Virus record (IMG/VR): IMGVR_UViG_3300025655_004161
Location: 1 to 40,182 of that record
Reading direction: 5' to 3' (one strand)
From: a virus
Length of the DNA: 40,182 nt
Made by a program: the position numbers and the translations under genes. Shown piece by piece: positions 1 through 40,182 of this stretch (positions within the stretch are counted from its first letter, which is position 1; every line of letters starts with the position of its first letter). Below the pieces are notes generated by a model that ran no database searches, had not been told where the DNA came from, and saw nothing but the letters and a program-made list of their open reading frames with translations.

Positions 1-966
1 CTCCCAGATGGTGTAAAAGAGTTTATAGATAAATATTCAGATACACAGGGAATGAAAGAACAAGCAGCAACAGAAAAAGTTGAAAAAACAGAAGCATCAA
101 AAAATCAAACTTTAGAAAAATATGATATTACTGAAGAAGAAATTGCTTCCGTAATGAAAACGGGCGATGTTCGAGGTCGCGCCGATCCAGTTAAACTTGA
201 AGCTCTTAATAAAGAACGTGTGGCTAAAGGTCTAAAACCTATAAACCAAGCCGATGCAAGAAGTATATTTATATCAACACAACAGGCTGTTAAAGCAAAA
301 CAGGACCTTGAAGAAGTAAAAGCAGCACCAGCAAAAGCAAAAGCAGCACTAGCAAAAGAACTTGAAGAAATAGATAATCAAATTTTAGAAAAACAAAACT
401 GGGTTGAGGAAGCGAAAAAGAAACACGAAGCTCGTAATAAAGAACGTGAGGCTAAAGGTCTAAAAACTATAAACCTATATGATGATGGCGTCCGCGGCCG
501 CGGAATAGAATATAGAGAACAGGAAATTGAAGAATTATTAAAACGAAGAGAAGAACTAACTAGAGGAAACGATGCATCACCCATGGGTGATCCTCCCATG
601 GCTCCGGAGCCGGCTCCCATGGGTGATCCTCCCATGGTTCCCATATGGGAGCCGGCTCCCATGGGTGATCTAGGAAACTATCTATCGTTCAAAGGCGAAG
701 GCCAAACAATGGCACCAACATATAAAACTGGATCTCTTAGAATGAATGGTTTAGAAGCGGAGATGGTTTCAATGAATAACGCAATGAAATCACAAGCTCC
801 TATAGTTATAGCGTCACCTAGTTCCTCTTCACCAACTAGTGTAGATCAATCACAGACTTTTATCAATACTAGTAATCGTCAAACTACTATTTCTGGTGGT
901 ATTTCTCAATATACACAATCGCCAACAAGCTCCTATGCGTCTCGGTTTTCTGCGGCTTATACATAA
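1..966 (+). CDS. Unknown phage protein, C-terminal part (5' end off the window)
   Basis: The frame is open from base 1, so the ATG at 52 is probably internal and the gene starts left of the window. The visible 322 residues are a charged, Glu/Lys/Ala-rich, coiled-coil-like stretch. It contains two related segments, LEALNKERVAKGLKPIN and HEARNKEREAKGLKTIN, each near a VRGR motif. A Pro/Met linker with three copies of PMGD (about bases 580-670) follows, then a Ser/Thr/Gln-rich tail. Such architecture occurs in phage structural or tail-associated proteins, but I recognise no family and assign no function. It is the only plus-strand gene seen and converges on pstS. Confidence 0.6.
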   Translation, partial: LPDGVKEFIDKYSDTQGMKEQAATEKVEKTEASKNQTLEKYDITEEEIASVMKTGDVRGRADPVKLEALNKERVAKGLKPINQADARSIFISTQQAVKAKQDLEEVKAAPAKAKAALAKELEEIDNQILEKQNWVEEAKKKHEARNKEREAKGLKTINLYDDGVRGRGIEYREQEIEELLKRREELTRGNDASPMGDPPMAPEPAPMGDPPMVPIWEPAPMGDLGNYLSFKGEGQTMAPTYKTGSLRMNGLEAEMVSMNNAMKSQAPIVIASPSSSSPTSVDQSQTFINTSNRQTTISGGISQYTQSPTSSYASRFSAAYT

Positions 967-993
967 AAAAAAGAGGGGACCGAAGTCCCCTCT
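965..993 (-). terminator. Intrinsic terminator of pstS (UUCG tetraloop)
   Basis: On the minus strand, AGAGGGGAC-TTCG-GTCCCCTCT forms a 9-bp stem (972-993) with the very stable C(UUCG)G tetraloop, followed by eight T (965-972). It lies 14 bases after the pstS stop. The plus-strand side ends in the weaker TGATATTTTAT, so it may also slow the convergent left gene. About 37 bp are identical to the terminator after gene 32. Confidence 0.9.
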
Positions 994-1006
994 GATATTT
1001 TATAGT

Positions 1007-1966
1007 TTATTTTAAAGAGATTAATCCTTTATCCTCAAGTGGACCATCTGCCATTTGCATACGTTTAAATAGATTGACAAATTCCTGAATACCAGGAATT
1101 TTTGCGATATGTTCTTTCTTCACATAGTATTGAAGTGACCGAGAGATTTTATACTTACCGTTTGCAATGTTTTCAAATGTAGGTTCGAAACCTTCAACAA
1201 TTGAACCCTGGATAACATTAGAGTTTTGGTCCAAGAATGAGTATCCAAAAATGCCGTGAGAATTTGGATCTGATTGGAGCTTCTGAACAATTAGATTATC
1301 GTTCTCGCCTGCATCAACATACGCACCATCTTCACGGATGTGGTGAGCAATATTCTTAAACTTCTTCTTGTCCTTTTTACTAAGATCTTTTAGTTCTGAA
1401 ATTTGTTTAGCTCCACCTTCCATAGCGAGCTCTAGAAAAGCGTCACGTGTACCAGATGTTGGAGGAGGACCAAATACCTTTATCTTTACATTAGGAAGAG
1501 ATGGATCTACATCAGACCAATACACATATGGATTTGGTACTAACTTACCATCTACTGGAACCTTAGCGGCAAGAGCTAAAAAAATATGTTTCAATTGAAA
1601 ATTATATTGAGTTGCTGATTTATCGTTAGCAATTACAATACCATCAAAACCAATCTCGTATTCGATTGGTGTTACACCATTCTTTGCACAAAGCTCTACT
1701 TCTGATTTCTTAATTTTGCGTGAAGAATTTGTGATGTCTGGGTGTTTTTCTCCGACTCCAGCGCAGAACAATTTGAATCCACCACCTGAACCAGTTGATT
1801 CTACAACAGGCGTTTTAAATCCGCTAGTCCTACCAAACTCTTCAGCAACTTTGGTGGAAAATGGAAATACTGTTGAAGAACCAACGATACGAATCTGGTC
1901 CCTTGCAGATGCAGATGTTACAATAAGTACCGATGTTAAGGCAGCGAGTGTTAATGTTTTAATCAA
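1007..1966 (-). CDS. pstS: Phosphate ABC transporter substrate-binding protein (PstS)
   Basis: The 319-aa product is a periplasmic phosphate-binding protein. Residues 1-21 look like a Sec signal peptide ending ASA before RDQ. The phosphate-cradle motifs are GSSTVFPF (about 29-36), ESTGSGGGF (about 57-65) and PPTSGTRDAF (about 167-176). Marine phages carry pstS as a host-derived auxiliary gene thought to raise phosphate uptake during infection. The only start giving the signal peptide is TTG at 1966, with AGGAGA about 8 bases upstream. A 16-bp palindrome lies upstream and a UUCG terminator follows, so it is probably transcribed alone. The family call is firm; the regulation is inferred. Confidence 0.95.
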   Translation of the reverse strand: MIKTLTLAALTSVLIVTSASARDQIRIVGSSTVFPFSTKVAEEFGRTSGFKTPVVESTGSGGGFKLFCAGVGEKHPDITNSSRKIKKSEVELCAKNGVTPIEYEIGFDGIVIANDKSATQYNFQLKHIFLALAAKVPVDGKLVPNPYVYWSDVDPSLPNVKIKVFGPPPTSGTRDAFLELAMEGGAKQISELKDLSKKDKKKFKNIAHHIREDGAYVDAGENDNLIVQKLQSDPNSHGIFGYSFLDQNSNVIQGSIVEGFEPTFENIANGKYKISRSLQYYVKKEHIAKIPGIQEFVNLFKRMQMADGPLEDKGLISLK

Positions 1967-2013
1967 AATTTTGATCTCCTTTCGAACTTGTAATCGTATG
2001 TAATATTCATATT

Positions 2014-2029
2014 TAACAAAATTTTGTTA
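2014..2029. promoter_or_regulatory. Perfect 16-bp palindrome upstream of pstS, candidate operator
   Basis: TAACAAAATTTTGTTA is a perfect inverted repeat about 48 bases upstream of the pstS start. The preceding CTG on the minus strand makes CTGTAAC, which resembles one half of an alphaproteobacterial Pho box (CTGTCAC), but the second half 11 bases on is poor. An operator role is inferred from position and symmetry only. Confidence 0.35.
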
Positions 2030-2076
2030 CAGACGTGTTATCCTTTTATTAATCTTTTATTATATTTTATACAGAC

Positions 2077-2103
2077 AAAAAAGAGGGGACCGAAGTCCCC
2101 TCT
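2077..2103 (-). terminator. Intrinsic terminator of gene 32 (UUCG tetraloop)
   Basis: The 9-bp stem (2082-2103) and C(UUCG)G loop are the same as at 965-993, with a six-T tail on the minus strand. It begins 10 bases after the gene 32 stop. Gene 32 is highly expressed in T4-like phages, and a strong terminator here would separate it from pstS. Confidence 0.9.
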
Positions 2104-2112
2104 GATATTTTA

Positions 2113-3003
2113 TCAATCCTCCTCTGCCAATTTCTTGAAGAATGATAGACTATCGTCATCTTCTTCATCATCATTACTCCAAGGAACACTATCTTCTTCC
2201 TTAGCTGCCGCAACACGAGGTTGAGGTGCTGCAGCAACTTCACTTAGTTCAGGACCACCATCAAGACCAAGAACACGATTGAGTCGAGTCTTTTGTTCTT
2301 CATATGACTTGAAATTAGATACATCAAGAAACTTAGATAGTGGATGTTGAGAGTTCCAAATCTCTTCAATCCTTGCATCATCGTCAGATACAGCAGAACT
2401 CTTATCAAACTCTGATAGGTCATAGTTCTGATAACCTTCATATCGACGAATCTTCAACTTGAAGTTAGCACCCTCCCAGAAATCGAAAGGATTCATTGGA
2501 TCTTCATCTTCAAATTGAGGTTGCATTGCATTCTGCATCTTTTCGAAGATCTTTGCGCCATACCGATAAAGAAACACTTGACCCTCATTCTGAGGATTTG
2601 CCTTATCTGATACGACTAGAACATTGGAATAATAGTTTAATCGACGCTTCTGCTTACGAACAATATCCTTGTTGGACTCTACACCTGAGTTCCAAAGCAT
2701 AGAGTTGTGTTCGCAAACTGGACACTTTTCGCCAATTGTGGTTCGACATTCGTCAATCCACCAACCACCAGGACCCTGGAATCCATGATTGTATACCTTG
2801 ACCCATGGAAGTTCTTCACCAGGGGCTGCTGGTAGGAATCGAATGACTGAGTATCCGTTTCCTGCCTTGTCTACTTCAGGCTTCCAGATATTTTCGTTTG
2901 TGTTGAGTTCGTCTCGTGCCGTAATCTTTTCGGCTGCTGTTACTAGGTCACGAAGTGATGACTTACTTGACTTCTTGAGTGCGGCAAAAGATGTTGCTGC
3001 CAT
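2113..3003 (-). CDS. 32: Single-stranded DNA-binding protein, T4 gp32-like
   Basis: The 296-aa product coats single-stranded DNA during replication and recombination. The N-terminus is basic and Ser/Lys-rich, as in the gp32 cooperativity region. The zinc-binding set is visible as H (in YNHGF), C (in DECR) and CPVC, about residues 73-97, matching the H-C-C-C set of T4 gp32. The acidic tail (DDEEDDD near 277-283, then FFKKLAEED) is the usual docking site for gp59 and other partners. AAGGAG precedes the ATG. It is last in a 33-59-32 block, the T4 order, and ends in a strong terminator. Family assignment is firm. Confidence 0.95.
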   Translation of the reverse strand: MAATSFAALKKSSKSSLRDLVTAAEKITARDELNTNENIWKPEVDKAGNGYSVIRFLPAAPGEELPWVKVYNHGFQGPGGWWIDECRTTIGEKCPVCEHNSMLWNSGVESNKDIVRKQKRRLNYYSNVLVVSDKANPQNEGQVFLYRYGAKIFEKMQNAMQPQFEDEDPMNPFDFWEGANFKLKIRRYEGYQNYDLSEFDKSSAVSDDDARIEEIWNSQHPLSKFLDVSNFKSYEEQKTRLNRVLGLDGGPELSEVAAAPQPRVAAAKEEDSVPWSNDDEEDDDSLSFFKKLAEED

Positions 3004-3045
3004 TTTTGATTCTCCTTAAAACTACTTAATACGACTTTATACGAC

Positions 3046-3645
3046 TTAAACAAATATAGATTTTACGACATGACGATACTCCTTTGGATCAATTTCAATA
3101 AATGACGAATACTTTACTATCTTCTTATTATACTCGATCCAAATGAAATCGTCAACGTATTTATTGATCTTTTTCACGAATCCTAGCACTTTGTCTAGTA
3201 TAATAAAAGACTCGATTGATATATCTTCAGAGATGAGGAGTTTCAGAATTATTGGATGTTGCCCATCATCACACTGAAACACCTCATCAAACTGAAGATC
3301 ATTCCGATCCATATAATCACGAAGTTTACTCATATCTTCACGGAATGAATATTTAAGTGACTGGAACTTTCTCTTCCATTCGTTAAAGACTTGTTCAGCC
3401 TTGTCAGAAACAAGACCTCCACTCCAATTATTATCCTCCTTGATTAGATTTGAAACGAAGAATGGAACAAGTTCCTTCTTATGCCTCCTTTCTATCTTCT
3501 CGAAGAAAAACTTGTCTTTACGTCTTAAAAAAGATTCCTCCTTTACTCTCAGTTTACCATTATATTTAAAGTAATCATAATCAGTCGTAAAATGACTTCT
3601 CAGCGCAAGATAAGTTTTATACGCATTGAAACCAGGAAACGACAT
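3046..3645 (-). CDS. 59: Replicative helicase loader, T4 gp59-like
   Basis: In T4 this all-helical protein loads the gp41 helicase onto gp32-coated forks. The region AYKTYLALRSHF...YDYFKYNG...RRKDKFFFEKI closely follows the T4 gp59 N-terminus (VYKLYL...YDVIKYN...RRDKYFFQK). The acidic middle and FIILDKVLGF segment also match (T4 FILLDSFL). I place the start at ATG 3645, whose A is the last base of the gene 33 stop (TGATG); an ATG at 3663 would add six residues. Neighbours 33 upstream and 32 downstream reproduce the T4 gene order. Confidence in function is high. Confidence 0.88.
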   Translation of the reverse strand: MSFPGFNAYKTYLALRSHFTTDYDYFKYNGKLRVKEESFLRRKDKFFFEKIERRHKKELVPFFVSNLIKEDNNWSGGLVSDKAEQVFNEWKRKFQSLKYSFREDMSKLRDYMDRNDLQFDEVFQCDDGQHPIILKLLISEDISIESFIILDKVLGFVKKINKYVDDFIWIEYNKKIVKYSSFIEIDPKEYRHVVKSIFV

Positions 3646-3860
3646 CACATGGGCAATCTGCATAATTTCTCTGTTAGTAAATTTAAATCACTAGCCTCTG
3701 ATTCAATCTTCGCCTTGATAACTCTATTAATCATTTTAGCAACAGATTCAATCTCTACATTATTCTTTTCACAAAAATTGATAATTGCGTCAATATAAGA
3801 TTCACCAGTTTCATACACAAAATCTTCAATTTCTTGATTGAACTTATTCTTATCAATCAT
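3645..3860 (-). CDS. 33: Late transcription co-activator, T4 gp33-like
   Basis: This 71-aa protein resembles the short gp33 homologues of marine T4-like phages (pattern YxDAIxxxCExxxxEIExxAKxI...EAxxLNxL). In T4, gp33 bridges the RNA polymerase beta-flap and the sliding clamp to activate late promoters. Its ATG overlaps the cupin stop by 4 bases (ATGA) and its stop shares a base with the gene 59 start, implying coupled translation. The family call rests on pattern and synteny; the protein is too short for certainty. Confidence 0.78.
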   Translation of the reverse strand: MIDKNKFNQEIEDFVYETGESYIDAIINFCEKNNVEIESVAKMINRVIKAKIESEASDLNLLTEKLCRLPM

Positions 3861-4207
3861 TTCGAAATAATTCCTCCAGTATTCTTTCTTACAATATCTT
3901 CTGAGATTGATTCAGCGTAATAGATTTCTAGTACCTCAGCGTCTTCTACACATTCAAACCAATGATATTCACCCGGCTTCACTGTAGTGAAATTTCCTGG
4001 TCCTAGTTCTGTCTTATCTGTATGATCATAATCATTCTTACGTACAAAAATATTCATTTTACCGCTAATACAATAGAATCCGTTCCACTTGTGCTTATGT
4101 AAATGTTCTGAACATTTATAACCAGACTTTGTAATGATTCTGTGGACTTCAATCATGGGAGTCACTAAAAGAGGTTCTGTCTGACCCCAAACTTTACCAT
4201 AAATCAT
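3857..4207 (-). CDS. Small single-domain cupin
   Basis: The 116-aa beta-barrel protein carries the two cupin motifs: HLHKHKWNGFYCISG (about residues 36-50), with metal-ligand histidines, and GPGNFTTVKPGEYHWFE (about 70-86). Cupins of this size act as sugar epimerases, isomerases or mannose-6-phosphate isomerase-like enzymes. Substrate cannot be read from the sequence. It is coupled by ATGA overlaps to kdsA upstream and gene 33 downstream. The kdsA neighbour suggests a role in Kdo or another surface sugar pathway (inference). Confidence 0.8.
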   Translation of the reverse strand: MIYGKVWGQTEPLLVTPMIEVHRIITKSGYKCSEHLHKHKWNGFYCISGKMNIFVRKNDYDHTDKTELGPGNFTTVKPGEYHWFECVEDAEVLEIYYAESISEDIVRKNTGGIISK

Positions 4208-4998
4208 TTTTTAACCACTCCATCAATTTCTAAAATTTGTTCTATTATTTTTGGAAAATCTTTTAATTTAATCATATTAGGACCATCACTCGGTGCATTA
4301 TCAGGATCTGGATGGACTTCCATAAAGAGTCCTGCTATTGATACAGCGGTAGCCGCATAAGCAATAACAGAAGCAAAACGTCTATCACCCCCACTTGAAC
4401 CTCCCTGACCTCCTGGATATTGTACGGCATGTGTGCAATCCATAATGACAGGTGCATATTCTTTCATCACTTCTAATGAACGCATATCAACAACGAGATT
4501 GTTATATCCAAATGTTGTACCTCGTTCAGTTAACATTACTTCATTATAACCAAAGGATTTTATCTTGTCAACTATATTTTTTGTTTCCCATGGAGATAAA
4601 AATTGTCCTTTTTTTACATTCACAGGTTTACCAGTTTCGGCAGCTGATTTTAGAAGATCAGTTTGCCTACAGAGAAATGCTGGTATTTGAAGAATGTCTG
4701 CATTAGTTACGGAACATTGCCAAGATTCATGTACATCTGTTAATGTAGGTATACCTCTATTTCTTATTGAATCAAATGCATAATACGCACCATCAAAGTC
4801 TCCTCTGTATGAAGAGGATGATGTTCTATTTGCTTTATCAAAACTCATTTTAAAACAAAAGTTGACAGATAAATCGTCACAAATCTCTTTTAGAGTCTCT
4901 GCGATTTCCACTGCCAACTCTTGATTTTCAAAAACGCACGGTCCAGCAATAATCGATAGTTTCTTATCGTTAGCGAGACTATTATAAAAATTATTCAT
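4204..4998 (-). CDS. kdsA: 3-deoxy-D-manno-octulosonate 8-phosphate synthase (KdsA)
   Basis: KdsA condenses phosphoenolpyruvate with arabinose 5-phosphate to give Kdo-8-phosphate, the first committed step to the lipopolysaccharide core sugar Kdo. The 264-aa protein has the TIM-barrel family signatures IAGPCV (17-22), KMSFDKANRTS (about 49-59), LTDVHE (about 86-91), LTERGTTFGYNNLVVD (about 156-171) and a C-terminal FMEVHPDPDNAPSDG. Length is near the usual 270-285 aa, with no missing motif. It sits between a SleB-like hydrolase and a cupin inside a gp33-gp59-gp32 operon. A host-derived auxiliary gene acting on the cell surface is the simplest reading. Confidence 0.95.
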   Translation of the reverse strand: MNNFYNSLANDKKLSIIAGPCVFENQELAVEIAETLKEICDDLSVNFCFKMSFDKANRTSSSSYRGDFDGAYYAFDSIRNRGIPTLTDVHESWQCSVTNADILQIPAFLCRQTDLLKSAAETGKPVNVKKGQFLSPWETKNIVDKIKSFGYNEVMLTERGTTFGYNNLVVDMRSLEVMKEYAPVIMDCTHAVQYPGGQGGSSGGDRRFASVIAYAATAVSIAGLFMEVHPDPDNAPSDGPNMIKLKDFPKIIEQILEIDGVVKK

Positions 4999-5509
4999 AA
5001 AAAATATGCTTTCCTATTCTAATTAATACCTTTTTATTTTTGCTCCATTCGGGTACGACATAATCCGCATGATAAAATCTAGAACCTCTTGTGAAGTCTT
5101 CTACGTTAAAGTGTAGTAATGTATCTGCTATACTAATAGCTTTATACCAACTTTGTAAATCTTTTGGTGTATCTGATTTATTGTCACAATACCAAGAAAA
5201 TTGACACTTATATTTTACTATTTTGTTGTTTATCTTTACTGCCTGATATACAACGTCGCAGATGTTATTAGGGAAATCTTTGTCTTTTACACGATTTAGA
5301 GTTACGAGACCAATAGCATATTGACCAATAATTTCTTCTCCTCTAGCTTCAAAGTATATGTTTTTAGCTAAACAGTTCAGACTATCTTTATCTACTTCGT
5401 GACTGTCTGCATTATCCGGCAATGTTGCCATAGATACAAAAATAAGAATTAAGTAGACAAAACAAAAAATGATAAACTTTGCGATTCCCTTTTCGGAGAA
5501 TTTAAACAA
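4991..5509 (-). CDS. Cell wall hydrolase, SleB/Hydrolase_2 family, candidate endolysin
   Basis: The 172-aa protein has one N-terminal hydrophobic helix (about 10-28, IAKFIIFCFVYLILIFVSM) that could be a signal-anchor. The Hydrolase_2 domain follows: CLAKNIYFEARGE (about 46-58) with the catalytic Glu, AIGLVTLNRV, ICDVVYQ and CQFSWYCD, ending with SRFYHADYV. This family cleaves peptidoglycan as a transglycosylase/amidase and is a common endolysin in marine phages. The helix suggests a membrane-anchored or signal-arrest-release form. It overlaps kdsA by 8 bases and lies just downstream of the tmRNA. Confidence 0.88.
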   Translation of the reverse strand: MFKFSEKGIAKFIIFCFVYLILIFVSMATLPDNADSHEVDKDSLNCLAKNIYFEARGEEIIGQYAIGLVTLNRVKDKDFPNNICDVVYQAVKINNKIVKYKCQFSWYCDNKSDTPKDLQSWYKAISIADTLLHFNVEDFTRGSRFYHADYVVPEWSKNKKVLIRIGKHIFYE

Positions 5510-5535
5510 TGTTATATCCTTTAATTGTTAAAAGT

Positions 5536-5857
5536 GATTGGGCCCGTTATATGACAGGGTGGAACCCATACCCCGTGACTACAAGTCGATTAAGCCGCTA
5601 GGCGGATATCCTCGAAGTGGTTGTCATTTGCAACATTAAAGTTAGCATTTATAGTTTTGGTCCGATACGCTGGTACCATGGCGTCTACCTCGATTTGATC
5701 TTTACTACGTTAGTCGACCCTATTTCACCCCCCGCATAAGCATACCACAACAAACTCTTTCGTATCTAGCAAGGTCTCATTACTAGAGACGGTGATATGC
5801 TTATGGTGGAGGTGACGGGTACTGCCCCCGTGTCCTAACCGTCTATTCTATCTCCTC
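5536..5857 (-). ncRNA. ssrA: Circularly permuted two-piece tmRNA (ssrA)
   Basis: On the minus strand the 3' acceptor part comes first and the 5' part second. The acceptor piece has T-arm ACGGG-GGCAGTA-CCCGT (5815-5831) and ends CACCTCCACCA (5814-5804). The coding piece starts near 5732 with GGGGGTG, then the D-loop-like GGGTCGAC. The two make a 7-bp acceptor stem including G3-U70, the alanyl-tRNA synthetase identity pair, with CCA encoded. CTAACGT (5713-5707) pairs with ACGGTTAG (5842-5835, one bulge) as P2. The tag frame (5631-5590) reads ANDNHFEDIRLAA then TAA. A 10-bp inverted repeat (5796-5805/5735-5744) closes the spacer, which should be excised. The 5' and 3' ends are approximate. Confidence 0.93.
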
Positions 5858-6007
5858 TCAAACAGTAGATTTAATATTTATATTATCCATATCTAGACTC
5901 TTGACATAATCATACTCGTCTGCCAGTCGATCCAGATATTCTTCGTATTCCTTACGAATCTCAGGAAACCGAAACGCATCTTCGTACAACTCAACAAGTT
6001 CAAACAT
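5858..6007 (-). CDS. Small hypothetical protein, 49 aa
   Basis: The acidic 49-aa product contains ELVELYEDAFRFPEIRKEYE and a second Tyr/Asp-rich helix. No family is recognised. I choose ATG 6007 because GGGAG lies 8 bases before it. The gene follows a consensus promoter (6038-6066) and its stop directly abuts the tmRNA acceptor piece, so the two may share a transcript. Confidence 0.6.
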   Translation of the reverse strand: MFELVELYEDAFRFPEIRKEYEEYLDRLADEYDYVKSLDMDNINIKSTV

Positions 6008-6037
6008 CACATTCACTCCCTGTTTCATCATTTTTAT

Positions 6038-6066
6038 ATAATACAACAGAAATGAATTAATGTCAA
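6038..6066 (-). promoter_or_regulatory. Sigma-70-like promoter
   Basis: The minus strand reads TTGACA (6066-6061), a 17-base spacer, then TATTAT (6043-6038) running into ATAAAAATGATG. It drives the 49-aa gene and probably the tmRNA. The same arrangement recurs upstream of several small genes in this window and resembles host-type early promoters. Confidence 0.75.
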
Positions 6067-6179
6067 CAGTCTATGTTAACTGCCCATTCTACGTATTCTA
6101 CACCATGACTTACACTATCAATACAAGCCTTCTTAGTACCATTCTTCTCTGTAGATCTTCCATTCTGTAGATGCAACAT
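6063..6179 (-). CDS. Possible 38-aa protein overlapping its upstream neighbour
   Basis: ATG 6179 with AGGG five bases upstream opens a frame that overlaps the 3' end of the next gene upstream and ends in TGA within the -35 box of the promoter at 6038-6066. A stop codon inside TTGACA is also seen for the gene ending at 12013, which favours a real gene end. There is no homology to cite, so this is tentative. Confidence 0.35.
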   Translation of the reverse strand: MLHLQNGRSTEKNGTKKACIDSVSHGVEYVEWAVNIDC

Positions 6180-6351
6180 CGAAGCCCTGTTTTGCATATT
6201 CAGATGCCTGCGATGTACAAGTTTGTGTTGTATGTGCTACTGCCTTTGCTGTTGCGGTGTCTGTTACGGTATCTGCCACATCATTTGCAGTATCTACAAT
6301 ATCGTCTCCTAGTTTAGTCCAACTGCTTTTCTTAAATGGATTCCAACCCAT
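6133..6351 (-). CDS. Small hypothetical protein, 72 aa
   Basis: The product starts MGWNPFKK and continues with Asp/Ala/Thr-rich heptad-like segments (DDIVDTANDVADTVTDTATAK). It looks like an amphipathic helix without a signal peptide or a full membrane segment. A weak AGAAAG precedes the ATG. Similar short helical proteins occur in marine phages, but I cannot name a family. A TATAAATA box lies about 110 bases upstream. Confidence 0.55.
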   Translation of the reverse strand: MGWNPFKKSSWTKLGDDIVDTANDVADTVTDTATAKAVAHTTQTCTSQASEYAKQGFDVASTEWKIYREEWY

Positions 6352-6462
6352 AGAACATTCTTTCTATATAAAAAAAGTGATGGCCGCGATTTTTCCACTC
6401 TTTGGTACTTCATCCGCCATCCCTGCCGTACCTCACATAAATGAGCCTCAGCAGCACGGTGT

Positions 6463-6470
6463 TATTTATA
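6463..6470 (-). promoter_or_regulatory. Candidate T4-type late promoter (TATAAATA)
   Basis: The minus strand contains TATAAATA immediately after the tRNA-Leu gene. T4-like late promoters use this octamer at -10, and this phage encodes gp33. Downstream are an 18-codon frame (6420-6364, starting MADEVPKS, AGGG before the ATG) and the 72-aa gene at 6351. In AT-rich DNA the octamer could be chance. Confidence 0.35.
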
Positions 6471-6472
6471 TT

Positions 6473-6556
6473 TGGTGCGGGCGGCCGGACTCGAACCGGC
6501 AAGCGCTAGGCAATTGATTTTAAGTCAATCGAGTTTACCAATTTCTCCACGCCCGC
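6473..6556 (-). tRNA. tRNA-Leu (anticodon UAA)
   Basis: Minus strand: GCGGGCG (6556-6550) pairs with CGCCCGC (6483-6477), followed by A and encoded CCA. The anticodon loop CTTAAAA gives UAA. A long variable arm is present, as expected for class II tRNA-Leu, and the T-arm reads CCGGTTCGAGTCCGG. Confidence 0.95.
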
Positions 6557-6577
6557 TTAAACTTTTTTCTAAAGTTG

Positions 6578-6606
6578 TTTGTGTCTACCAATTCCACCAC
6601 GGGCGC
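6578..6606 (-). pseudogene. 5' fragment of a second tRNA-Leu
   Basis: The minus strand from 6606 has the acceptor 5' strand GCGCCCG and a full Leu-type D-arm (GTGGAATTGGTAGACAC), then degenerates. There is no variable arm, T-arm or acceptor 3' strand before the intact tRNA-Leu. It reads as a truncated tRNA left by recombination. Confidence 0.75.
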
Positions 6607-6612
6607 ATTATT

Positions 6613-6689
6613 TGGCGATCTCGGCAGGACTCGAACCTGCAACCGTCCGCTTAGAAGGCGGGTGCTCTATCCAATTGAGCTACGAGACC
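6613..6689 (-). tRNA. tRNA-Arg (anticodon UCU)
   Basis: Acceptor GGTCTCG (6689-6683) pairs with CGAGATC, discriminator G, CCA encoded. The anticodon loop CTTCTAA gives UCU, reading AGA/AGG. The T-arm is GCAGGTTCGAGTCCTGC. AGA is common in AT-rich phage genes. Confidence 0.95.
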
Positions 6690-6774
6690 AATTAACAATA
6701 CCAACACAATTTCAAAATTGCGTATGCAAAGGGTAAAAATGATAACAAAACTAATGTTACCATATACCAATTAA

Positions 6775-6918
6775 TCAAGGCAATACTCTCTTTACGACTA
6801 CATGTCCCATCTCAAATGGTAGAGTTACCATATCATAAGCAATACCAATAGGTGTCAATGGTGTTACAGCACAAGCTGAAACCAAAAGACCAAGACTGAT
6901 AACGATTACCTTTTTCAT
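6775..6918 (-). CDS. Small lipoprotein, 47 aa
   Basis: The product begins MKKVIVISLGLLVSAC, a textbook lipoprotein signal with lipobox LVSAC (Cys16), leaving a mature peptide of about 32 residues. GAGGAAC precedes the ATG, which overlaps the purS stop (ATGA). Roles such as outer spanin or superinfection exclusion are possible for phage lipoproteins of this size, but nothing in the sequence decides. Confidence 0.7.
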   Translation of the reverse strand: MKKVIVISLGLLVSACAVTPLTPIGIAYDMVTLPFEMGHVVVKRVLP

Positions 6919-7136
6919 AGTTCCTCAATCACATAATTTTCCATTACTTCATTATATACAGACTTAGCAATGTCGTCAACTAAATTTTCATCACATTCAA
7001 TATGGATAGTCTTACCGATTCTAACATTTTCAACGATATCGTAACCCATAGATCGTAAAGCATTTGCTACTGCATCGCCTTGCATATCTTTGATACCGGG
7101 ACGAAGGGTAGTAGTGATTCTATATTTCTTTATCAT
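6915..7136 (-). CDS. purS: PurS-like subunit of FGAM synthase
   Basis: The 73-aa protein follows the PurS pattern: KYRITTTLRPGIKDMQGDAV (the usual motif is V..K.GVLDPQG.AV), then ALRSMGYDIVENVRIGK (usual L..LGY..V..VR.GK). PurS joins PurQ and PurL in formylglycinamidine ribonucleotide synthase and may channel ammonia. PurS-like genes are known in marine myoviruses. No purQ or purL lies in this window, so it would act with host or distant phage partners. It overlaps the upstream gene by 17 bases. Confidence 0.8.
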   Translation of the reverse strand: MIKKYRITTTLRPGIKDMQGDAVANALRSMGYDIVENVRIGKTIHIECDENLVDDIAKSVYNEVMENYVIEEL

Positions 7137-7455
7137 GAATCCAATCCATGTTTAACCAGTCTGTTTCTTCTGGCATTATCTCAATCTTGTCGCCGTGCAG
7201 TTCTTTAAACTGATTCCAGATATGAGCATTATTCACACGTAGAGTATAATTCTCCTTGTGGCAACTATAACAACTACCGCTTGATCCATAGAAATTAAAA
7301 CGGTCACCAGCATCCTCGACACGAGTAATGCCACTATTCATGCGCCAGCTATCGCCAGTGAGGTATCCACCACTCCACCCTGCGAGCACACGATAATGCG
7401 GGTCATCACCATTTATTTTAATAACAACCCAGTTGTCAGGATTATAATCAGTCAT
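7120..7455 (-). CDS. Conserved phage protein of unknown function
   Basis: The product (111 aa from ATG 7455) is rich in Trp, Gly and Asp, with WVVIKINGDDPHYRVLAGWSGGY at the start and a central CYSCHKE motif that could bind metal. The ATG is embedded in the previous gene's stop (AATGACTGA), which decides this start over the ATG at 7470. The tail DWLNMDWIHDKEI is echoed by gene-end remnants near 8163 and 8563. I recognise no function. Confidence 0.65.
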   Translation of the reverse strand: MTDYNPDNWVVIKINGDDPHYRVLAGWSGGYLTGDSWRMNSGITRVEDAGDRFNFYGSSGSCYSCHKENYTLRVNNAHIWNQFKELHGDKIEIMPEETDWLNMDWIHDKEI

Positions 7456-7678
7456 TTTCGCCACACTCATCTACTACCCACGCATAATTGGTTGTAATCC
7501 AGTCCTCTAGACAATCTTCAAACGACCAGTTTTTGTCCACTTCTTCTTTACCATACTTTTTACACATCTTCTCATACCACCAAGGATAGTATTCTTTTCT
7601 GATATCATCCTCTGATACTGTTACAATAGACGTTCCTTCTCCCGGTTCTACCAGTTCATCATAAGAAAAATATCTCAT
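7448..7678 (-). CDS. Conserved phage protein of unknown function, 76 aa
   Basis: Starting at ATG 7678, preceded by GAGGCGAGG, the product begins MRYFSYDELVEPG and contains EYYPWWYEKMCKKYG and EDCLEDWITTNYAW. This resembles a short hypothetical protein common in T4-like marine phages. The frame extends upstream to 7792, but the ribosome-binding site favours the shorter form. No catalytic motif is evident. Confidence 0.65.
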   Translation of the reverse strand: MRYFSYDELVEPGEGTSIVTVSEDDIRKEYYPWWYEKMCKKYGKEEVDKNWSFEDCLEDWITTNYAWVVDECGEND

Positions 7679-7685
7679 CCTCGCC

Positions 7686-7886
7686 TCACTCATCATCTCT
7701 TGGTAGTAATCTTTTCCAAAACAAATCGATAAACCACATATCGTACTTTTTACCAATACTGAACAATGATCTTTCGTGTTCTTCCCACTCAACTAGAAAT
7801 ATTGAAAAATGCCACTCTGATTCATATGAATGCCAATGAAAGATTACTGGCGCAAAATAACCATACTCTGGAAGTTTAATCTTCAT
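7686..7886 (-). CDS. Small hypothetical protein, 66 aa
   Basis: The start at ATG 7886 is chosen because GGTGAGGCGAGG directly precedes it, the same leader as the next gene downstream. The product is rich in aromatic residues (GYFAPVIFHWHSYESEWHFSIF) and ends KRLLPRDDE. No family is recognised. Confidence 0.5.
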   Translation of the reverse strand: MKIKLPEYGYFAPVIFHWHSYESEWHFSIFLVEWEEHERSLFSIGKKYDMWFIDLFWKRLLPRDDE

Positions 7887-7893
7887 CCTCGCC

Positions 7894-8127
7894 TCACCAG
7901 CCTGGAGCAGAGTAGTCTCTGTCCTTTTTATAAGATGCAAAACCGTCTAGTCCGTATGTTGGACAAACCATAATCTCCTCAGGTAAACCCATGCTATCCT
8001 TCTCACCTGCTACACCACAGATAAAGAACACACCAGTATTTTCAGCCATTGCATGTTTGAACATAGTCTCATACTTCTCAACCTTCTTGCGAAGGAGTAG
8101 TACTTCTTCATAATAATCTTCAGTCAT
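7894..8127 (-). CDS. Conserved phage protein of unknown function, 77 aa
   Basis: An N-terminal acidic coiled coil (EDYYEEVLLLRKKVEKYE) leads into FFICGVAGEKDSMGLPEEI and VCPTYGLDGFASYKK, a pattern I recall from short hypothetical proteins of marine myoviruses. Its last residues (YKKDRDYSAPGW) are echoed by a gene remnant at 10236-10286. No function is assigned. Confidence 0.6.
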   Translation of the reverse strand: MTEDYYEEVLLLRKKVEKYETMFKHAMAENTGVFFICGVAGEKDSMGLPEEIMVCPTYGLDGFASYKKDRDYSAPGW

Positions 8128-8159
8128 TTTCTTTCGCCTCTTTCTTTTCTTGTTGAAGA

Positions 8160-8200
8160 AATGTGATGATCCTATATTTCTTTATCATTTAGTTTTTCTC
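8160..8200. repeat. 41-bp direct repeat, copy 1
   Basis: Identical to 8560-8600; the pair brackets the gene at 8245-8550. On the minus strand it encodes the gene end REKLNDKEI followed by TAG. Upstream of copy 1 the frame reads TDHKINWV before a stop, so this 117-base gap is a relic of a gene 3' end rather than a gene. Confidence 0.85.
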
Positions 8201-8244
8201 TAACCCAGTTAATCTTATGGTCAGTGAACCGCCGTTAACTGTAA

Positions 8245-8550
8245 TCATACTTGTCTCGGTGATTTGCCTGTGATTAAGTACATTTTCTTTATTATAGCAC
8301 CAACATCTGCTTCTGTCAAGCGTCCTTTTACAGTATCGCCTTCTTCTGTAATGCCAGGCAACTCTACCATGTCAAATGCTACACCGTCTGCTGCTTTGAA
8401 CAGTCCAATCTCGTAAAGTCCTTGCTCAGAACCAAATCCGTCGTTGATGATGCTGAGATGGTAATCGCCAAAGTCTAGCACAGCCTGCCGACCTTTTGCG
8501 CCACGCTCTTTTTGTATCATTTCAAAACTTGATAATTCTAATACGGCCAT
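8245..8550 (-). CDS. Conserved phage protein of unknown function, 101 aa
   Basis: The product (MAVLELSSFEMIQKERG...) has mixed alpha/beta composition, with FGDYHLSIINDGFGS and a C-terminal ADVGAIIKKMYLITGK helix. It has no signal peptide or membrane segment. GAGGGCAAC precedes the ATG. The gene sits between the two 41-bp repeats and could be a recombinational insertion. Confidence 0.65.
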   Translation of the reverse strand: MAVLELSSFEMIQKERGAKGRQAVLDFGDYHLSIINDGFGSEQGLYEIGLFKAADGVAFDMVELPGITEEGDTVKGRLTEADVGAIIKKMYLITGKSPRQV

Positions 8551-8559
8551 GTTGCCCTC

Positions 8560-8600
8560 AATGTGATGATCCTATATTTCTTTATCATTTAGTTTTTCTC
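8560..8600. repeat. 41-bp direct repeat, copy 2
   Basis: Identical to 8160-8200. Here the repeat overlaps the stop of the gene ending at 8585 but encodes DWLGREKLNDKEI out of frame with it, so the repeat appears to be an older gene end now fused to a different coding sequence. Confidence 0.85.
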
Positions 8601-9130
8601 TTCCTAACCAGTCTTGTCTTCTTCGCTCGCATGAAGAATTGCTCGTCCTTCTCCGGAATATCCGAAAGATCGAGATTCTCATCCGAGATTTCAGCATCTT
8701 TCTTCTCCACCATTTCACCGTTACGAACAACGTAGTGTTTAACTTCACACATACTTGACTTAATATAAGCACGACCTCCGTCGATCATATTGCCGTTCTC
8801 AAACCGTTTATAATCATGGCGATGTGCGCTGTACTGTAGATTGCCATCATCATCTTCAACAAGCCCAAACTCTACAGATTCAATTCGATCTGCATTGGTA
8901 ATCATAATTTGTGGCTTTTGTGTTACTCGTGTATCAACCATATTGTAATATAATCCAAAGTAATGGTTACCAAACTCAGGGTGTGGAGTATCCCTGTAGA
9001 AGATATCCATTGCTTGTGCTTCGCCTCTTAACGCACTGGTGCACACATAGGTAACAGGAACACCATCTTTCTTAGTATAGTGTTCGCAAATCTTGTCAGT
9101 ATCAAATAGTGGTTCGTGTTTAATCATCAT
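8585..9130 (-). CDS. Conserved phage protein of unknown function, 181 aa
   Basis: Starting at ATG 9130 (two bases after the previous stop, with GTGGAA upstream), the product begins MMIKHEPLFDTDKICEHY. It contains VPVTYVCTSALRGEAQAMDI, a FGNHYFGLYYN aromatic segment, and a basic tail (RLVRKRKTK). It looks cytoplasmic and globular. The last residues are encoded within the 41-bp repeat, so its C-terminus may have been altered by recombination. Confidence 0.65.
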   Translation of the reverse strand: MMIKHEPLFDTDKICEHYTKKDGVPVTYVCTSALRGEAQAMDIFYRDTPHPEFGNHYFGLYYNMVDTRVTQKPQIMITNADRIESVEFGLVEDDDGNLQYSAHRHDYKRFENGNMIDGGRAYIKSSMCEVKHYVVRNGEMVEKKDAEISDENLDLSDIPEKDEQFFMRAKKTRLVRKRKTK

Positions 9131-9131
9131 T

Positions 9132-9764
9132 TCAATTCCACAAATTCTCATAATACTTGCCAAACAGTCTAAAACCGTTGCTCATTCTTTCTTGGTGTTT
9201 CTTTCTACCTTCGTCGTCTGTCCATTCAAAATGTCCACCTAAGATTCCTCCGCCTTCGCCTTCAATATATGGACCGTAATAATCTTCTTCCCAGTTATCA
9301 CGATTCTTTTGTTCAAACGCAAAGATCATTTCGTCTAGCACCCAGTCCCAACGTTCGAAATGCTTGTCATCTACTACGCCTGGAAGGGCTTGTTCTTTCT
9401 GCTTCTTGGTAAGTTTCTTGCCATGTAGTTCTTTGGGTACATCTTCCAAATCAACATAGGGAGCACCTTGTTTGGTTTCCTTTAGTTGCTTGAGCATAGG
9501 AAGTACAATGTATGTTAGAGTATGATCCATACTCCATGTGTCCCAAGGATCGATGTGTACTTTTACCCTTTGCTGTCTACGATCAAACCAAATCCAGTTA
9601 AACACATTATAAACACCTTGCATACAATCTTCCAACCATTCAAGTGTGTTTTCAAATCGTGAATGCTCATTAGGCCAATTCACATAACCATACTTCTTGA
9701 TCATATAGTTCTCATAAACACGAGATTGGAGTCTGTTTGGATAAGGTCTTATTTTAACTTTCAT
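9132..9764 (-). CDS. Conserved phage protein of unknown function, 210 aa
   Basis: Starting at ATG 9764 (MKVKIRPYPNRLQSRVYENY), the protein is rich in Trp, Tyr and charged residues: WLEDCMQGVYNVFNWIWFDRR, VHIDPWDTWSMDHTL and WDWVLDEMIFAFEQKNRDNW. It recalls long-conserved hypothetical proteins of T4-like marine phages. There is no recognisable catalytic motif. The start overlaps the end of the upstream gene, implying coupling. Confidence 0.7.
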   Translation of the reverse strand: MKVKIRPYPNRLQSRVYENYMIKKYGYVNWPNEHSRFENTLEWLEDCMQGVYNVFNWIWFDRRQQRVKVHIDPWDTWSMDHTLTYIVLPMLKQLKETKQGAPYVDLEDVPKELHGKKLTKKQKEQALPGVVDDKHFERWDWVLDEMIFAFEQKNRDNWEEDYYGPYIEGEGGGILGGHFEWTDDEGRKKHQERMSNGFRLFGKYYENLWN

Positions 9765-10234
9765 AAGTCTTCTTTCCAAGTCTTCTTGTTAATAAACACT
9801 TTTAGAGTTTTATCATCATCTTGTAAACTATACTTGATGCCTTCGTCCTTGTCAAGATACTTTACAAGATACTTTACATAAGCTCGTCCAGTTTCGTCAA
9901 CGACTTCAAATCTAGTAACTGCTTTCATTTTTTCAAATTCTTCGCCGTCAAAGATAGCATTGTGTAGTGCCATATAACCGCAGTCCATGCCACGCATATA
10001 CATACCTGAATCAAAACCAAATACAGTGTATAGTGCATAACGATAGGTTCCGCGATCTATCAACTCTGCTTTGCAAATACGTTTAACTACAGCACAGAAA
10101 GCATCTTCACGTTCTTCTTCAGTAAGTCCGTTCCACCATGCATCGTTACGTGCTTCATCTTCTTTACGATGTTTTTCCATTTTTTGCGACAAATCACTTA
10201 GTTCTTGCAGTGCTTTTTCTTTATCGTCATCCAT
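9761..10234 (-). CDS. Conserved phage protein of unknown function, 157 aa
   Basis: A charged N-terminal helix (DDDKEKALQELSDLSQKMEKHR) is followed by LTEEEREDAFCAVVKRICKAEL, a Tyr/Gly-rich centre (YALYTVFGFDSGMYMRG) and a basic/acidic tail. GGAGTGGTAAT precedes the ATG. It overlaps the next gene by four bases. No family is named. Confidence 0.65.
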   Translation of the reverse strand: MDDDKEKALQELSDLSQKMEKHRKEDEARNDAWWNGLTEEEREDAFCAVVKRICKAELIDRGTYRYALYTVFGFDSGMYMRGMDCGYMALHNAIFDGEEFEKMKAVTRFEVVDETGRAYVKYLVKYLDKDEGIKYSLQDDDKTLKVFINKKTWKEDL

Positions 10235-10235
10235 A

Positions 10236-10286
10236 TTACCACTCCGGTGCTGTATAGTCTTTGTCTTTCTTATAAGTTGTTGTCAT
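10236..10286 (-). pseudogene. Chimeric gene remnant, 16 codons
   Basis: After a duplicated leader, the copy of the reading frame at 10801 has TAG in place of TGG (MSMHLVGP then stop). A second ATG then opens MTTTYKKDKDYTAPEW. The last residues match the C-terminus of the gene at 7894-8127 (YKKDRDYSAPGW). This looks like a fusion of the start of one gene with the end of another after a duplication. Confidence 0.6.
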
Positions 10287-10359
10287 CTACGGACCTACAA
10301 GATGCATACTCATATCATCTCCAAAAATGGTGCTGGTGGAGAGACTCGAACTCCCGACC
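10276..10359. repeat. 84-bp direct repeat, copy 1
   Basis: It matches 10764-10847 with one mismatch. It covers the 3' part of tRNA-Ile plus a downstream leader with a ribosome-binding site and a start codon, so a tRNA and its flank were duplicated together. Confidence 0.9.
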
Positions 10360-10405
10360 CTCGCTTTATAAGAACGATGCTCTAGTACCACTGAGCTACA
10401 CCAGC
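10328..10405 (-). tRNA. tRNA-Ile (anticodon UAU)
   Basis: Acceptor GCTGGTG (10405-10399) pairs with CACCAGC, A73, CCA encoded. The anticodon stem TCGTT/AGCGA encloses loop CTTATAA, anticodon UAU, which reads AUA. The T-arm and 3' half are identical to those of tRNA-Thr at 10816. AUA is a codon enriched in AT-rich phages. Confidence 0.92.
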
Positions 10406-10411
10406 AAATAT

Positions 10412-10801
10412 TCATCCTCGCCTCTTTCCAGTGGTCGGATCATTAGCGTCTTCTTTAGATAGTACCTGTAGACCACCTTTATTATACGCTTGACCGACAA
10501 CATATTGAGAGCTATACATCAGTTTTGTCTCTCTGTCAACTGATTTATTCGTTTGAATCGGTACAATTTTGTTACTGAGAGGAATTTGGTCGGAGTGGTA
10601 GGATTCGAACCTACGACCCTCTGGTCCCAAACCAGATACACTACCAGGCTGTGCTACACTCCGTTGAGAAGGATGAGCGCCCATCTTACGAAGCCACTTA
10701 TCATGTTCGATATCAGCTTGTAATTGACGCTTAGACTTTTTAGATTTACGTTTACGAGTGGATGTTGTTGTCATCCACGGACCTACAAGATGCATACTCA
10801 T
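10412..10801 (-). CDS. Open frame running through tRNA-Pro; probably one or two small genes
   Basis: GGAGATGAT precedes ATG 10801. The first 47 residues are basic (TRKRKSKKSKRQLQADIEHDKW) and resemble small basic phage proteins. The frame then passes through tRNA-Pro on the same strand without a stop; that part (VAQPGSVSGLGPEG) is simply translated tRNA. The last 35 residues (MYSSQYVVGQAYNKGG..., possible own start at 10519) look coding again. Either a tRNA was inserted into a gene in frame, or two short genes flank the tRNA. I cannot tell which from sequence alone. Confidence 0.4.
   Translation of the reverse strand: MSMHLVGPWMTTTSTRKRKSKKSKRQLQADIEHDKWLRKMGAHPSQRSVAQPGSVSGLGPEGRRFESYHSDQIPLSNKIVPIQTNKSVDRETKLMYSSQYVVGQAYNKGGLQVLSKEDANDPTTGKRRG
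10587..10663 (-). tRNA. tRNA-Pro (anticodon UGG)
   Basis: Acceptor CGGAGTG (10663-10657) pairs with CACTCCG, A73, CCA encoded. The anticodon arm CTGGT-TTTGGGA-ACCAG gives UGG. The T-arm is GTAGGTTCGAATCCTAC. It lies inside the open frame 10412-10801. Confidence 0.95.
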
Positions 10802-10847
10802 ATCATCTCCAAAAATGGTGCTGGTGGAGAGACTCGAACTCCCGACC
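10764..10847. repeat. 84-bp direct repeat, copy 2
   Basis: Second copy of the 10276-10359 repeat. It comprises the tRNA-Thr 3' part and the intact leader and start of the frame at 10801. Confidence 0.9.
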
Positions 10848-10892
10848 AGAGGTTTACAAAACCCCTGCTCTACCCAACTGAGCTACACCAGC
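10816..10892 (-). tRNA. tRNA-Thr (anticodon UGU)
   Basis: Acceptor GCTGGTG (10892-10886) pairs with CACCAGC, A73, CCA encoded. The anticodon stem GGGGT/ACCTC encloses loop TTTGTAA, anticodon UGU. Its acceptor and T-arm equal those of tRNA-Ile at 10328, so the two are likely paralogues. Confidence 0.93.
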
Positions 10893-10896
10893 AAAT

Positions 10897-10971
10897 TGGC
10901 TCCTGGAGAGGGATTCGAACCCCCGACCGGGCGGTTAACAGCCGCCAGCTCTACCACTGAGCTACCCAGGA
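10897..10971 (-). tRNA. tRNA-Asn (anticodon GUU)
   Basis: Acceptor TCCTGGG (10971-10965) pairs with TCCAGGA, G73, CCA encoded. The anticodon arm GGCGG-CTGTTAA-CCGCC gives GUU. It lies four bases upstream of tRNA-Thr, so the two are probably co-transcribed. Confidence 0.95.
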
Positions 10972-10980
10972 ATAAACTCA

Positions 10981-11073
10981 TTAAGAGAACACTACCATGT
11001 ACATTAGAATAACTGCCATCAAAAAAGAGAAAGCAATAAACTCGACCAACATCTTCAGAACATTCAACATCAT
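10981..11073 (-). CDS. Small membrane protein, 30 aa
   Basis: GAAGGAGAGAG directly precedes ATGATG at 11073. The product is nearly one hydrophobic helix: a short MMLNVLKMLVEF followed by IAFSFLMAVILMYMVVF. A single-pass membrane peptide is the obvious reading. A promoter-like element lies just upstream. The stop is 10 bases before tRNA-Asn. Phage peptides of this type can act in lysis timing or host membrane interference, but function is unknown. Confidence 0.65.
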   Translation of the reverse strand: MMLNVLKMLVEFIAFSFLMAVILMYMVVFS

Positions 11074-11094
11074 CTCTCTCCTTCGTTCATCATG

Positions 11095-11122
11095 TTTATA
11101 TCATAACAAAAGAATGAATCAA
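11095..11122 (-). promoter_or_regulatory. Sigma-70-like promoter of the 30-aa membrane protein
   Basis: TTGATT (11122-11117), a 16-base spacer, TATAAA (11100-11095). The following ACATGATGAACGAAGGAG leader matches that after the promoter at 11429-11457, so the two are duplicated modules. CATAACAAAA and TTTTGTTATG flank the -35 as an inverted repeat, a possible operator. Confidence 0.55.
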
Positions 11123-11134
11123 CTTTTTTTGTTA

Positions 11135-11422
11135 TGTAAAAACAATTGTGGTTTATCTTTGGATGCCTACACGGACCGCCATGGCAATCCTATCGGATAT
11201 ATCTAACCTCAGAACCTATCTCACTGCTGACAACTACACCACAAGGTCGTTCGCTGTCTGACAAATGGCCAAGGATTACGGTTAAACACTACTCCCGTTC
11301 CTTACTTAGGTTCTAACTGGCTTCGTTAAGGGTGAAGCACATCGCAGTCAGAACAACCATCTGTTTCGTCCCTACGGACTCATCAGAGACAGTAAACTTC
11401 AACCTCCTCCTTCGTTCATCAT
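11135..11422 (-). ncRNA. Structured non-coding transcript with a hammerhead ribozyme
   Basis: This 350-base gap holds no convincing gene. It starts at the expected transcription start of the promoter at 11429-11457. About 30 bases on is the ribozyme (11254-11392). The 3' part has its own fold: TTGTGG (about 11245) can pair with CCACAA (about 11146), and inside it GGATTGC-CATG-GCGGTCC (11190-11173) makes a hairpin. A T-rich run follows at about 11135-11142 and could end transcription. Boundaries are estimates. Confidence 0.65.
11254..11392 (-). ncRNA. Hammerhead ribozyme, type I topology, branched insert in stem III
   Basis: All core elements are present on the minus strand. CUGAUGA is at 11386-11380. 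Stem II is GUCC-GUAG-GGAC (11379-11368), then GAAA (11367-11364). Stem III pairs ACAGATGG (11364-11357) with CCATTTGT (11268-11261, one G-U). The cleavage triplet is GUC with C17 at 11260. Stem I pairs AGACAG (11259-11254) with CUGUCU (11392-11387). Predicted cleavage is between 11260 and 11259. The 88-base stem III insert folds into helices 11345-11354/11310-11319, 11334-11338/11320-11324 and 11299-11303/11271-11275. No core base is missing, so activity is expected but unproven. Confidence 0.9.
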
Positions 11423-11428
11423 GTTTAT

Positions 11429-11457
11429 ATAATACCAGGAATTTTATTTTTTGTCAA
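11429..11457 (-). promoter_or_regulatory. Sigma-70-like promoter of the ribozyme transcript
   Basis: TTGACA (11457-11452), 17-base spacer, TATTAT (11434-11429). More than 35 bases around it are nearly identical to the promoter at 22651-22678, differing by one T in the spacer. Transcription should start near 11422. Confidence 0.8.
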
Positions 11458-11463
11458 TCAAAA

Positions 11464-11742
11464 TTATTCATATCCCCGAAAATTTTTGATAGACCACTTT
11501 TCAACGACCGGCGATCCATCGTCGCCTTCATCTACGACCACATACGCTACAGTCTTCTTAACAAGACCAATACGAGTTTCGCCGTTACCAACGAAAATCT
11601 TGTGAGGATATTCATCAGCAAACCAACCATCATTCTCAGCAAACTCAAACGAATGATCAAACTCCTTTTCTCGGAACTGACCCAGAACTTTGGAGTCAAT
11701 TCCAATCGTGCGACGGTCGTTGGTATAAGGAGCAAACGCCAT
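11464..11742 (-). CDS. Small hypothetical protein, 92 aa
   Basis: GGAGGTTGAT precedes ATG 11742, which is just after the stop of the upstream gene. The product (MAFAPYTNDRRTIGIDSK...) has alternating hydrophobic strands, including RIGLVKKTVAYVVVDEGDDG, and looks like a small beta-rich cytoplasmic protein. No family is recognised. It is the last gene before the ribozyme promoter and is probably early. Confidence 0.6.
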   Translation of the reverse strand: MAFAPYTNDRRTIGIDSKVLGQFREKEFDHSFEFAENDGWFADEYPHKIFVGNGETRIGLVKKTVAYVVVDEGDDGSPVVEKWSIKNFRGYE

Positions 11743-11743
11743 A

Positions 11744-11959
11744 TCAACCTCCAATCATGCCATAGAAAGAAACCTTCGCCTCAGCATTCCGCTTGGCGAT
11801 ATCGAAGGTTTCGTACATCTCTACGAAATTTTTGCCAATCCAAAGTTCGTATTCATCATTAATGTTTTCAATGATATCAACTTCACTTTCGGCATTGGTA
11901 GCCATCCAAGCGGTCTTGATATCGATGGCTTTGGTGTCGTATTTGGCAAACTTCATCAT
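11744..11959 (-). CDS. Small hypothetical protein, 71 aa
   Basis: The start is set at ATG 11959 because the upstream part of the frame overlaps the promoter at 11988-12016. The leader is purine-rich (GAGAGAGACAGAGAC) without a clear GGAG, like that of the gene at 12719. The product begins MMKFAKYDTKAIDIKTAW and is rich in Glu/Asp. Function is unknown. Confidence 0.55.
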   Translation of the reverse strand: MMKFAKYDTKAIDIKTAWMATNAESEVDIIENINDEYELWIGKNFVEMYETFDIAKRNAEAKVSFYGMIGG

Positions 11960-11987
11960 GTCTCTGTCTCTCTCACTGTCTATATGT

Positions 11988-12016
11988 AATATAACATCAT
12001 GGAAGTTTTTTGTCAA
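11988..12016 (-). promoter_or_regulatory. Sigma-70-like promoter
   Basis: TTGACA (12016-12011), 17-base spacer, TATATT (11993-11988). The TGA of the upstream gene (12013-12015) lies inside the -35 box. The spacer AAAAACTTCCATGATG is shared with the element at 12363-12391. Confidence 0.75.
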
Positions 12017-12324
12017 GCGATTTTTGCAAGAGCCTTCAAAGTATTTTTATTTCCACCGCTACGATTCATGGTGAAAAGACCCGAAGAGAGTGCAGACAGC
12101 GCACCTACGCCACCACAATCGGTTCCCCAATCACTACCAGGACGAGAACGTTTTAGCAGGCTAAGAATGCTATAGTATTCCATGTCCGCACGAACAAGAT
12201 CGTCTTTGTTGTCACGTCGAATGGTCTTGTAAATGGTGAGAATAGAGCCACGAACGGCAAAAGTCCAACCTAGTTCCTTACAACGAGCAGCAATCTTAGT
12301 GGCTTCTTCGACGGATTTTGTCAT
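12013..12324 (-). CDS. Small hypothetical protein, 103 aa
   Basis: Starting at ATG 12324 (AAAGGGAATTATC upstream), the product begins MTKSVEEATKIAARCKELGWTF. It has a basic middle (IYKTIRRDNKDDL), a Gly/Cys stretch (DWGTDCGGVGALSALSSG) and a basic tail. The TGA stop is part of the next promoter. No domain is recognised. It appears to be an early, single-gene unit. Confidence 0.55.
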   Translation of the reverse strand: MTKSVEEATKIAARCKELGWTFAVRGSILTIYKTIRRDNKDDLVRADMEYYSILSLLKRSRPGSDWGTDCGGVGALSALSSGLFTMNRSGGNKNTLKALAKIA

Positions 12325-12362
12325 GATAATTCCCTTTCGCCTTTTCACAACTCACTATAGAC

Positions 12363-12391
12363 ACATTAACATCATGGAAGTTTTTTGTCAA
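12363..12391 (-). promoter_or_regulatory. Weak sigma-70-like promoter
   Basis: TTGACA (12391-12386) is perfect and is followed by the AAAAACTTCCATGATG spacer seen at 12011-11996, but the -10 at 17 bases is only TAATGT. It is kept because of the shared spacer and because it precedes the gene at 12324. Confidence 0.45.
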
Positions 12392-12401
12392 GAGAAAAGT
12401 T

Positions 12402-12719
12402 TCATGCCCTCCGCGCAATCTGCCGATCAAGCAAAATGTTGAAACCCTCTTGGGTCTGAGGAAGTCCGTGTTGCTTCAACATCTTTTTGACGATCGGAGT
12501 TACGTAGCCCTTCGTTTCGAGAATCGTCAAAGGAGCGTTACCCGCTTCCATCGCGTCAAAGTATTCTTCAACCGTGAAGTTCTTCACCAGAAAACGAAGA
12601 AAGTCAGCCTTGCCACCGCGCATGAACCGCGCGACAAACTTACGCTCACCTTTGTGATTGTAAAACACATACGGGTCGCGACCAGTCAGATTTTCGAACT
12701 TCGCGTTGTCAAACTTCAT
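12402..12719 (-). CDS. Small hypothetical protein, 105 aa
   Basis: ATG 12719 follows a GACAGAGAAAGACAGAGAC leader similar to that at 11959. The product begins MKFDNAKFENLTGRDPYVFY. It has FVARFMRGGKADFLRFLVKNFTVEEYFDAME and a basic C-terminal helix (LLDRQIARRA). Its GC content looks higher than that of its neighbours (GCG, CGC codons), hinting at a different origin. No family is recognised. Confidence 0.55.
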   Translation of the reverse strand: MKFDNAKFENLTGRDPYVFYNHKGERKFVARFMRGGKADFLRFLVKNFTVEEYFDAMEAGNAPLTILETKGYVTPIVKKMLKQHGLPQTQEGFNILLDRQIARRA

Positions 12720-12753
12720 GTCTCTGTCTTTCTCTGTCTCACTCACTATAATC

Positions 12754-12781
12754 ATTATACTCGATGGAGATTAAAAGTCAA
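12754..12781 (-). promoter_or_regulatory. Sigma-70-like promoter
   Basis: TTGACT (12781-12776), 16-base spacer, TATAAT (12759-12754), followed by GATTATAGTGAGTGAG. It precedes the 105-aa gene. Confidence 0.7.
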
Positions 12782-12788
12782 CAGTTTT

Positions 12789-13115
12789 TTACGATTTTGG
12801 AGATTTTTTTTCGGGCTTGGGCTGTACTGTTACCTCATGGAACCCTTCACCAGCAATCGTGCCACAAATCGTTTTTTGTCCTTCTATATAACCAATATGA
12901 ACAATGGTAAATGAACCCGTTTCAACATTTGCCCATATTTCCACCATAAATCTGCTATTGTTCGTAATTCCTCTATATAAAACTTTTTCTTTATATGTCT
13001 CAATAAGAGATGTGATAGCACGATCATAAGGAATACAGGTAACTCGTTGAGCGGCGGCGGTGTTAGTGAAACCTACTGAAAATAGCAGGGTTAGGATGAA
13101 CAAGATTCTTTTCAT
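12789..13115 (-). CDS. Exported protein of unknown function, 108 aa
   Basis: GAGGATTC precedes ATG 13115. MKRILFILTLLFSVGFTNTA with cleavage after AAA (about residue 22) is a Sec signal peptide. The mature part contains CIPYDRAITSLIETYKEK, VEIWANVETGSFTIV and CGTIAGEGFHEV, with two Cys that could form a disulphide, and a Pro/Lys tail. It overlaps the nuclease gene upstream by 53 bases. The product is periplasmic, function unknown. Confidence 0.7.
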   Translation of the reverse strand: MKRILFILTLLFSVGFTNTAAAQRVTCIPYDRAITSLIETYKEKVLYRGITNNSRFMVEIWANVETGSFTIVHIGYIEGQKTICGTIAGEGFHEVTVQPKPEKKSPKS

Positions 13116-13761
13116 CGTAGAATCCTCTAATAGCATCGACCAGCGGAGAGATATAATCGTCTCTCTTGCCGAGAAAAATTTGTGGTTCCGATTCCTGATC
13201 TACTGCTATTAAAACGACAAATCGGTCCACTGGCGTACCTGTTAGTTCTTCAAACATCACACAATATGCGGTACATTGCATAAAATAATTATCGATCCAA
13301 TCACGTTTCTTTAATTTACGAGAAGTCTTGAAATCAACGATTGACGCTTTACCATTCCATTTACAAACAAGATCTACTCTACCCGCTATACCAAGATACT
13401 CAGAATATAACGGAACCTCTTGTCCATATACTTCGTCAATCATACTATCAAGAGTATTTTGTACACTCAAAAACATCTCTTGATCTAGAGGTGTTTTAAA
13501 AACAGGTTCTAAATTATTTATATAATCTTCGCATATCTTATGTAGTCTAGTACCACGATTGGACGCTTGACCTGAAATTCGATTAGCTTCCTCTTCACCA
13601 ACTTTTCGTCGCCATTCCATGATACTATCATGAGATAATCGACCAAGAACAGTGGTGATAGAAGGTAAGTCACCGGCAGGAGTATGATACATCCTGCCGG
13701 TTTCCTTATTCGTTGTTGCCTTGATATCAGGTAAACTTATTTGGCGATGTTGAAAAATCAT
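13063..13761 (-). CDS. PD-(D/E)XK nuclease (Cas4/RecB-like exonuclease)
   Basis: The 232-aa protein carries the nuclease core: RGTRLHKICEDYI (about 68-80), GIAGRVDLV (about 126-134) with the catalytic Asp, IVDFKTSRK (about 141-149, the D/E-x-K), then QCTAYCVMF. This family includes RecB-type and phage exonucleases that process DNA ends during replication and recombination. There are no Cas4-type Cys clusters. The N-terminal TPAGDLPSITTVLG is typical of the phage members. Confidence 0.85.
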   Translation of the reverse strand: MIFQHRQISLPDIKATTNKETGRMYHTPAGDLPSITTVLGRLSHDSIMEWRRKVGEEEANRISGQASNRGTRLHKICEDYINNLEPVFKTPLDQEMFLSVQNTLDSMIDEVYGQEVPLYSEYLGIAGRVDLVCKWNGKASIVDFKTSRKLKKRDWIDNYFMQCTAYCVMFEELTGTPVDRFVVLIAVDQESEPQIFLGKRDDYISPLVDAIRGFYDEKNLVHPNPAIFSRFH

Positions 13762-14071
13762 CTAATCCACCCACAATCATGTCTTCTGCTTCATATCCAG
13801 CAACATTGTCTGGAGCACCAATATCAGAAAACAAAGGGTCTAAATCGCCGTAACCATATAAAAAATCATTATTCATTAGATGAACTCCGACCTTTTCTCG
13901 CCAACGAGTACCGTGAACTACATTCATATAACAATCTAATTGTTTTTCAATCAGTTCCAATAGATACTCATTTGTATACTTTCGAAGTTCATCTGCTTTA
14001 TATGGAATGTCCCAATCTTCTTCATTACGTACACAGTAATCTAAAACAAGTTCAATCAACTTTTCGCGCAT
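13727..14071 (-). CDS. Hypothetical protein, 114 aa
   Basis: An acidic protein: MREKLIELVLDYCVRNEEDW, a helical centre with EYLLELIEKQLDCYM, and an Asp/Gly-rich C-terminus. TGGAG inside the end of phoH precedes the ATG. It overlaps the nuclease by 35 bases. No domain is recognised. Confidence 0.6.
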   Translation of the reverse strand: MREKLIELVLDYCVRNEEDWDIPYKADELRKYTNEYLLELIEKQLDCYMNVVHGTRWREKVGVHLMNNDFLYGYGDLDPLFSDIGAPDNVAGYEAEDMIVGGLDDFSTSPNKFT

Positions 14072-14073
14072 AT

Positions 14074-14814
14074 CTACAAAACTCCATGTTTTGCTTTTGA
14101 GATTATATAATCTTTCACGATACGGCTTCGCACAATATCGTCTTCCTCAAACTCTACTGTTTGAAACTCTTCTATTGTATCAAGAATTTTCATAAATGTC
14201 AATAATCCTTTTCTTTCTTCATCTCTAATAAGATCACTCTGTCTAAAGTCACCACAGAACATAATACGACTATTTTCACCAAGTCTGGTAATGATAGAAT
14301 CCAACTCATGGAAGTTTAAATTTTGAGCCTCATCAACTATTACAATCGTATCATCTAATGTTAGTCCACGAATATAAGATGTTGTAACAAAGTTGATAAG
14401 ATTCTTTGTTTTCAGAATCTCGTATGCATCGCCTCTTCCAAATAATTCACTACAGATGCTAGAGTATGGTGCTTCGTATACTTTGGATTTTTCTTTTTCG
14501 CTTCCTGGTAGAAATCCCATATCTCTTGTTGGGACTACCGAACGAACAATGGTAACATTATGTTGGTCGCAGTCTTGGCTTAAAACGTCAGACAGTGCTA
14601 AGTAGAGTGATATGAAGGTCTTTCCTGTTCCTGCAAGACCATGCAGTAGAAGATTATATTCTTCGTCATAGTGATCAAAGGCTCGTTTTTGATTTTGTGT
14701 TTTCGGTTGAATAGATCGTATTCTAAGCGAATTACTCTGTTGTTTTCTCAGTTCTCTTTTTTGCCTTTTTGTAAGTTTACCTACGCCGTAATCTTCTAGG
14801 TTAATAAGGGACAT
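14074..14814 (-). CDS. phoH: PhoH-like ATPase
   Basis: The 246-aa protein has Walker A GLAGTGKT (about 59-66), Walker B TIVIVDEAQN (about 155-164) and the family segment SYIRGLTLDDT. RIMFCGDFRQSDL (about 183-195) is the sensor-like motif. PhoH is a P-loop ATPase of the phosphate-starvation regulon and one of the most frequent genes in marine phages; its reaction in phage infection is not settled. AGGAAC precedes the ATG. There is no downstream RNase/PIN domain. Confidence 0.93.
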   Translation of the reverse strand: MSLINLEDYGVGKLTKRQKRELRKQQSNSLRIRSIQPKTQNQKRAFDHYDEEYNLLLHGLAGTGKTFISLYLALSDVLSQDCDQHNVTIVRSVVPTRDMGFLPGSEKEKSKVYEAPYSSICSELFGRGDAYEILKTKNLINFVTTSYIRGLTLDDTIVIVDEAQNLNFHELDSIITRLGENSRIMFCGDFRQSDLIRDEERKGLLTFMKILDTIEEFQTVEFEEDDIVRSRIVKDYIISKAKHGVL

Positions 14815-14835
14815 TTATTAGTTCCTTTGTGCGAG

Positions 14836-15159
14836 TTAAAGTTTTACAGAATCTCCACGTATAGCTCGCTGTTTTCTCCACTTCTCTACGGCTTGTCTTG
14901 TTTTAACCTCCTTTGTTGACTTTGTTGACCCTCTAGAAGCGGCCAGTTCGCTGGTTGGATGAGCATCAGAGATTTTATTCATTACATCATTCCAACCACC
15001 ATCATTACGCAAACCTCCAACTCCAGAAACAATGTTCATAGAGTTTAAGACTTGTTTGATTTGAGGATTTTTTTTAAGGTAACTTTCTTTTTCTGAGATT
15101 GACATAAAGTCATCCCATTCCATGCCGGATTCTTCATTAAAAAATGTATAAGTTGGCAT
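14836..15159 (-). CDS. FmdB-like phage protein lacking the zinc ribbon cysteines
   Basis: The 107-aa product begins MPTYTFFNEESGMEWDDFMS, which follows the FmdB pattern (MPTYEYxCxxCGxxFEEFxS) with the Cys pairs replaced. The central NIVSGVGGLRNDGGWNDVMNKI and a basic tail match versions seen in T4-like marine phages, often annotated as FmdB-family regulators. AAGGAGGACTA precedes the ATG. Without cysteines, zinc binding is unlikely. Confidence 0.7.
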   Translation of the reverse strand: MPTYTFFNEESGMEWDDFMSISEKESYLKKNPQIKQVLNSMNIVSGVGGLRNDGGWNDVMNKISDAHPTSELAASRGSTKSTKEVKTRQAVEKWRKQRAIRGDSVKL

Positions 15160-15181
15160 TAGTCCTCCTTATCTCTATTTA

Positions 15182-16003
15182 TCAAATAGTATCTTTTTTC
15201 TCATCAAAATCTCTAGAAAACACACTTTTGAAATTTTCTTTCCAAAGGTCGGAATATTCGCTATCCTGATATAATCTAAAAACAGGTGAACCTAAAGTAT
15301 GATGAATGTTAGATGGAAGTTCATCTTTTTCTAATCCGTAATAATCTCGATCCATTGGTTCGTCTACTAGATAATTCCATTTTAAAGGAAGTTCTCCAAT
15401 ATCATTATCATCGAATCCTTGAAATCTATGAAGATATGCCGGATCTTTTGTATCAGCTAATTTAAAGGTCATCTGTTTGCTTTTATCATGAAGACAATTC
15501 CACAGTGTAACAGAAGACCAGTTCTTTCTAGGATAATTCTCTTGGAGAGTACCATGCATCTTATAACGAGATGCAGAAGAATAATCATGTTTACAAACAG
15601 AAACTGGTTTGGATAAGTCCGCCACTTTTAATAAATTCCAAACAGATTCAGTAAACATCATATCACAATCTAAAAATAAGGAATATCTTTCCAATAAACC
15701 TTTATATTTATTTTCTATACTTTCAGGATATTGCATATGTAATCTTGTGATAGGAACACAAAGAAATCTAGTCATAGAAAATTCTGTGGATCCTCTTTTA
15801 TCTAATTTTCTTGATGTATACGCATTAGCGTAAAGTTGATCGTAGATCAAAGGAATAATTACAAAATCTTTTCTATGATTACTATATTTTCTAATTGTAT
15901 GCGCTAGTATTTTAGCACAGAAATCTTCTTTAGAATCATATCCTATGAATATGGTTAAAGTAGTGCTTCCTGCTTTTTCTAATGGATCAAATAGAAATGT
16001 CAT
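15182..16003 (-). CDS. Glycosyltransferase, GT8-like fold
   Basis: The 273-aa protein has FIGYDSKEDFCAKIL at the N-terminus (nucleotide-sugar fold), a STEFSMTRFLCVP segment, the LFLDCDMMF motif (about 110-118) as the DxD-type metal site, and NYPRKNWSSVTLWN followed by LHRFQGF. This pattern is common in phage glycosyltransferases with a GT-A fold. Donor and acceptor are unknown. It overlaps the upstream gene by 17 bases and may act with the glycan cassette at 27-34 kb. Confidence 0.8.
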   Translation of the reverse strand: MTFLFDPLEKAGSTTLTIFIGYDSKEDFCAKILAHTIRKYSNHRKDFVIIPLIYDQLYANAYTSRKLDKRGSTEFSMTRFLCVPITRLHMQYPESIENKYKGLLERYSLFLDCDMMFTESVWNLLKVADLSKPVSVCKHDYSSASRYKMHGTLQENYPRKNWSSVTLWNCLHDKSKQMTFKLADTKDPAYLHRFQGFDDNDIGELPLKWNYLVDEPMDRDYYGLEKDELPSNIHHTLGSPVFRLYQDSEYSDLWKENFKSVFSRDFDEKKDTI

Positions 16004-16613
16004 CTGTTAACATCTTCTCAAACATTGAATAAGACAAACCATGCATATTATTGGATTGACATCTGTAAAACTCATATTGTTTATCAAAAACAAATATAAA
16101 GTCTACAAGATGATTATGCGACATAAACCAATCTAGATATCTAATTCTATTTGGATTATCCGCCGCTCTTGTTCTTGTTTCAGCCTTTCCTTTAAACATA
16201 TTGCTGATAGATTGAGTCTCGTCGTTTTTAATTAACGAGTCGAATCCTAATATATATAACACCGAACAACCTGTTCTTATAGCACATTTCATAGCAAACA
16301 TACCAGTATTAGAACGAGGACGAGGACCAGCGTGTCCATGATAAAACATAGACTCTACATGATCCTCAATATCTTCTGGATAAATTATAGGAGACTGGCC
16401 TTCTTTTTCTAACTGATCTCTCCTATACTCTTCAATGGTAACATGATAATCTACTTTATTAGGGTCATCAAATCCTTTGTAAGCAACGCCACACGAGTAG
16501 ATTAAAAGATTTTCTTTATTAACAAGATTATTTAAATTGAAATTTTGTCTTGTAGTACCATTACCTATAATAACAGCCGATTTACGATTTATGAATGGTA
16601 TCTTCTGAAACAT
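15987..16613 (-). CDS. Rossmann-fold protein, sialyltransferase/MptE-like (DUF115 type)
   Basis: AAGGTGAAG before ATG 16613 supports this start (MFQKIPF) over the ATG at 16625. The early motif SAVIIGNGTTRQNFNL resembles the GxGPS nucleotide-binding loop of GT42 sialyltransferases and MptE-like proteins. Later, RSNTGMFAMKCAIRTGCSVLYILGFD fits the same fold. It may transfer or process a surface sugar together with the overlapping glycosyltransferase. The family call is by motif only. Confidence 0.55.
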   Translation of the reverse strand: MFQKIPFINRKSAVIIGNGTTRQNFNLNNLVNKENLLIYSCGVAYKGFDDPNKVDYHVTIEEYRRDQLEKEGQSPIIYPEDIEDHVESMFYHGHAGPRPRSNTGMFAMKCAIRTGCSVLYILGFDSLIKNDETQSISNMFKGKAETRTRAADNPNRIRYLDWFMSHNHLVDFIFVFDKQYEFYRCQSNNMHGLSYSMFEKMLTDDISI

Positions 16614-16761
16614 CTTCACCTTCATTTAAATTAAATTTATTTTTAAAAGATTCTTGACGTTCTTTTCTCATTTTTCGAAATTTTTTTACTCGTCGTGAAT
16701 TATCATAATCATCGTAATCATCATCCCACTTGTTATGGCGAGCCCGAAAAGTCTTAGACAT
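16582..16761 (-). CDS. Small charged phage protein, 59 aa
   Basis: ATG 16761 is chosen. The product MSKTFRARHNKWDDDYDDYD has an acidic Tyr/Asp stretch, then a strongly basic one (RRVKKFRKMRKERQESFKNK). It is probably disordered, perhaps nucleic-acid binding. It overlaps both neighbours by a few bases. Short proteins of this make-up are common in T4-like marine phages. Confidence 0.6.
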   Translation of the reverse strand: MSKTFRARHNKWDDDYDDYDNSRRVKKFRKMRKERQESFKNKFNLNEGEDVSEDTIHKS

Positions 16762-16766
16762 AACTA

Positions 16767-17204
16767 TTACCAATCCTTTGCTTCTTCTTTGAAAGTTTTC
16801 TTAATGAGTGCTTTAGTGATTCCTTTGTATGGGCTCTTTTTATCTTTGATAGCCACCATCATTAGAGCATCATCTGGGTCCATAGATTCTAGAAATTCGA
16901 TAAACATCGTTTCGCGTTTGTGTGGTCGAATGTTCTCAAACTGACCCTTGATAAAGTACTTTATTCGGCGAAAGTCTCTATACAAAAAGTTCTGAACGTC
17001 AGACTCTTTTGGCAGAGGTTTATAAGGTGGTGGACCTTCTGGTAGATCAAATGTTACTTTAGGATCAAACATCAATCTAAACATGAGTACTAAAAGATCT
17101 GGAGGTTGACACTTCTTAGATGCAGCCTGTAAAAACTCAATCTTCTCTTTTTCTGTTTTTAATTCAGAGGCTTTCTTAATGATTTCTGCAATACCGTCTT
17201 TCAT
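16767..17204 (-). CDS. Conserved T4-like phage protein (DUF6433-like)
   Basis: The 145-aa protein has the conserved features DPKVTFDLPEGPPPYKPLP (about 48-66), RETMFIEFLESMDPDDA and AIKDKKSPYKGITKALIKK. I associate these with a widespread T4-like family of unknown role. AGGAG precedes the ATG, two bases after the RNase H stop, so they are coupled. Confidence 0.75.
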   Translation of the reverse strand: MKDGIAEIIKKASELKTEKEKIEFLQAASKKCQPPDLLVLMFRLMFDPKVTFDLPEGPPPYKPLPKESDVQNFLYRDFRRIKYFIKGQFENIRPHKRETMFIEFLESMDPDDALMMVAIKDKKSPYKGITKALIKKTFKEEAKDW

Positions 17205-17205
17205 T

Positions 17206-18048
17206 TCAAAACTCCTGGATGTCAGACATTAAATTTTTAAGTTTGTTTTTAATAAAATAGTTTAATAACTTCGATTTATCTTTTTTCTCGTATGAAGAAT
17301 ACATTTCAATAACTTGTTTTCGTATATTATCTGGAATTCTTGATAGATCGATTAGATGAATATTTCTCATATAATTTCTTTTGATTTCACCATCAAATGG
17401 AACTATACCTCGATTCATCTCATCTATATATGCTTTAACTTTCTTAGTCGTTAATGGGCGTTGTCTAACACCAACGACGAAAACATCGTCACGAGAAAGA
17501 ATATTAGGTACTCCGTCGCCGGCGTCGCCCCTGATAACATGTTCGTAAAGGTATACCATAGGATCTTCAACTCTAATAAACTTCTTCGTAATAGGAGAAT
17601 ATTGTTCAACATTTTTATACCTTTGCAATTGTGAAAAGTCTTTATCACCCGATACGATCATAATCTTTTCGTTTGAATTACCATAACGTTCTACCATTGT
17701 AGCAATGATGTCATCAGCCTCGGCAGATTCGATTTGAATTACGACATATGGAAAATTATCTCGAATCTCTTCTTTGATTGAATTCAATGTATCAAAGATA
17801 AGATTCCAGTTGAGTGGTGATTCTTCTCGACTCTTCTTACGATTTGCCTTATAGTAAGGAAAGATTTGACGACGCCAATAGTTCTTGTCATCGCAACAGA
17901 GTATCATTTCTCCGTATTCAGAGAACCGTGTCTTGAAGCTACGGATTGAGTTTAGTACCATGTGACGAATAAGATCTTCACTAAAATCTTTATTGCCACT
18001 CGCAAGAATACCTGATAGACATACTTGCGAAAAATCAAGTAAAATCAA
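17206..18048 (-). CDS. rnh: RNase H / 5'-3' flap exonuclease, T4 Rnh-like
   Basis: This FEN-1 family nuclease removes RNA primers from lagging-strand fragments. Acidic metal-binding motifs are in order: ILLDFSQ at the start, LCCDDKNYWR (about 50-59), ESAEADDIIATMVERYG (about 108-124), IMIVSGDKDFSQL (about 130-142) and IRGDAGDGVPN (about 172-182). The length of 280 aa fits T4 RNase H (305 aa). The start is TTG at 18048 with AGGAG 6 bases upstream; no ATG fits. In T4 rnh is near 33-59-32; here they are about 13 kb apart. Confidence 0.92.
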   Translation of the reverse strand: MILLDFSQVCLSGILASGNKDFSEDLIRHMVLNSIRSFKTRFSEYGEMILCCDDKNYWRRQIFPYYKANRKKSREESPLNWNLIFDTLNSIKEEIRDNFPYVVIQIESAEADDIIATMVERYGNSNEKIMIVSGDKDFSQLQRYKNVEQYSPITKKFIRVEDPMVYLYEHVIRGDAGDGVPNILSRDDVFVVGVRQRPLTTKKVKAYIDEMNRGIVPFDGEIKRNYMRNIHLIDLSRIPDNIRKQVIEMYSSYEKKDKSKLLNYFIKNKLKNLMSDIQEF

Positions 18049-18057
18049 AATTAACTC

Positions 18058-18435
18058 CTATTCCTCATTCTCGTCATCTTCATCCTCAAAAGAGATATAA
18101 CCATCTCCAATCATCTTTTTTAATCTATCGCGATTGCTAGTAATGATATCATACAAAGGATGTTCAATATCCACACTATTATACAATATGGCTCTCATCA
18201 TCTCTCCAACAAAAATATAATCCTTGAAGAATCCAGAATCTTCTACAGGAAACCCTTGCATCATCATTTTCGTAGCAAGACGGCTAAATTCTGTGTTGAC
18301 TACTTCGTCTACCAACATCATTCGATTGATTGTGATAGCCTTTATTGTCTCTTCTTCAGATTGTGGAAGATTCCTTTCTTTTACAATGGGCGATACACCC
18401 ATTCGTTCCAAAGGAAACTGAATCACATTGCTCAT
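18058..18435 (-). CDS. Conserved phage protein of unknown function, 125 aa
   Basis: The product begins MSNVIQFPLERMGVSPIVKE, continues with helices (NRMMLVDEVVNTEFSRLATKM) and ends in a strongly acidic tail (FEDEDDENEE). It sits between RNase H and a 345-aa conserved gene, overlapping the latter (ATGA). Position next to rnh recalls T4 dsbA, but I see no clear similarity. Confidence 0.65.
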   Translation of the reverse strand: MSNVIQFPLERMGVSPIVKERNLPQSEEETIKAITINRMMLVDEVVNTEFSRLATKMMMQGFPVEDSGFFKDYIFVGEMMRAILYNSVDIEHPLYDIITSNRDRLKKMIGDGYISFEDEDDENEE

Positions 18436-19469
18436 AATACTCTCACTAATAGTGTATCTTTATTGATACGACCTGTAAATGTTGATGGTTTGGTTGTTAG
18501 TTTATCCATGAAAGTCCTGAGTTTAACCTTTCCCGATTTCAGCAACTCACCTAGTTGCTCTTGGGGTTTACGTAACATCTTACACATACTTGTTTCCATA
18601 TCAAAGTTTTGAAGTGTGGTTCCTTTCATCTTAAAACCACCCTCCAAAGAGTTATAACAAGTCAATTTCTTATACTTAACATTATATACCCACAATTGTT
18701 TCATGTCAACAATTGTTTCTGGACTTACCGACACAACTTTCAACTCATTCGATTCTTTGAGATATTGGACGTTTTTTACGAGTTGCGCGGCAGACTTTAC
18801 CTTTGGTTTACGTGGACGACGTATTACCTTTTTATTATTTATATGCTTGTCTAGTTCAGACAATAGACGTTCAAAAAATGCAATACGATTTGTCAAACCT
18901 TTACGTTTTAGATATCCCCAGGCTTCTTTAAGATCCTCGCTTTTACCTTCCTTTACTTCCAAGAGTTCTTCATATTCTCTTTTATAATATTGAATGATTT
19001 TTTCAGTTTGTGCTTTGTTCATATTCTTGATTCGAGCAAACTGATAGAAGTCAAACTTGTCATCTTGTCGGTCTACTACCTCTTCTAATTCGCCAATCCA
19101 TTCTTTCACTGGATCAATCTTATCTTTTTGTGTCGTATTCTTATTAGGAGATTTTACGACTTTCACTTCTTCCTCTGCCAGTTGAGAAATTCTATTTCGA
19201 AGATAGTCCATACGAGAGGAATCGTTTGTGTGAATAATACATGCCCAGTGTGGAAACATAAATTTCCAGTCTGGTTGTTTTAGAATAGATGTGGCAATTT
19301 TCTTAGGAAACTCAGTACGAATCCAAGATTTGACCATTTCTATAATCTGCTTATTCTCAACTTCATATTGAAAATATGAATCAGCTGCCCGTCCAGGAGT
19401 CTTAGGAGCACCACTAAGACCCGTTACTCGGCGAACACGTACACGTTTCTTACGAGGTTTAAGAGACAT
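18432..19469 (-). CDS. Conserved T4-like phage protein of unknown function, 345 aa
   Basis: The N-terminus is very basic (RKKRVRVRRVTG), followed by SGAPKTPGRAADSYFQYEVE. A helical middle (about 100-220) and two basic stretches (RRPRKPKVKSAAQLVKNVQY) follow. The C-terminus contains LWVYNVKYKKLTCYNS and a GRINKDTLLVRVL end. The charge suggests nucleic-acid contact. The family appears conserved among marine myoviruses, but no function is known to me. AAGGAAAAG precedes the ATG. Confidence 0.7.
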   Translation of the reverse strand: MSLKPRKKRVRVRRVTGLSGAPKTPGRAADSYFQYEVENKQIIEMVKSWIRTEFPKKIATSILKQPDWKFMFPHWACIIHTNDSSRMDYLRNRISQLAEEEVKVVKSPNKNTTQKDKIDPVKEWIGELEEVVDRQDDKFDFYQFARIKNMNKAQTEKIIQYYKREYEELLEVKEGKSEDLKEAWGYLKRKGLTNRIAFFERLLSELDKHINNKKVIRRPRKPKVKSAAQLVKNVQYLKESNELKVVSVSPETIVDMKQLWVYNVKYKKLTCYNSLEGGFKMKGTTLQNFDMETSMCKMLRKPQEQLGELLKSGKVKLRTFMDKLTTKPSTFTGRINKDTLLVRVL

Positions 19470-19482
19470 TTAGACTTTTCCT

Positions 19483-19962
19483 TCATTCATTACCAGTCAC
19501 CACAGCGTCACCAGTCACCATAGCGTTACCAGACACCACAGCGTCACCAGACACCACAGCGTAACCAGACACCCAAGCGTCACCAGACACCTTAGCGTCA
19601 CCAGACACCCAAGCGTCACCAGACACCCTAACGTTACCAGTCACCACAGCGCGACCAGACACCTTAGCGTCACCAGACACCCAAGCGTCACCAGTCACCA
19701 TAGCGTTATCAGACACCCTAACGTAACCAGACACCACAGCATTATCAGACACCCTAGCGTTACCAGTCACCACAGCGTAACGAGTCACCATAGCGTAACC
19801 AGTCACCCTAGCGTAATCAGACACCCTAGCGTAATCAGACACCCTAGCGTTAGGCCCAACATAGGCGGACTCAGAAACAGTGGCGGTATCAGCGACCCAC
19901 CCACCACCATTAGGATGCTGGTGGGCGGAGACCGGACCGTTGCCAAAATCAAAAGTAGTCAT
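19483..19962 (-). CDS. Left-handed beta-helix (hexapeptide-repeat) protein, copy A
   Basis: AAGGAGTGAATGAC before ATG 19962 sets the start. The shared head MTTFDFGNGP...GGGWVADTATVSESAYVG is followed by about 20 hexapeptides of type V-[ST]-[GD]-x-A-x, such as VSGNAR and VTGYAM, the rule for a left-handed parallel beta-helix. There is no transferase active-site loop, signal peptide or extra domain. It is the last of five tandem paralogues. Such helices can form trimeric enzymes, scaffolds or fibres; function is unknown. Confidence 0.8.
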   Translation of the reverse strand: MTTFDFGNGPVSAHQHPNGGGWVADTATVSESAYVGPNARVSDYARVSDYARVTGYAMVTRYAVVTGNARVSDNAVVSGYVRVSDNAMVTGDAWVSGDAKVSGRAVVTGNVRVSGDAWVSGDAKVSGDAWVSGYAVVSGDAVVSGNAMVTGDAVVTGNE

Positions 19963-19975
19963 GTCATTCACTCCT

Positions 19976-20545
19976 TCATTCATTACCAGTCACCACAGCG
20001 CGACCAGACACCACAGCATTATCAGACACCACAGCGTCACCAGACACCACAGCGTCACCAGTCACCACAGCGTAACCAGACACCCAAGCGTCACCAGACA
20101 CCACAGCGCGACCAGACACCACAGCGCGACCAGACACCACAGCGCCACCAGACACCCAAGCGTCACCAGACACCCTAGCGTAACCAGACATCTTAGCGTA
20201 ACCAGACACCCTAGCGTAACCAGACACCCTAGCGTTATCATACACCCAAGCGTTACCATACACCACAGCGTTACCATACACCCAAGCGTTACCATACACC
20301 ACAGCGTAACCAGACACCCTAGCGTCACAAGTCACCTCAGCGTTATCATACATCCTAGCGTTACCAGTCACCCGAGCGTTATCAAACACCTTAGCGTTAC
20401 CAGACACCACAGCGTCATCAGACACCCAAGCGTTAGGCCCAACATAGGCGGTCTCAGAAACAGTGGCGGTATCCGCAACCCATCCACCACCATTAGAATG
20501 CTGGTGAGCAGGAACTGGACCAGTACCAAAATCAAAAGTAGTCAT
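19976..20545 (-). CDS. Left-handed beta-helix (hexapeptide-repeat) protein, copy B
   Basis: The start is ATG 20545 after GAAGGAGTGAATGAC. The product has the same head (MTTFDFGTGPVPAHQHSN) as copy A and about 25 hexapeptides, including runs such as VSGRAVVSGRAV and VYGNAWVYGNAV from recently duplicated 18-bp units. The end VSGRAVVTGNE nearly matches that of copy A, pointing to gene conversion between neighbours. Confidence 0.8.
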   Translation of the reverse strand: MTTFDFGTGPVPAHQHSNGGGWVADTATVSETAYVGPNAWVSDDAVVSGNAKVFDNARVTGNARMYDNAEVTCDARVSGYAVVYGNAWVYGNAVVYGNAWVYDNARVSGYARVSGYAKMSGYARVSGDAWVSGGAVVSGRAVVSGRAVVSGDAWVSGYAVVTGDAVVSGDAVVSDNAVVSGRAVVTGNE

Positions 20546-20586
20546 GTCATTCACTCCTTCATCCATTACCTAGCGTTACCAGACAC

Positions 20587-21243
20587 CTACGTGTTCGCCG
20601 AGTAACGGGTCCCAGACACCACAGCGCGACCAGACACCACAACGCGACCAGACACCACAGCATTATCAGACACCTCAGCGTAACCAGTCACCACAGCGTC
20701 ACCAGACACCACAGCGTTACCAGCCACCACAGCATTATCAGACACCCTAGCGTCACCAGTCACCACAGCGCGACCAGTCACCACAGTGTAACCAGACACC
20801 ATAGCGTTACCAGACACCACAGCGTCACCAGACACCCAAGCGTCACCAGACACCTTAGCGTAACCAGTCACCACAACGCGACCAGTCACCATAGCGTCAC
20901 CAAACACCTCAGCGTCACCAGACACCACAGCGTAACCAGTCACCATAGCGTTATCAGATACCCTAGCGTAACCAGACACCCTAACGTTACCATACACCAC
21001 AGCGCGACCAGACACCCTAGCGTCACAAGTCACCTCAGCGTTATCAGACACCCTAGCGTTACCAGACACCCTAGCGTTACCAGACACCACAGCGTTACCA
21101 GACACCACAGCGGCATCAGACACCCAAGCGTTAGGCCCAACATAGGCGCTCTCAGAAACAGTGGCGGTATCAGCGACCCACCCACCACCATTAGAATGCT
21201 GGTAGGCGGAGACCGGACCGTTGCCAAAATCAAAAGTAGTCAT
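20587..21243 (-). CDS. Left-handed beta-helix (hexapeptide-repeat) protein, copy C
   Basis: ATG 21243 is preceded by GGAGTGAATGAA. It is the longest copy (218 aa), with the common head and about 30 hexapeptides. The last residues (SGTRYSANT) depart from the repeat, and the 40 bases after the stop still contain repeat-like sequence, suggesting an unequal-crossover junction. Confidence 0.8.
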   Translation of the reverse strand: MTTFDFGNGPVSAYQHSNGGGWVADTATVSESAYVGPNAWVSDAAVVSGNAVVSGNARVSGNARVSDNAEVTCDARVSGRAVVYGNVRVSGYARVSDNAMVTGYAVVSGDAEVFGDAMVTGRVVVTGYAKVSGDAWVSGDAVVSGNAMVSGYTVVTGRAVVTGDARVSDNAVVAGNAVVSGDAVVTGYAEVSDNAVVSGRVVVSGRAVVSGTRYSANT

Positions 21244-21248
21244 TTCAT

Positions 21249-21773
21249 TCACTCCACAATAGCGTAATCATACAACATCGCGCGACCAGACACCCGAGCG
21301 TTACCAGACACCATAGCGTGACCAGACACCACAGCGCGACCAGACACCTCAGCGTTACCATACACCTCAGCGTAACCAGTCACCACAGCGTAACCAGACA
21401 CCACAGCGTTATTATACACCCTAGCGTTACCATACACCCTAGCGTCACAAGTCACCTCAGCGTTATCATACACCCTAGCGTTACCAGTCACCCGAGCGTT
21501 ATCAAACACCTTAGCGTTACCAGACACCTCAGCGTAATCAGACACCCTAGCGTTACCATACACCACAGCGCGACCAGACACCACAGCGCGACCAGACACC
21601 TCAGCGTTACCATACACCACAACGTTACCAGTCACCACAGCGTTATCAAACACCATAGCTTCGGGCCCAACATAGGCGCTCTCAGAAACAGTGGCGGTAT
21701 CAGCGACCCATCCACCACCATTAGAATGCTGGTGGGCGGGGACCAGGCCGTTGCCAAAATCAAAAGTAGTCAT
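21249..21773 (-). CDS. Left-handed beta-helix (hexapeptide-repeat) protein, copy D
   Basis: The start is ATG 21773 after GAAGGAGTGAATGAC. The product has the common head (MTTFDFGNGLVPAHQHSN) and about 23 hexapeptides; the block around VFDNARVTGNARVYDNAEV is shared with copy B. It ends MLYDYAIVE, and the stop overlaps the leader of copy C. Confidence 0.8.
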   Translation of the reverse strand: MTTFDFGNGLVPAHQHSNGGGWVADTATVSESAYVGPEAMVFDNAVVTGNVVVYGNAEVSGRAVVSGRAVVYGNARVSDYAEVSGNAKVFDNARVTGNARVYDNAEVTCDARVYGNARVYNNAVVSGYAVVTGYAEVYGNAEVSGRAVVSGHAMVSGNARVSGRAMLYDYAIVE

Positions 21774-21793
21774 GTCATTCACTCCTTCATCCA

Positions 21794-22294
21794 TTACCAA
21801 GCGTTACCAAACACCTTAGCGTAACCAGACACCTCAGTGTTACCGGACACCTCAGCGTTACCGGACACCCAAGCATCATCAGACACCATAGCGTCACCAG
21901 ACACCCTAGCGTAACCAGTCACCATAGCGTAATCAGACACCCTAGCGTAATCAGACACCACAGCGCGACCAGACACCCTAGCGTAACCAGACACCCTAGC
22001 GTAACCAGTCACCATAACGTAATCAGACACCTTAGCGTGACCAGTCACCACAGCGTCACCAGACACCACAGCGTTACCAGCCACCCTAGCGTCACCAGAC
22101 ACCACAGCGTTACCAGACACCATAGCGTCACCAAACACCTCAGCATCACCAGACACCCTAGCGTTATCAGACACCCTAGCGTTAGACCCAACATAGGCGG
22201 TCTCAGAAACAGTGGCGGTATCAGCGACCCACCCACCACCATTAGAATGCTGGTGAGCGGGGACCAGGCCGTTGCCAAAATCAAAAGTAGTCAT
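21794..22294 (-). CDS. Left-handed beta-helix (hexapeptide-repeat) protein, copy E
   Basis: This is the promoter-proximal copy: ATG 22294 after GAAGGAGTGAATGAA, about 30 bases downstream of the TATAAT box. The product has the common head, with AYVGSNAR in place of AYVGPNA, and about 21 hexapeptides. It ends KVFGNAW. A sigma-70-like promoter rather than a late promoter suggests early expression, which argues against a purely virion role. Confidence 0.8.
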   Translation of the reverse strand: MTTFDFGNGLVPAHQHSNGGGWVADTATVSETAYVGSNARVSDNARVSGDAEVFGDAMVSGNAVVSGDARVAGNAVVSGDAVVTGHAKVSDYVMVTGYARVSGYARVSGRAVVSDYARVSDYAMVTGYARVSGDAMVSDDAWVSGNAEVSGNTEVSGYAKVFGNAW

Positions 22295-22322
22295 TTCATT
22301 CACTCCTTCATCAACTATAGTT

Positions 22323-22350
22323 ATTATACCATAGCTGAATTAAATGTCAA
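22323..22350 (-). promoter_or_regulatory. Sigma-70-like promoter of the beta-helix operon
   Basis: TTGACA (22350-22345), 16-base spacer, TATAAT (22328-22323). The next 30 bases lead into GATGAAGGAG and copy E. The 22304-22446 gap otherwise holds only an out-of-frame coding-like stretch (MNYGFVSMSGDSIW..., 22415-22341), possibly a gene remnant. Confidence 0.8.
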
Positions 22351-22446
22351 CGGTTTTTTTCTTTTTTACCATCGACCAGATGGAATCGCCTGACATGGAA
22401 ACAAATCCATAGTTCATAGGATAGAGACGGAATTCCTCTTCAGATC

Positions 22447-22620
22447 CTAGTTTGCCTCCACCGAAGCGACCTTCAAGGTCACAGATTCGATTTCCTTGTC
22501 GATCCAACGACCGCCGACCAGAACATGGGTCTCGATACCGAGATTATCGAGAAGATCGGCCCACGTCATGCCAATCTGGTTGTTAGCAAAATCGGACTCA
22601 TAAAGGATTACTGTCTTCAT
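22447..22620 (-). CDS. Small hypothetical protein, 57 aa
   Basis: GAAGGAGTGAACAAG precedes ATG 22620. The product MKTVILYESDFANNQIGMTW looks like a small alpha/beta protein with VLVGGRWIDKEIESVTLKV near the end. A consensus promoter lies 30 bases upstream. Probably early; function unknown. Confidence 0.6.
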   Translation of the reverse strand: MKTVILYESDFANNQIGMTWADLLDNLGIETHVLVGGRWIDKEIESVTLKVASVEAN

Positions 22621-22646
22621 CTTGTTCACTCCTTCATTCATCATGT

Positions 22647-22895
22647 TTATATAATACCAGGAATTTTATTTTTGTCAACAACTTTTTTTGTTGTGATATA
22701 AAATTTTTGGTCTTTGTCAAAATCGTAGGTCCATCTCAATCCAGGACCCCATGGTGTATCTATTCCCTTCCAATTCATATCTTTGAGAAACTGCTGTAAC
22801 TCAACACGACCACCATATCTCGTATCGATATAATCTATAAACTCATCACACCAGGGATCGTCTGGTTTGACGTATCCCGCTCGGCCATCTTCCAT
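22647..22895 (-). CDS. Small hypothetical protein, 82 aa
   Basis: The product (MEDGRAGYVKPDDPWCDEF...) is acidic and aromatic, with GVELQ-like helix RVELQQFLKDMNWKGID and WGPGLRWTYDFDKDQKFYI. The C-terminus (KKVVDKNKIPGII) is encoded across the promoter at 22651-22678. The ribosome-binding site is weak (TGGA), so the gene may be a relic or start elsewhere. Confidence 0.5.
   Translation of the reverse strand: MEDGRAGYVKPDDPWCDEFIDYIDTRYGGRVELQQFLKDMNWKGIDTPWGPGLRWTYDFDKDQKFYITTKKVVDKNKIPGII
22651..22678 (-). promoter_or_regulatory. Sigma-70-like promoter, near-copy of the ribozyme promoter
   Basis: TTGACA (22678-22673), 16-base spacer, TATTAT (22656-22651). From the -35 through the ACATGATGAA leader it matches 11411-11457 apart from one missing T, so the promoter-leader module has been duplicated 11 kb apart. 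Confidence 0.75.
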
Positions 22896-22980
22896 CAATC
22901 CAGGTCAACTCATTGCTCCAAGAACCCAGGGTAAACAAGACTATAGAAAAAGCCTTAATAACCCTCTAAACAAACTATAA

Positions 22981-23970
22981 TTACTTTTCATGGTCTAATA
23001 GGGATTTTAATAATCCCTCCCATTCTTGTGCTCGTAGATCCCAGCTATAGAATGTGTTTGTGTAGAGTTTCTGAAACTGCAATTTTGTTTGCATATCTTC
23101 CTCCCAATATGATTCTATAGCCGCATTTAGAACTTGGTAGAACATATGAGCGTGTTGATTCTTATCCTCATCAAATGGATACATAAGAGAAAAGTTAGAA
23201 GTAGTTTCTGGAAGTGCAGCTAGAGATGGACAAACTACGCAACAACCGGCACTCATCGCTTCAATCGCAGCAATACAAGAAGTTTCTTGCCATGTGCTGG
23301 GGTATGCAAAAATGTGTGCTTTTTGTAATGCTTCTCTTACTTCTTGATTGGATACAGTTCCATGGTATGTGATATGTTCATGATCACGACAAATTTGAAA
23401 TAATTGTTCAAATGGTTCATCTCTCTGTGGCCATCCATAGATATTAAAAGATGAATATACATCTAGATGAACTCTATCGCCCCATTTTTCAGATAGTTTC
23501 TGATAAACAGCTAACAACACATCAAGACCACGGTGTGGTGTAGTGTGATAGATAAGTCTCAATGGACCTTCTTTTGATTTTTCGTGAGTAGGAATAGGTT
23601 CAATAGCGTTTCTAATAACAATAGAATCGCTATAGGGGACACCTAAAACTTTATGATAAGTTGTAAATTGCCAGTGGGATACAAAAACAAGTCGTCTGAA
23701 TCTGCTTCGGTTTTCACTATCACTGAGGTGCCTGGCCTCAGGGTCTTCTGCCAAATCATGCAACCAGAGAATAGGAAGACGATTAGGATCAATATTCCTA
23801 ACTCTAGATGGAATAATTTGGAATCTATCTAACAACTCCTTTGACAACTTTGAATACAATGCATGTTGCATCATCTCTGTGCCACCCATAGCATTTCTAT
23901 TCAATTCGTTTGTCTCAATACCAATAGAATTGTTTAACTCGCTTTCATTCATAATTACTTTTAACGACAT
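22981..23970 (-). CDS. Glycosyltransferase family 4 (GT-B)
   Basis: The 329-aa protein has the N-terminal NAMGGTEMMQHALY motif, VFVSHWQ (about 95-101), the start of the second Rossmann domain GPLRLIYHTTPHRGLDVLL, HGTVSNQEVREALQKAHIFAYPS and ETSCIAAIEAMSAGCCVV, where the E-x7-E motif of GT4 binds the nucleotide sugar. It would transfer a sugar in the cytoplasm to a glycan or protein; the acceptor is unknown. It stands apart from the glycan cassette, next to small genes. Confidence 0.88.
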   Translation of the reverse strand: MSLKVIMNESELNNSIGIETNELNRNAMGGTEMMQHALYSKLSKELLDRFQIIPSRVRNIDPNRLPILWLHDLAEDPEARHLSDSENRSRFRRLVFVSHWQFTTYHKVLGVPYSDSIVIRNAIEPIPTHEKSKEGPLRLIYHTTPHRGLDVLLAVYQKLSEKWGDRVHLDVYSSFNIYGWPQRDEPFEQLFQICRDHEHITYHGTVSNQEVREALQKAHIFAYPSTWQETSCIAAIEAMSAGCCVVCPSLAALPETTSNFSLMYPFDEDKNQHAHMFYQVLNAAIESYWEEDMQTKLQFQKLYTNTFYSWDLRAQEWEGLLKSLLDHEK

Positions 23971-23982
23971 TCTTAAAAACCT

Positions 23983-24144
23983 TTAATCAGTATAATAATC
24001 TTTGTGATATGGACAATTTAATCTATGACAATTATCTAATGTAGATGTAATAGCAGGTCTTTGACATTCTTCACAGATTTCGTTTTTTCTTGGTACATAA
24101 ATTTCATCTATAAAATCTGGGTAATAATCTCTTCTATCTGACAT
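23983..24144 (-). CDS. Small zinc-ribbon-like protein, 53 aa
   Basis: GGAGGATATT precedes ATG 24144. The product MSDRRDYYPDFIDEIYVPR is followed by CEECQRP and CHRLNCPYH, a four-Cys plus His set that could hold one zinc. Phage zinc ribbons of this size often contact host RNA polymerase or other proteins, but nothing here shows the partner. Confidence 0.65.
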   Translation of the reverse strand: MSDRRDYYPDFIDEIYVPRKNEICEECQRPAITSTLDNCHRLNCPYHKDYYTD

Positions 24145-24170
24145 AATATCCTCCATATTATCATATTAGT

Positions 24171-24494
24171 TTATACTTCAAATTCTTCAAATTTCTCCCA
24201 ATCCGCCCAATTTTTTAGACTATCCCAACGAAAGGATCGCCAACCCATATTATCTAGATCATATACTGGACGTACTTCTGCCGTCTTTAAAACACCTTCG
24301 CCTGAAGGTTGATGTTCTGATGGAATCATATCTTCCTTTAGAGTAGCCTTCATTACACGATATTCACCACTTTTCTTAGTAAACTCAAGACGAACTACAC
24401 TTGTACGTAAAGCATGAACCAACAAATCACGATCAAATTCTTGCATTTTAACGGCATCGATAAGATTATCTGATTTTGTAAAATAATTGGTCAT
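24171..24494 (-). CDS. WYL_2-type, Sm-like SH3 beta-barrel protein
   Basis: GAGGAGGAACAA precedes ATG 24494. After a helical N-terminus, LVHALRTSVVRLEFTKKSGE and RVMKATLKEDMIP, then WRSFRWDSL, match a phage family with an SH3/Sm-like barrel (VxFTKxxGExRxMxxTL...IP...WRSFR). Roles in nucleic-acid or polymerase binding are suggested for such folds; the exact role is unknown. It lies 10 bases after glutaredoxin. Confidence 0.7.
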   Translation of the reverse strand: MTNYFTKSDNLIDAVKMQEFDRDLLVHALRTSVVRLEFTKKSGEYRVMKATLKEDMIPSEHQPSGEGVLKTAEVRPVYDLDNMGWRSFRWDSLKNWADWEKFEEFEV

Positions 24495-24504
24495 TTGTTC
24501 CTCC

Positions 24505-24759
24505 TCAACTCCAACTATAATGATTATCAATCCAATCACAGAACTCATCATATCCGCCAATATGTTTATCGTTAATGAAGATCTGTGGAACAGTTTTTAC
24601 ATCTGGCACTCTTTTTTTCAATTCGTTTTTCCAAACCTCTCTTTCAGAAATATTATACTCAACATATTCAGGAAACATTTCATGTTTACTTAGATAAAGA
24701 GTTTTTGCTCTTGTACAATAAGAGCATCCATTTTGTGTATATATTTCTAGCTTTGTCAT
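24505..24759 (-). CDS. grx: Glutaredoxin
   Basis: The 84-aa thioredoxin-fold protein has the redox motif CSYC (Cys12-Cys15), the cis-Pro segment TVPQIFIND (about 56-64) and HIGGYDEF (about 66-73). All are diagnostic for glutaredoxin. It can supply electrons to ribonucleotide reductase, and a class II RNR with a C-terminal Cys pair is encoded at 35.3 kb. Its ATG overlaps the previous stop (ATGA). Confidence 0.93.
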   Translation of the reverse strand: MTKLEIYTQNGCSYCTRAKTLYLSKHEMFPEYVEYNISEREVWKNELKKRVPDVKTVPQIFINDKHIGGYDEFCDWIDNHYSWS

Positions 24760-25028
24760 GTCGTACTAACCGCCATTCGAAAATCTCTCTTTGGATCTCC
24801 AAACAAGTCATTAGTACGAACACGAATATGGCGTTTGTTTGTTTCCTTCGTATTTGGATTAGGAATCGTAATCCAAGGATTCTCTAAACGTCGCCACGCC
24901 TTCATAATATTATCCAATCGTTCCAATCGCGTAATATCACGTCTAACCGACTTTACAGTAGACCTGTTAACGTTTGGACGTTCACCATTAGATACGTAAT
25001 GTTTACCTGAAGCCTTCTTCTTACCCAA
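24756..25028 (-). CDS. Basic phage protein of unknown function, 90 aa
   Basis: The start is TTG at 25028 with AAAGGAAACTGAA upstream; no earlier ATG fits. The product is basic (MGKKKASGKHYVSNGERPNVN), with VKSVRRDITRLERLDNIMKAWRR, and could bind nucleic acid. Overlap with glutaredoxin implies coupling. No family is recognised. Confidence 0.6.
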   Translation of the reverse strand: MGKKKASGKHYVSNGERPNVNRSTVKSVRRDITRLERLDNIMKAWRRLENPWITIPNPNTKETNKRHIRVRTNDLFGDPKRDFRMAVSTT

Positions 25029-25040
25029 TTCAGTTTCCTT

Positions 25041-25295
25041 TCATAAATGATTTAGTTGTCGTAAAATACGTTCTTTGTTTAGTGCTCTTAGTTTCACTTC
25101 CCACTTTGCTGCTTGTTCTCTGTAGTATATATGGGCGTATCTCCATGAAGAGTTTGGAGCTTCTAACAGACATTTAGCTTGCATTGGTTCAACCCAATGT
25201 ACGTCTGTTTCATCATGATTTATAAGAGGGATCGTTCCACCATTGAGGTACGGATCTGTTTGTCCACTTTGCGAAACTTGCTTTTTCTCCGACAT
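25041..25295 (-). CDS. Small hypothetical protein, 84 aa
   Basis: TAGGAGTTATT precedes ATG 25295 (MSEKKQVSQSGQTDPYLNGG). The C-terminal half is helical and basic (YREQAAKWEVKLRALNKERI). The first 83 bases overlap the end of the next gene upstream in another frame, an unusually long overlap for this genome, but the ribosome-binding site supports it. Confidence 0.55.
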   Translation of the reverse strand: MSEKKQVSQSGQTDPYLNGGTIPLINHDETDVHWVEPMQAKCLLEAPNSSWRYAHIYYREQAAKWEVKLRALNKERILRQLNHL

Positions 25296-25767
25296 AATAA
25301 CTCCTATAGGCATCTACAAAATGAGAACTTCTATATTTATCTGGCATTGCTTGCGGAATGGGTGTAAACCTAGCTCGCTGAATATTATTTGGTACATGAG
25401 ACAGTATATCAACAAGTTTTTCTTCTGTCAAATGTTTTTTGTGATATCGATATGTATATTCACTACACAGGGCTTCAAAGTGACATTGTAACCAAATGTA
25501 ATTATTGTTACATTCACGTGCCCATATCGCAGAAGGATGATTGACATGTGATGCTTTGTAGAGACTAGATTCTAAATTATGATTAGGATGTCGCCATCGT
25601 TTGATAGACCTACCGTTAGCAGTCTTATCGGTATATTGTTCGCCATCTAGAATACGATGTGCTGTTGATAGAAGTTGTGCAGTTTCCACAATCATCTTGA
25701 CAACATGTTTATCACACATCATCTGTGCTGATTCTTCAGGACACATTGACAGAGCAAAAATATTCAT
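25213..25767 (-). CDS. Conserved phage protein of unknown function, 184 aa
   Basis: The pattern MNIFALSMCPEESAQMMCDKH, VKMIVETAQLLSTAH, HPSAIWARECNNNYIWL and FAKWTNRSVPQWW is one I recall from many T4-like marine phages, always without a known role. Conserved His, Cys and Trp residues suggest an enzyme or metal protein. Its ATG overlaps the upstream stop (ATGA). Confidence 0.75.
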   Translation of the reverse strand: MNIFALSMCPEESAQMMCDKHVVKMIVETAQLLSTAHRILDGEQYTDKTANGRSIKRWRHPNHNLESSLYKASHVNHPSAIWARECNNNYIWLQCHFEALCSEYTYRYHKKHLTEEKLVDILSHVPNNIQRARFTPIPQAMPDKYRSSHFVDAYRSYYVGEKASFAKWTNRSVPQWWNDPSYKS

Positions 25768-25955
25768 CGGTATTCACACCATGCATCAATATGGTTATAG
25801 GTATACTCTTCACCATTACGATAGAACTTACCAGGATTGTTCTTGATAGATTCAGCGGCGATAGTGCAATCTCGGTAAGAAGATGTTTCTTGTTCGTATC
25901 TAATATCACCGGCAAGACCGCCAAATGAGGTTAAAATGATCAGAAAAACTTTCAT
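25764..25955 (-). CDS. Small exported or membrane-associated protein, 63 aa
   Basis: AAAGGAG precedes ATG 25955. MKVFLIILTSFGGLAG is a short hydrophobic N-terminus; two Cys in the remainder (SYRDCTIAAE, DAWCEYR) suggest a secreted peptide. The segment LAGDIRYEQ is encoded by a 26-bp repeat also present in the next gene upstream, so the N-terminus may be a recombination product. Confidence 0.6.
   Translation of the reverse strand: MKVFLIILTSFGGLAGDIRYEQETSSYRDCTIAAESIKNNPGKFYRNGEEYTYNHIDAWCEYR
25891..25916. repeat. 26-bp direct repeat, copy 1
   Basis: The sequence is identical to 26191-26216, exactly 300 bp apart, and encodes LAGDIRYEQ in the same frame in two adjacent, otherwise unrelated genes. 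Confidence 0.9.
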
Positions 25956-25970
25956 TGGTCAACTCCTTTA

Positions 25971-26258
25971 CTAATGTAACGTTTTGTTAGTTGTAGTAGG
26001 AACATTGAACTTCTTTACATGACGTTTGCTTGCCACGATACCTTCTACTATATCATCAAATCCGTCTTCTGTCAACATTGTTTTGTATATACTCAATGCT
26101 TGGGTTAACATTACACCTGCAACTATAAGACCATTACCATTACAATTATCAATGTGTTTTACTGTATTATCAAGTACCTCGTTGTATACCTGTTCGTATC
26201 TAATATCACCGGCAAGGTCGTATATTTGTTTCAGTAATTTTTCATCAATATCAGTCAT
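25971..26258 (-). CDS. Small hypothetical protein, 95 aa
   Basis: The product begins MTDIDEKLLKQIYDLAGDIRYEQ and continues with helices containing NGNGLIVAGVMLTQALSIYK. It is cytoplasmic by composition. The ATG overlaps the HAD gene stop (ATGA). No domain is recognised. It carries copy 2 of the 26-bp repeat near its start. Confidence 0.6.
   Translation of the reverse strand: MTDIDEKLLKQIYDLAGDIRYEQVYNEVLDNTVKHIDNCNGNGLIVAGVMLTQALSIYKTMLTEDGFDDIVEGIVASKRHVKKFNVPTTTNKTLH
26191..26216. repeat. 26-bp direct repeat, copy 2
   Basis: Partner of 25891-25916. Since the encoded peptide fits the helical context of this gene better, this copy may be the donor. Confidence 0.85.
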
Positions 26259-26842
26259 GATGTAACTACCCTTTCATAAATTTCTTTCCAGTTTTTGACG
26301 ATTGGATATGAAAGATTCTTTTCATTCATATTGAAACCATGTTCTACTAGAAGAGGTTTCATACCAACATCAAAGCCATCGTCTGCATTCTCTACCTTAT
26401 CTTCAATCCAGACATATCCTGAATCTTCGTAGTGTTCTTTAAGATACTTATCTTTTCGAGCACCAGTAGCAAGACAGACGATATTACGAAAAGTGTTCTC
26501 GCCGAAAACCTTCTTAAGATTCCGTTCACGTAGCATTGCAGCATGTTTATCAGTAGAGAGACTGGTTACAACATCAAAGACATATCCATGTTCTTCATGG
26601 AGTCGCTTGACGTACCAAACGGCATCTCGAAGGGCTGGTAGAAAACCAATTGCAGCAGATTGATTGAATTCTGCTATAAAACTCTTACCTTGTTGTTTTG
26701 TGAGACCATATCGAGATCCAATCTCATAATGGAGGTCAGAGTCCGGACCCTTAAAGAATCCACGTTCATTCATCCAACAATCAAAAGCGTACTCCCAATT
26801 CAGAAGTACACCGTCGCAATCAGCGACAATTATCTTTTCCAT
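26255..26842 (-). CDS. HAD-superfamily phosphatase, probable 5'-nucleotidase
   Basis: The 195-aa protein has HAD motif I as DCDGVLLNWE (about 8-17; nucleophile Asp and general acid Asp), motif II in DVVTSLS, motif III Lys in GARKDKYL and motif IV VWIEDKVENADDG. The architecture matches phage 5'(3')-deoxyribonucleotidase-like enzymes (NT5C type). It could recycle nucleotides or control dNTP pools. A consensus promoter lies about 75 bases upstream. Substrate is inferred from the family. Confidence 0.82.
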   Translation of the reverse strand: MEKIIVADCDGVLLNWEYAFDCWMNERGFFKGPDSDLHYEIGSRYGLTKQQGKSFIAEFNQSAAIGFLPALRDAVWYVKRLHEEHGYVFDVVTSLSTDKHAAMLRERNLKKVFGENTFRNIVCLATGARKDKYLKEHYEDSGYVWIEDKVENADDGFDVGMKPLLVEHGFNMNEKNLSYPIVKNWKEIYERVVTS

Positions 26843-26914
26843 TATACTACCTTTATATATTTCCCAAACAGTCGTTTCATAAGATAGATCTCCATAGAAA
26901 CTGAACTCATTTAC

Positions 26915-26943
26915 ATTATAGTACCATGCTGATTAAATGTCAA
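26915..26943 (-). promoter_or_regulatory. Sigma-70-like promoter of the HAD gene unit
   Basis: TTGACA (26943-26938), 17-base spacer, TATAAT (26920-26915). It separates the glycan cassette upstream from the small-gene unit downstream. Confidence 0.8.
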
Positions 26944-27908
26944 CAGAAATTTTTTAATTTTTTAAAACTTTCTGGATTGGTATAATCGTAATGAGTGTCA
27001 TACCAAGTGTGAATGAATTTATTGTATCTTTCAAAATTAACCCAATCAGTGTTATAAGCATTAGATAACGAATAACGATATTCTTTAGGATTTACCTTCC
27101 ATGTGACGGTATCATAATCCGTCCTACCAAATGTGACAACTTTCTTGCCGGCTAAGATAGATTCTAACCCCACACCACTGTTTACAGTCACAACCATTTC
27201 ACTATTTTTTATCAAATCAAAGATGTTGAAATTATCTACCCAAACACAGTTATAACGATTAGCAACTTTTTTTATAGATTCCATAGAACCTGGATTGACA
27301 GGATGACCTTTGATAACAACCTTCTTAGCAGTCGTTGAAGCCCAATCTAGGGTCATTTCCAAAGCTTCTTCTACTTTCACGTCACTATGATATATGATAG
27401 TCTCATCGTGTGGTATTTGACAAGGAAAGAACACATATGGTTTGAAAGATAAAGCTGTATCGTTTGAACTGGGTTGATCAAACTTTGTCTCGCCAGAATT
27501 AACTCTATCAAATAAATGATGTCTTTCAGTATTCTTACTAAGATTTTCTATAGGATAAAATGAAGCGGTAGCGCACCAACCTTTACTATCAATAGAAAAG
27601 ATATGTGGTATAACCATCTGCATATAATATCTAACACGATTATCTAACCACCAAGTTTGTTCCATCTTGTGTGGTATATAATAAACATCAGCGTCTTTGC
27701 TGTGTTCTTTTACAAATTCAGTCGTAATCTGCCACAAAGGAACTTCAATAACTCTTACGTCGTCTTTTAAAACATCATGAGCATTATAAAGTTGTTCAAT
27801 AAACTTTATCCAATGGACTCGTATTGGAGCAATAGGTCCTCTTTGTTCTGGAACAGGACCTTCTTTAAACATAACGTCTAGTCTAGGCATGTATATGTCA
27901 ACTTGCAC
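26940..27908 (-). CDS. Capsule polysaccharide biosynthesis protein, KpsC/KpsS-like
   Basis: The start is GTG 27908 after GAGGAACGC. The 322-aa protein has a C-terminal Caps_synth signature: KKVVIKGHPVNPG (about 191-203), then VVTVNSGVGLESILAGKKVV and TFGRTDYD. In bacteria KpsC and KpsS are Kdo-transferases that build the linker on lipid for capsule export. With kdsA also in this phage, Kdo transfer is an attractive but unproven link. It is the last gene of the glycan cassette. Confidence 0.75.
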   Translation of the reverse strand: MQVDIYMPRLDVMFKEGPVPEQRGPIAPIRVHWIKFIEQLYNAHDVLKDDVRVIEVPLWQITTEFVKEHSKDADVYYIPHKMEQTWWLDNRVRYYMQMVIPHIFSIDSKGWCATASFYPIENLSKNTERHHLFDRVNSGETKFDQPSSNDTALSFKPYVFFPCQIPHDETIIYHSDVKVEEALEMTLDWASTTAKKVVIKGHPVNPGSMESIKKVANRYNCVWVDNFNIFDLIKNSEMVVTVNSGVGLESILAGKKVVTFGRTDYDTVTWKVNPKEYRYSLSNAYNTDWVNFERYNKFIHTWYDTHYDYTNPESFKKLKNFC

Positions 27909-28581
27909 TTTTGCGTTCCTCTAGATAGTTTTTTTGATTTTTTCGATTACCTTTGCCGGACCAGATGATACTGTCTTCATTAAACTCCCAATCAATATAC
28001 TTAGAGGGCATCTGAACAAACTTCAAGTTTTTTATATTTTGATGAACTTTCCACAAAATGACTTGATCCATAAACCAAATACAACCATGCTTTTTGATAT
28101 TTTCCATGAGATTATGTGCCACAGTATCAATGAAACTATAACCAGACTTTCTCAGATACATAGCCCCAGCAGCTACATGGGTTCCCTCATTTTCCCATCC
28201 TACTGTTCCTGGTAACGGATCTCTTGTGAAAATTGAATAATCGCAATTTTTAAAATCGTCCCAATCAATAGGTTTTCTTAGAAATCCATCAATATCAACA
28301 ATCAACATTTCAGAAACATTGTCTTGTCTAATTATATCAGTAGCAACGATAAATCTAGAACAAGCATACATCATGCGATCTTTTGGTTCAATGTCACTAA
28401 AACTAAAATGACATCCGATATGCCAATCAAAAGAATTCTGATTTAAAATCTCTTGTTTCGTTTCTTCGTCACAAAGAATATGAATCCAAGGTGTTTCGCC
28501 ATTCTTTATCGCACTCTTAGCAAACGCCTCTCCATGTTCTTTTAAATAGATGGGATCACAACAGGCGAAAACAATTTTCAT
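27898..28581 (-). CDS. Glycosyltransferase-like protein with GT-A-type DxD
   Basis: The 227-aa protein begins MKIVFACCDPIYLKEHGEAF and contains MLIVDIDGFLRKP (about 92-104), a DxD-like metal site, followed by AAGAMYLRKSGYSFID and WFMDQVILW (D-Q motif typical of GT8-type enzymes). It overlaps gmd by 4 bases and the KpsC/S-like gene by 11. Donor and acceptor are unknown. Confidence 0.65.
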   Translation of the reverse strand: MKIVFACCDPIYLKEHGEAFAKSAIKNGETPWIHILCDEETKQEILNQNSFDWHIGCHFSFSDIEPKDRMMYACSRFIVATDIIRQDNVSEMLIVDIDGFLRKPIDWDDFKNCDYSIFTRDPLPGTVGWENEGTHVAAGAMYLRKSGYSFIDTVAHNLMENIKKHGCIWFMDQVILWKVHQNIKNLKFVQMPSKYIDWEFNEDSIIWSGKGNRKNQKNYLEERKSAS

Positions 28582-29543
28582 GTTTTACCCATCCAATATT
28601 CTATCATCTCTTCTAACATTAACTCAAAAGTATAATTAGGTTTCCAATTTAGTATCTTTCTAGTTTTTTCTGAATCACCACAGAGATATTTCAATTCTTC
28701 TGGTCTCATATATTTTGGATTTTGTACTACAAAGTCTTCATAATTTAAATCTAGTCGGCCAAAGACATATTCACACATTTGTCGGACAGTATAGGATTTA
28801 CCAGTTGCTACAATCCAATCGTCTGGATCACTATGATTAATAATTTTGTGCATTGCTCTAACATAATCAGAACTATGACCCCAATCACGACTGCTATCCA
28901 TATTACCCATCTCAAGTTTATTGAGTTTGTTTTTCTTGATTAGAACAGCGTTCTTCACAACTTTATTCGTTACAAAGTTTGTTCCACGTCTAGGAGATTC
29001 GTGATTGAATAAAATTCCGTTACAAGCATGCATATTATATCCGTGTCTATAATGTCTTACAAGATTATAACCAAGAACTTTAGAACAGCCGTATGGACTG
29101 ACAGGATTCATTGGTGTTGTTAGTCTTTGAAACCCGTCCTCATCTACACTGTTACCAAACATTTCACTAGAAGATGCTTGATAAAACTTTGCTTCTGGGC
29201 AGAGTTTACTAGTAATCTCTAGCATATTTAAAACGCCTAGAGAATTTGTTTTAATAGTAAAAGAGGGGATGTCAGAAGAAATCCTAACTTGACTCATAGC
29301 AGCCAAATTATAGATTTCATCTGGTTTAATTTTATTAACGATATCATATAATGAGTGTACATCTAATAGATCGCCGTAATGAAGACCGGCAATTTTATCA
29401 GAGAATTTTTCTAATCTTGCGCTTTGATTTTCTGCTACACTATGTCTACGGACAATACCATGTACTTCGTAATCAAGACTTAAAAGATATTCTGTAAGAT
29501 AAGATCCGTCTTGTCCACTAATACCTGTAATTAACGCTTTCAT
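28578..29543 (-). CDS. gmd: GDP-mannose 4,6-dehydratase
   Basis: This enzyme makes GDP-4-keto-6-deoxymannose, precursor of GDP-fucose, rhamnose and perosamine. The 321-aa protein has the NAD(P)-binding GITGISGQDGSYLTEYL (6-22), YNLAAMSQV (about 79-87), the catalytic SSSEMFG (about 124-130) and YGCSKxxxY (about 150-158), plus SPRRGTNFVT. It is about 20-40 residues shorter than bacterial Gmd, mostly at the end. It is coupled to a DegT-like gene, suggesting a 4-amino sugar such as perosamine, or fucose. Confidence 0.93.
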   Translation of the reverse strand: MKALITGISGQDGSYLTEYLLSLDYEVHGIVRRHSVAENQSARLEKFSDKIAGLHYGDLLDVHSLYDIVNKIKPDEIYNLAAMSQVRISSDIPSFTIKTNSLGVLNMLEITSKLCPEAKFYQASSSEMFGNSVDEDGFQRLTTPMNPVSPYGCSKVLGYNLVRHYRHGYNMHACNGILFNHESPRRGTNFVTNKVVKNAVLIKKNKLNKLEMGNMDSSRDWGHSSDYVRAMHKIINHSDPDDWIVATGKSYTVRQMCEYVFGRLDLNYEDFVVQNPKYMRPEELKYLCGDSEKTRKILNWKPNYTFELMLEEMIEYWMGKT

Positions 29544-30238
29544 TAAAAAAACCTCGCTTTTGATAAATCAGGATAATTCTTCCAACCACCACTATCATCA
29601 TTATATTCAGGAGTCTGGTCCATAATAATGATACCACGAGCGGCGTCTTCTGGTGTCATATAATAATGCCACCCCAAGTGTTCAAAGGAATCTTCATCAT
29701 ATTTACCATCTAAATCTCTACCATCGTATCTAATCTTTTTAAGATACTCGTATTCGTTCTTATTGTCAAGTAAAATCATACCACCTCTACCAATAGGTAC
29801 TCTTTTCTTTAATTGAAAAGAAACGATATGAAATCCACCCATGTACATATCTCTTTGCCAACGAGTAGCTCCATCCCATATTCTATAAGGTTTTAACTGA
29901 TATATACCTGACCATTCTCTATCTTCTAATTTTACTTTAAATCCGGCATGTATTATCTGTTGAGGTACTGAAACATATGTGTGTTTAGGAATAGTAATAG
30001 TTGATATATTTTTTCTGTGTCTTTTTATACATTGTAATGCTAGAAAGATACCGTGTGAACAACAGTCTACAGAAACCGCGTACTTTGATCCTGCGTATTT
30101 GGCAACCTTTTTTTCAAACATATCTACTATATCGCGTGGATCTTTCCAATCGTAACCGAGTTCTCTAATTTGGTCTAGCTCTGGTCTTTGTAAATGTTTA
30201 GGTAGTTGTCCTATAGGCCATGCGTTATATTCTACCAT
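29543..30238 (-). CDS. DegT/DnrJ/EryC1-type sugar aminotransferase, short form
   Basis: PLP-dependent enzymes of this family aminate keto-sugars. Visible are the KYAVSVDCCSHGIFLALQ segment (PLP phosphate site), IPKHTYVSVPQQI, WDGATRW (the Asp that pairs with the pyridine nitrogen) and SFQLKKRVPIGRGGM with the Schiff-base Lys (about residue 168). At 231 aa it lacks most of the usual C-terminal domain (typically about 370 aa). The start is ATG 30238 rather than the adjacent TTG. Its stop overlaps the gmd ATG. Activity in this short form is uncertain. Confidence 0.8.
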   Translation of the reverse strand: MVEYNAWPIGQLPKHLQRPELDQIRELGYDWKDPRDIVDMFEKKVAKYAGSKYAVSVDCCSHGIFLALQCIKRHRKNISTITIPKHTYVSVPQQIIHAGFKVKLEDREWSGIYQLKPYRIWDGATRWQRDMYMGGFHIVSFQLKKRVPIGRGGMILLDNKNEYEYLKKIRYDGRDLDGKYDEDSFEHLGWHYYMTPEDAARGIIIMDQTPEYNDDSGGWKNYPDLSKARFF

Positions 30239-31025
30239 CAATATCCTCCAGATATGTTCTTATATTATTATTCTCGTTACACCATTTTTTAGCATACTTA
30301 CCTTCGCTAGGTCTAGAGAACATTGGATGATAGTACTCAGAACACCCCTCAAAGAAGTAGTGTATCGCCTGTGCTTTTCTCGTTTTATCTTTGTGTGGCG
30401 TAAATGTGCCGCCATGTAGAAGATTTGCTTCCCATATAATCGCTTCACCTTTTTTCACGGGAACAGGAGTTCTCTTTCCTTTTTTTATCAAAACAAGATG
30501 CTCTATAAACTTCTCATATTCTCTATAGTTTATCTCTTCACCATTCTCTATATCGTCTGGATGTGGAAGGCCTAGAGATTCATAGTTATATATATCCCAG
30601 TCGTGACTACCTGGAACTACAGACAAAGTACCATTCTCTATAGTCGCGTCTTCTAAAGCAACCCATACACCAATCATCATTCTCTCTGGTATGGTATGAA
30701 AATGAATACAATCACTATGTAGAGGTTGATTAGATGGGCCCGTAAAATTGATTGTAGAAAACGGAAATGCCTTCTTCATATACCAATTTTCTAGACGACG
30801 AAGTATTTTTTCATTCATACAGAGATTGGCGATATTTCTACTCTTTTTCCACGCTTCAAATAATCTGGGCCACTGTGTATATTGATAATGGTCAGATTGA
30901 ATCGTCTTATTCTCTAGTGCTAGAATGTTTGTTACATCATCATTTATACCATTAATTTCGGCATCAGTCAACTCCAAATCAATGATATCATAACCTTCAC
31001 TATTCCAGAATTTATTAAAAGTCAT
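30225..31025 (-). CDS. Phytanoyl-CoA dioxygenase-like (PhyH) Fe(II)/2-oxoglutarate oxygenase
   Basis: The 266-aa protein carries the facial triad LHSDCIHFH (H-x-D, about 109-117) and LLHGGTF (about 196-202) with a downstream RKAQAIHYFF arginine that binds 2-oxoglutarate. WVALEDATIENGTLSVVPGSH (about 128-148) is a PhyH hallmark. Family members hydroxylate lipids, sugars or small molecules. In this cassette a glycan-building block is likely (inference). A second PhyH-like gene lies at 33.2 kb. Confidence 0.85.
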   Translation of the reverse strand: MTFNKFWNSEGYDIIDLELTDAEINGINDDVTNILALENKTIQSDHYQYTQWPRLFEAWKKSRNIANLCMNEKILRRLENWYMKKAFPFSTINFTGPSNQPLHSDCIHFHTIPERMMIGVWVALEDATIENGTLSVVPGSHDWDIYNYESLGLPHPDDIENGEEINYREYEKFIEHLVLIKKGKRTPVPVKKGEAIIWEANLLHGGTFTPHKDKTRKAQAIHYFFEGCSEYYHPMFSRPSEGKYAKKWCNENNNIRTYLEDIDGRI

Positions 31026-31527
31026 AACCTAACTCCCTAGCATACTTATAAGCAAGTTCGTTTGGTCTTTTCTTTACAGGTCTTGCAGGACTGCCAACAT
31101 AGATTGTCCATGGTTCAGCATCTTTAGTAAGCGTCGAGTTTGAACCTACTACTGCTCCTTCACCTAGAGTAATTCCAGGCATAACAACACTATTGACACC
31201 AATACAAGAAAATGGCTCAAATGTTACTGTAGTTATATTTGAAATTCGGTACTTACTAGGTACTTGTGGATTCATAAGAGAGCCAGAAGCAAAATCATCT
31301 CCACCACAAATAACTTTGCCGCCAGCACTGATACCACTAAAATGACCCATAACAAGCTTGGAAGTCCTGCCGCCAATAATAGCAACCTGTGGAGCAATAT
31401 GAACCCAGTCACCAATATCCATAATAACAGAAGAAAATACGTTATAATCTAGAACAACGTAATCTCCAAACGTTGATTCTAATTTATACTTACAAAATGA
31501 ACCATGATCTACTAATTCAGGATTCAT
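31015..31527 (-). CDS. Hexapeptide-repeat O- or N-acetyltransferase
   Basis: The 170-aa left-handed beta-helix protein has hexapeptide turns such as VHIAPQVAIIGG and the C-terminal GEGAVVGSNSTLTKDAEPWTIYVGSPARPVKKR, typical of WbbJ/WecD-type sugar acetyltransferases. GVNSVVMPGITLGEG is also a standard turn. Unlike the 19-22 kb beta-helix proteins it has the usual acetyl-CoA-binding C-terminus. It overlaps the genes on both sides. Confidence 0.88.
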   Translation of the reverse strand: MNPELVDHGSFCKYKLESTFGDYVVLDYNVFSSVIMDIGDWVHIAPQVAIIGGRTSKLVMGHFSGISAGGKVICGGDDFASGSLMNPQVPSKYRISNITTVTFEPFSCIGVNSVVMPGITLGEGAVVGSNSTLTKDAEPWTIYVGSPARPVKKRPNELAYKYARELGYDF

Positions 31528-32162
31528 AACAGACCGCCATTAATGCGAAGTGTTTGACCAGAAACATAACTAGTATTTAATATATATTCAATTGTATTGT
31601 ACACTTCTTCAATTCTACCCCATCGTCTGGCGGGAATATTCTTCATTATCTCTTGTTGAATATCTTCACTAATAGTTTCTGTTAGACCTTTTTCAAAGTA
31701 TCCCAACTGAATAGCGTTTATATAAACATTCTTATTAAAATTTTCTGCGGCAACGGTACGAACATATGATTCTATAAATCCCTTTGTTGCTGAATATATA
31801 GAAGTTCCTACTTGAGCTTTATCCGCTAGAATAGAAGAGGCAAGAATAATATTACCACCACGTTCTCTCATAAAATGTTTCAAACAAAGTTGAACTACAT
31901 TTAGAGTACCCCAAACGTTTGTATCTACTTGATTGGCAGTATCAATATAACCAATGCTATGTGTAAAACCATTAGCATTATACGCTGCTAAGTTTACTAC
32001 AATATCAAAATGATTTGTTTTAAAATATATATCACATTCTTTACGATTTCTTACATCTAAATTTTTAGATGATAAAGATGTAACATTATATTTATCCTTC
32101 ATAATTTCTGTTAAAACTTTACCGATACCACCACTGCCACCGAGTATCAAAACAGTTTTCAT
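31524..32162 (-). CDS. Short-chain dehydrogenase/reductase
   Basis: The 212-aa Rossmann protein has the cofactor loop GGSGGIGKVL (8-17), NLAAYNA (about 57-63), ILASSIL with the catalytic Ser (about 104), and YSATKGF (Tyr117-x3-Lys121). The end GQTLRINGGLL is a classic SDR finish. It may reduce a keto-sugar intermediate made by the neighbouring dehydratase. TGGAGTC precedes the ATG. Confidence 0.9.
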   Translation of the reverse strand: MKTVLILGGSGGIGKVLTEIMKDKYNVTSLSSKNLDVRNRKECDIYFKTNHFDIVVNLAAYNANGFTHSIGYIDTANQVDTNVWGTLNVVQLCLKHFMRERGGNIILASSILADKAQVGTSIYSATKGFIESYVRTVAAENFNKNVYINAIQLGYFEKGLTETISEDIQQEIMKNIPARRWGRIEEVYNTIEYILNTSYVSGQTLRINGGLL

Positions 32163-32180
32163 TTTTAAGACTCCATTATA

Positions 32181-32870
32181 TTATGTCCAATTAATGTTAG
32201 GGAATTTTTCTACAAATTTATGTATAATATTCCAGACATCGAATGATACATTTGGATTTGCCAAAAGTTTATTAAAGAAATAAACATTTAGATTTGGATT
32301 CCACATACCAGCAAGTAATGCAAAAGAAGAAAATCCTCCAATAACAGTATGCGCTTGATATATAGTCATCCAATCTTTTATAGTATCGTTTGTTGGTGTA
32401 ATACCATATCTTTTATGTACAGATTTGTCTTCAGATAATATAATAGGATTTTTATGATATCTAATTTCTTCATCATATACTTCAATTGGTATCAAAGGTC
32501 TATCTGATTGTCTGACATGAATCACAGTTTTACCAGAATTAACATAATCACAACCGTTCAAATTTAAACTAACTTCAGATTCATTAATATTTTCCCACCA
32601 TTTAAGTAAGAGAGAAACATTAGGTTCTTTGAAAGGATTGGTTTTATTAGTACCAATCACCGTAGTAATTTCTGGTCTTTTTTTGAACGTCAAAAAGTCG
32701 TCGAAAAAGATACGATCTTCATCCATTATAATATCTGAATTTTGCCAATAACCACCAGTGTTAAACAATATTTTATTTACTGTTGTATTATTTTCTTTAG
32801 CTATGGCGTAACATGTATAAAGTGATAGTATTTGAGTGCCTAGTCCACCACGAACGTTATACGTTCCCAT
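32181..32870 (-). CDS. Fucosyltransferase-like (GT11-type) protein
   Basis: The 229-aa protein opens with MGTYNVRGGLGTQILSLYTC, matching the GGLGNQxFQ motif of alpha-1,2-fucosyltransferases, then VIHVRQSDR (about 116-124; family motif HxRxxD) and VIGGFSSFALLAG (family SxFSWWAA). GDP-fucose could derive from the Gmd product. At 229 aa it is shorter than usual (about 290). It overlaps the cupin gene. Confidence 0.7.
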   Translation of the reverse strand: MGTYNVRGGLGTQILSLYTCYAIAKENNTTVNKILFNTGGYWQNSDIIMDEDRIFFDDFLTFKKRPEITTVIGTNKTNPFKEPNVSLLLKWWENINESEVSLNLNGCDYVNSGKTVIHVRQSDRPLIPIEVYDEEIRYHKNPIILSEDKSVHKRYGITPTNDTIKDWMTIYQAHTVIGGFSSFALLAGMWNPNLNVYFFNKLLANPNVSFDVWNIIHKFVEKFPNINWT

Positions 32871-33279
32871 TTAAAAATACCTTGTCCTTTTCTACACCTT
32901 CATATGGACCAGTTTTGTATTCATAAACTTTAGCGTTTTCTAAAATTGTGTATGTGTGACCACCTTCAAACGTAAGTGAAATATCTCCTGAATTTAAAAC
33001 AATTTCTTCTAAAATAGTATCATCCACGTCATAGAAATGTGCTTTTACTTTACCTTCCATAACGCACCAAGATTCTTGAGCGACAACTTGTTTTCTAGGG
33101 GCATTTTTCCAAATGTGTCTATGTGGTCGAAACGTCTTTCCTGCTTCTAATTTTAAAGCCGAGACTTGAATAAATTGATCTTCTGGTGCAACATCTTCTC
33201 TATTCTCTGATAAATCGTCAGAACGATATACCATATGACATAACTTATCTGGATAAACTTTTGAGTATATCTTTAACAT
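32857..33279 (-). CDS. Cupin-like protein, WxcM/FdtA-type region
   Basis: The 140-aa product has EAGKTFRPHRHIWK, with clustered His, KQVVAQESWCVMEGKVKAHF and NSGDISLTFEGGHTYTIL, a cupin fold like sugar isomerases or their regulators. GGGAG lies 10 bases before the ATG. The start overlaps the PhyH-like gene upstream by 35 bases. Function in the cassette could be keto-sugar isomerisation (inference). Confidence 0.7.
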   Translation of the reverse strand: MLKIYSKVYPDKLCHMVYRSDDLSENREDVAPEDQFIQVSALKLEAGKTFRPHRHIWKNAPRKQVVAQESWCVMEGKVKAHFYDVDDTILEEIVLNSGDISLTFEGGHTYTILENAKVYEYKTGPYEGVEKDKVFLNGNV

Positions 33280-34117
33280 ATATTGTATCTCCCAACGGAT
33301 TATCTAATCTTACACTGCCATGAATAGCAACTCTTCTATTCAATTCTTTTGTATTACCTCTAGAATGAAAACCACCAACATTAGCAATAACTAATGTATC
33401 TTCGTTTACGTAGATGGGTTCCATTTCATAACCCATCTCTTGTAATTCTTCTTCACTTACTCTAAACGATCCTTCATAATGATCTTTTGCTCTCCACTCT
33501 TCGTATTCTTTTTTACACGCTTTTACACTTTGTTGATAATACCACATCTGCATTTTTTCGTTTGATTTTGTACTACCCTTAGCAAACATTAATGGACCAT
33601 CATCGACTTTCTTTGGAAACCACCAAAACTTGATTGCAGGAAAGTATGTATCTAGATGCATTAATTTTTGATGATCGTCATCTCCTGGTCTATTTCTTAC
33701 GATTTGAGCAAATGTGTTATTTCTGAACTTGGTTTCTACTTCTCGTTCATCTCCTCCAATAAGTTTATAAATGTGGGGATAGATTAGTAATGATATATTA
33801 TATAATAATCTAGACTTATCTCTATTCATTGAAAGAATATTGTTAGAATTTTTAGATACCGATACCTCGAAATTTTCGAATTCTTTTAAAGCCCTTTCAA
33901 CGTCAACACTAGAACCAACAAATCCTTTATGAACTATTAATCCTACATTATAATAGTCTAAGTTCTCTTGGTCAACTTGTTTTAATCTTTGAAAGTGTTT
34001 AATTTCTGCCTGAAGTTTTCTATATAGATGAATACCTTTCTCAGTTAAATCTACATCATTTAGAGGATATCTATCAAGAGTTTTATGAGAACTTTTATAT
34101 ACATCATTATACAACAT
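33245..34117 (-). CDS. Second PhyH-like Fe(II)/2-oxoglutarate oxygenase
   Basis: The 290-aa protein has LMHLDTYFPAIKFWWFPKKV (H-x-D, about residues 155-175), DGPLMFAKGSTK (the 'pGSH'-like turn) and VIANVGGFHSRG with a distal His and RRVAIHGSVR with the co-substrate Arg. It differs strongly from the gene at 30.2 kb. GAGGAGTTAATA precedes the ATG. It is coupled to the methyltransferase. Substrate unknown. Confidence 0.72.
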   Translation of the reverse strand: MLYNDVYKSSHKTLDRYPLNDVDLTEKGIHLYRKLQAEIKHFQRLKQVDQENLDYYNVGLIVHKGFVGSSVDVERALKEFENFEVSVSKNSNNILSMNRDKSRLLYNISLLIYPHIYKLIGGDEREVETKFRNNTFAQIVRNRPGDDDHQKLMHLDTYFPAIKFWWFPKKVDDGPLMFAKGSTKSNEKMQMWYYQQSVKACKKEYEEWRAKDHYEGSFRVSEEELQEMGYEMEPIYVNEDTLVIANVGGFHSRGNTKELNRRVAIHGSVRLDNPLGDTIYVKDILKSLSR

Positions 34118-34119
34118 TA

Positions 34120-34668
34120 TTAACTCCTCTTAAATACTAATCCTGTTCTGGCAACAAAAGGTTTTTTCATAGTAGATTCTTCTCGAATTTGTTTAGTAAG
34201 TGTTTCATCATATTCAAATCCATATCTTTTGAAAGCATCTAGCCAGTAATCTTTCTCTTGACAGTTAACATGGTGATGACCGGCTTGTCCTGGTACAGCA
34301 TGGGTGACGATAAGATATTTTGCTTTACTATCTTGAAATGTAGACATATAGTTGTCCATATACTTTTCTTCTACATGCTCTAAAAATTCTACACACCAAA
34401 TTAAATCAACTTCATAAGTTAAAGTAGGACTTCCTTTTGTATAATCATTTAAATGAAAATTGGATTCTTTAGGAAGGACTGTCCAATCACCATCAACGCC
34501 ATAAGATTCCCATCCAAGAGATTCTGCTAATTTAACTTGACCTCCAAATCCGCAGCCGACATCAAGCATCTTTCGGCAACCAAGATTCCACATAATATTA
34601 AGCGATCCATCATCCGTCCAACTCCTACCATTTTGACCACCCAAATGATCTGGCAATTCATTTTGCAT
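34120..34668 (-). CDS. SAM-dependent methyltransferase
   Basis: TGGAGCTGAAT before ATG 34668 fixes the start. The 182-aa protein has motif I MLDVGCGFGGQVKLAE (about 34-49), YGVDGD for the SAM ribose, and LIWCVEFLEHVEE (about 87-99), the class I fold. The later HAVPGQAGHHHVNCQEKDYW segment is seen in phage glycan-cluster methyltransferases. It probably methylates a sugar or a lipid-linked glycan rather than DNA, because no DNA-methylase motif is present. Confidence 0.85.
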   Translation of the reverse strand: MQNELPDHLGGQNGRSWTDDGSLNIMWNLGCRKMLDVGCGFGGQVKLAESLGWESYGVDGDWTVLPKESNFHLNDYTKGSPTLTYEVDLIWCVEFLEHVEEKYMDNYMSTFQDSKAKYLIVTHAVPGQAGHHHVNCQEKDYWLDAFKRYGFEYDETLTKQIREESTMKKPFVARTGLVFKRS

Positions 34669-34690
34669 ATTCAGCTCCATTTCATCATCA

Positions 34691-35098
34691 TTATTCTAAC
34701 CATTTCTCCACTCTCGATTTAAAATACCGGCCATTGATGTTATCATTGAGATATTCCGACGATTCTAAAACATTTCTCTGAAACTGCTCTTTAACTTCAG
34801 TATAGTTCATTTCACCTTTAGTCTTATGTAATGATAGTATCTCTCTTTGAAAATTACTTGTCTCAGATTGATTTATAAGATCTTTCACAACATCACTGGA
34901 ACCATAATAATCACGCCAATCACTTTCGATACGACTACGCCGCTTCGCCCCACGAGTTTTTCTCATGAACCAAAATGTCTTTCTACCAATATATTTTCTA
35001 CCATCGGGGCAAGTAATACAATAAACGAAACCATGATACCTGTCAACTAAATTCTCATCAAATACTTCTCCCTGGTACATCCAAGGATTATCATACAT
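34691..35098 (-). CDS. GIY-YIG-type endonuclease-like protein
   Basis: The 135-aa protein has the GIY-YIG core at the N-terminus: GFVYCITCPDGRKYIGRKTF (about 28-47), then RSRIESDWRDYYGSS and the helix FQREILSLHKTKGEMNYTEV with the catalytic Glu region. Similar Seg-like proteins are common in T4-like phages; they may be homing endonucleases or domesticated nucleases. There is no DNA-binding tail. It sits between the glycan cassette and the RNR gene, which is a frequent homing target. Confidence 0.78.
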   Translation of the reverse strand: MYDNPWMYQGEVFDENLVDRYHGFVYCITCPDGRKYIGRKTFWFMRKTRGAKRRSRIESDWRDYYGSSDVVKDLINQSETSNFQREILSLHKTKGEMNYTEVKEQFQRNVLESSEYLNDNINGRYFKSRVEKWLE

Positions 35099-35262
35099 TA
35101 TTCGTCTTCATCGTCCCAAAATTCTCGGTCTTCTGCCCATTCATCGAAGTCTTCATTTTGTTGAAAGACTTCTCCGCAGAATGGGCAGTATGCGACCTTA
35201 TTTATTTCATTATGTTGTATATCAAATTCTGCTCCGCACTCCTCACATGTTATTGTTTCCAT
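35098..35262 (-). CDS. Small zinc-ribbon protein, 54 aa
   Basis: CGGAGTATCAA precedes ATG 35262. The product MetETITCEECGAEF... has CEEC and CPFC (Cys pairs about 6-9 and 26-29) for one zinc ribbon, then an acidic tail (DEWAEDREFWDDEDE). The stop TAA shares a base with the next ATG. Such proteins often bind host factors; the partner is unknown. Confidence 0.75.
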   Translation of the reverse strand: METITCEECGAEFDIQHNEINKVAYCPFCGEVFQQNEDFDEWAEDREFWDDEDE

Positions 35263-35289
35263 TTGATACTCCGAGTTACTTTTAATCTT

Positions 35290-37218
35290 TTAAATAATTT
35301 CACATCCTCCAGCGGCACAAGCCATTTCCTGCGCTCCAAGTGTTAGATCAGTTGTCTCATAATTCTGTAGAAGAGCCCAATCCACATTCTTTGGCATCTT
35401 CTCTAATAGTTGCTGATATTCCTTCTCAGTGCAATCTTGATATGGTGCTTGACGATATGTGTGATCAGAAAATGGTAAGAATGATACACCGGACATATAA
35501 TCAAAATTTTTATAACACCATGCACCAACCTCTAACCACTCATGTTCTTTGACAGAAATAGTTACAGAAGGTTTATGTTCACACCAAGCGTCTTGATAAG
35601 TCTTCCATAGTTCCAACTGTTCAATTGCAGACATATCAGTTCGAAACACAGAACTATCCGGTGACTTCATTGGAAATGAAAACACATAAGTATGTTCTGG
35701 TTTCATTACATCATCTTCAACAGGAAAACCAACATCTCTCATCATGATCGCCAGAGGGTCTTTTTTATCTCCACGCACCGTCCGTATATAGTAAGGATTA
35801 TGTCGTGCATGAATGCCACTGGCAGCATCAACAAGTTGACTAACAGTGCCGCTAGGTTTAACACAAGTAACCGAAACTGACTGTGGGATACCGATTTTCT
35901 TAGACCACTCTTTGTTTGTTTCGATTGCGACGGTTTTAAGTTCCTGTAGAACTTGATGAGTCTTAATGTTACCTCTCTTCTCACTCTTTCCATTTGTAAG
36001 ATCATTGTCCATAATCCCTGTTAATGAAACACCCAAAAGACGTTCTTCTTCACAATTCTCTCTCCACTTCTTTGATAGATATCTAAAGTTTGTTAATGTT
36101 GATTGAAACGTTCCAAGAATAGTAGCAAGACGTACCTTTTCCTTTAGTGTTTCTAGACTATCTGTAGAACGAATCACAACTTCTGAAAGATTACAAAACT
36201 CACGGTCTCTCAGAATAATCTCTGAACATGGATTAGTACCAAACTCATGATCTACATCTCTACGACCTGTCTTTGCTACCTGCTTCTTTGCAGATTCACG
36301 ATTGAACAGTCCACGTTCACCTGACTTAGAGTTGTATAGAGATAACCATTCTTCCATAAAGATACCAATATCAGGCTTCTCTGTATAACATGCTGAATTA
36401 TTTGAAAGTGCTCTTTGTGGGTTTTGTTCCCACCACTGTCCTGCCTTTGCGTGTCTCATACGATCATCAGATAGATTAGATAGTGAGATAAGAGCACTAC
36501 GACGAACACCACCTACAACTACAATCTCAGCAATCTTACATACGATATCATGACATTCAAGCGAAGATAAACGACGACCAGCAGCTCCACGGAAAATTGA
36601 GGTTACAAACTTGAAAAGATCTTCAAGTGGTTCTGGACCAGATGCGCGACCACCAAAAGTCTTTAATGGTGATCCGGCTGGACGTACTTTAGAAGTATCC
36701 CAAGAAGGTACTTGACCCTGATAGAGAAGAGCAATAAGTTCCTTGAGTGCCTTTGCCCAACCAATCTTAGAATCTGCCACTGTGATTACTACATCTGAAT
36801 CAAAGAAATCTTCGGCAACAACGGGAAGTTTAGTAACAAACTGGCGTTCTACTGAGAATCCTACACCAGTACCATTCATAAGAATATAAAGTAATTCATC
36901 AAATGCTTGAACACGATCAATCGCAAGATATGAACAGTTATAACCGGCAACGTTCTCTTTCTTCAATGCTGGACCAGCAGTCATAAGGCACCGCATAGAG
37001 GGCATTACCTTTTGATTTAATACAGCATCTTCTAGTTCGTCTCTGTCTTTTTTACTTAATTTAAAATCATGTTTGTCATTTAGATCTTCTTCAAAGAAAT
37101 CAAAATAACGACTTACAGTCTCGGTCCAACTCTCACGTCTACCCTTATCCCACATAAAACGTGAATAACGTGATAGATGAATAAACTGTTGATATTCGGT
37201 TGGAAGATGATTTTGCAT
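35290..37218 (-). CDS. nrdJ: Class II (adenosylcobalamin-dependent) ribonucleotide reductase, NrdJ
   Basis: NrdJ reduces ribonucleotides to deoxyribonucleotides using a B12 cofactor. The 642-aa monomer-type enzyme has YNCSYLAID (redox Cys), ILMNGTGVGFSVE, GVRRSALISLSN, TNPCSEIILRDREFCNLSE (radical-site Cys and second redox Cys), GTVSQLVDAASGIH, and a C-terminal CAAGGC pair that re-reduces the active site. No intein or intron is seen. GAGGG precedes the ATG, which follows the thyX stop directly. Glutaredoxin at 24.5 kb may feed electrons. The host must make or import B12. Confidence 0.93.
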   Translation of the reverse strand: MQNHLPTEYQQFIHLSRYSRFMWDKGRRESWTETVSRYFDFFEEDLNDKHDFKLSKKDRDELEDAVLNQKVMPSMRCLMTAGPALKKENVAGYNCSYLAIDRVQAFDELLYILMNGTGVGFSVERQFVTKLPVVAEDFFDSDVVITVADSKIGWAKALKELIALLYQGQVPSWDTSKVRPAGSPLKTFGGRASGPEPLEDLFKFVTSIFRGAAGRRLSSLECHDIVCKIAEIVVVGGVRRSALISLSNLSDDRMRHAKAGQWWEQNPQRALSNNSACYTEKPDIGIFMEEWLSLYNSKSGERGLFNRESAKKQVAKTGRRDVDHEFGTNPCSEIILRDREFCNLSEVVIRSTDSLETLKEKVRLATILGTFQSTLTNFRYLSKKWRENCEEERLLGVSLTGIMDNDLTNGKSEKRGNIKTHQVLQELKTVAIETNKEWSKKIGIPQSVSVTCVKPSGTVSQLVDAASGIHARHNPYYIRTVRGDKKDPLAIMMRDVGFPVEDDVMKPEHTYVFSFPMKSPDSSVFRTDMSAIEQLELWKTYQDAWCEHKPSVTISVKEHEWLEVGAWCYKNFDYMSGVSFLPFSDHTYRQAPYQDCTEKEYQQLLEKMPKNVDWALLQNYETTDLTLGAQEMACAAGGCEII

Positions 37219-37878
37219 TTAATTTCCCTCTAAAAATACGGTTGGAAACTTCTCAGATAATAGTTGCCAACAACTTTCTGCGATTAATCTGTGTTCTTTT
37301 TGTGTACCATTACCCATACGAAGATCACAATAATGAATCCAAGAACGAAGAGAACCCTTCATATACATTGTAGACATCGTGAGCCCTTCTGGTAAAATAG
37401 ACCTTGCTACTTCTTTAGCAATACCCATATTCAATGCCCATTGATAATCTTTCTTGGCCTGAACTAAGGCATTTGTCTGTATCAATTGCCAATTATCTCT
37501 CGTGTCTTTGTCTACTCCTTCTAGACTATTCTGTCTATTCTTTGAATCTTGTAGTCTTGGTTCCCTCCATGTAAAATCCTGTGCTTCAGCATATCGCTGA
37601 CTAAATTCTTGAAAACTGAAAGACCGATGCCGCAGAATCTGTCTACCAATATCTCTTGTACACTTAATCTCAATTGTTGCGTCTACCATCTCAAAGATAG
37701 ACCAATGAGAATTCTTTTTACAATAAGATAGAAGTTTTCCTGCGGTCTCGTTGTTTGTTTGATTTGTTGGATTTGAAACTCTTGCACAGAATGCTACAAG
37801 TTCTTCGGATGTATTTACGTCATCAATCAACGGTTCGGTCATAGAAATCAATCGTGTACTATAATCAAAATATTCCAT
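37219..37878 (-). CDS. thyX: Flavin-dependent thymidylate synthase (ThyX)
   Basis: ThyX makes dTMP from dUMP using FAD and methylene-tetrahydrofolate. The 219-aa protein has the signature RHRSFSFQEFSQRY (about 82-95), fitting RHRx7SxR exactly, along with SHWSIFEM upstream and MYMKGSLRSWIHYCDLR (about 168-184) for substrate binding. GTGAGG precedes the ATG. It forms a nucleotide unit with nrdJ. Confidence 0.95.
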   Translation of the reverse strand: MEYFDYSTRLISMTEPLIDDVNTSEELVAFCARVSNPTNQTNNETAGKLLSYCKKNSHWSIFEMVDATIEIKCTRDIGRQILRHRSFSFQEFSQRYAEAQDFTWREPRLQDSKNRQNSLEGVDKDTRDNWQLIQTNALVQAKKDYQWALNMGIAKEVARSILPEGLTMSTMYMKGSLRSWIHYCDLRMGNGTQKEHRLIAESCWQLLSEKFPTVFLEGN

Positions 37879-37884
37879 AAAACC

Positions 37885-38382
37885 TCACTTAATAAATGTT
37901 AATGTTTTATATTGTCCATTGTACCAGAAAGTGATTTCGCTATGACTATATATTTCTTCATTTACATAATCATACCTCGTATGAGGAGTGCATTGTTGTA
38001 CATTCTGATATCCAACAACATCATTACTACTACCCATGTTTTTACCAACTTGATTACCAGCTAAAGCACCAGCAACAGCACCACCACCTATAGCAACACT
38101 CTTTCCAGTACCCTTACCTACTGTAGATCCAAGTAATCCACCTGCTACACCACCAATGATAGTTCCTAAAATTGAAGAACCATCAGATGATTGTTGATTA
38201 TTATATATCGGAACCTGTCTATCTGTACATACAGTTTCTACTTTAGGTATCGCTCTTTGTTGGGTTTTATATATATCTTTAATTTTGATTTCTTCTGCGT
38301 TAACATTCATAGGAATAAGAATAGCAATAATTATGGCTATTGTAGCTATAATTATATAGAACATATGTTTTTCGTTAAACAT
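37885..38382 (-). CDS. Glycine-zipper 2TM-type envelope protein
   Basis: The 165-aa protein has an N-terminal hydrophobic segment (about 8-27, IIIATIAIIIAILIPMNVNA) that may be a cleaved signal. A glycine-zipper block follows (about 72-114; GTIIGGVAGGLLGSTVGKG and GGGAVAGALAGNQVGK), as in Rickettsia 17-kDa antigen-type lipoproteins. CTPHTRYDYV and a Tyr-rich end follow. It probably sits in the periplasm or outer membrane and may alter the cell envelope during infection (inference). Confidence 0.72.
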   Translation of the reverse strand: MFNEKHMFYIIIATIAIIIAILIPMNVNAEEIKIKDIYKTQQRAIPKVETVCTDRQVPIYNNQQSSDGSSILGTIIGGVAGGLLGSTVGKGTGKSVAIGGGAVAGALAGNQVGKNMGSSNDVVGYQNVQQCTPHTRYDYVNEEIYSHSEITFWYNGQYKTLTFIK

Positions 38383-38477
38383 TATTTCCTCTTACGGTTT
38401 TTACTGGCATTCTTACGTTTGGTTGATCCAATTTTTCTACGACCTTTTCTTGGTCTATTCTTATGTGGCCATGACAT
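38382..38477 (-). CDS. Small highly basic protein, 31 aa
   Basis: The ATG shares a base with the primase stop (TAATG) and the stop shares a base with the next ATG. The product (MSWPHKNRPRKGRRKIGSTK...) has about half Lys/Arg. It may bind nucleic acid or neutralise charge; similar short basic genes are common near T4-like primases, but no family is named. Confidence 0.6.
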   Translation of the reverse strand: MSWPHKNRPRKGRRKIGSTKRKNASKNRKRK

Positions 38478-39469
38478 TACACTTTTCTCCATTCATTAAA
38501 TTTTAACATAGCACCTAGATCTGAATATGAGTTATTATATATAATTTTCTCGACACTGTATCCAGTCAAAACCATATCATTGATATCTTTACCATAGAGA
38601 TTGTTCGGCCAGATACAAACAGTATAATTATTTCTTATCATTCTGTCAAGTAAATTACAAATAGTTTTATTTCTAGGTTGATTATCAAAAACGTAAATAG
38701 TGTTTTTTGGTAAAATCTCCGTGGCTTTCTTCATGTCAGCACCACTGACAGCAACTGCATTAGACAAAAATAAACTATCAATAGGACCTTCTACACATAC
38801 AACTTTTTTCTTTAAATTAATCCGTTCTAATCCATATATCATAGGTTCATCTTCACGAAGTCGAATAGTTATATATCTAAGAGGATTTTTATCAATCGCT
38901 CTCATAGTAAATCCTACTATATCATTATTTTTTGAATAAAATGGTAATACGATCCTACCTTCGTTAGTCTTAATTCGATTCTTATATTTCTCTACTACCT
39001 CTGTAATTCTTGAGACATCATCAATATAGTAGATGTATTTTAATTTATAATCTGGTAGTTTTCTACTTTTACAATATAGTACTGCCGGATGATTTACATC
39101 TAGATTTGTGATATTTTCGATAAAATCTGGAAGGTCTTCGATACTTTTTGTTTCAAATTTAGGTTTAAAATCGAAAGATTTTTTCTCAAATTTTTTTCCA
39201 AATTTTTCTAATTTATATTGTTGATATAGAGAAGAATCAAGCTTTTCTATCAACTTATCTAATCCCATAGAAATTCCACAGTTATGACACTTCAACATCA
39301 TACTGTTTTTATGTTGAAGAAGATAACCACGGGCTTTATTAGGATTAGAAGCCGAATCACCACAAATAGGACAACGAAAATTAGCGACAAAGGGATTTGT
39401 CTGCTTAACTTTCCATTTATCTAATTTTGGCGAAATAAGACCTGCGTATTTTGTGTCAATCCAAAGCAT
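38477..39469 (-). CDS. 61: DNA primase, T4 gp61-like (zinc finger plus TOPRIM)
   Basis: ATGGAGGTACGA precedes ATG 39469 (MLWIDTKYAGLIS). The 330-aa protein has a zinc-binding CPICGDSA (about 33-40) and CHNCG (about 61-65), a linker, and a TOPRIM core: VVCVEGPIDSLFLSNAVAVSG (about 226-246) with the catalytic Glu, and IYVFDNQPRNK (about 258-268) with the Asp. It makes RNA primers on the lagging strand with the replicative helicase. Length fits T4 gp61 (342 aa). A consensus promoter lies just upstream. Confidence 0.9.
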   Translation of the reverse strand: MLWIDTKYAGLISPKLDKWKVKQTNPFVANFRCPICGDSASNPNKARGYLLQHKNSMMLKCHNCGISMGLDKLIEKLDSSLYQQYKLEKFGKKFEKKSFDFKPKFETKSIEDLPDFIENITNLDVNHPAVLYCKSRKLPDYKLKYIYYIDDVSRITEVVEKYKNRIKTNEGRIVLPFYSKNNDIVGFTMRAIDKNPLRYITIRLREDEPMIYGLERINLKKKVVCVEGPIDSLFLSNAVAVSGADMKKATEILPKNTIYVFDNQPRNKTICNLLDRMIRNNYTVCIWPNNLYGKDINDMVLTGYSVEKIIYNNSYSDLGAMLKFNEWRKV

Positions 39470-39488
39470 TCGTACCTCCATTATTCAA

Positions 39489-39517
39489 AGTATACATAAT
39501 AAAATAATTTCTGTCAA
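39489..39517 (-). promoter_or_regulatory. Sigma-70-like promoter of the primase unit
   Basis: TTGACA (39517-39512), 17-base spacer, TATACT (39494-39489). It is back-to-back with the plus-strand promoter at 39531; the facing -35 boxes form GTCAACT/AGTTGAC. Confidence 0.8.
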
Positions 39518-39530
39518 CTGCTTTTTTTAG

Positions 39531-39559
39531 TTGACAAAATGGTTGACAGGTACTATAAT
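39531..39559 (+). promoter_or_regulatory. Perfect-consensus promoter on the opposite strand
   Basis: On the plus strand, TTGACA (39531-39536), exactly 17 bases, TATAAT (39554-39559). Transcription would start near 39566 and run antisense through the genes at 39568-39978 and 39990-40106. No plus-strand gene or terminator is seen in the remaining 600 bases, so the product may be a non-coding RNA or extend beyond the window. Confidence 0.7.
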
Positions 39560-39567
39560 TCGTATTG

Positions 39568-39978
39568 TCACCCTAGAATCTTATTGATAAAATCTACTCT
39601 AGAAAGTAAGAAACCTAATACAATAGAACCACCAATAACTATATATCTCCATTTCTCTAATGCATCAACTCTAGATGACATCTCATGTGCATGAGTTTTT
39701 TGTTCGTTTTGTAATTCTTTGATTTTCTCTAGAATAACTTTATAGTGTTCGCTTAATTGACTACCCAATTCTTCTTGGGTGTCTGTTATTCTTCTATGAA
39801 TAATTTCTATTGCTTTTTCTTGTGATTCGATTTTACTATCCTGGACAGCAATAACTTTTGCTAGATTATTGCTTATTTCTGTAAGTTTCGATATTGTGGT
39901 ATCGAACTTATCCAGGATAGATTGAAATGTAATCAGATCCTTTTGCAGAATCTTGACTTCTGTTTCCAGATCTGACAT
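39568..39978 (-). CDS. Coiled-coil protein with a C-terminal membrane anchor, 136 aa
   Basis: Heptad-rich helices fill residues 1-110 (LETEVKILQKDLITFQ, KIKELQNEQKTHAHEM), followed by one hydrophobic segment (about 114-127, YIVIGGSIVLGFLL) and a short tail. The topology would be cytoplasmic coiled coil with a tail anchor. Similar proteins occur in marine myoviruses without a known role; a link to lysis or membrane-tethered replication is only speculation. Confidence 0.65.
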   Translation of the reverse strand: MSDLETEVKILQKDLITFQSILDKFDTTISKLTEISNNLAKVIAVQDSKIESQEKAIEIIHRRITDTQEELGSQLSEHYKVILEKIKELQNEQKTHAHEMSSRVDALEKWRYIVIGGSIVLGFLLSRVDFINKILG

Positions 39979-39989
39979 GGTACTCTCTT

Positions 39990-40106
39990 TTATTTTTCTT
40001 TACAGTCACACTTTGTACAAACGTCATTAATACACTCTTTGCATTCTGGAGCATAACAATGGCATCGATGCCCGCAAGATTTACATTTTCTTGGTTCTGA
40101 TATCAT
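39990..40106 (-). CDS. Cysteine-rich small protein, 38 aa
   Basis: The product has CKSCGHRCHC, CKEC and CTKCDC: nine Cys and two His in 38 residues, able to bind two metal ions. AAGAAGAG precedes ATG 40106, which overlaps the upstream stop (ATGA). No family is recognised. Confidence 0.6.
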   Translation of the reverse strand: MISEPRKCKSCGHRCHCYAPECKECINDVCTKCDCKEK

Positions 40107-40182
40107 TTTTTCTCTTCTTTTTTAGTTTCATAATAATCTTTATACGCTTTTACTACGGCATTTTGTTGAATAACAAAACGTC
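40103..40182 (-). CDS. C-terminal end of an unknown gene (5' part off the window)
   Basis: The frame is open to the right edge and ends ...NAVVKAYKDYYETKKEEKK. Only about 26 residues are visible, charged and helical. Coupling to the Cys-rich gene by ATGA supports it being real. Function cannot be judged. Confidence 0.5.
   Translation of the reverse strand, partial: RFVIQQNAVVKAYKDYYETKKEEKK

Follow-up and report, generated by a model that had tools for sequence, protein, structure and literature searches.

The DNA analysed here, referred to below as the window, is a stretch of 40,182 nucleotides from a T4-like phage (IMG/VR record IMGVR_UViG_3300025655_004161), and it carries on its minus strand a complete permuted tmRNA gene at about 5869–5540, found both by Rfam models and by ARAGORN (Table 1). 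The match to RF04321 (tmRNA_permuted) scored 116.6 bits (E 2.8e-22, span 5869–5590, cut-off 47) and that to RF01849 (alpha_tmRNA) scored 107.1 bits (E 1.9e-28, span 5911–5537, cut-off 50), E-values that exclude a chance match, while ARAGORN also calls the gene a permuted tmRNA (tmRNA*). The original prediction of a phage-encoded, circularly permuted two-piece tmRNA is thus borne out by Rfam, ARAGORN, covariation and the phage locus, and the covariance-model search that it had proposed gave scores far above cut-off with both models. The 3′ half is located ahead of the 5′ half with an acceptor stem spanning the spacer, as had been described, and both the alanine identity pair G3-U70, found in 190 of the 198 tmRNA rows with parsed parts, and the encoded CCA are present. 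Besides the tag start, two details required correction. The outer boundary had been placed at 5857, which is too short and leaves out the strand at 5869–5858 that forms the 5′ arm of the helix between the pieces, and the T-loop GGCAGTA, previously considered atypical, is an ordinary one for alphaproteobacterial tmRNA that occurs in 24/61 class-wide bacterial rows and in 14 of 50 rows of the Rickettsiales-order set, i.e. bacteria of the order of G003, a contig titled Rickettsiales. This 5′ arm coincides with the final codons and the stop of a 62-codon upstream ORF (5858–6046).

Table 1. Features of the tmRNA gene and of its surroundings in the window.
Feature	Position	Strand	Basis
Sigma-70-like promoter TTGACA-17-TATTAT, possible early read-through via small ORF into tmRNA	6038–6066	−	11/12 matches
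T4-type late-promoter motif TATAAATA, 5 bases ahead of the precursor's first pairing base	5875–5882	−	Motif count
Permuted two-piece tmRNA gene (3′ piece, spacer, 5′ piece)	5540–5869	−	Rfam, ARAGORN, covariation
Inter-piece helix, 5′ arm (UCUAC and UUUGA)	5858–5869	−	Helices 1 and 2 of the covariation count
P2 strand of 3′ piece, with GGAC	5832–5841	−	Helix 3
T-stem and loop ACGGG GGCAGUA CCCGU	5815–5831	−	Helix 4, 100% paired
Acceptor 3′ strand with U70 and encoded ACCA; mature 3′ end	5804–5814	−	Sequence
71-nt spacer, presumably removed on maturation, closed by UAAGCAUAUC / GGUAUGCUUA	5733–5803	−	Helix 6
Acceptor 5′ strand GGGGGUG; start of mRNA-like piece, 5732 first	5726–5732	−	Helix 5, 98.6% paired
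P2 strand of 5′ piece (CUAACG)	5705–5713	−	Helix 3
First pseudoknot, CGC/GCG firm, second stem weak	5659–5683	−	Helix 7, 100% paired; helix 8, 73.5% paired
Tag frame ANFNVANDNHFEDIRLAA and UAA; tag start repeated at 5646 and 5631	5590–5646	−	ARAGORN, relatives
Post-tag pseudoknot, GGGGU/ACCCU and GGGUUC/GGGCCC	5540–5574	−	Helices 9 and 10, 100% paired
Cell wall hydrolase (Hydrolase_2), next gene downstream	4991–5509	−	PF07486, E 3.3e-22
Late-transcription coactivator gp33, downstream	3645–3860	−	PF16805, E 4.5e-22
Helicase loader gp59, downstream	3046–3663	−	PF08993/PF08994
Single-stranded DNA-binding protein gp32	2113–3003	−	tblastn to T4-like cyanophage gp32, 56% identity

The gp32, gp33 and gp59 of the window are T4-like. 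Elsewhere in the window there are six minus-strand tRNA genes at 6473–10971 (Leu-TAA, Arg-TCT, Ile-TAT, Pro-TGG, Thr-TGT and Asn-GTT) and a phosphate-binding-protein-like gene (PF12849) at 1007–1966, a common type of auxiliary gene in marine T4-like phages. Five adjacent minus-strand ORFs of short VSGxAxV-like repeats with raised G+C, located at 19483–22303, look like hexapeptide-type repeat proteins.

Structural constraint and the doubled tag

Pairing was counted against the structure drawn from the window sequence in an alignment of ten phage sequences (the window, L123, L128, four sister-group contigs, L296, L300 and L097). Of 546 cells 95.4% were paired, and two-sided changes were found at 21 of 56 pairs compared to 11.7 in shuffles, none of which (n = 500) reached this count, and 1–6 in slid controls. 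The proposed P2 pairing between the pieces was 98.3% paired with two-sided changes at 3 of its 6 pairs, and the 10-bp inverted repeat said to close the spacer also held across the ten phage sequences, with 97.0% of its cells paired and 6 of its 10 pairs changed on both sides. Judged from this alignment, the most telling changes are those in the spacer hairpin, in the inter-piece helix, where UCUAC/GUAGA in the window becomes GUUAC/GUAAC in relatives, and in the last pseudoknot, where helix 10 had two-sided changes at 4 of 6 pairs. Covariation thereby backs the inter-piece helix and the pseudoknots, with support weak for helix 8 (73.5% paired), which makes up the second of the two stems in the first pseudoknot, and for helix 2 (83.3% paired). 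Folding of the whole gene as a single sequence gave a z of −2.31, which was set aside as evidence since pseudoknots and a two-piece state are beyond the scope of such folding.

In L123 the spacer loop is quite different and the closing arms still pair; in a comparison of L123:2935–3345 with window:5500–5900 the spacer loop was unrelated, being partly like that of L167, and the rest of the gene was alike. An exchange of the L123 spacer between phages is possible. In the contig L161 (positions 1–577) a DNA methyltransferase frame (PF01555) continues into the tmRNA 5′ half and stops within it, at the place expected for the spacer and the 3′ half; the sequence of L160, whose 5′ half is the same, starts exactly past the CCA. 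Either DNA was inserted into the spacer or the contig is chimeric, and the junction is regarded here as a one-contig oddity or chimera because a pattern search revealed no tmRNA half beside 18 homologues of the methyltransferase.

tmRNA genes are described as integration sites in excerpts of PMC11915505, and the window gene could by that token be a decaying passenger or the remnant of an integration site, the more so as ARAGORN misses relatives of the L128 type that are 95% identical and have one extra D-loop base. This reading is close to refuted: the gene is whole with both halves there, its substitutions are two-sided and its tag is open, and the form missed by ARAGORN is still detected by Rfam (L439, 111.3 bits).

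The tag is most likely the 18 residues ANFNVANDNHFEDIRLAA, read from a resume codon GCU at 5646. The tag frame originally proposed does end in TAA as stated, and only its start and its length of 13 residues need revision. The first GCU of the window is located 71 nt past the TCGAC motif, and this distance was 70–71 nt in 8/8 rows of the window clade and 68–73 nt in 61/61 class-wide bacterial rows, whereas the start given in the prediction would sit 85–86 nt past TCGAC, 15 nt later. The uniformity of this spacing in the clade and in class-wide bacteria makes the second start an unlikely site of resumption; several Rickettsiales-order tmRNAs have a longer stretch than the window, of 94–96 nt. 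From resume codon to stop the frame is intact and terminates in RLAA, a degradation-type C-terminus. Close relatives have a tag identical to the letter save for a silent AAC/AAT change, the sister group has a different tag that keeps the frame and RLAA, and 75 of 77 phage rows have a tag ending in a hydrophobic residue followed by AA.

The window and its sister phages, whose tags read ANDNIANDNYSEYRLAA or ANDNIAIDNYSEYRLAA, share a doubled tag start of the form ANDN-x-ANDN. L296 and L300, with the tag ANFNVANDNRFEEVRLAA, have it too. In the doubling the first five codons are repeated in tandem, and the copies in the sister group differ silently. L097 and L298 have a related AN-x-K-x-SNDN form, and L295 fits the latter pattern at its sequence end but has no Rfam tmRNA match. 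Among the bacteria examined, doubled starts occurred only in the Rickettsiales-order set, where a rule-based count gave 29 of 50 rows against none of 45 class-wide rows. These bacterial tmRNAs (L308, for example, with ANDNFANDNFEFTPVALAA) resemble the window in their ANDN-x-ANDN start but differ in their tag ends, in their location on a bacterial chromosome and in having no late motif. Long tmRNA tags were seen in Rickettsiales-order bacteria in general (L304–L316, L380, L387, L393, L410, L414 and others), unlike in the other alphaproteobacteria sampled. The phage and Rickettsiales-order doublings probably arose separately.

The late-promoter motif and the fixed locus

The T4-type late-promoter motif ahead of the gene recurs in other phages. 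NATAAATA, reported as such a motif for cyanophage S-PM2 in excerpts of PMC2984593, was present 78–79 nt ahead of the CCA end in 8/8 rows of the window clade, and either TATAAATA or NATAAATA was found upstream in 41 of 76 phage rows (one further row was too short and was excluded), in 40 of them at 72–79 nt before the CCA end. None of the 50 Rickettsiales-order rows and only four of the 61 class-wide rows had the motif, those four at 123–146 nt, so that it occupied the phage position in 0/111 bacterial rows; the background is about 0.03 per search window. At a match of at least 7 of 8 bases the motif was seen in 53 of the 76 phage rows, 23 being below that level. A TTGACA-like box (5 or 6 of 6 bases) at sigma-70 spacing accompanied it in 28 of these 53 rows, for which reason some phage tmRNA promoters look double, early and late, while 18 rows had three matches or fewer. 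Overlapping early and late promoters in T4-like phages are discussed in the same excerpts of PMC2984593. In the window, as judged by eye, there is no TTGACA box before the late motif, and the sigma-70-like sites of the region are weak as a class, 7 being found where 5.6 were expected.

The gene also holds a consistent position. In a structural scan, 31 of 80 gp59 loci had a permuted tmRNA, in all 31 cases upstream of gp59 on the same strand and 2.07–6.5 kb away. The remaining 49 loci gave none, many of them having too little upstream sequence; where 6 kb or more lay upstream (18 loci), 15 carried the tmRNA and 3 did not. To judge from this arrangement, the location upstream of gp59 looks like the result of long inheritance inside the phage group.

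That permuted tmRNA in a phage might be new, as was implied at the outset, is not the case: it has been published already (PMC9004378) and is frequent in IMG/VR among the matches listed. According to the portions of PMC9004378 used here, a set of 18,146 phage genomes included 402 with tmRNA, which amount to 133 unique structures; ARAGORN called 53 of these two-piece, 50 of the 53 coming from marine or aquatic samples, and phage Melnitz is among the carriers. Portions of other papers give 79 unique bacteriophage sequences in a tmRNA database (PMC11915505) and ten earlier phage ssrA records (PMC4131195). The ssrA of the Methylophilales phage Melnitz (MZ577097; PMC9004378, in part) resembles that of the window in being a permuted alpha-type tmRNA of a T4-like marine phage, lying upstream of gp33-gp59 on the same strand with TATAAATA upstream. 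It differs in its tag of 14 residues with a single start, where that of the window has 18 and is doubled, in the TTGACA box ahead of its late motif, and in a glutamine riboswitch after the gene, of which none was found in the window at 4000–7200 at E-values up to 1. Moreover, in the window three further genes separate the tmRNA from gp33. A gene of the DAHP/KDO-8-phosphate synthase family (PF00793) is found at 4204–4998 between tmRNA and gp33, and it is absent there in Melnitz. Pelagibacter phage HTVC008M (NC_020484, 145161–145370) likewise has a permuted tmRNA (90.6 bits), which on a circularised record would lie some 2 kb ahead of gp59, as in the window locus, but its tag has 10 residues, ANFNEYALAA. 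Another pelagiphage is reported without tmRNA in an excerpt of PMC10504331.

The tmRNA of the window is intact, ordinary in kind and divergent in its tag. To our knowledge, the doubled tag, the late motif at a fixed place and the fixed locus upstream of gp59 look new; neither doubled tags in phages nor a late promoter ahead of a phage tmRNA came up in the parts of the literature searched, which mostly lie outside subscription papers.

Origin of the gene and its probable role in infection

Measured against alphaproteobacterial two-piece tmRNA (RF01849 / RF04321), the window gene has all the structural hallmarks and is set apart by being phage-borne, on a distinct branch and doubled in its tag. 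It had been supposed that the gene came from the host. On one such reading the phage recently took up the ssrA of its own SAR11 or Rickettsiales-like host and carries it without special phage adaptation. SAR11 tmRNA adjoins thyX according to an excerpt of PMC2704228. The doubled tags of 29/50 Rickettsiales-order against 0/45 class-wide rows point in that direction, and AU tests do not reject a union: the p-AU was 0.433 when the window group and 13 doubled-tag Rickettsiales rows were joined as one clade and 0.117 when all 50 Rickettsiales rows were included. Against this, the phylogeny called for in the original prediction placed all 77 phage rows on one side of a branch and the 111 alphaproteobacterial rows on the other (support 97/98; 188 rows, 217 columns with tag and spacer removed, bootstrap not settled), and a separate tree of 170 rows likewise held its 75 phage rows on one side. 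The best bacterial DNA match in 385 alphaproteobacterial genomes was 76% over 98 bases. This match and the branch split make recent capture from a sampled host unlikely, and the phage late motif and the fixed phage locus also speak against it. A Rickettsiales donor, suggested by the doubled tags, finds no support in the best trees, which separate the phage rows, and is not rejected by the AU tests. An older bacterial origin of phage tmRNA is the natural assumption.

The scope of these trees should be kept in mind. Bacterial rows were non-random, being the loci with the highest scores, genomes picked by hand and the best BLAST matches, and included no SAR11 tmRNA recognisable by a ThyX neighbour, and the phage rows are mutually related, so that counts do not represent independent events. 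The quick tree, with 198 parsed rows reduced to 170 by removal of duplicates and poorly parsed rows and with bootstrap not settled, placed ten HTVC008M-type phage rows among bacteria, whereas the careful trees did not. Twelve permuted calls with unparsable halves were dropped, among them L438, the HTVC008M copy, and HTVC008M itself is thus in no tree since its halves were left unparsed by rule; the 188-row tree skips L438, L456, L458 and L469. A search of the 385 genomes with the HTVC008M tmRNA, run without positive control, gave no match at E 1e-8.

Read from its sequence, the gene combines a permuted order, a tRNA-like domain with alanine pair and CCA, covarying helices, an open tag, a fixed locus and TATAAATA, and it very probably represents a working two-piece tmRNA that a T4-like phage has inherited together with its gp33-gp59-gp32 block. 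The transcript would start at about 5869, early by read-through from 6066–6038 and/or late from 5882, the late start being driven by the late machinery of the phage, which depends on gp33. The 71-nt spacer would then be excised by tRNA-processing enzymes (RNases) of the host to leave two paired RNAs, host alanyl-tRNA synthetase would charge the 3′ end, and host SmpB would carry the charged RNA to stalled ribosomes, where the 18-residue tag would be added and the tagged product destroyed by a host protease. The RLAA end would direct tagged chains to host proteases; speculatively, the doubled ANDN may offer the host adaptor SspB two positions on the tag. SmpB was not found in six phage records, including a close relative of 126,920 bases, and SspB was not found in four, these records being possibly incomplete. 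The phage would probably benefit from recycled ribosomes once host transcription, that of host ssrA included, has stopped and mRNA is broken.

A decoy role, in which an RNA resembling tmRNA would titrate SmpB and thereby block rescue by the host, has a precedent in the RNA of mycobacteriophage DS6A, which consists of the tRNA-like domain only and for which such a role is suggested in a portion of PMC4131195. The DS6A form has no tag, whereas the window gene keeps tag, stop, pseudoknots, covarying helices and a C-terminus of the degradation type, and we regard a decoy as distinctly improbable here. For a working tmRNA, the idea that it keeps ribosome rescue going late in infection is made more likely by the late-promoter motif, while the tagging of particular proteins, also put forward in the original prediction, is unsupported. 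Excerpts of PMC9004378 score the Melnitz ssrA promoter as early and propose early action; the late box upstream of the Melnitz tmRNA argues for late action too, and the late motif described here contrasts with the early expression proposed there.

With the window, the known phage tmRNAs gain a divergent group. The finding of an alpha-type tmRNA in a phage is not enough to tell which host it infects. Why phages carry tmRNA may now be approached by three handles, namely the late motif at its fixed place, the long-held locus beside gp33 and the doubled tag. We tentatively suggest, as a possibility we would not yet favour, that T4-like aquatic phages hold an old virus-borne lineage of two-piece tmRNA whose transcription is switched on by the phage late promoter and starts from the first paired base, the tag start having been doubled in tandem in one branch. 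If so, the rescue products made late in infection by phages of the doubled-tag branch would be handled differently by the host adaptor and protease.

Follow-up and report, generated by a model that had tools for sequence, protein, structure and literature searches.

A phage hammerhead ribozyme with a covarying RNA module in stem III is predicted to set the 5' end of a conserved non-coding RNA

Hammerhead ribozymes are common in phages, and their purpose there is largely unknown. The window analysed here, the whole 40,182-base stretch of an IMG/VR virus record, contains a hammerhead whose stem III is opened by a long insert that itself folds. This raises two questions: what the ribozyme would do for the phage, and whether the insert is an RNA element in its own right. 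From sequence analysis, we give a probability of roughly 75% to the reading in which the ribozyme would cut between positions 11260 and 11259 and so set the 5' end of a downstream non-coding RNA (ncRNA), with the module in stem III carried along.

A complete type I hammerhead near a predicted transcript start

A sigma-70-like promoter on the minus strand (TTGACA-17-TATTAT, 11429–11457, 11 of 12 matches) would place the transcript start near 11422, with stem I following after about 30 nt. This bears out an earlier note on this DNA, which had described a strong promoter about 30 bases before the hammerhead. At the corresponding place, the relatives L002 and L009 have TTTACA-17-TAGTAT.

Read along the minus strand, the ribozyme begins with the 5' strand of stem I (CUGUCU, 11387–11392) and continues through the core sequence CUGAUGA (11380–11386), stem II with its loop GUAG (GUCC-GUAG-GGAC, 11368–11379) and the core sequence GAAA (11364–11367, with A15.1 at 11364). 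The 5' strand of stem III, ACAGAUGG (11357–11364), runs into helix P1 of the embedded element, an arrangement seen in the fold and in covariation, and pairs with the 3' strand CCAUUUGU (11261–11268, with U16.1 at 11261). The two strands form 8 bp including A15.1-U16.1, with U-G wobbles beyond, and lie 88 nt apart. The last base of the GUC triplet is at 11260, so the predicted cut falls after C17 (11260) and before A1.1 (11259), and the 3' strand of stem I (AGACAG, 11254–11259) would become the 5' end of the product. Direct reading and a descriptor search find the type I consensus in full (C3-U4-G5-A6-N7-G8-A9, G12-A13-A14, A15.1-U16.1 and H17). In unconstrained folds of the window and L002, helices I, II and III surround the core and the ends lie in stem I.

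Folded without constraints, 11400–11240 (minus strand) adopts the hammerhead, including the branched stem III, as its minimum-energy structure, at −50.5 kcal/mol (z = −3.0; 1 of 200 shuffles equally good). A descriptor permitting a long stem III, the search that the earlier note had proposed, recovered this site and no other in the window, compared with 2 matches when the whole window was shuffled 400 times with dinucleotides preserved. The core elements, stems and GUC site described in that note were thus all found on the minus strand where it had placed them, and the unconstrained fold agrees.

The Rfam score is below the curated cut-off, a detection threshold and no biochemical criterion: the best model, Hammerhead_3 (type III), gave 31.3 bits against 48.5. 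This reflects the model, because the short-stem relative L013 also falls short (Hammerhead_1, 27.6 against 34). Fast natural hammerheads typically use a tertiary contact between stems I and II, or a pseudoknot. Stem I in the window is a bare 6-bp helix, and by eye we recognised no contact between stems I and II.

The ribozyme belongs to a family of phage hammerheads

Relatives were found by pattern scans of IMG/VR. A scan with the stem II core returned at least 119 stretches. Nearly all of these fold into hammerheads, split about evenly between type I and type III. Stem I, stem II and the core of the window recur in more than 20 other phage contigs, forming a type I subset with an identical CUGAUGA in all listed members and stem I CUGUCU/AGACAG (CUGCCU in L116). 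On this comparison the hammerhead is real, its homologues settling its identity, and the type I topology holds. Loss of the core in related phages, which the earlier note had named as evidence against a ribozyme, was not seen: every core position is preserved in over 25 related contigs, partly by construction, as the scan pattern demanded part of the core. The triplet is GUC in most relatives and GUA, a permitted NUH cleavage site, in L002 and L003. A blastn search of cultured phages returned only short, weak matches to the window RNA and none to the RNAs of the relatives.

Stem III of the subset is usually a short hairpin, CCCC-GAAA-GGGG, with loops of 2–6 nt. Four contigs (L009, L011, L013 and L014) share both the ribozyme and the downstream domain with the window and have an ordinary stem III, ACCCC-GAAA-GGGGU. 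The exceptions are the window and L001, whose RNAs are near identical, and L002 and L003, which have diverged versions of the same RNA. In a different hammerhead subfamily, L106 (2068–2217) has a possible stem III insert of about 72 nt, where its relatives L108 and L086 have CCAC-GAAA-GUGG.

In nine contigs (L042, L053, L062, L070, L077, L107, L110, L116 and L136), the ribozyme precedes an open reading frame (ORF) that, read by eye, is HTH-like. The predicted product of these 5'UTR hammerheads would open with a hairpin, AGACAG-CAAGA-CUGUC, resembling the 5' hairpin of the engineered insulator RiboJ.

A conserved ncRNA directly follows the predicted cut

Elsewhere the ribozyme precedes a conserved, pseudoknotted ncRNA of about 113 nt, in the window the predicted cleavage product (11147–11259, minus strand). 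This ncRNA is conserved in the window, in L001 and at 16 further loci (L002, L003, L009, L011, L013, L014, L041, L050, L057, L076, L082, L091, L102, L139, L148 and L149). Across ten distinct sequences, 98% of alignment cells are paired and 11 pairs change on both sides, compared with 0–3 in slid controls. Covariation extends to a long-range helix UGUGGU/ACCACA (11243–11238 with 11152–11147), P5 (11213–11207 with 11162–11156) and the P4 hairpin (11190–11173); the pseudoknot ACCU/AGGU (11247–11244 with 11217–11214) is nearly invariant and therefore gives no covariation signal. A covariance model, R2, built without L057 and L076, scored 112.9 bits in the window and 33.9 bits in these held-out loci (E = 5.5e-5). 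Rfam held no match to the ncRNA. A U-rich stretch behind it (11138–11146) probably marks its 3' end, and U-runs also occur there in L009, L013 and L057.

That the hammerhead could set the 5' end of a downstream RNA, as the earlier note had suggested, is thus supported at the level of sequence by a conserved ncRNA lying directly 3' of it. In the window this RNA has its own promoter-like site. In L139, L057 and L149, the ribozyme and ncRNA come directly behind a tRNA within long tRNA arrays; a role in processing the ncRNA 5' end would therefore fit both contexts.

Two further ideas about the ncRNA were rejected. An HDV-like or theta ribozyme would have the double pseudoknot P1-P2-P3-P4 with a catalytic C in J4/2; the helix order is similar, but the conserved C before ACCACA is absent and Rfam gave no HDV match. 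Re-pairing of AGACAG within the ncRNA, considered as a product helix that would drive irreversibility, did not exceed shuffles.

The stem III insert is a distinct RNA module

In the window, L001, L002 and L003, the short stem III is replaced by a three-way junction of about 100 nt, in the window at 11262–11363 (minus strand) and closed by helix P1. The element is supported by covariation, by a covariance model (R1) and by free-standing copies in two other phages, L026 and L029. There no hammerhead accompanies the module, which lies in the interval between two genes, shortly before a ribosome-binding site (RBS) and ORF. Its alignment comprises four distinct sequences, all that are known; 95.5% of cells are paired and 11 pairs change on both sides, compared with 0–1 in slid controls. 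P2 (11354–11345 with 11319–11310) and P2b (11338–11334 with 11324–11320) are also supported by covariation, whereas P3 (AAGGA-ACGG with CCGU-AA-UCCUU, 11303–11295 with 11281–11271) is drawn from folding alone, because it never varies. Across embedded and free-standing copies, P1 and P2 diverge through compensatory changes, whereas the P3 stem and the junction are almost constant.

By these comparisons, the 88-base gap with its self-folding insert, as described in the earlier note, is occupied by a distinct covarying RNA module and not by decoration of a loop. The module is separable, probably folds independently, and is probably a cis-acting or protein- or ligand-binding element of phage 5'UTRs. 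R1 found no further copies in about 1.2 Mb of phage DNA, and none of 10 pattern matches in 85,000 bacterial species genomes folds like the module. Rfam contains no family and no known ligand class for it.

A relationship to T4 RNA D, suggested by a common CURAGUAAGGAA whose match we first estimated to be very unlikely by chance, was rejected. The likeness is coincidental, because that part of RNA D varies among T-even homologues; R1 scored rnaD at just 7.9 bits, and the conserved sequence on either side of the variable hairpin of RNA D was not found in the module. A pseudoknot between loop L2 (CUUA) and the junction (UAAG) was also rejected, as it breaks down in L026.

The module is gained or lost between nearly identical phages

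L002 and L014 come from one phage species and are 99.87% identical over the 9,105 bp downstream and 100% identical over the 126 nt upstream, where identity stops at the invariant core sequence GAAAC. Stem III (the module in L002, a hairpin in L014) and about ten substitutions set them apart. Similarly, the intergenic site that contains the module in L029 has 14 nt of other sequence in L162, a relative of L029. The module is polymorphic in both settings, and was therefore gained or lost recently. The stem III/P1 sequence is the same in the window and L002, so the module was probably fused into stem III once and then spread; it would have moved between phages by recombination, with the near-invariant ribozyme sequence on either side serving as homology.

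We propose a short phage transcript with the hammerhead at its 5' end. RNA polymerase would first transcribe the 5' half of the ribozyme, next the module and finally the 3' half. Helix P1 of the module would zip stem III closed, and the completed ribozyme would cut, releasing the ncRNA with a defined 5'-OH AGACAG end. The remaining 5' fragment of about 160 nt, comprising leader, ribozyme and module, would end in a 2',3'-cyclic phosphate. The module is compatible with cleavage and probably not required for it.

The module could instead be a neutral passenger, placed in stem III by recombination and without function there, any RNA that closes the helix being tolerated. The presence or absence of the module between nearly identical phages would fit this, as would stem III itself, which varies more than any other part of phage type I hammerheads (loops of 2 to 80 nt) and in L106 would provide a second long insert. 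We nevertheless consider it unlikely, though deserving of weight, since two observations point to selection on the module: a compensatory change of U-A to C-G in P2b between the embedded copies in the window and L002, and a P3 stem that is invariant although the P3 loops have diverged between phages.

The same P2b change, by which the fold is maintained inside the ribozyme, would also be expected of a natural aptazyme, in which a metabolite, ion or protein binds to the module as its receptor and so gates cleavage and hence release of the ncRNA. Strong conservation of P3 and the junction beside drifting, compensated P1 and P2 is aptamer-like; four distinct sequences show the conservation and covariation expected of a receptor domain; free-standing copies lie just upstream of ribosome-binding sites; and P1 runs on into stem III, an arrangement found in engineered aptazymes. 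Against gating, the 8 pairs of stem III and its wobbles are continuous with the core, so that the ribozyme should fold with or without binding to the module, close relatives (one 99.87% identical) do without the module, and no Rfam ligand class matches. We judge the aptazyme reading improbable; if it were true, a phage hammerhead would have captured a mobile receptor-like domain by which a ligand or protein gates ncRNA release.

That the hammerhead is a degenerate or inactive relic, leaving an unprocessed ncRNA with a structured leader, is very improbable: the bare stem I with no recognisable tertiary contacts and the sub-threshold scores of the window and L013 would suit it, but the core has stayed intact (in part a product of the scan) while flanks, stem III and downstream context changed, and the GUA of L002 and L003 is still cleavable in principle. 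Processing of the ncRNA 5' end by an active ribozyme that carries the module along remains our preferred reading.

Comparison with known systems

Phage hammerheads are already known (Perreault et al. 2011, PMC3088659). The window ribozyme resembles type I hammerheads (Rfam RF00163; PMC3088659) in its complete core, three stems, open stem I and GUC site; it differs in its bare 6-bp stem I, the separable, covarying stem III RNA of about 100 nt, the linkage to a new ncRNA and a score under the Rfam cut-off. In the discontinuous mouse hammerhead, which we take to be the rodent CLEC2 3'UTR ribozyme, the halves are likewise split by a long insertion, whereas the phage insert is compact, forms a covarying three-way junction and is found on its own in other phages. 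A role in control has been suggested for the very large loop of the mouse ribozyme (PMC3088659). Theta (HDV-like) ribozymes, which adjoin phage tRNAs and have a processing role, are similar as self-cleaving RNAs next to phage tRNA genes (PMC10879173), but belong to another class and trim tRNA trailers, whereas the window hammerhead would define where an ncRNA begins.

The T4 tRNA cluster includes two stable RNAs, RNA C and RNA D, which are also small phage RNAs next to tRNA genes, but no homology was found. The earlier note had suggested that a hammerhead of this form in a T4-like tRNA region may be new. To our knowledge, and within the literature we searched, a separable covarying module that alternates with a plain stem III hairpin in otherwise near-identical phages is new. 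The swap is a natural experiment on whether a fused RNA domain alters ribozyme behaviour, an effect that we know so far only from engineered aptazymes. The context also offers testable roles: members of one ribozyme family stand before a conserved ncRNA in tRNA clusters in some phages and before an HTH-like gene in others. The analysis indicates two RNA families absent from Rfam 15, the stem III module and the ncRNA, and a hammerhead subfamily whose two individually scored members lie under the Rfam cut-off.

Genomic setting of the window

PHROGs matches to a T4-type SSB, PhoH and primase, together with six tRNAs and a permuted tmRNA, identify a T4-like phage fragment, as expected from the earlier description of a T4-like region beside a tRNA cluster. 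The permuted, two-piece tmRNA (5499–5911, minus strand) scored 116.6 bits with Rfam tmRNA_permuted and 107.1 bits with alpha_tmRNA, and has the tag ANFNVANDNHFEDIRLAA.

The leader before the ribozyme is one copy of a cassette of promoter and RBS (TTGACA..TATTATATAAACATGATGAAYGAAGGAG) repeated on the minus strand at 11460–11400, 22678–22629 (96% identity across 50 nt), 11108–11052 and 6044–6016. A small ORF starting with TTG at the leader RBS and crossing the ribozyme was rejected, as the RBS is missing from the relatives' leaders. Between the ncRNA and tRNA-Asn, a short ORF (10981–11067, minus strand) with its own copy of the cassette encodes a hydrophobic peptide of about 30 amino acids. Also on the minus strand, four adjacent paralogous ORFs with VSGDA-type repeats lie at 19483–22303, the first matching the YdcK beta-solenoid repeat, and this T4-like phage further encodes a DAHP/KDO8P-synthase-family enzyme (4204–4998) and a PstS-like binding protein (1007–1966).
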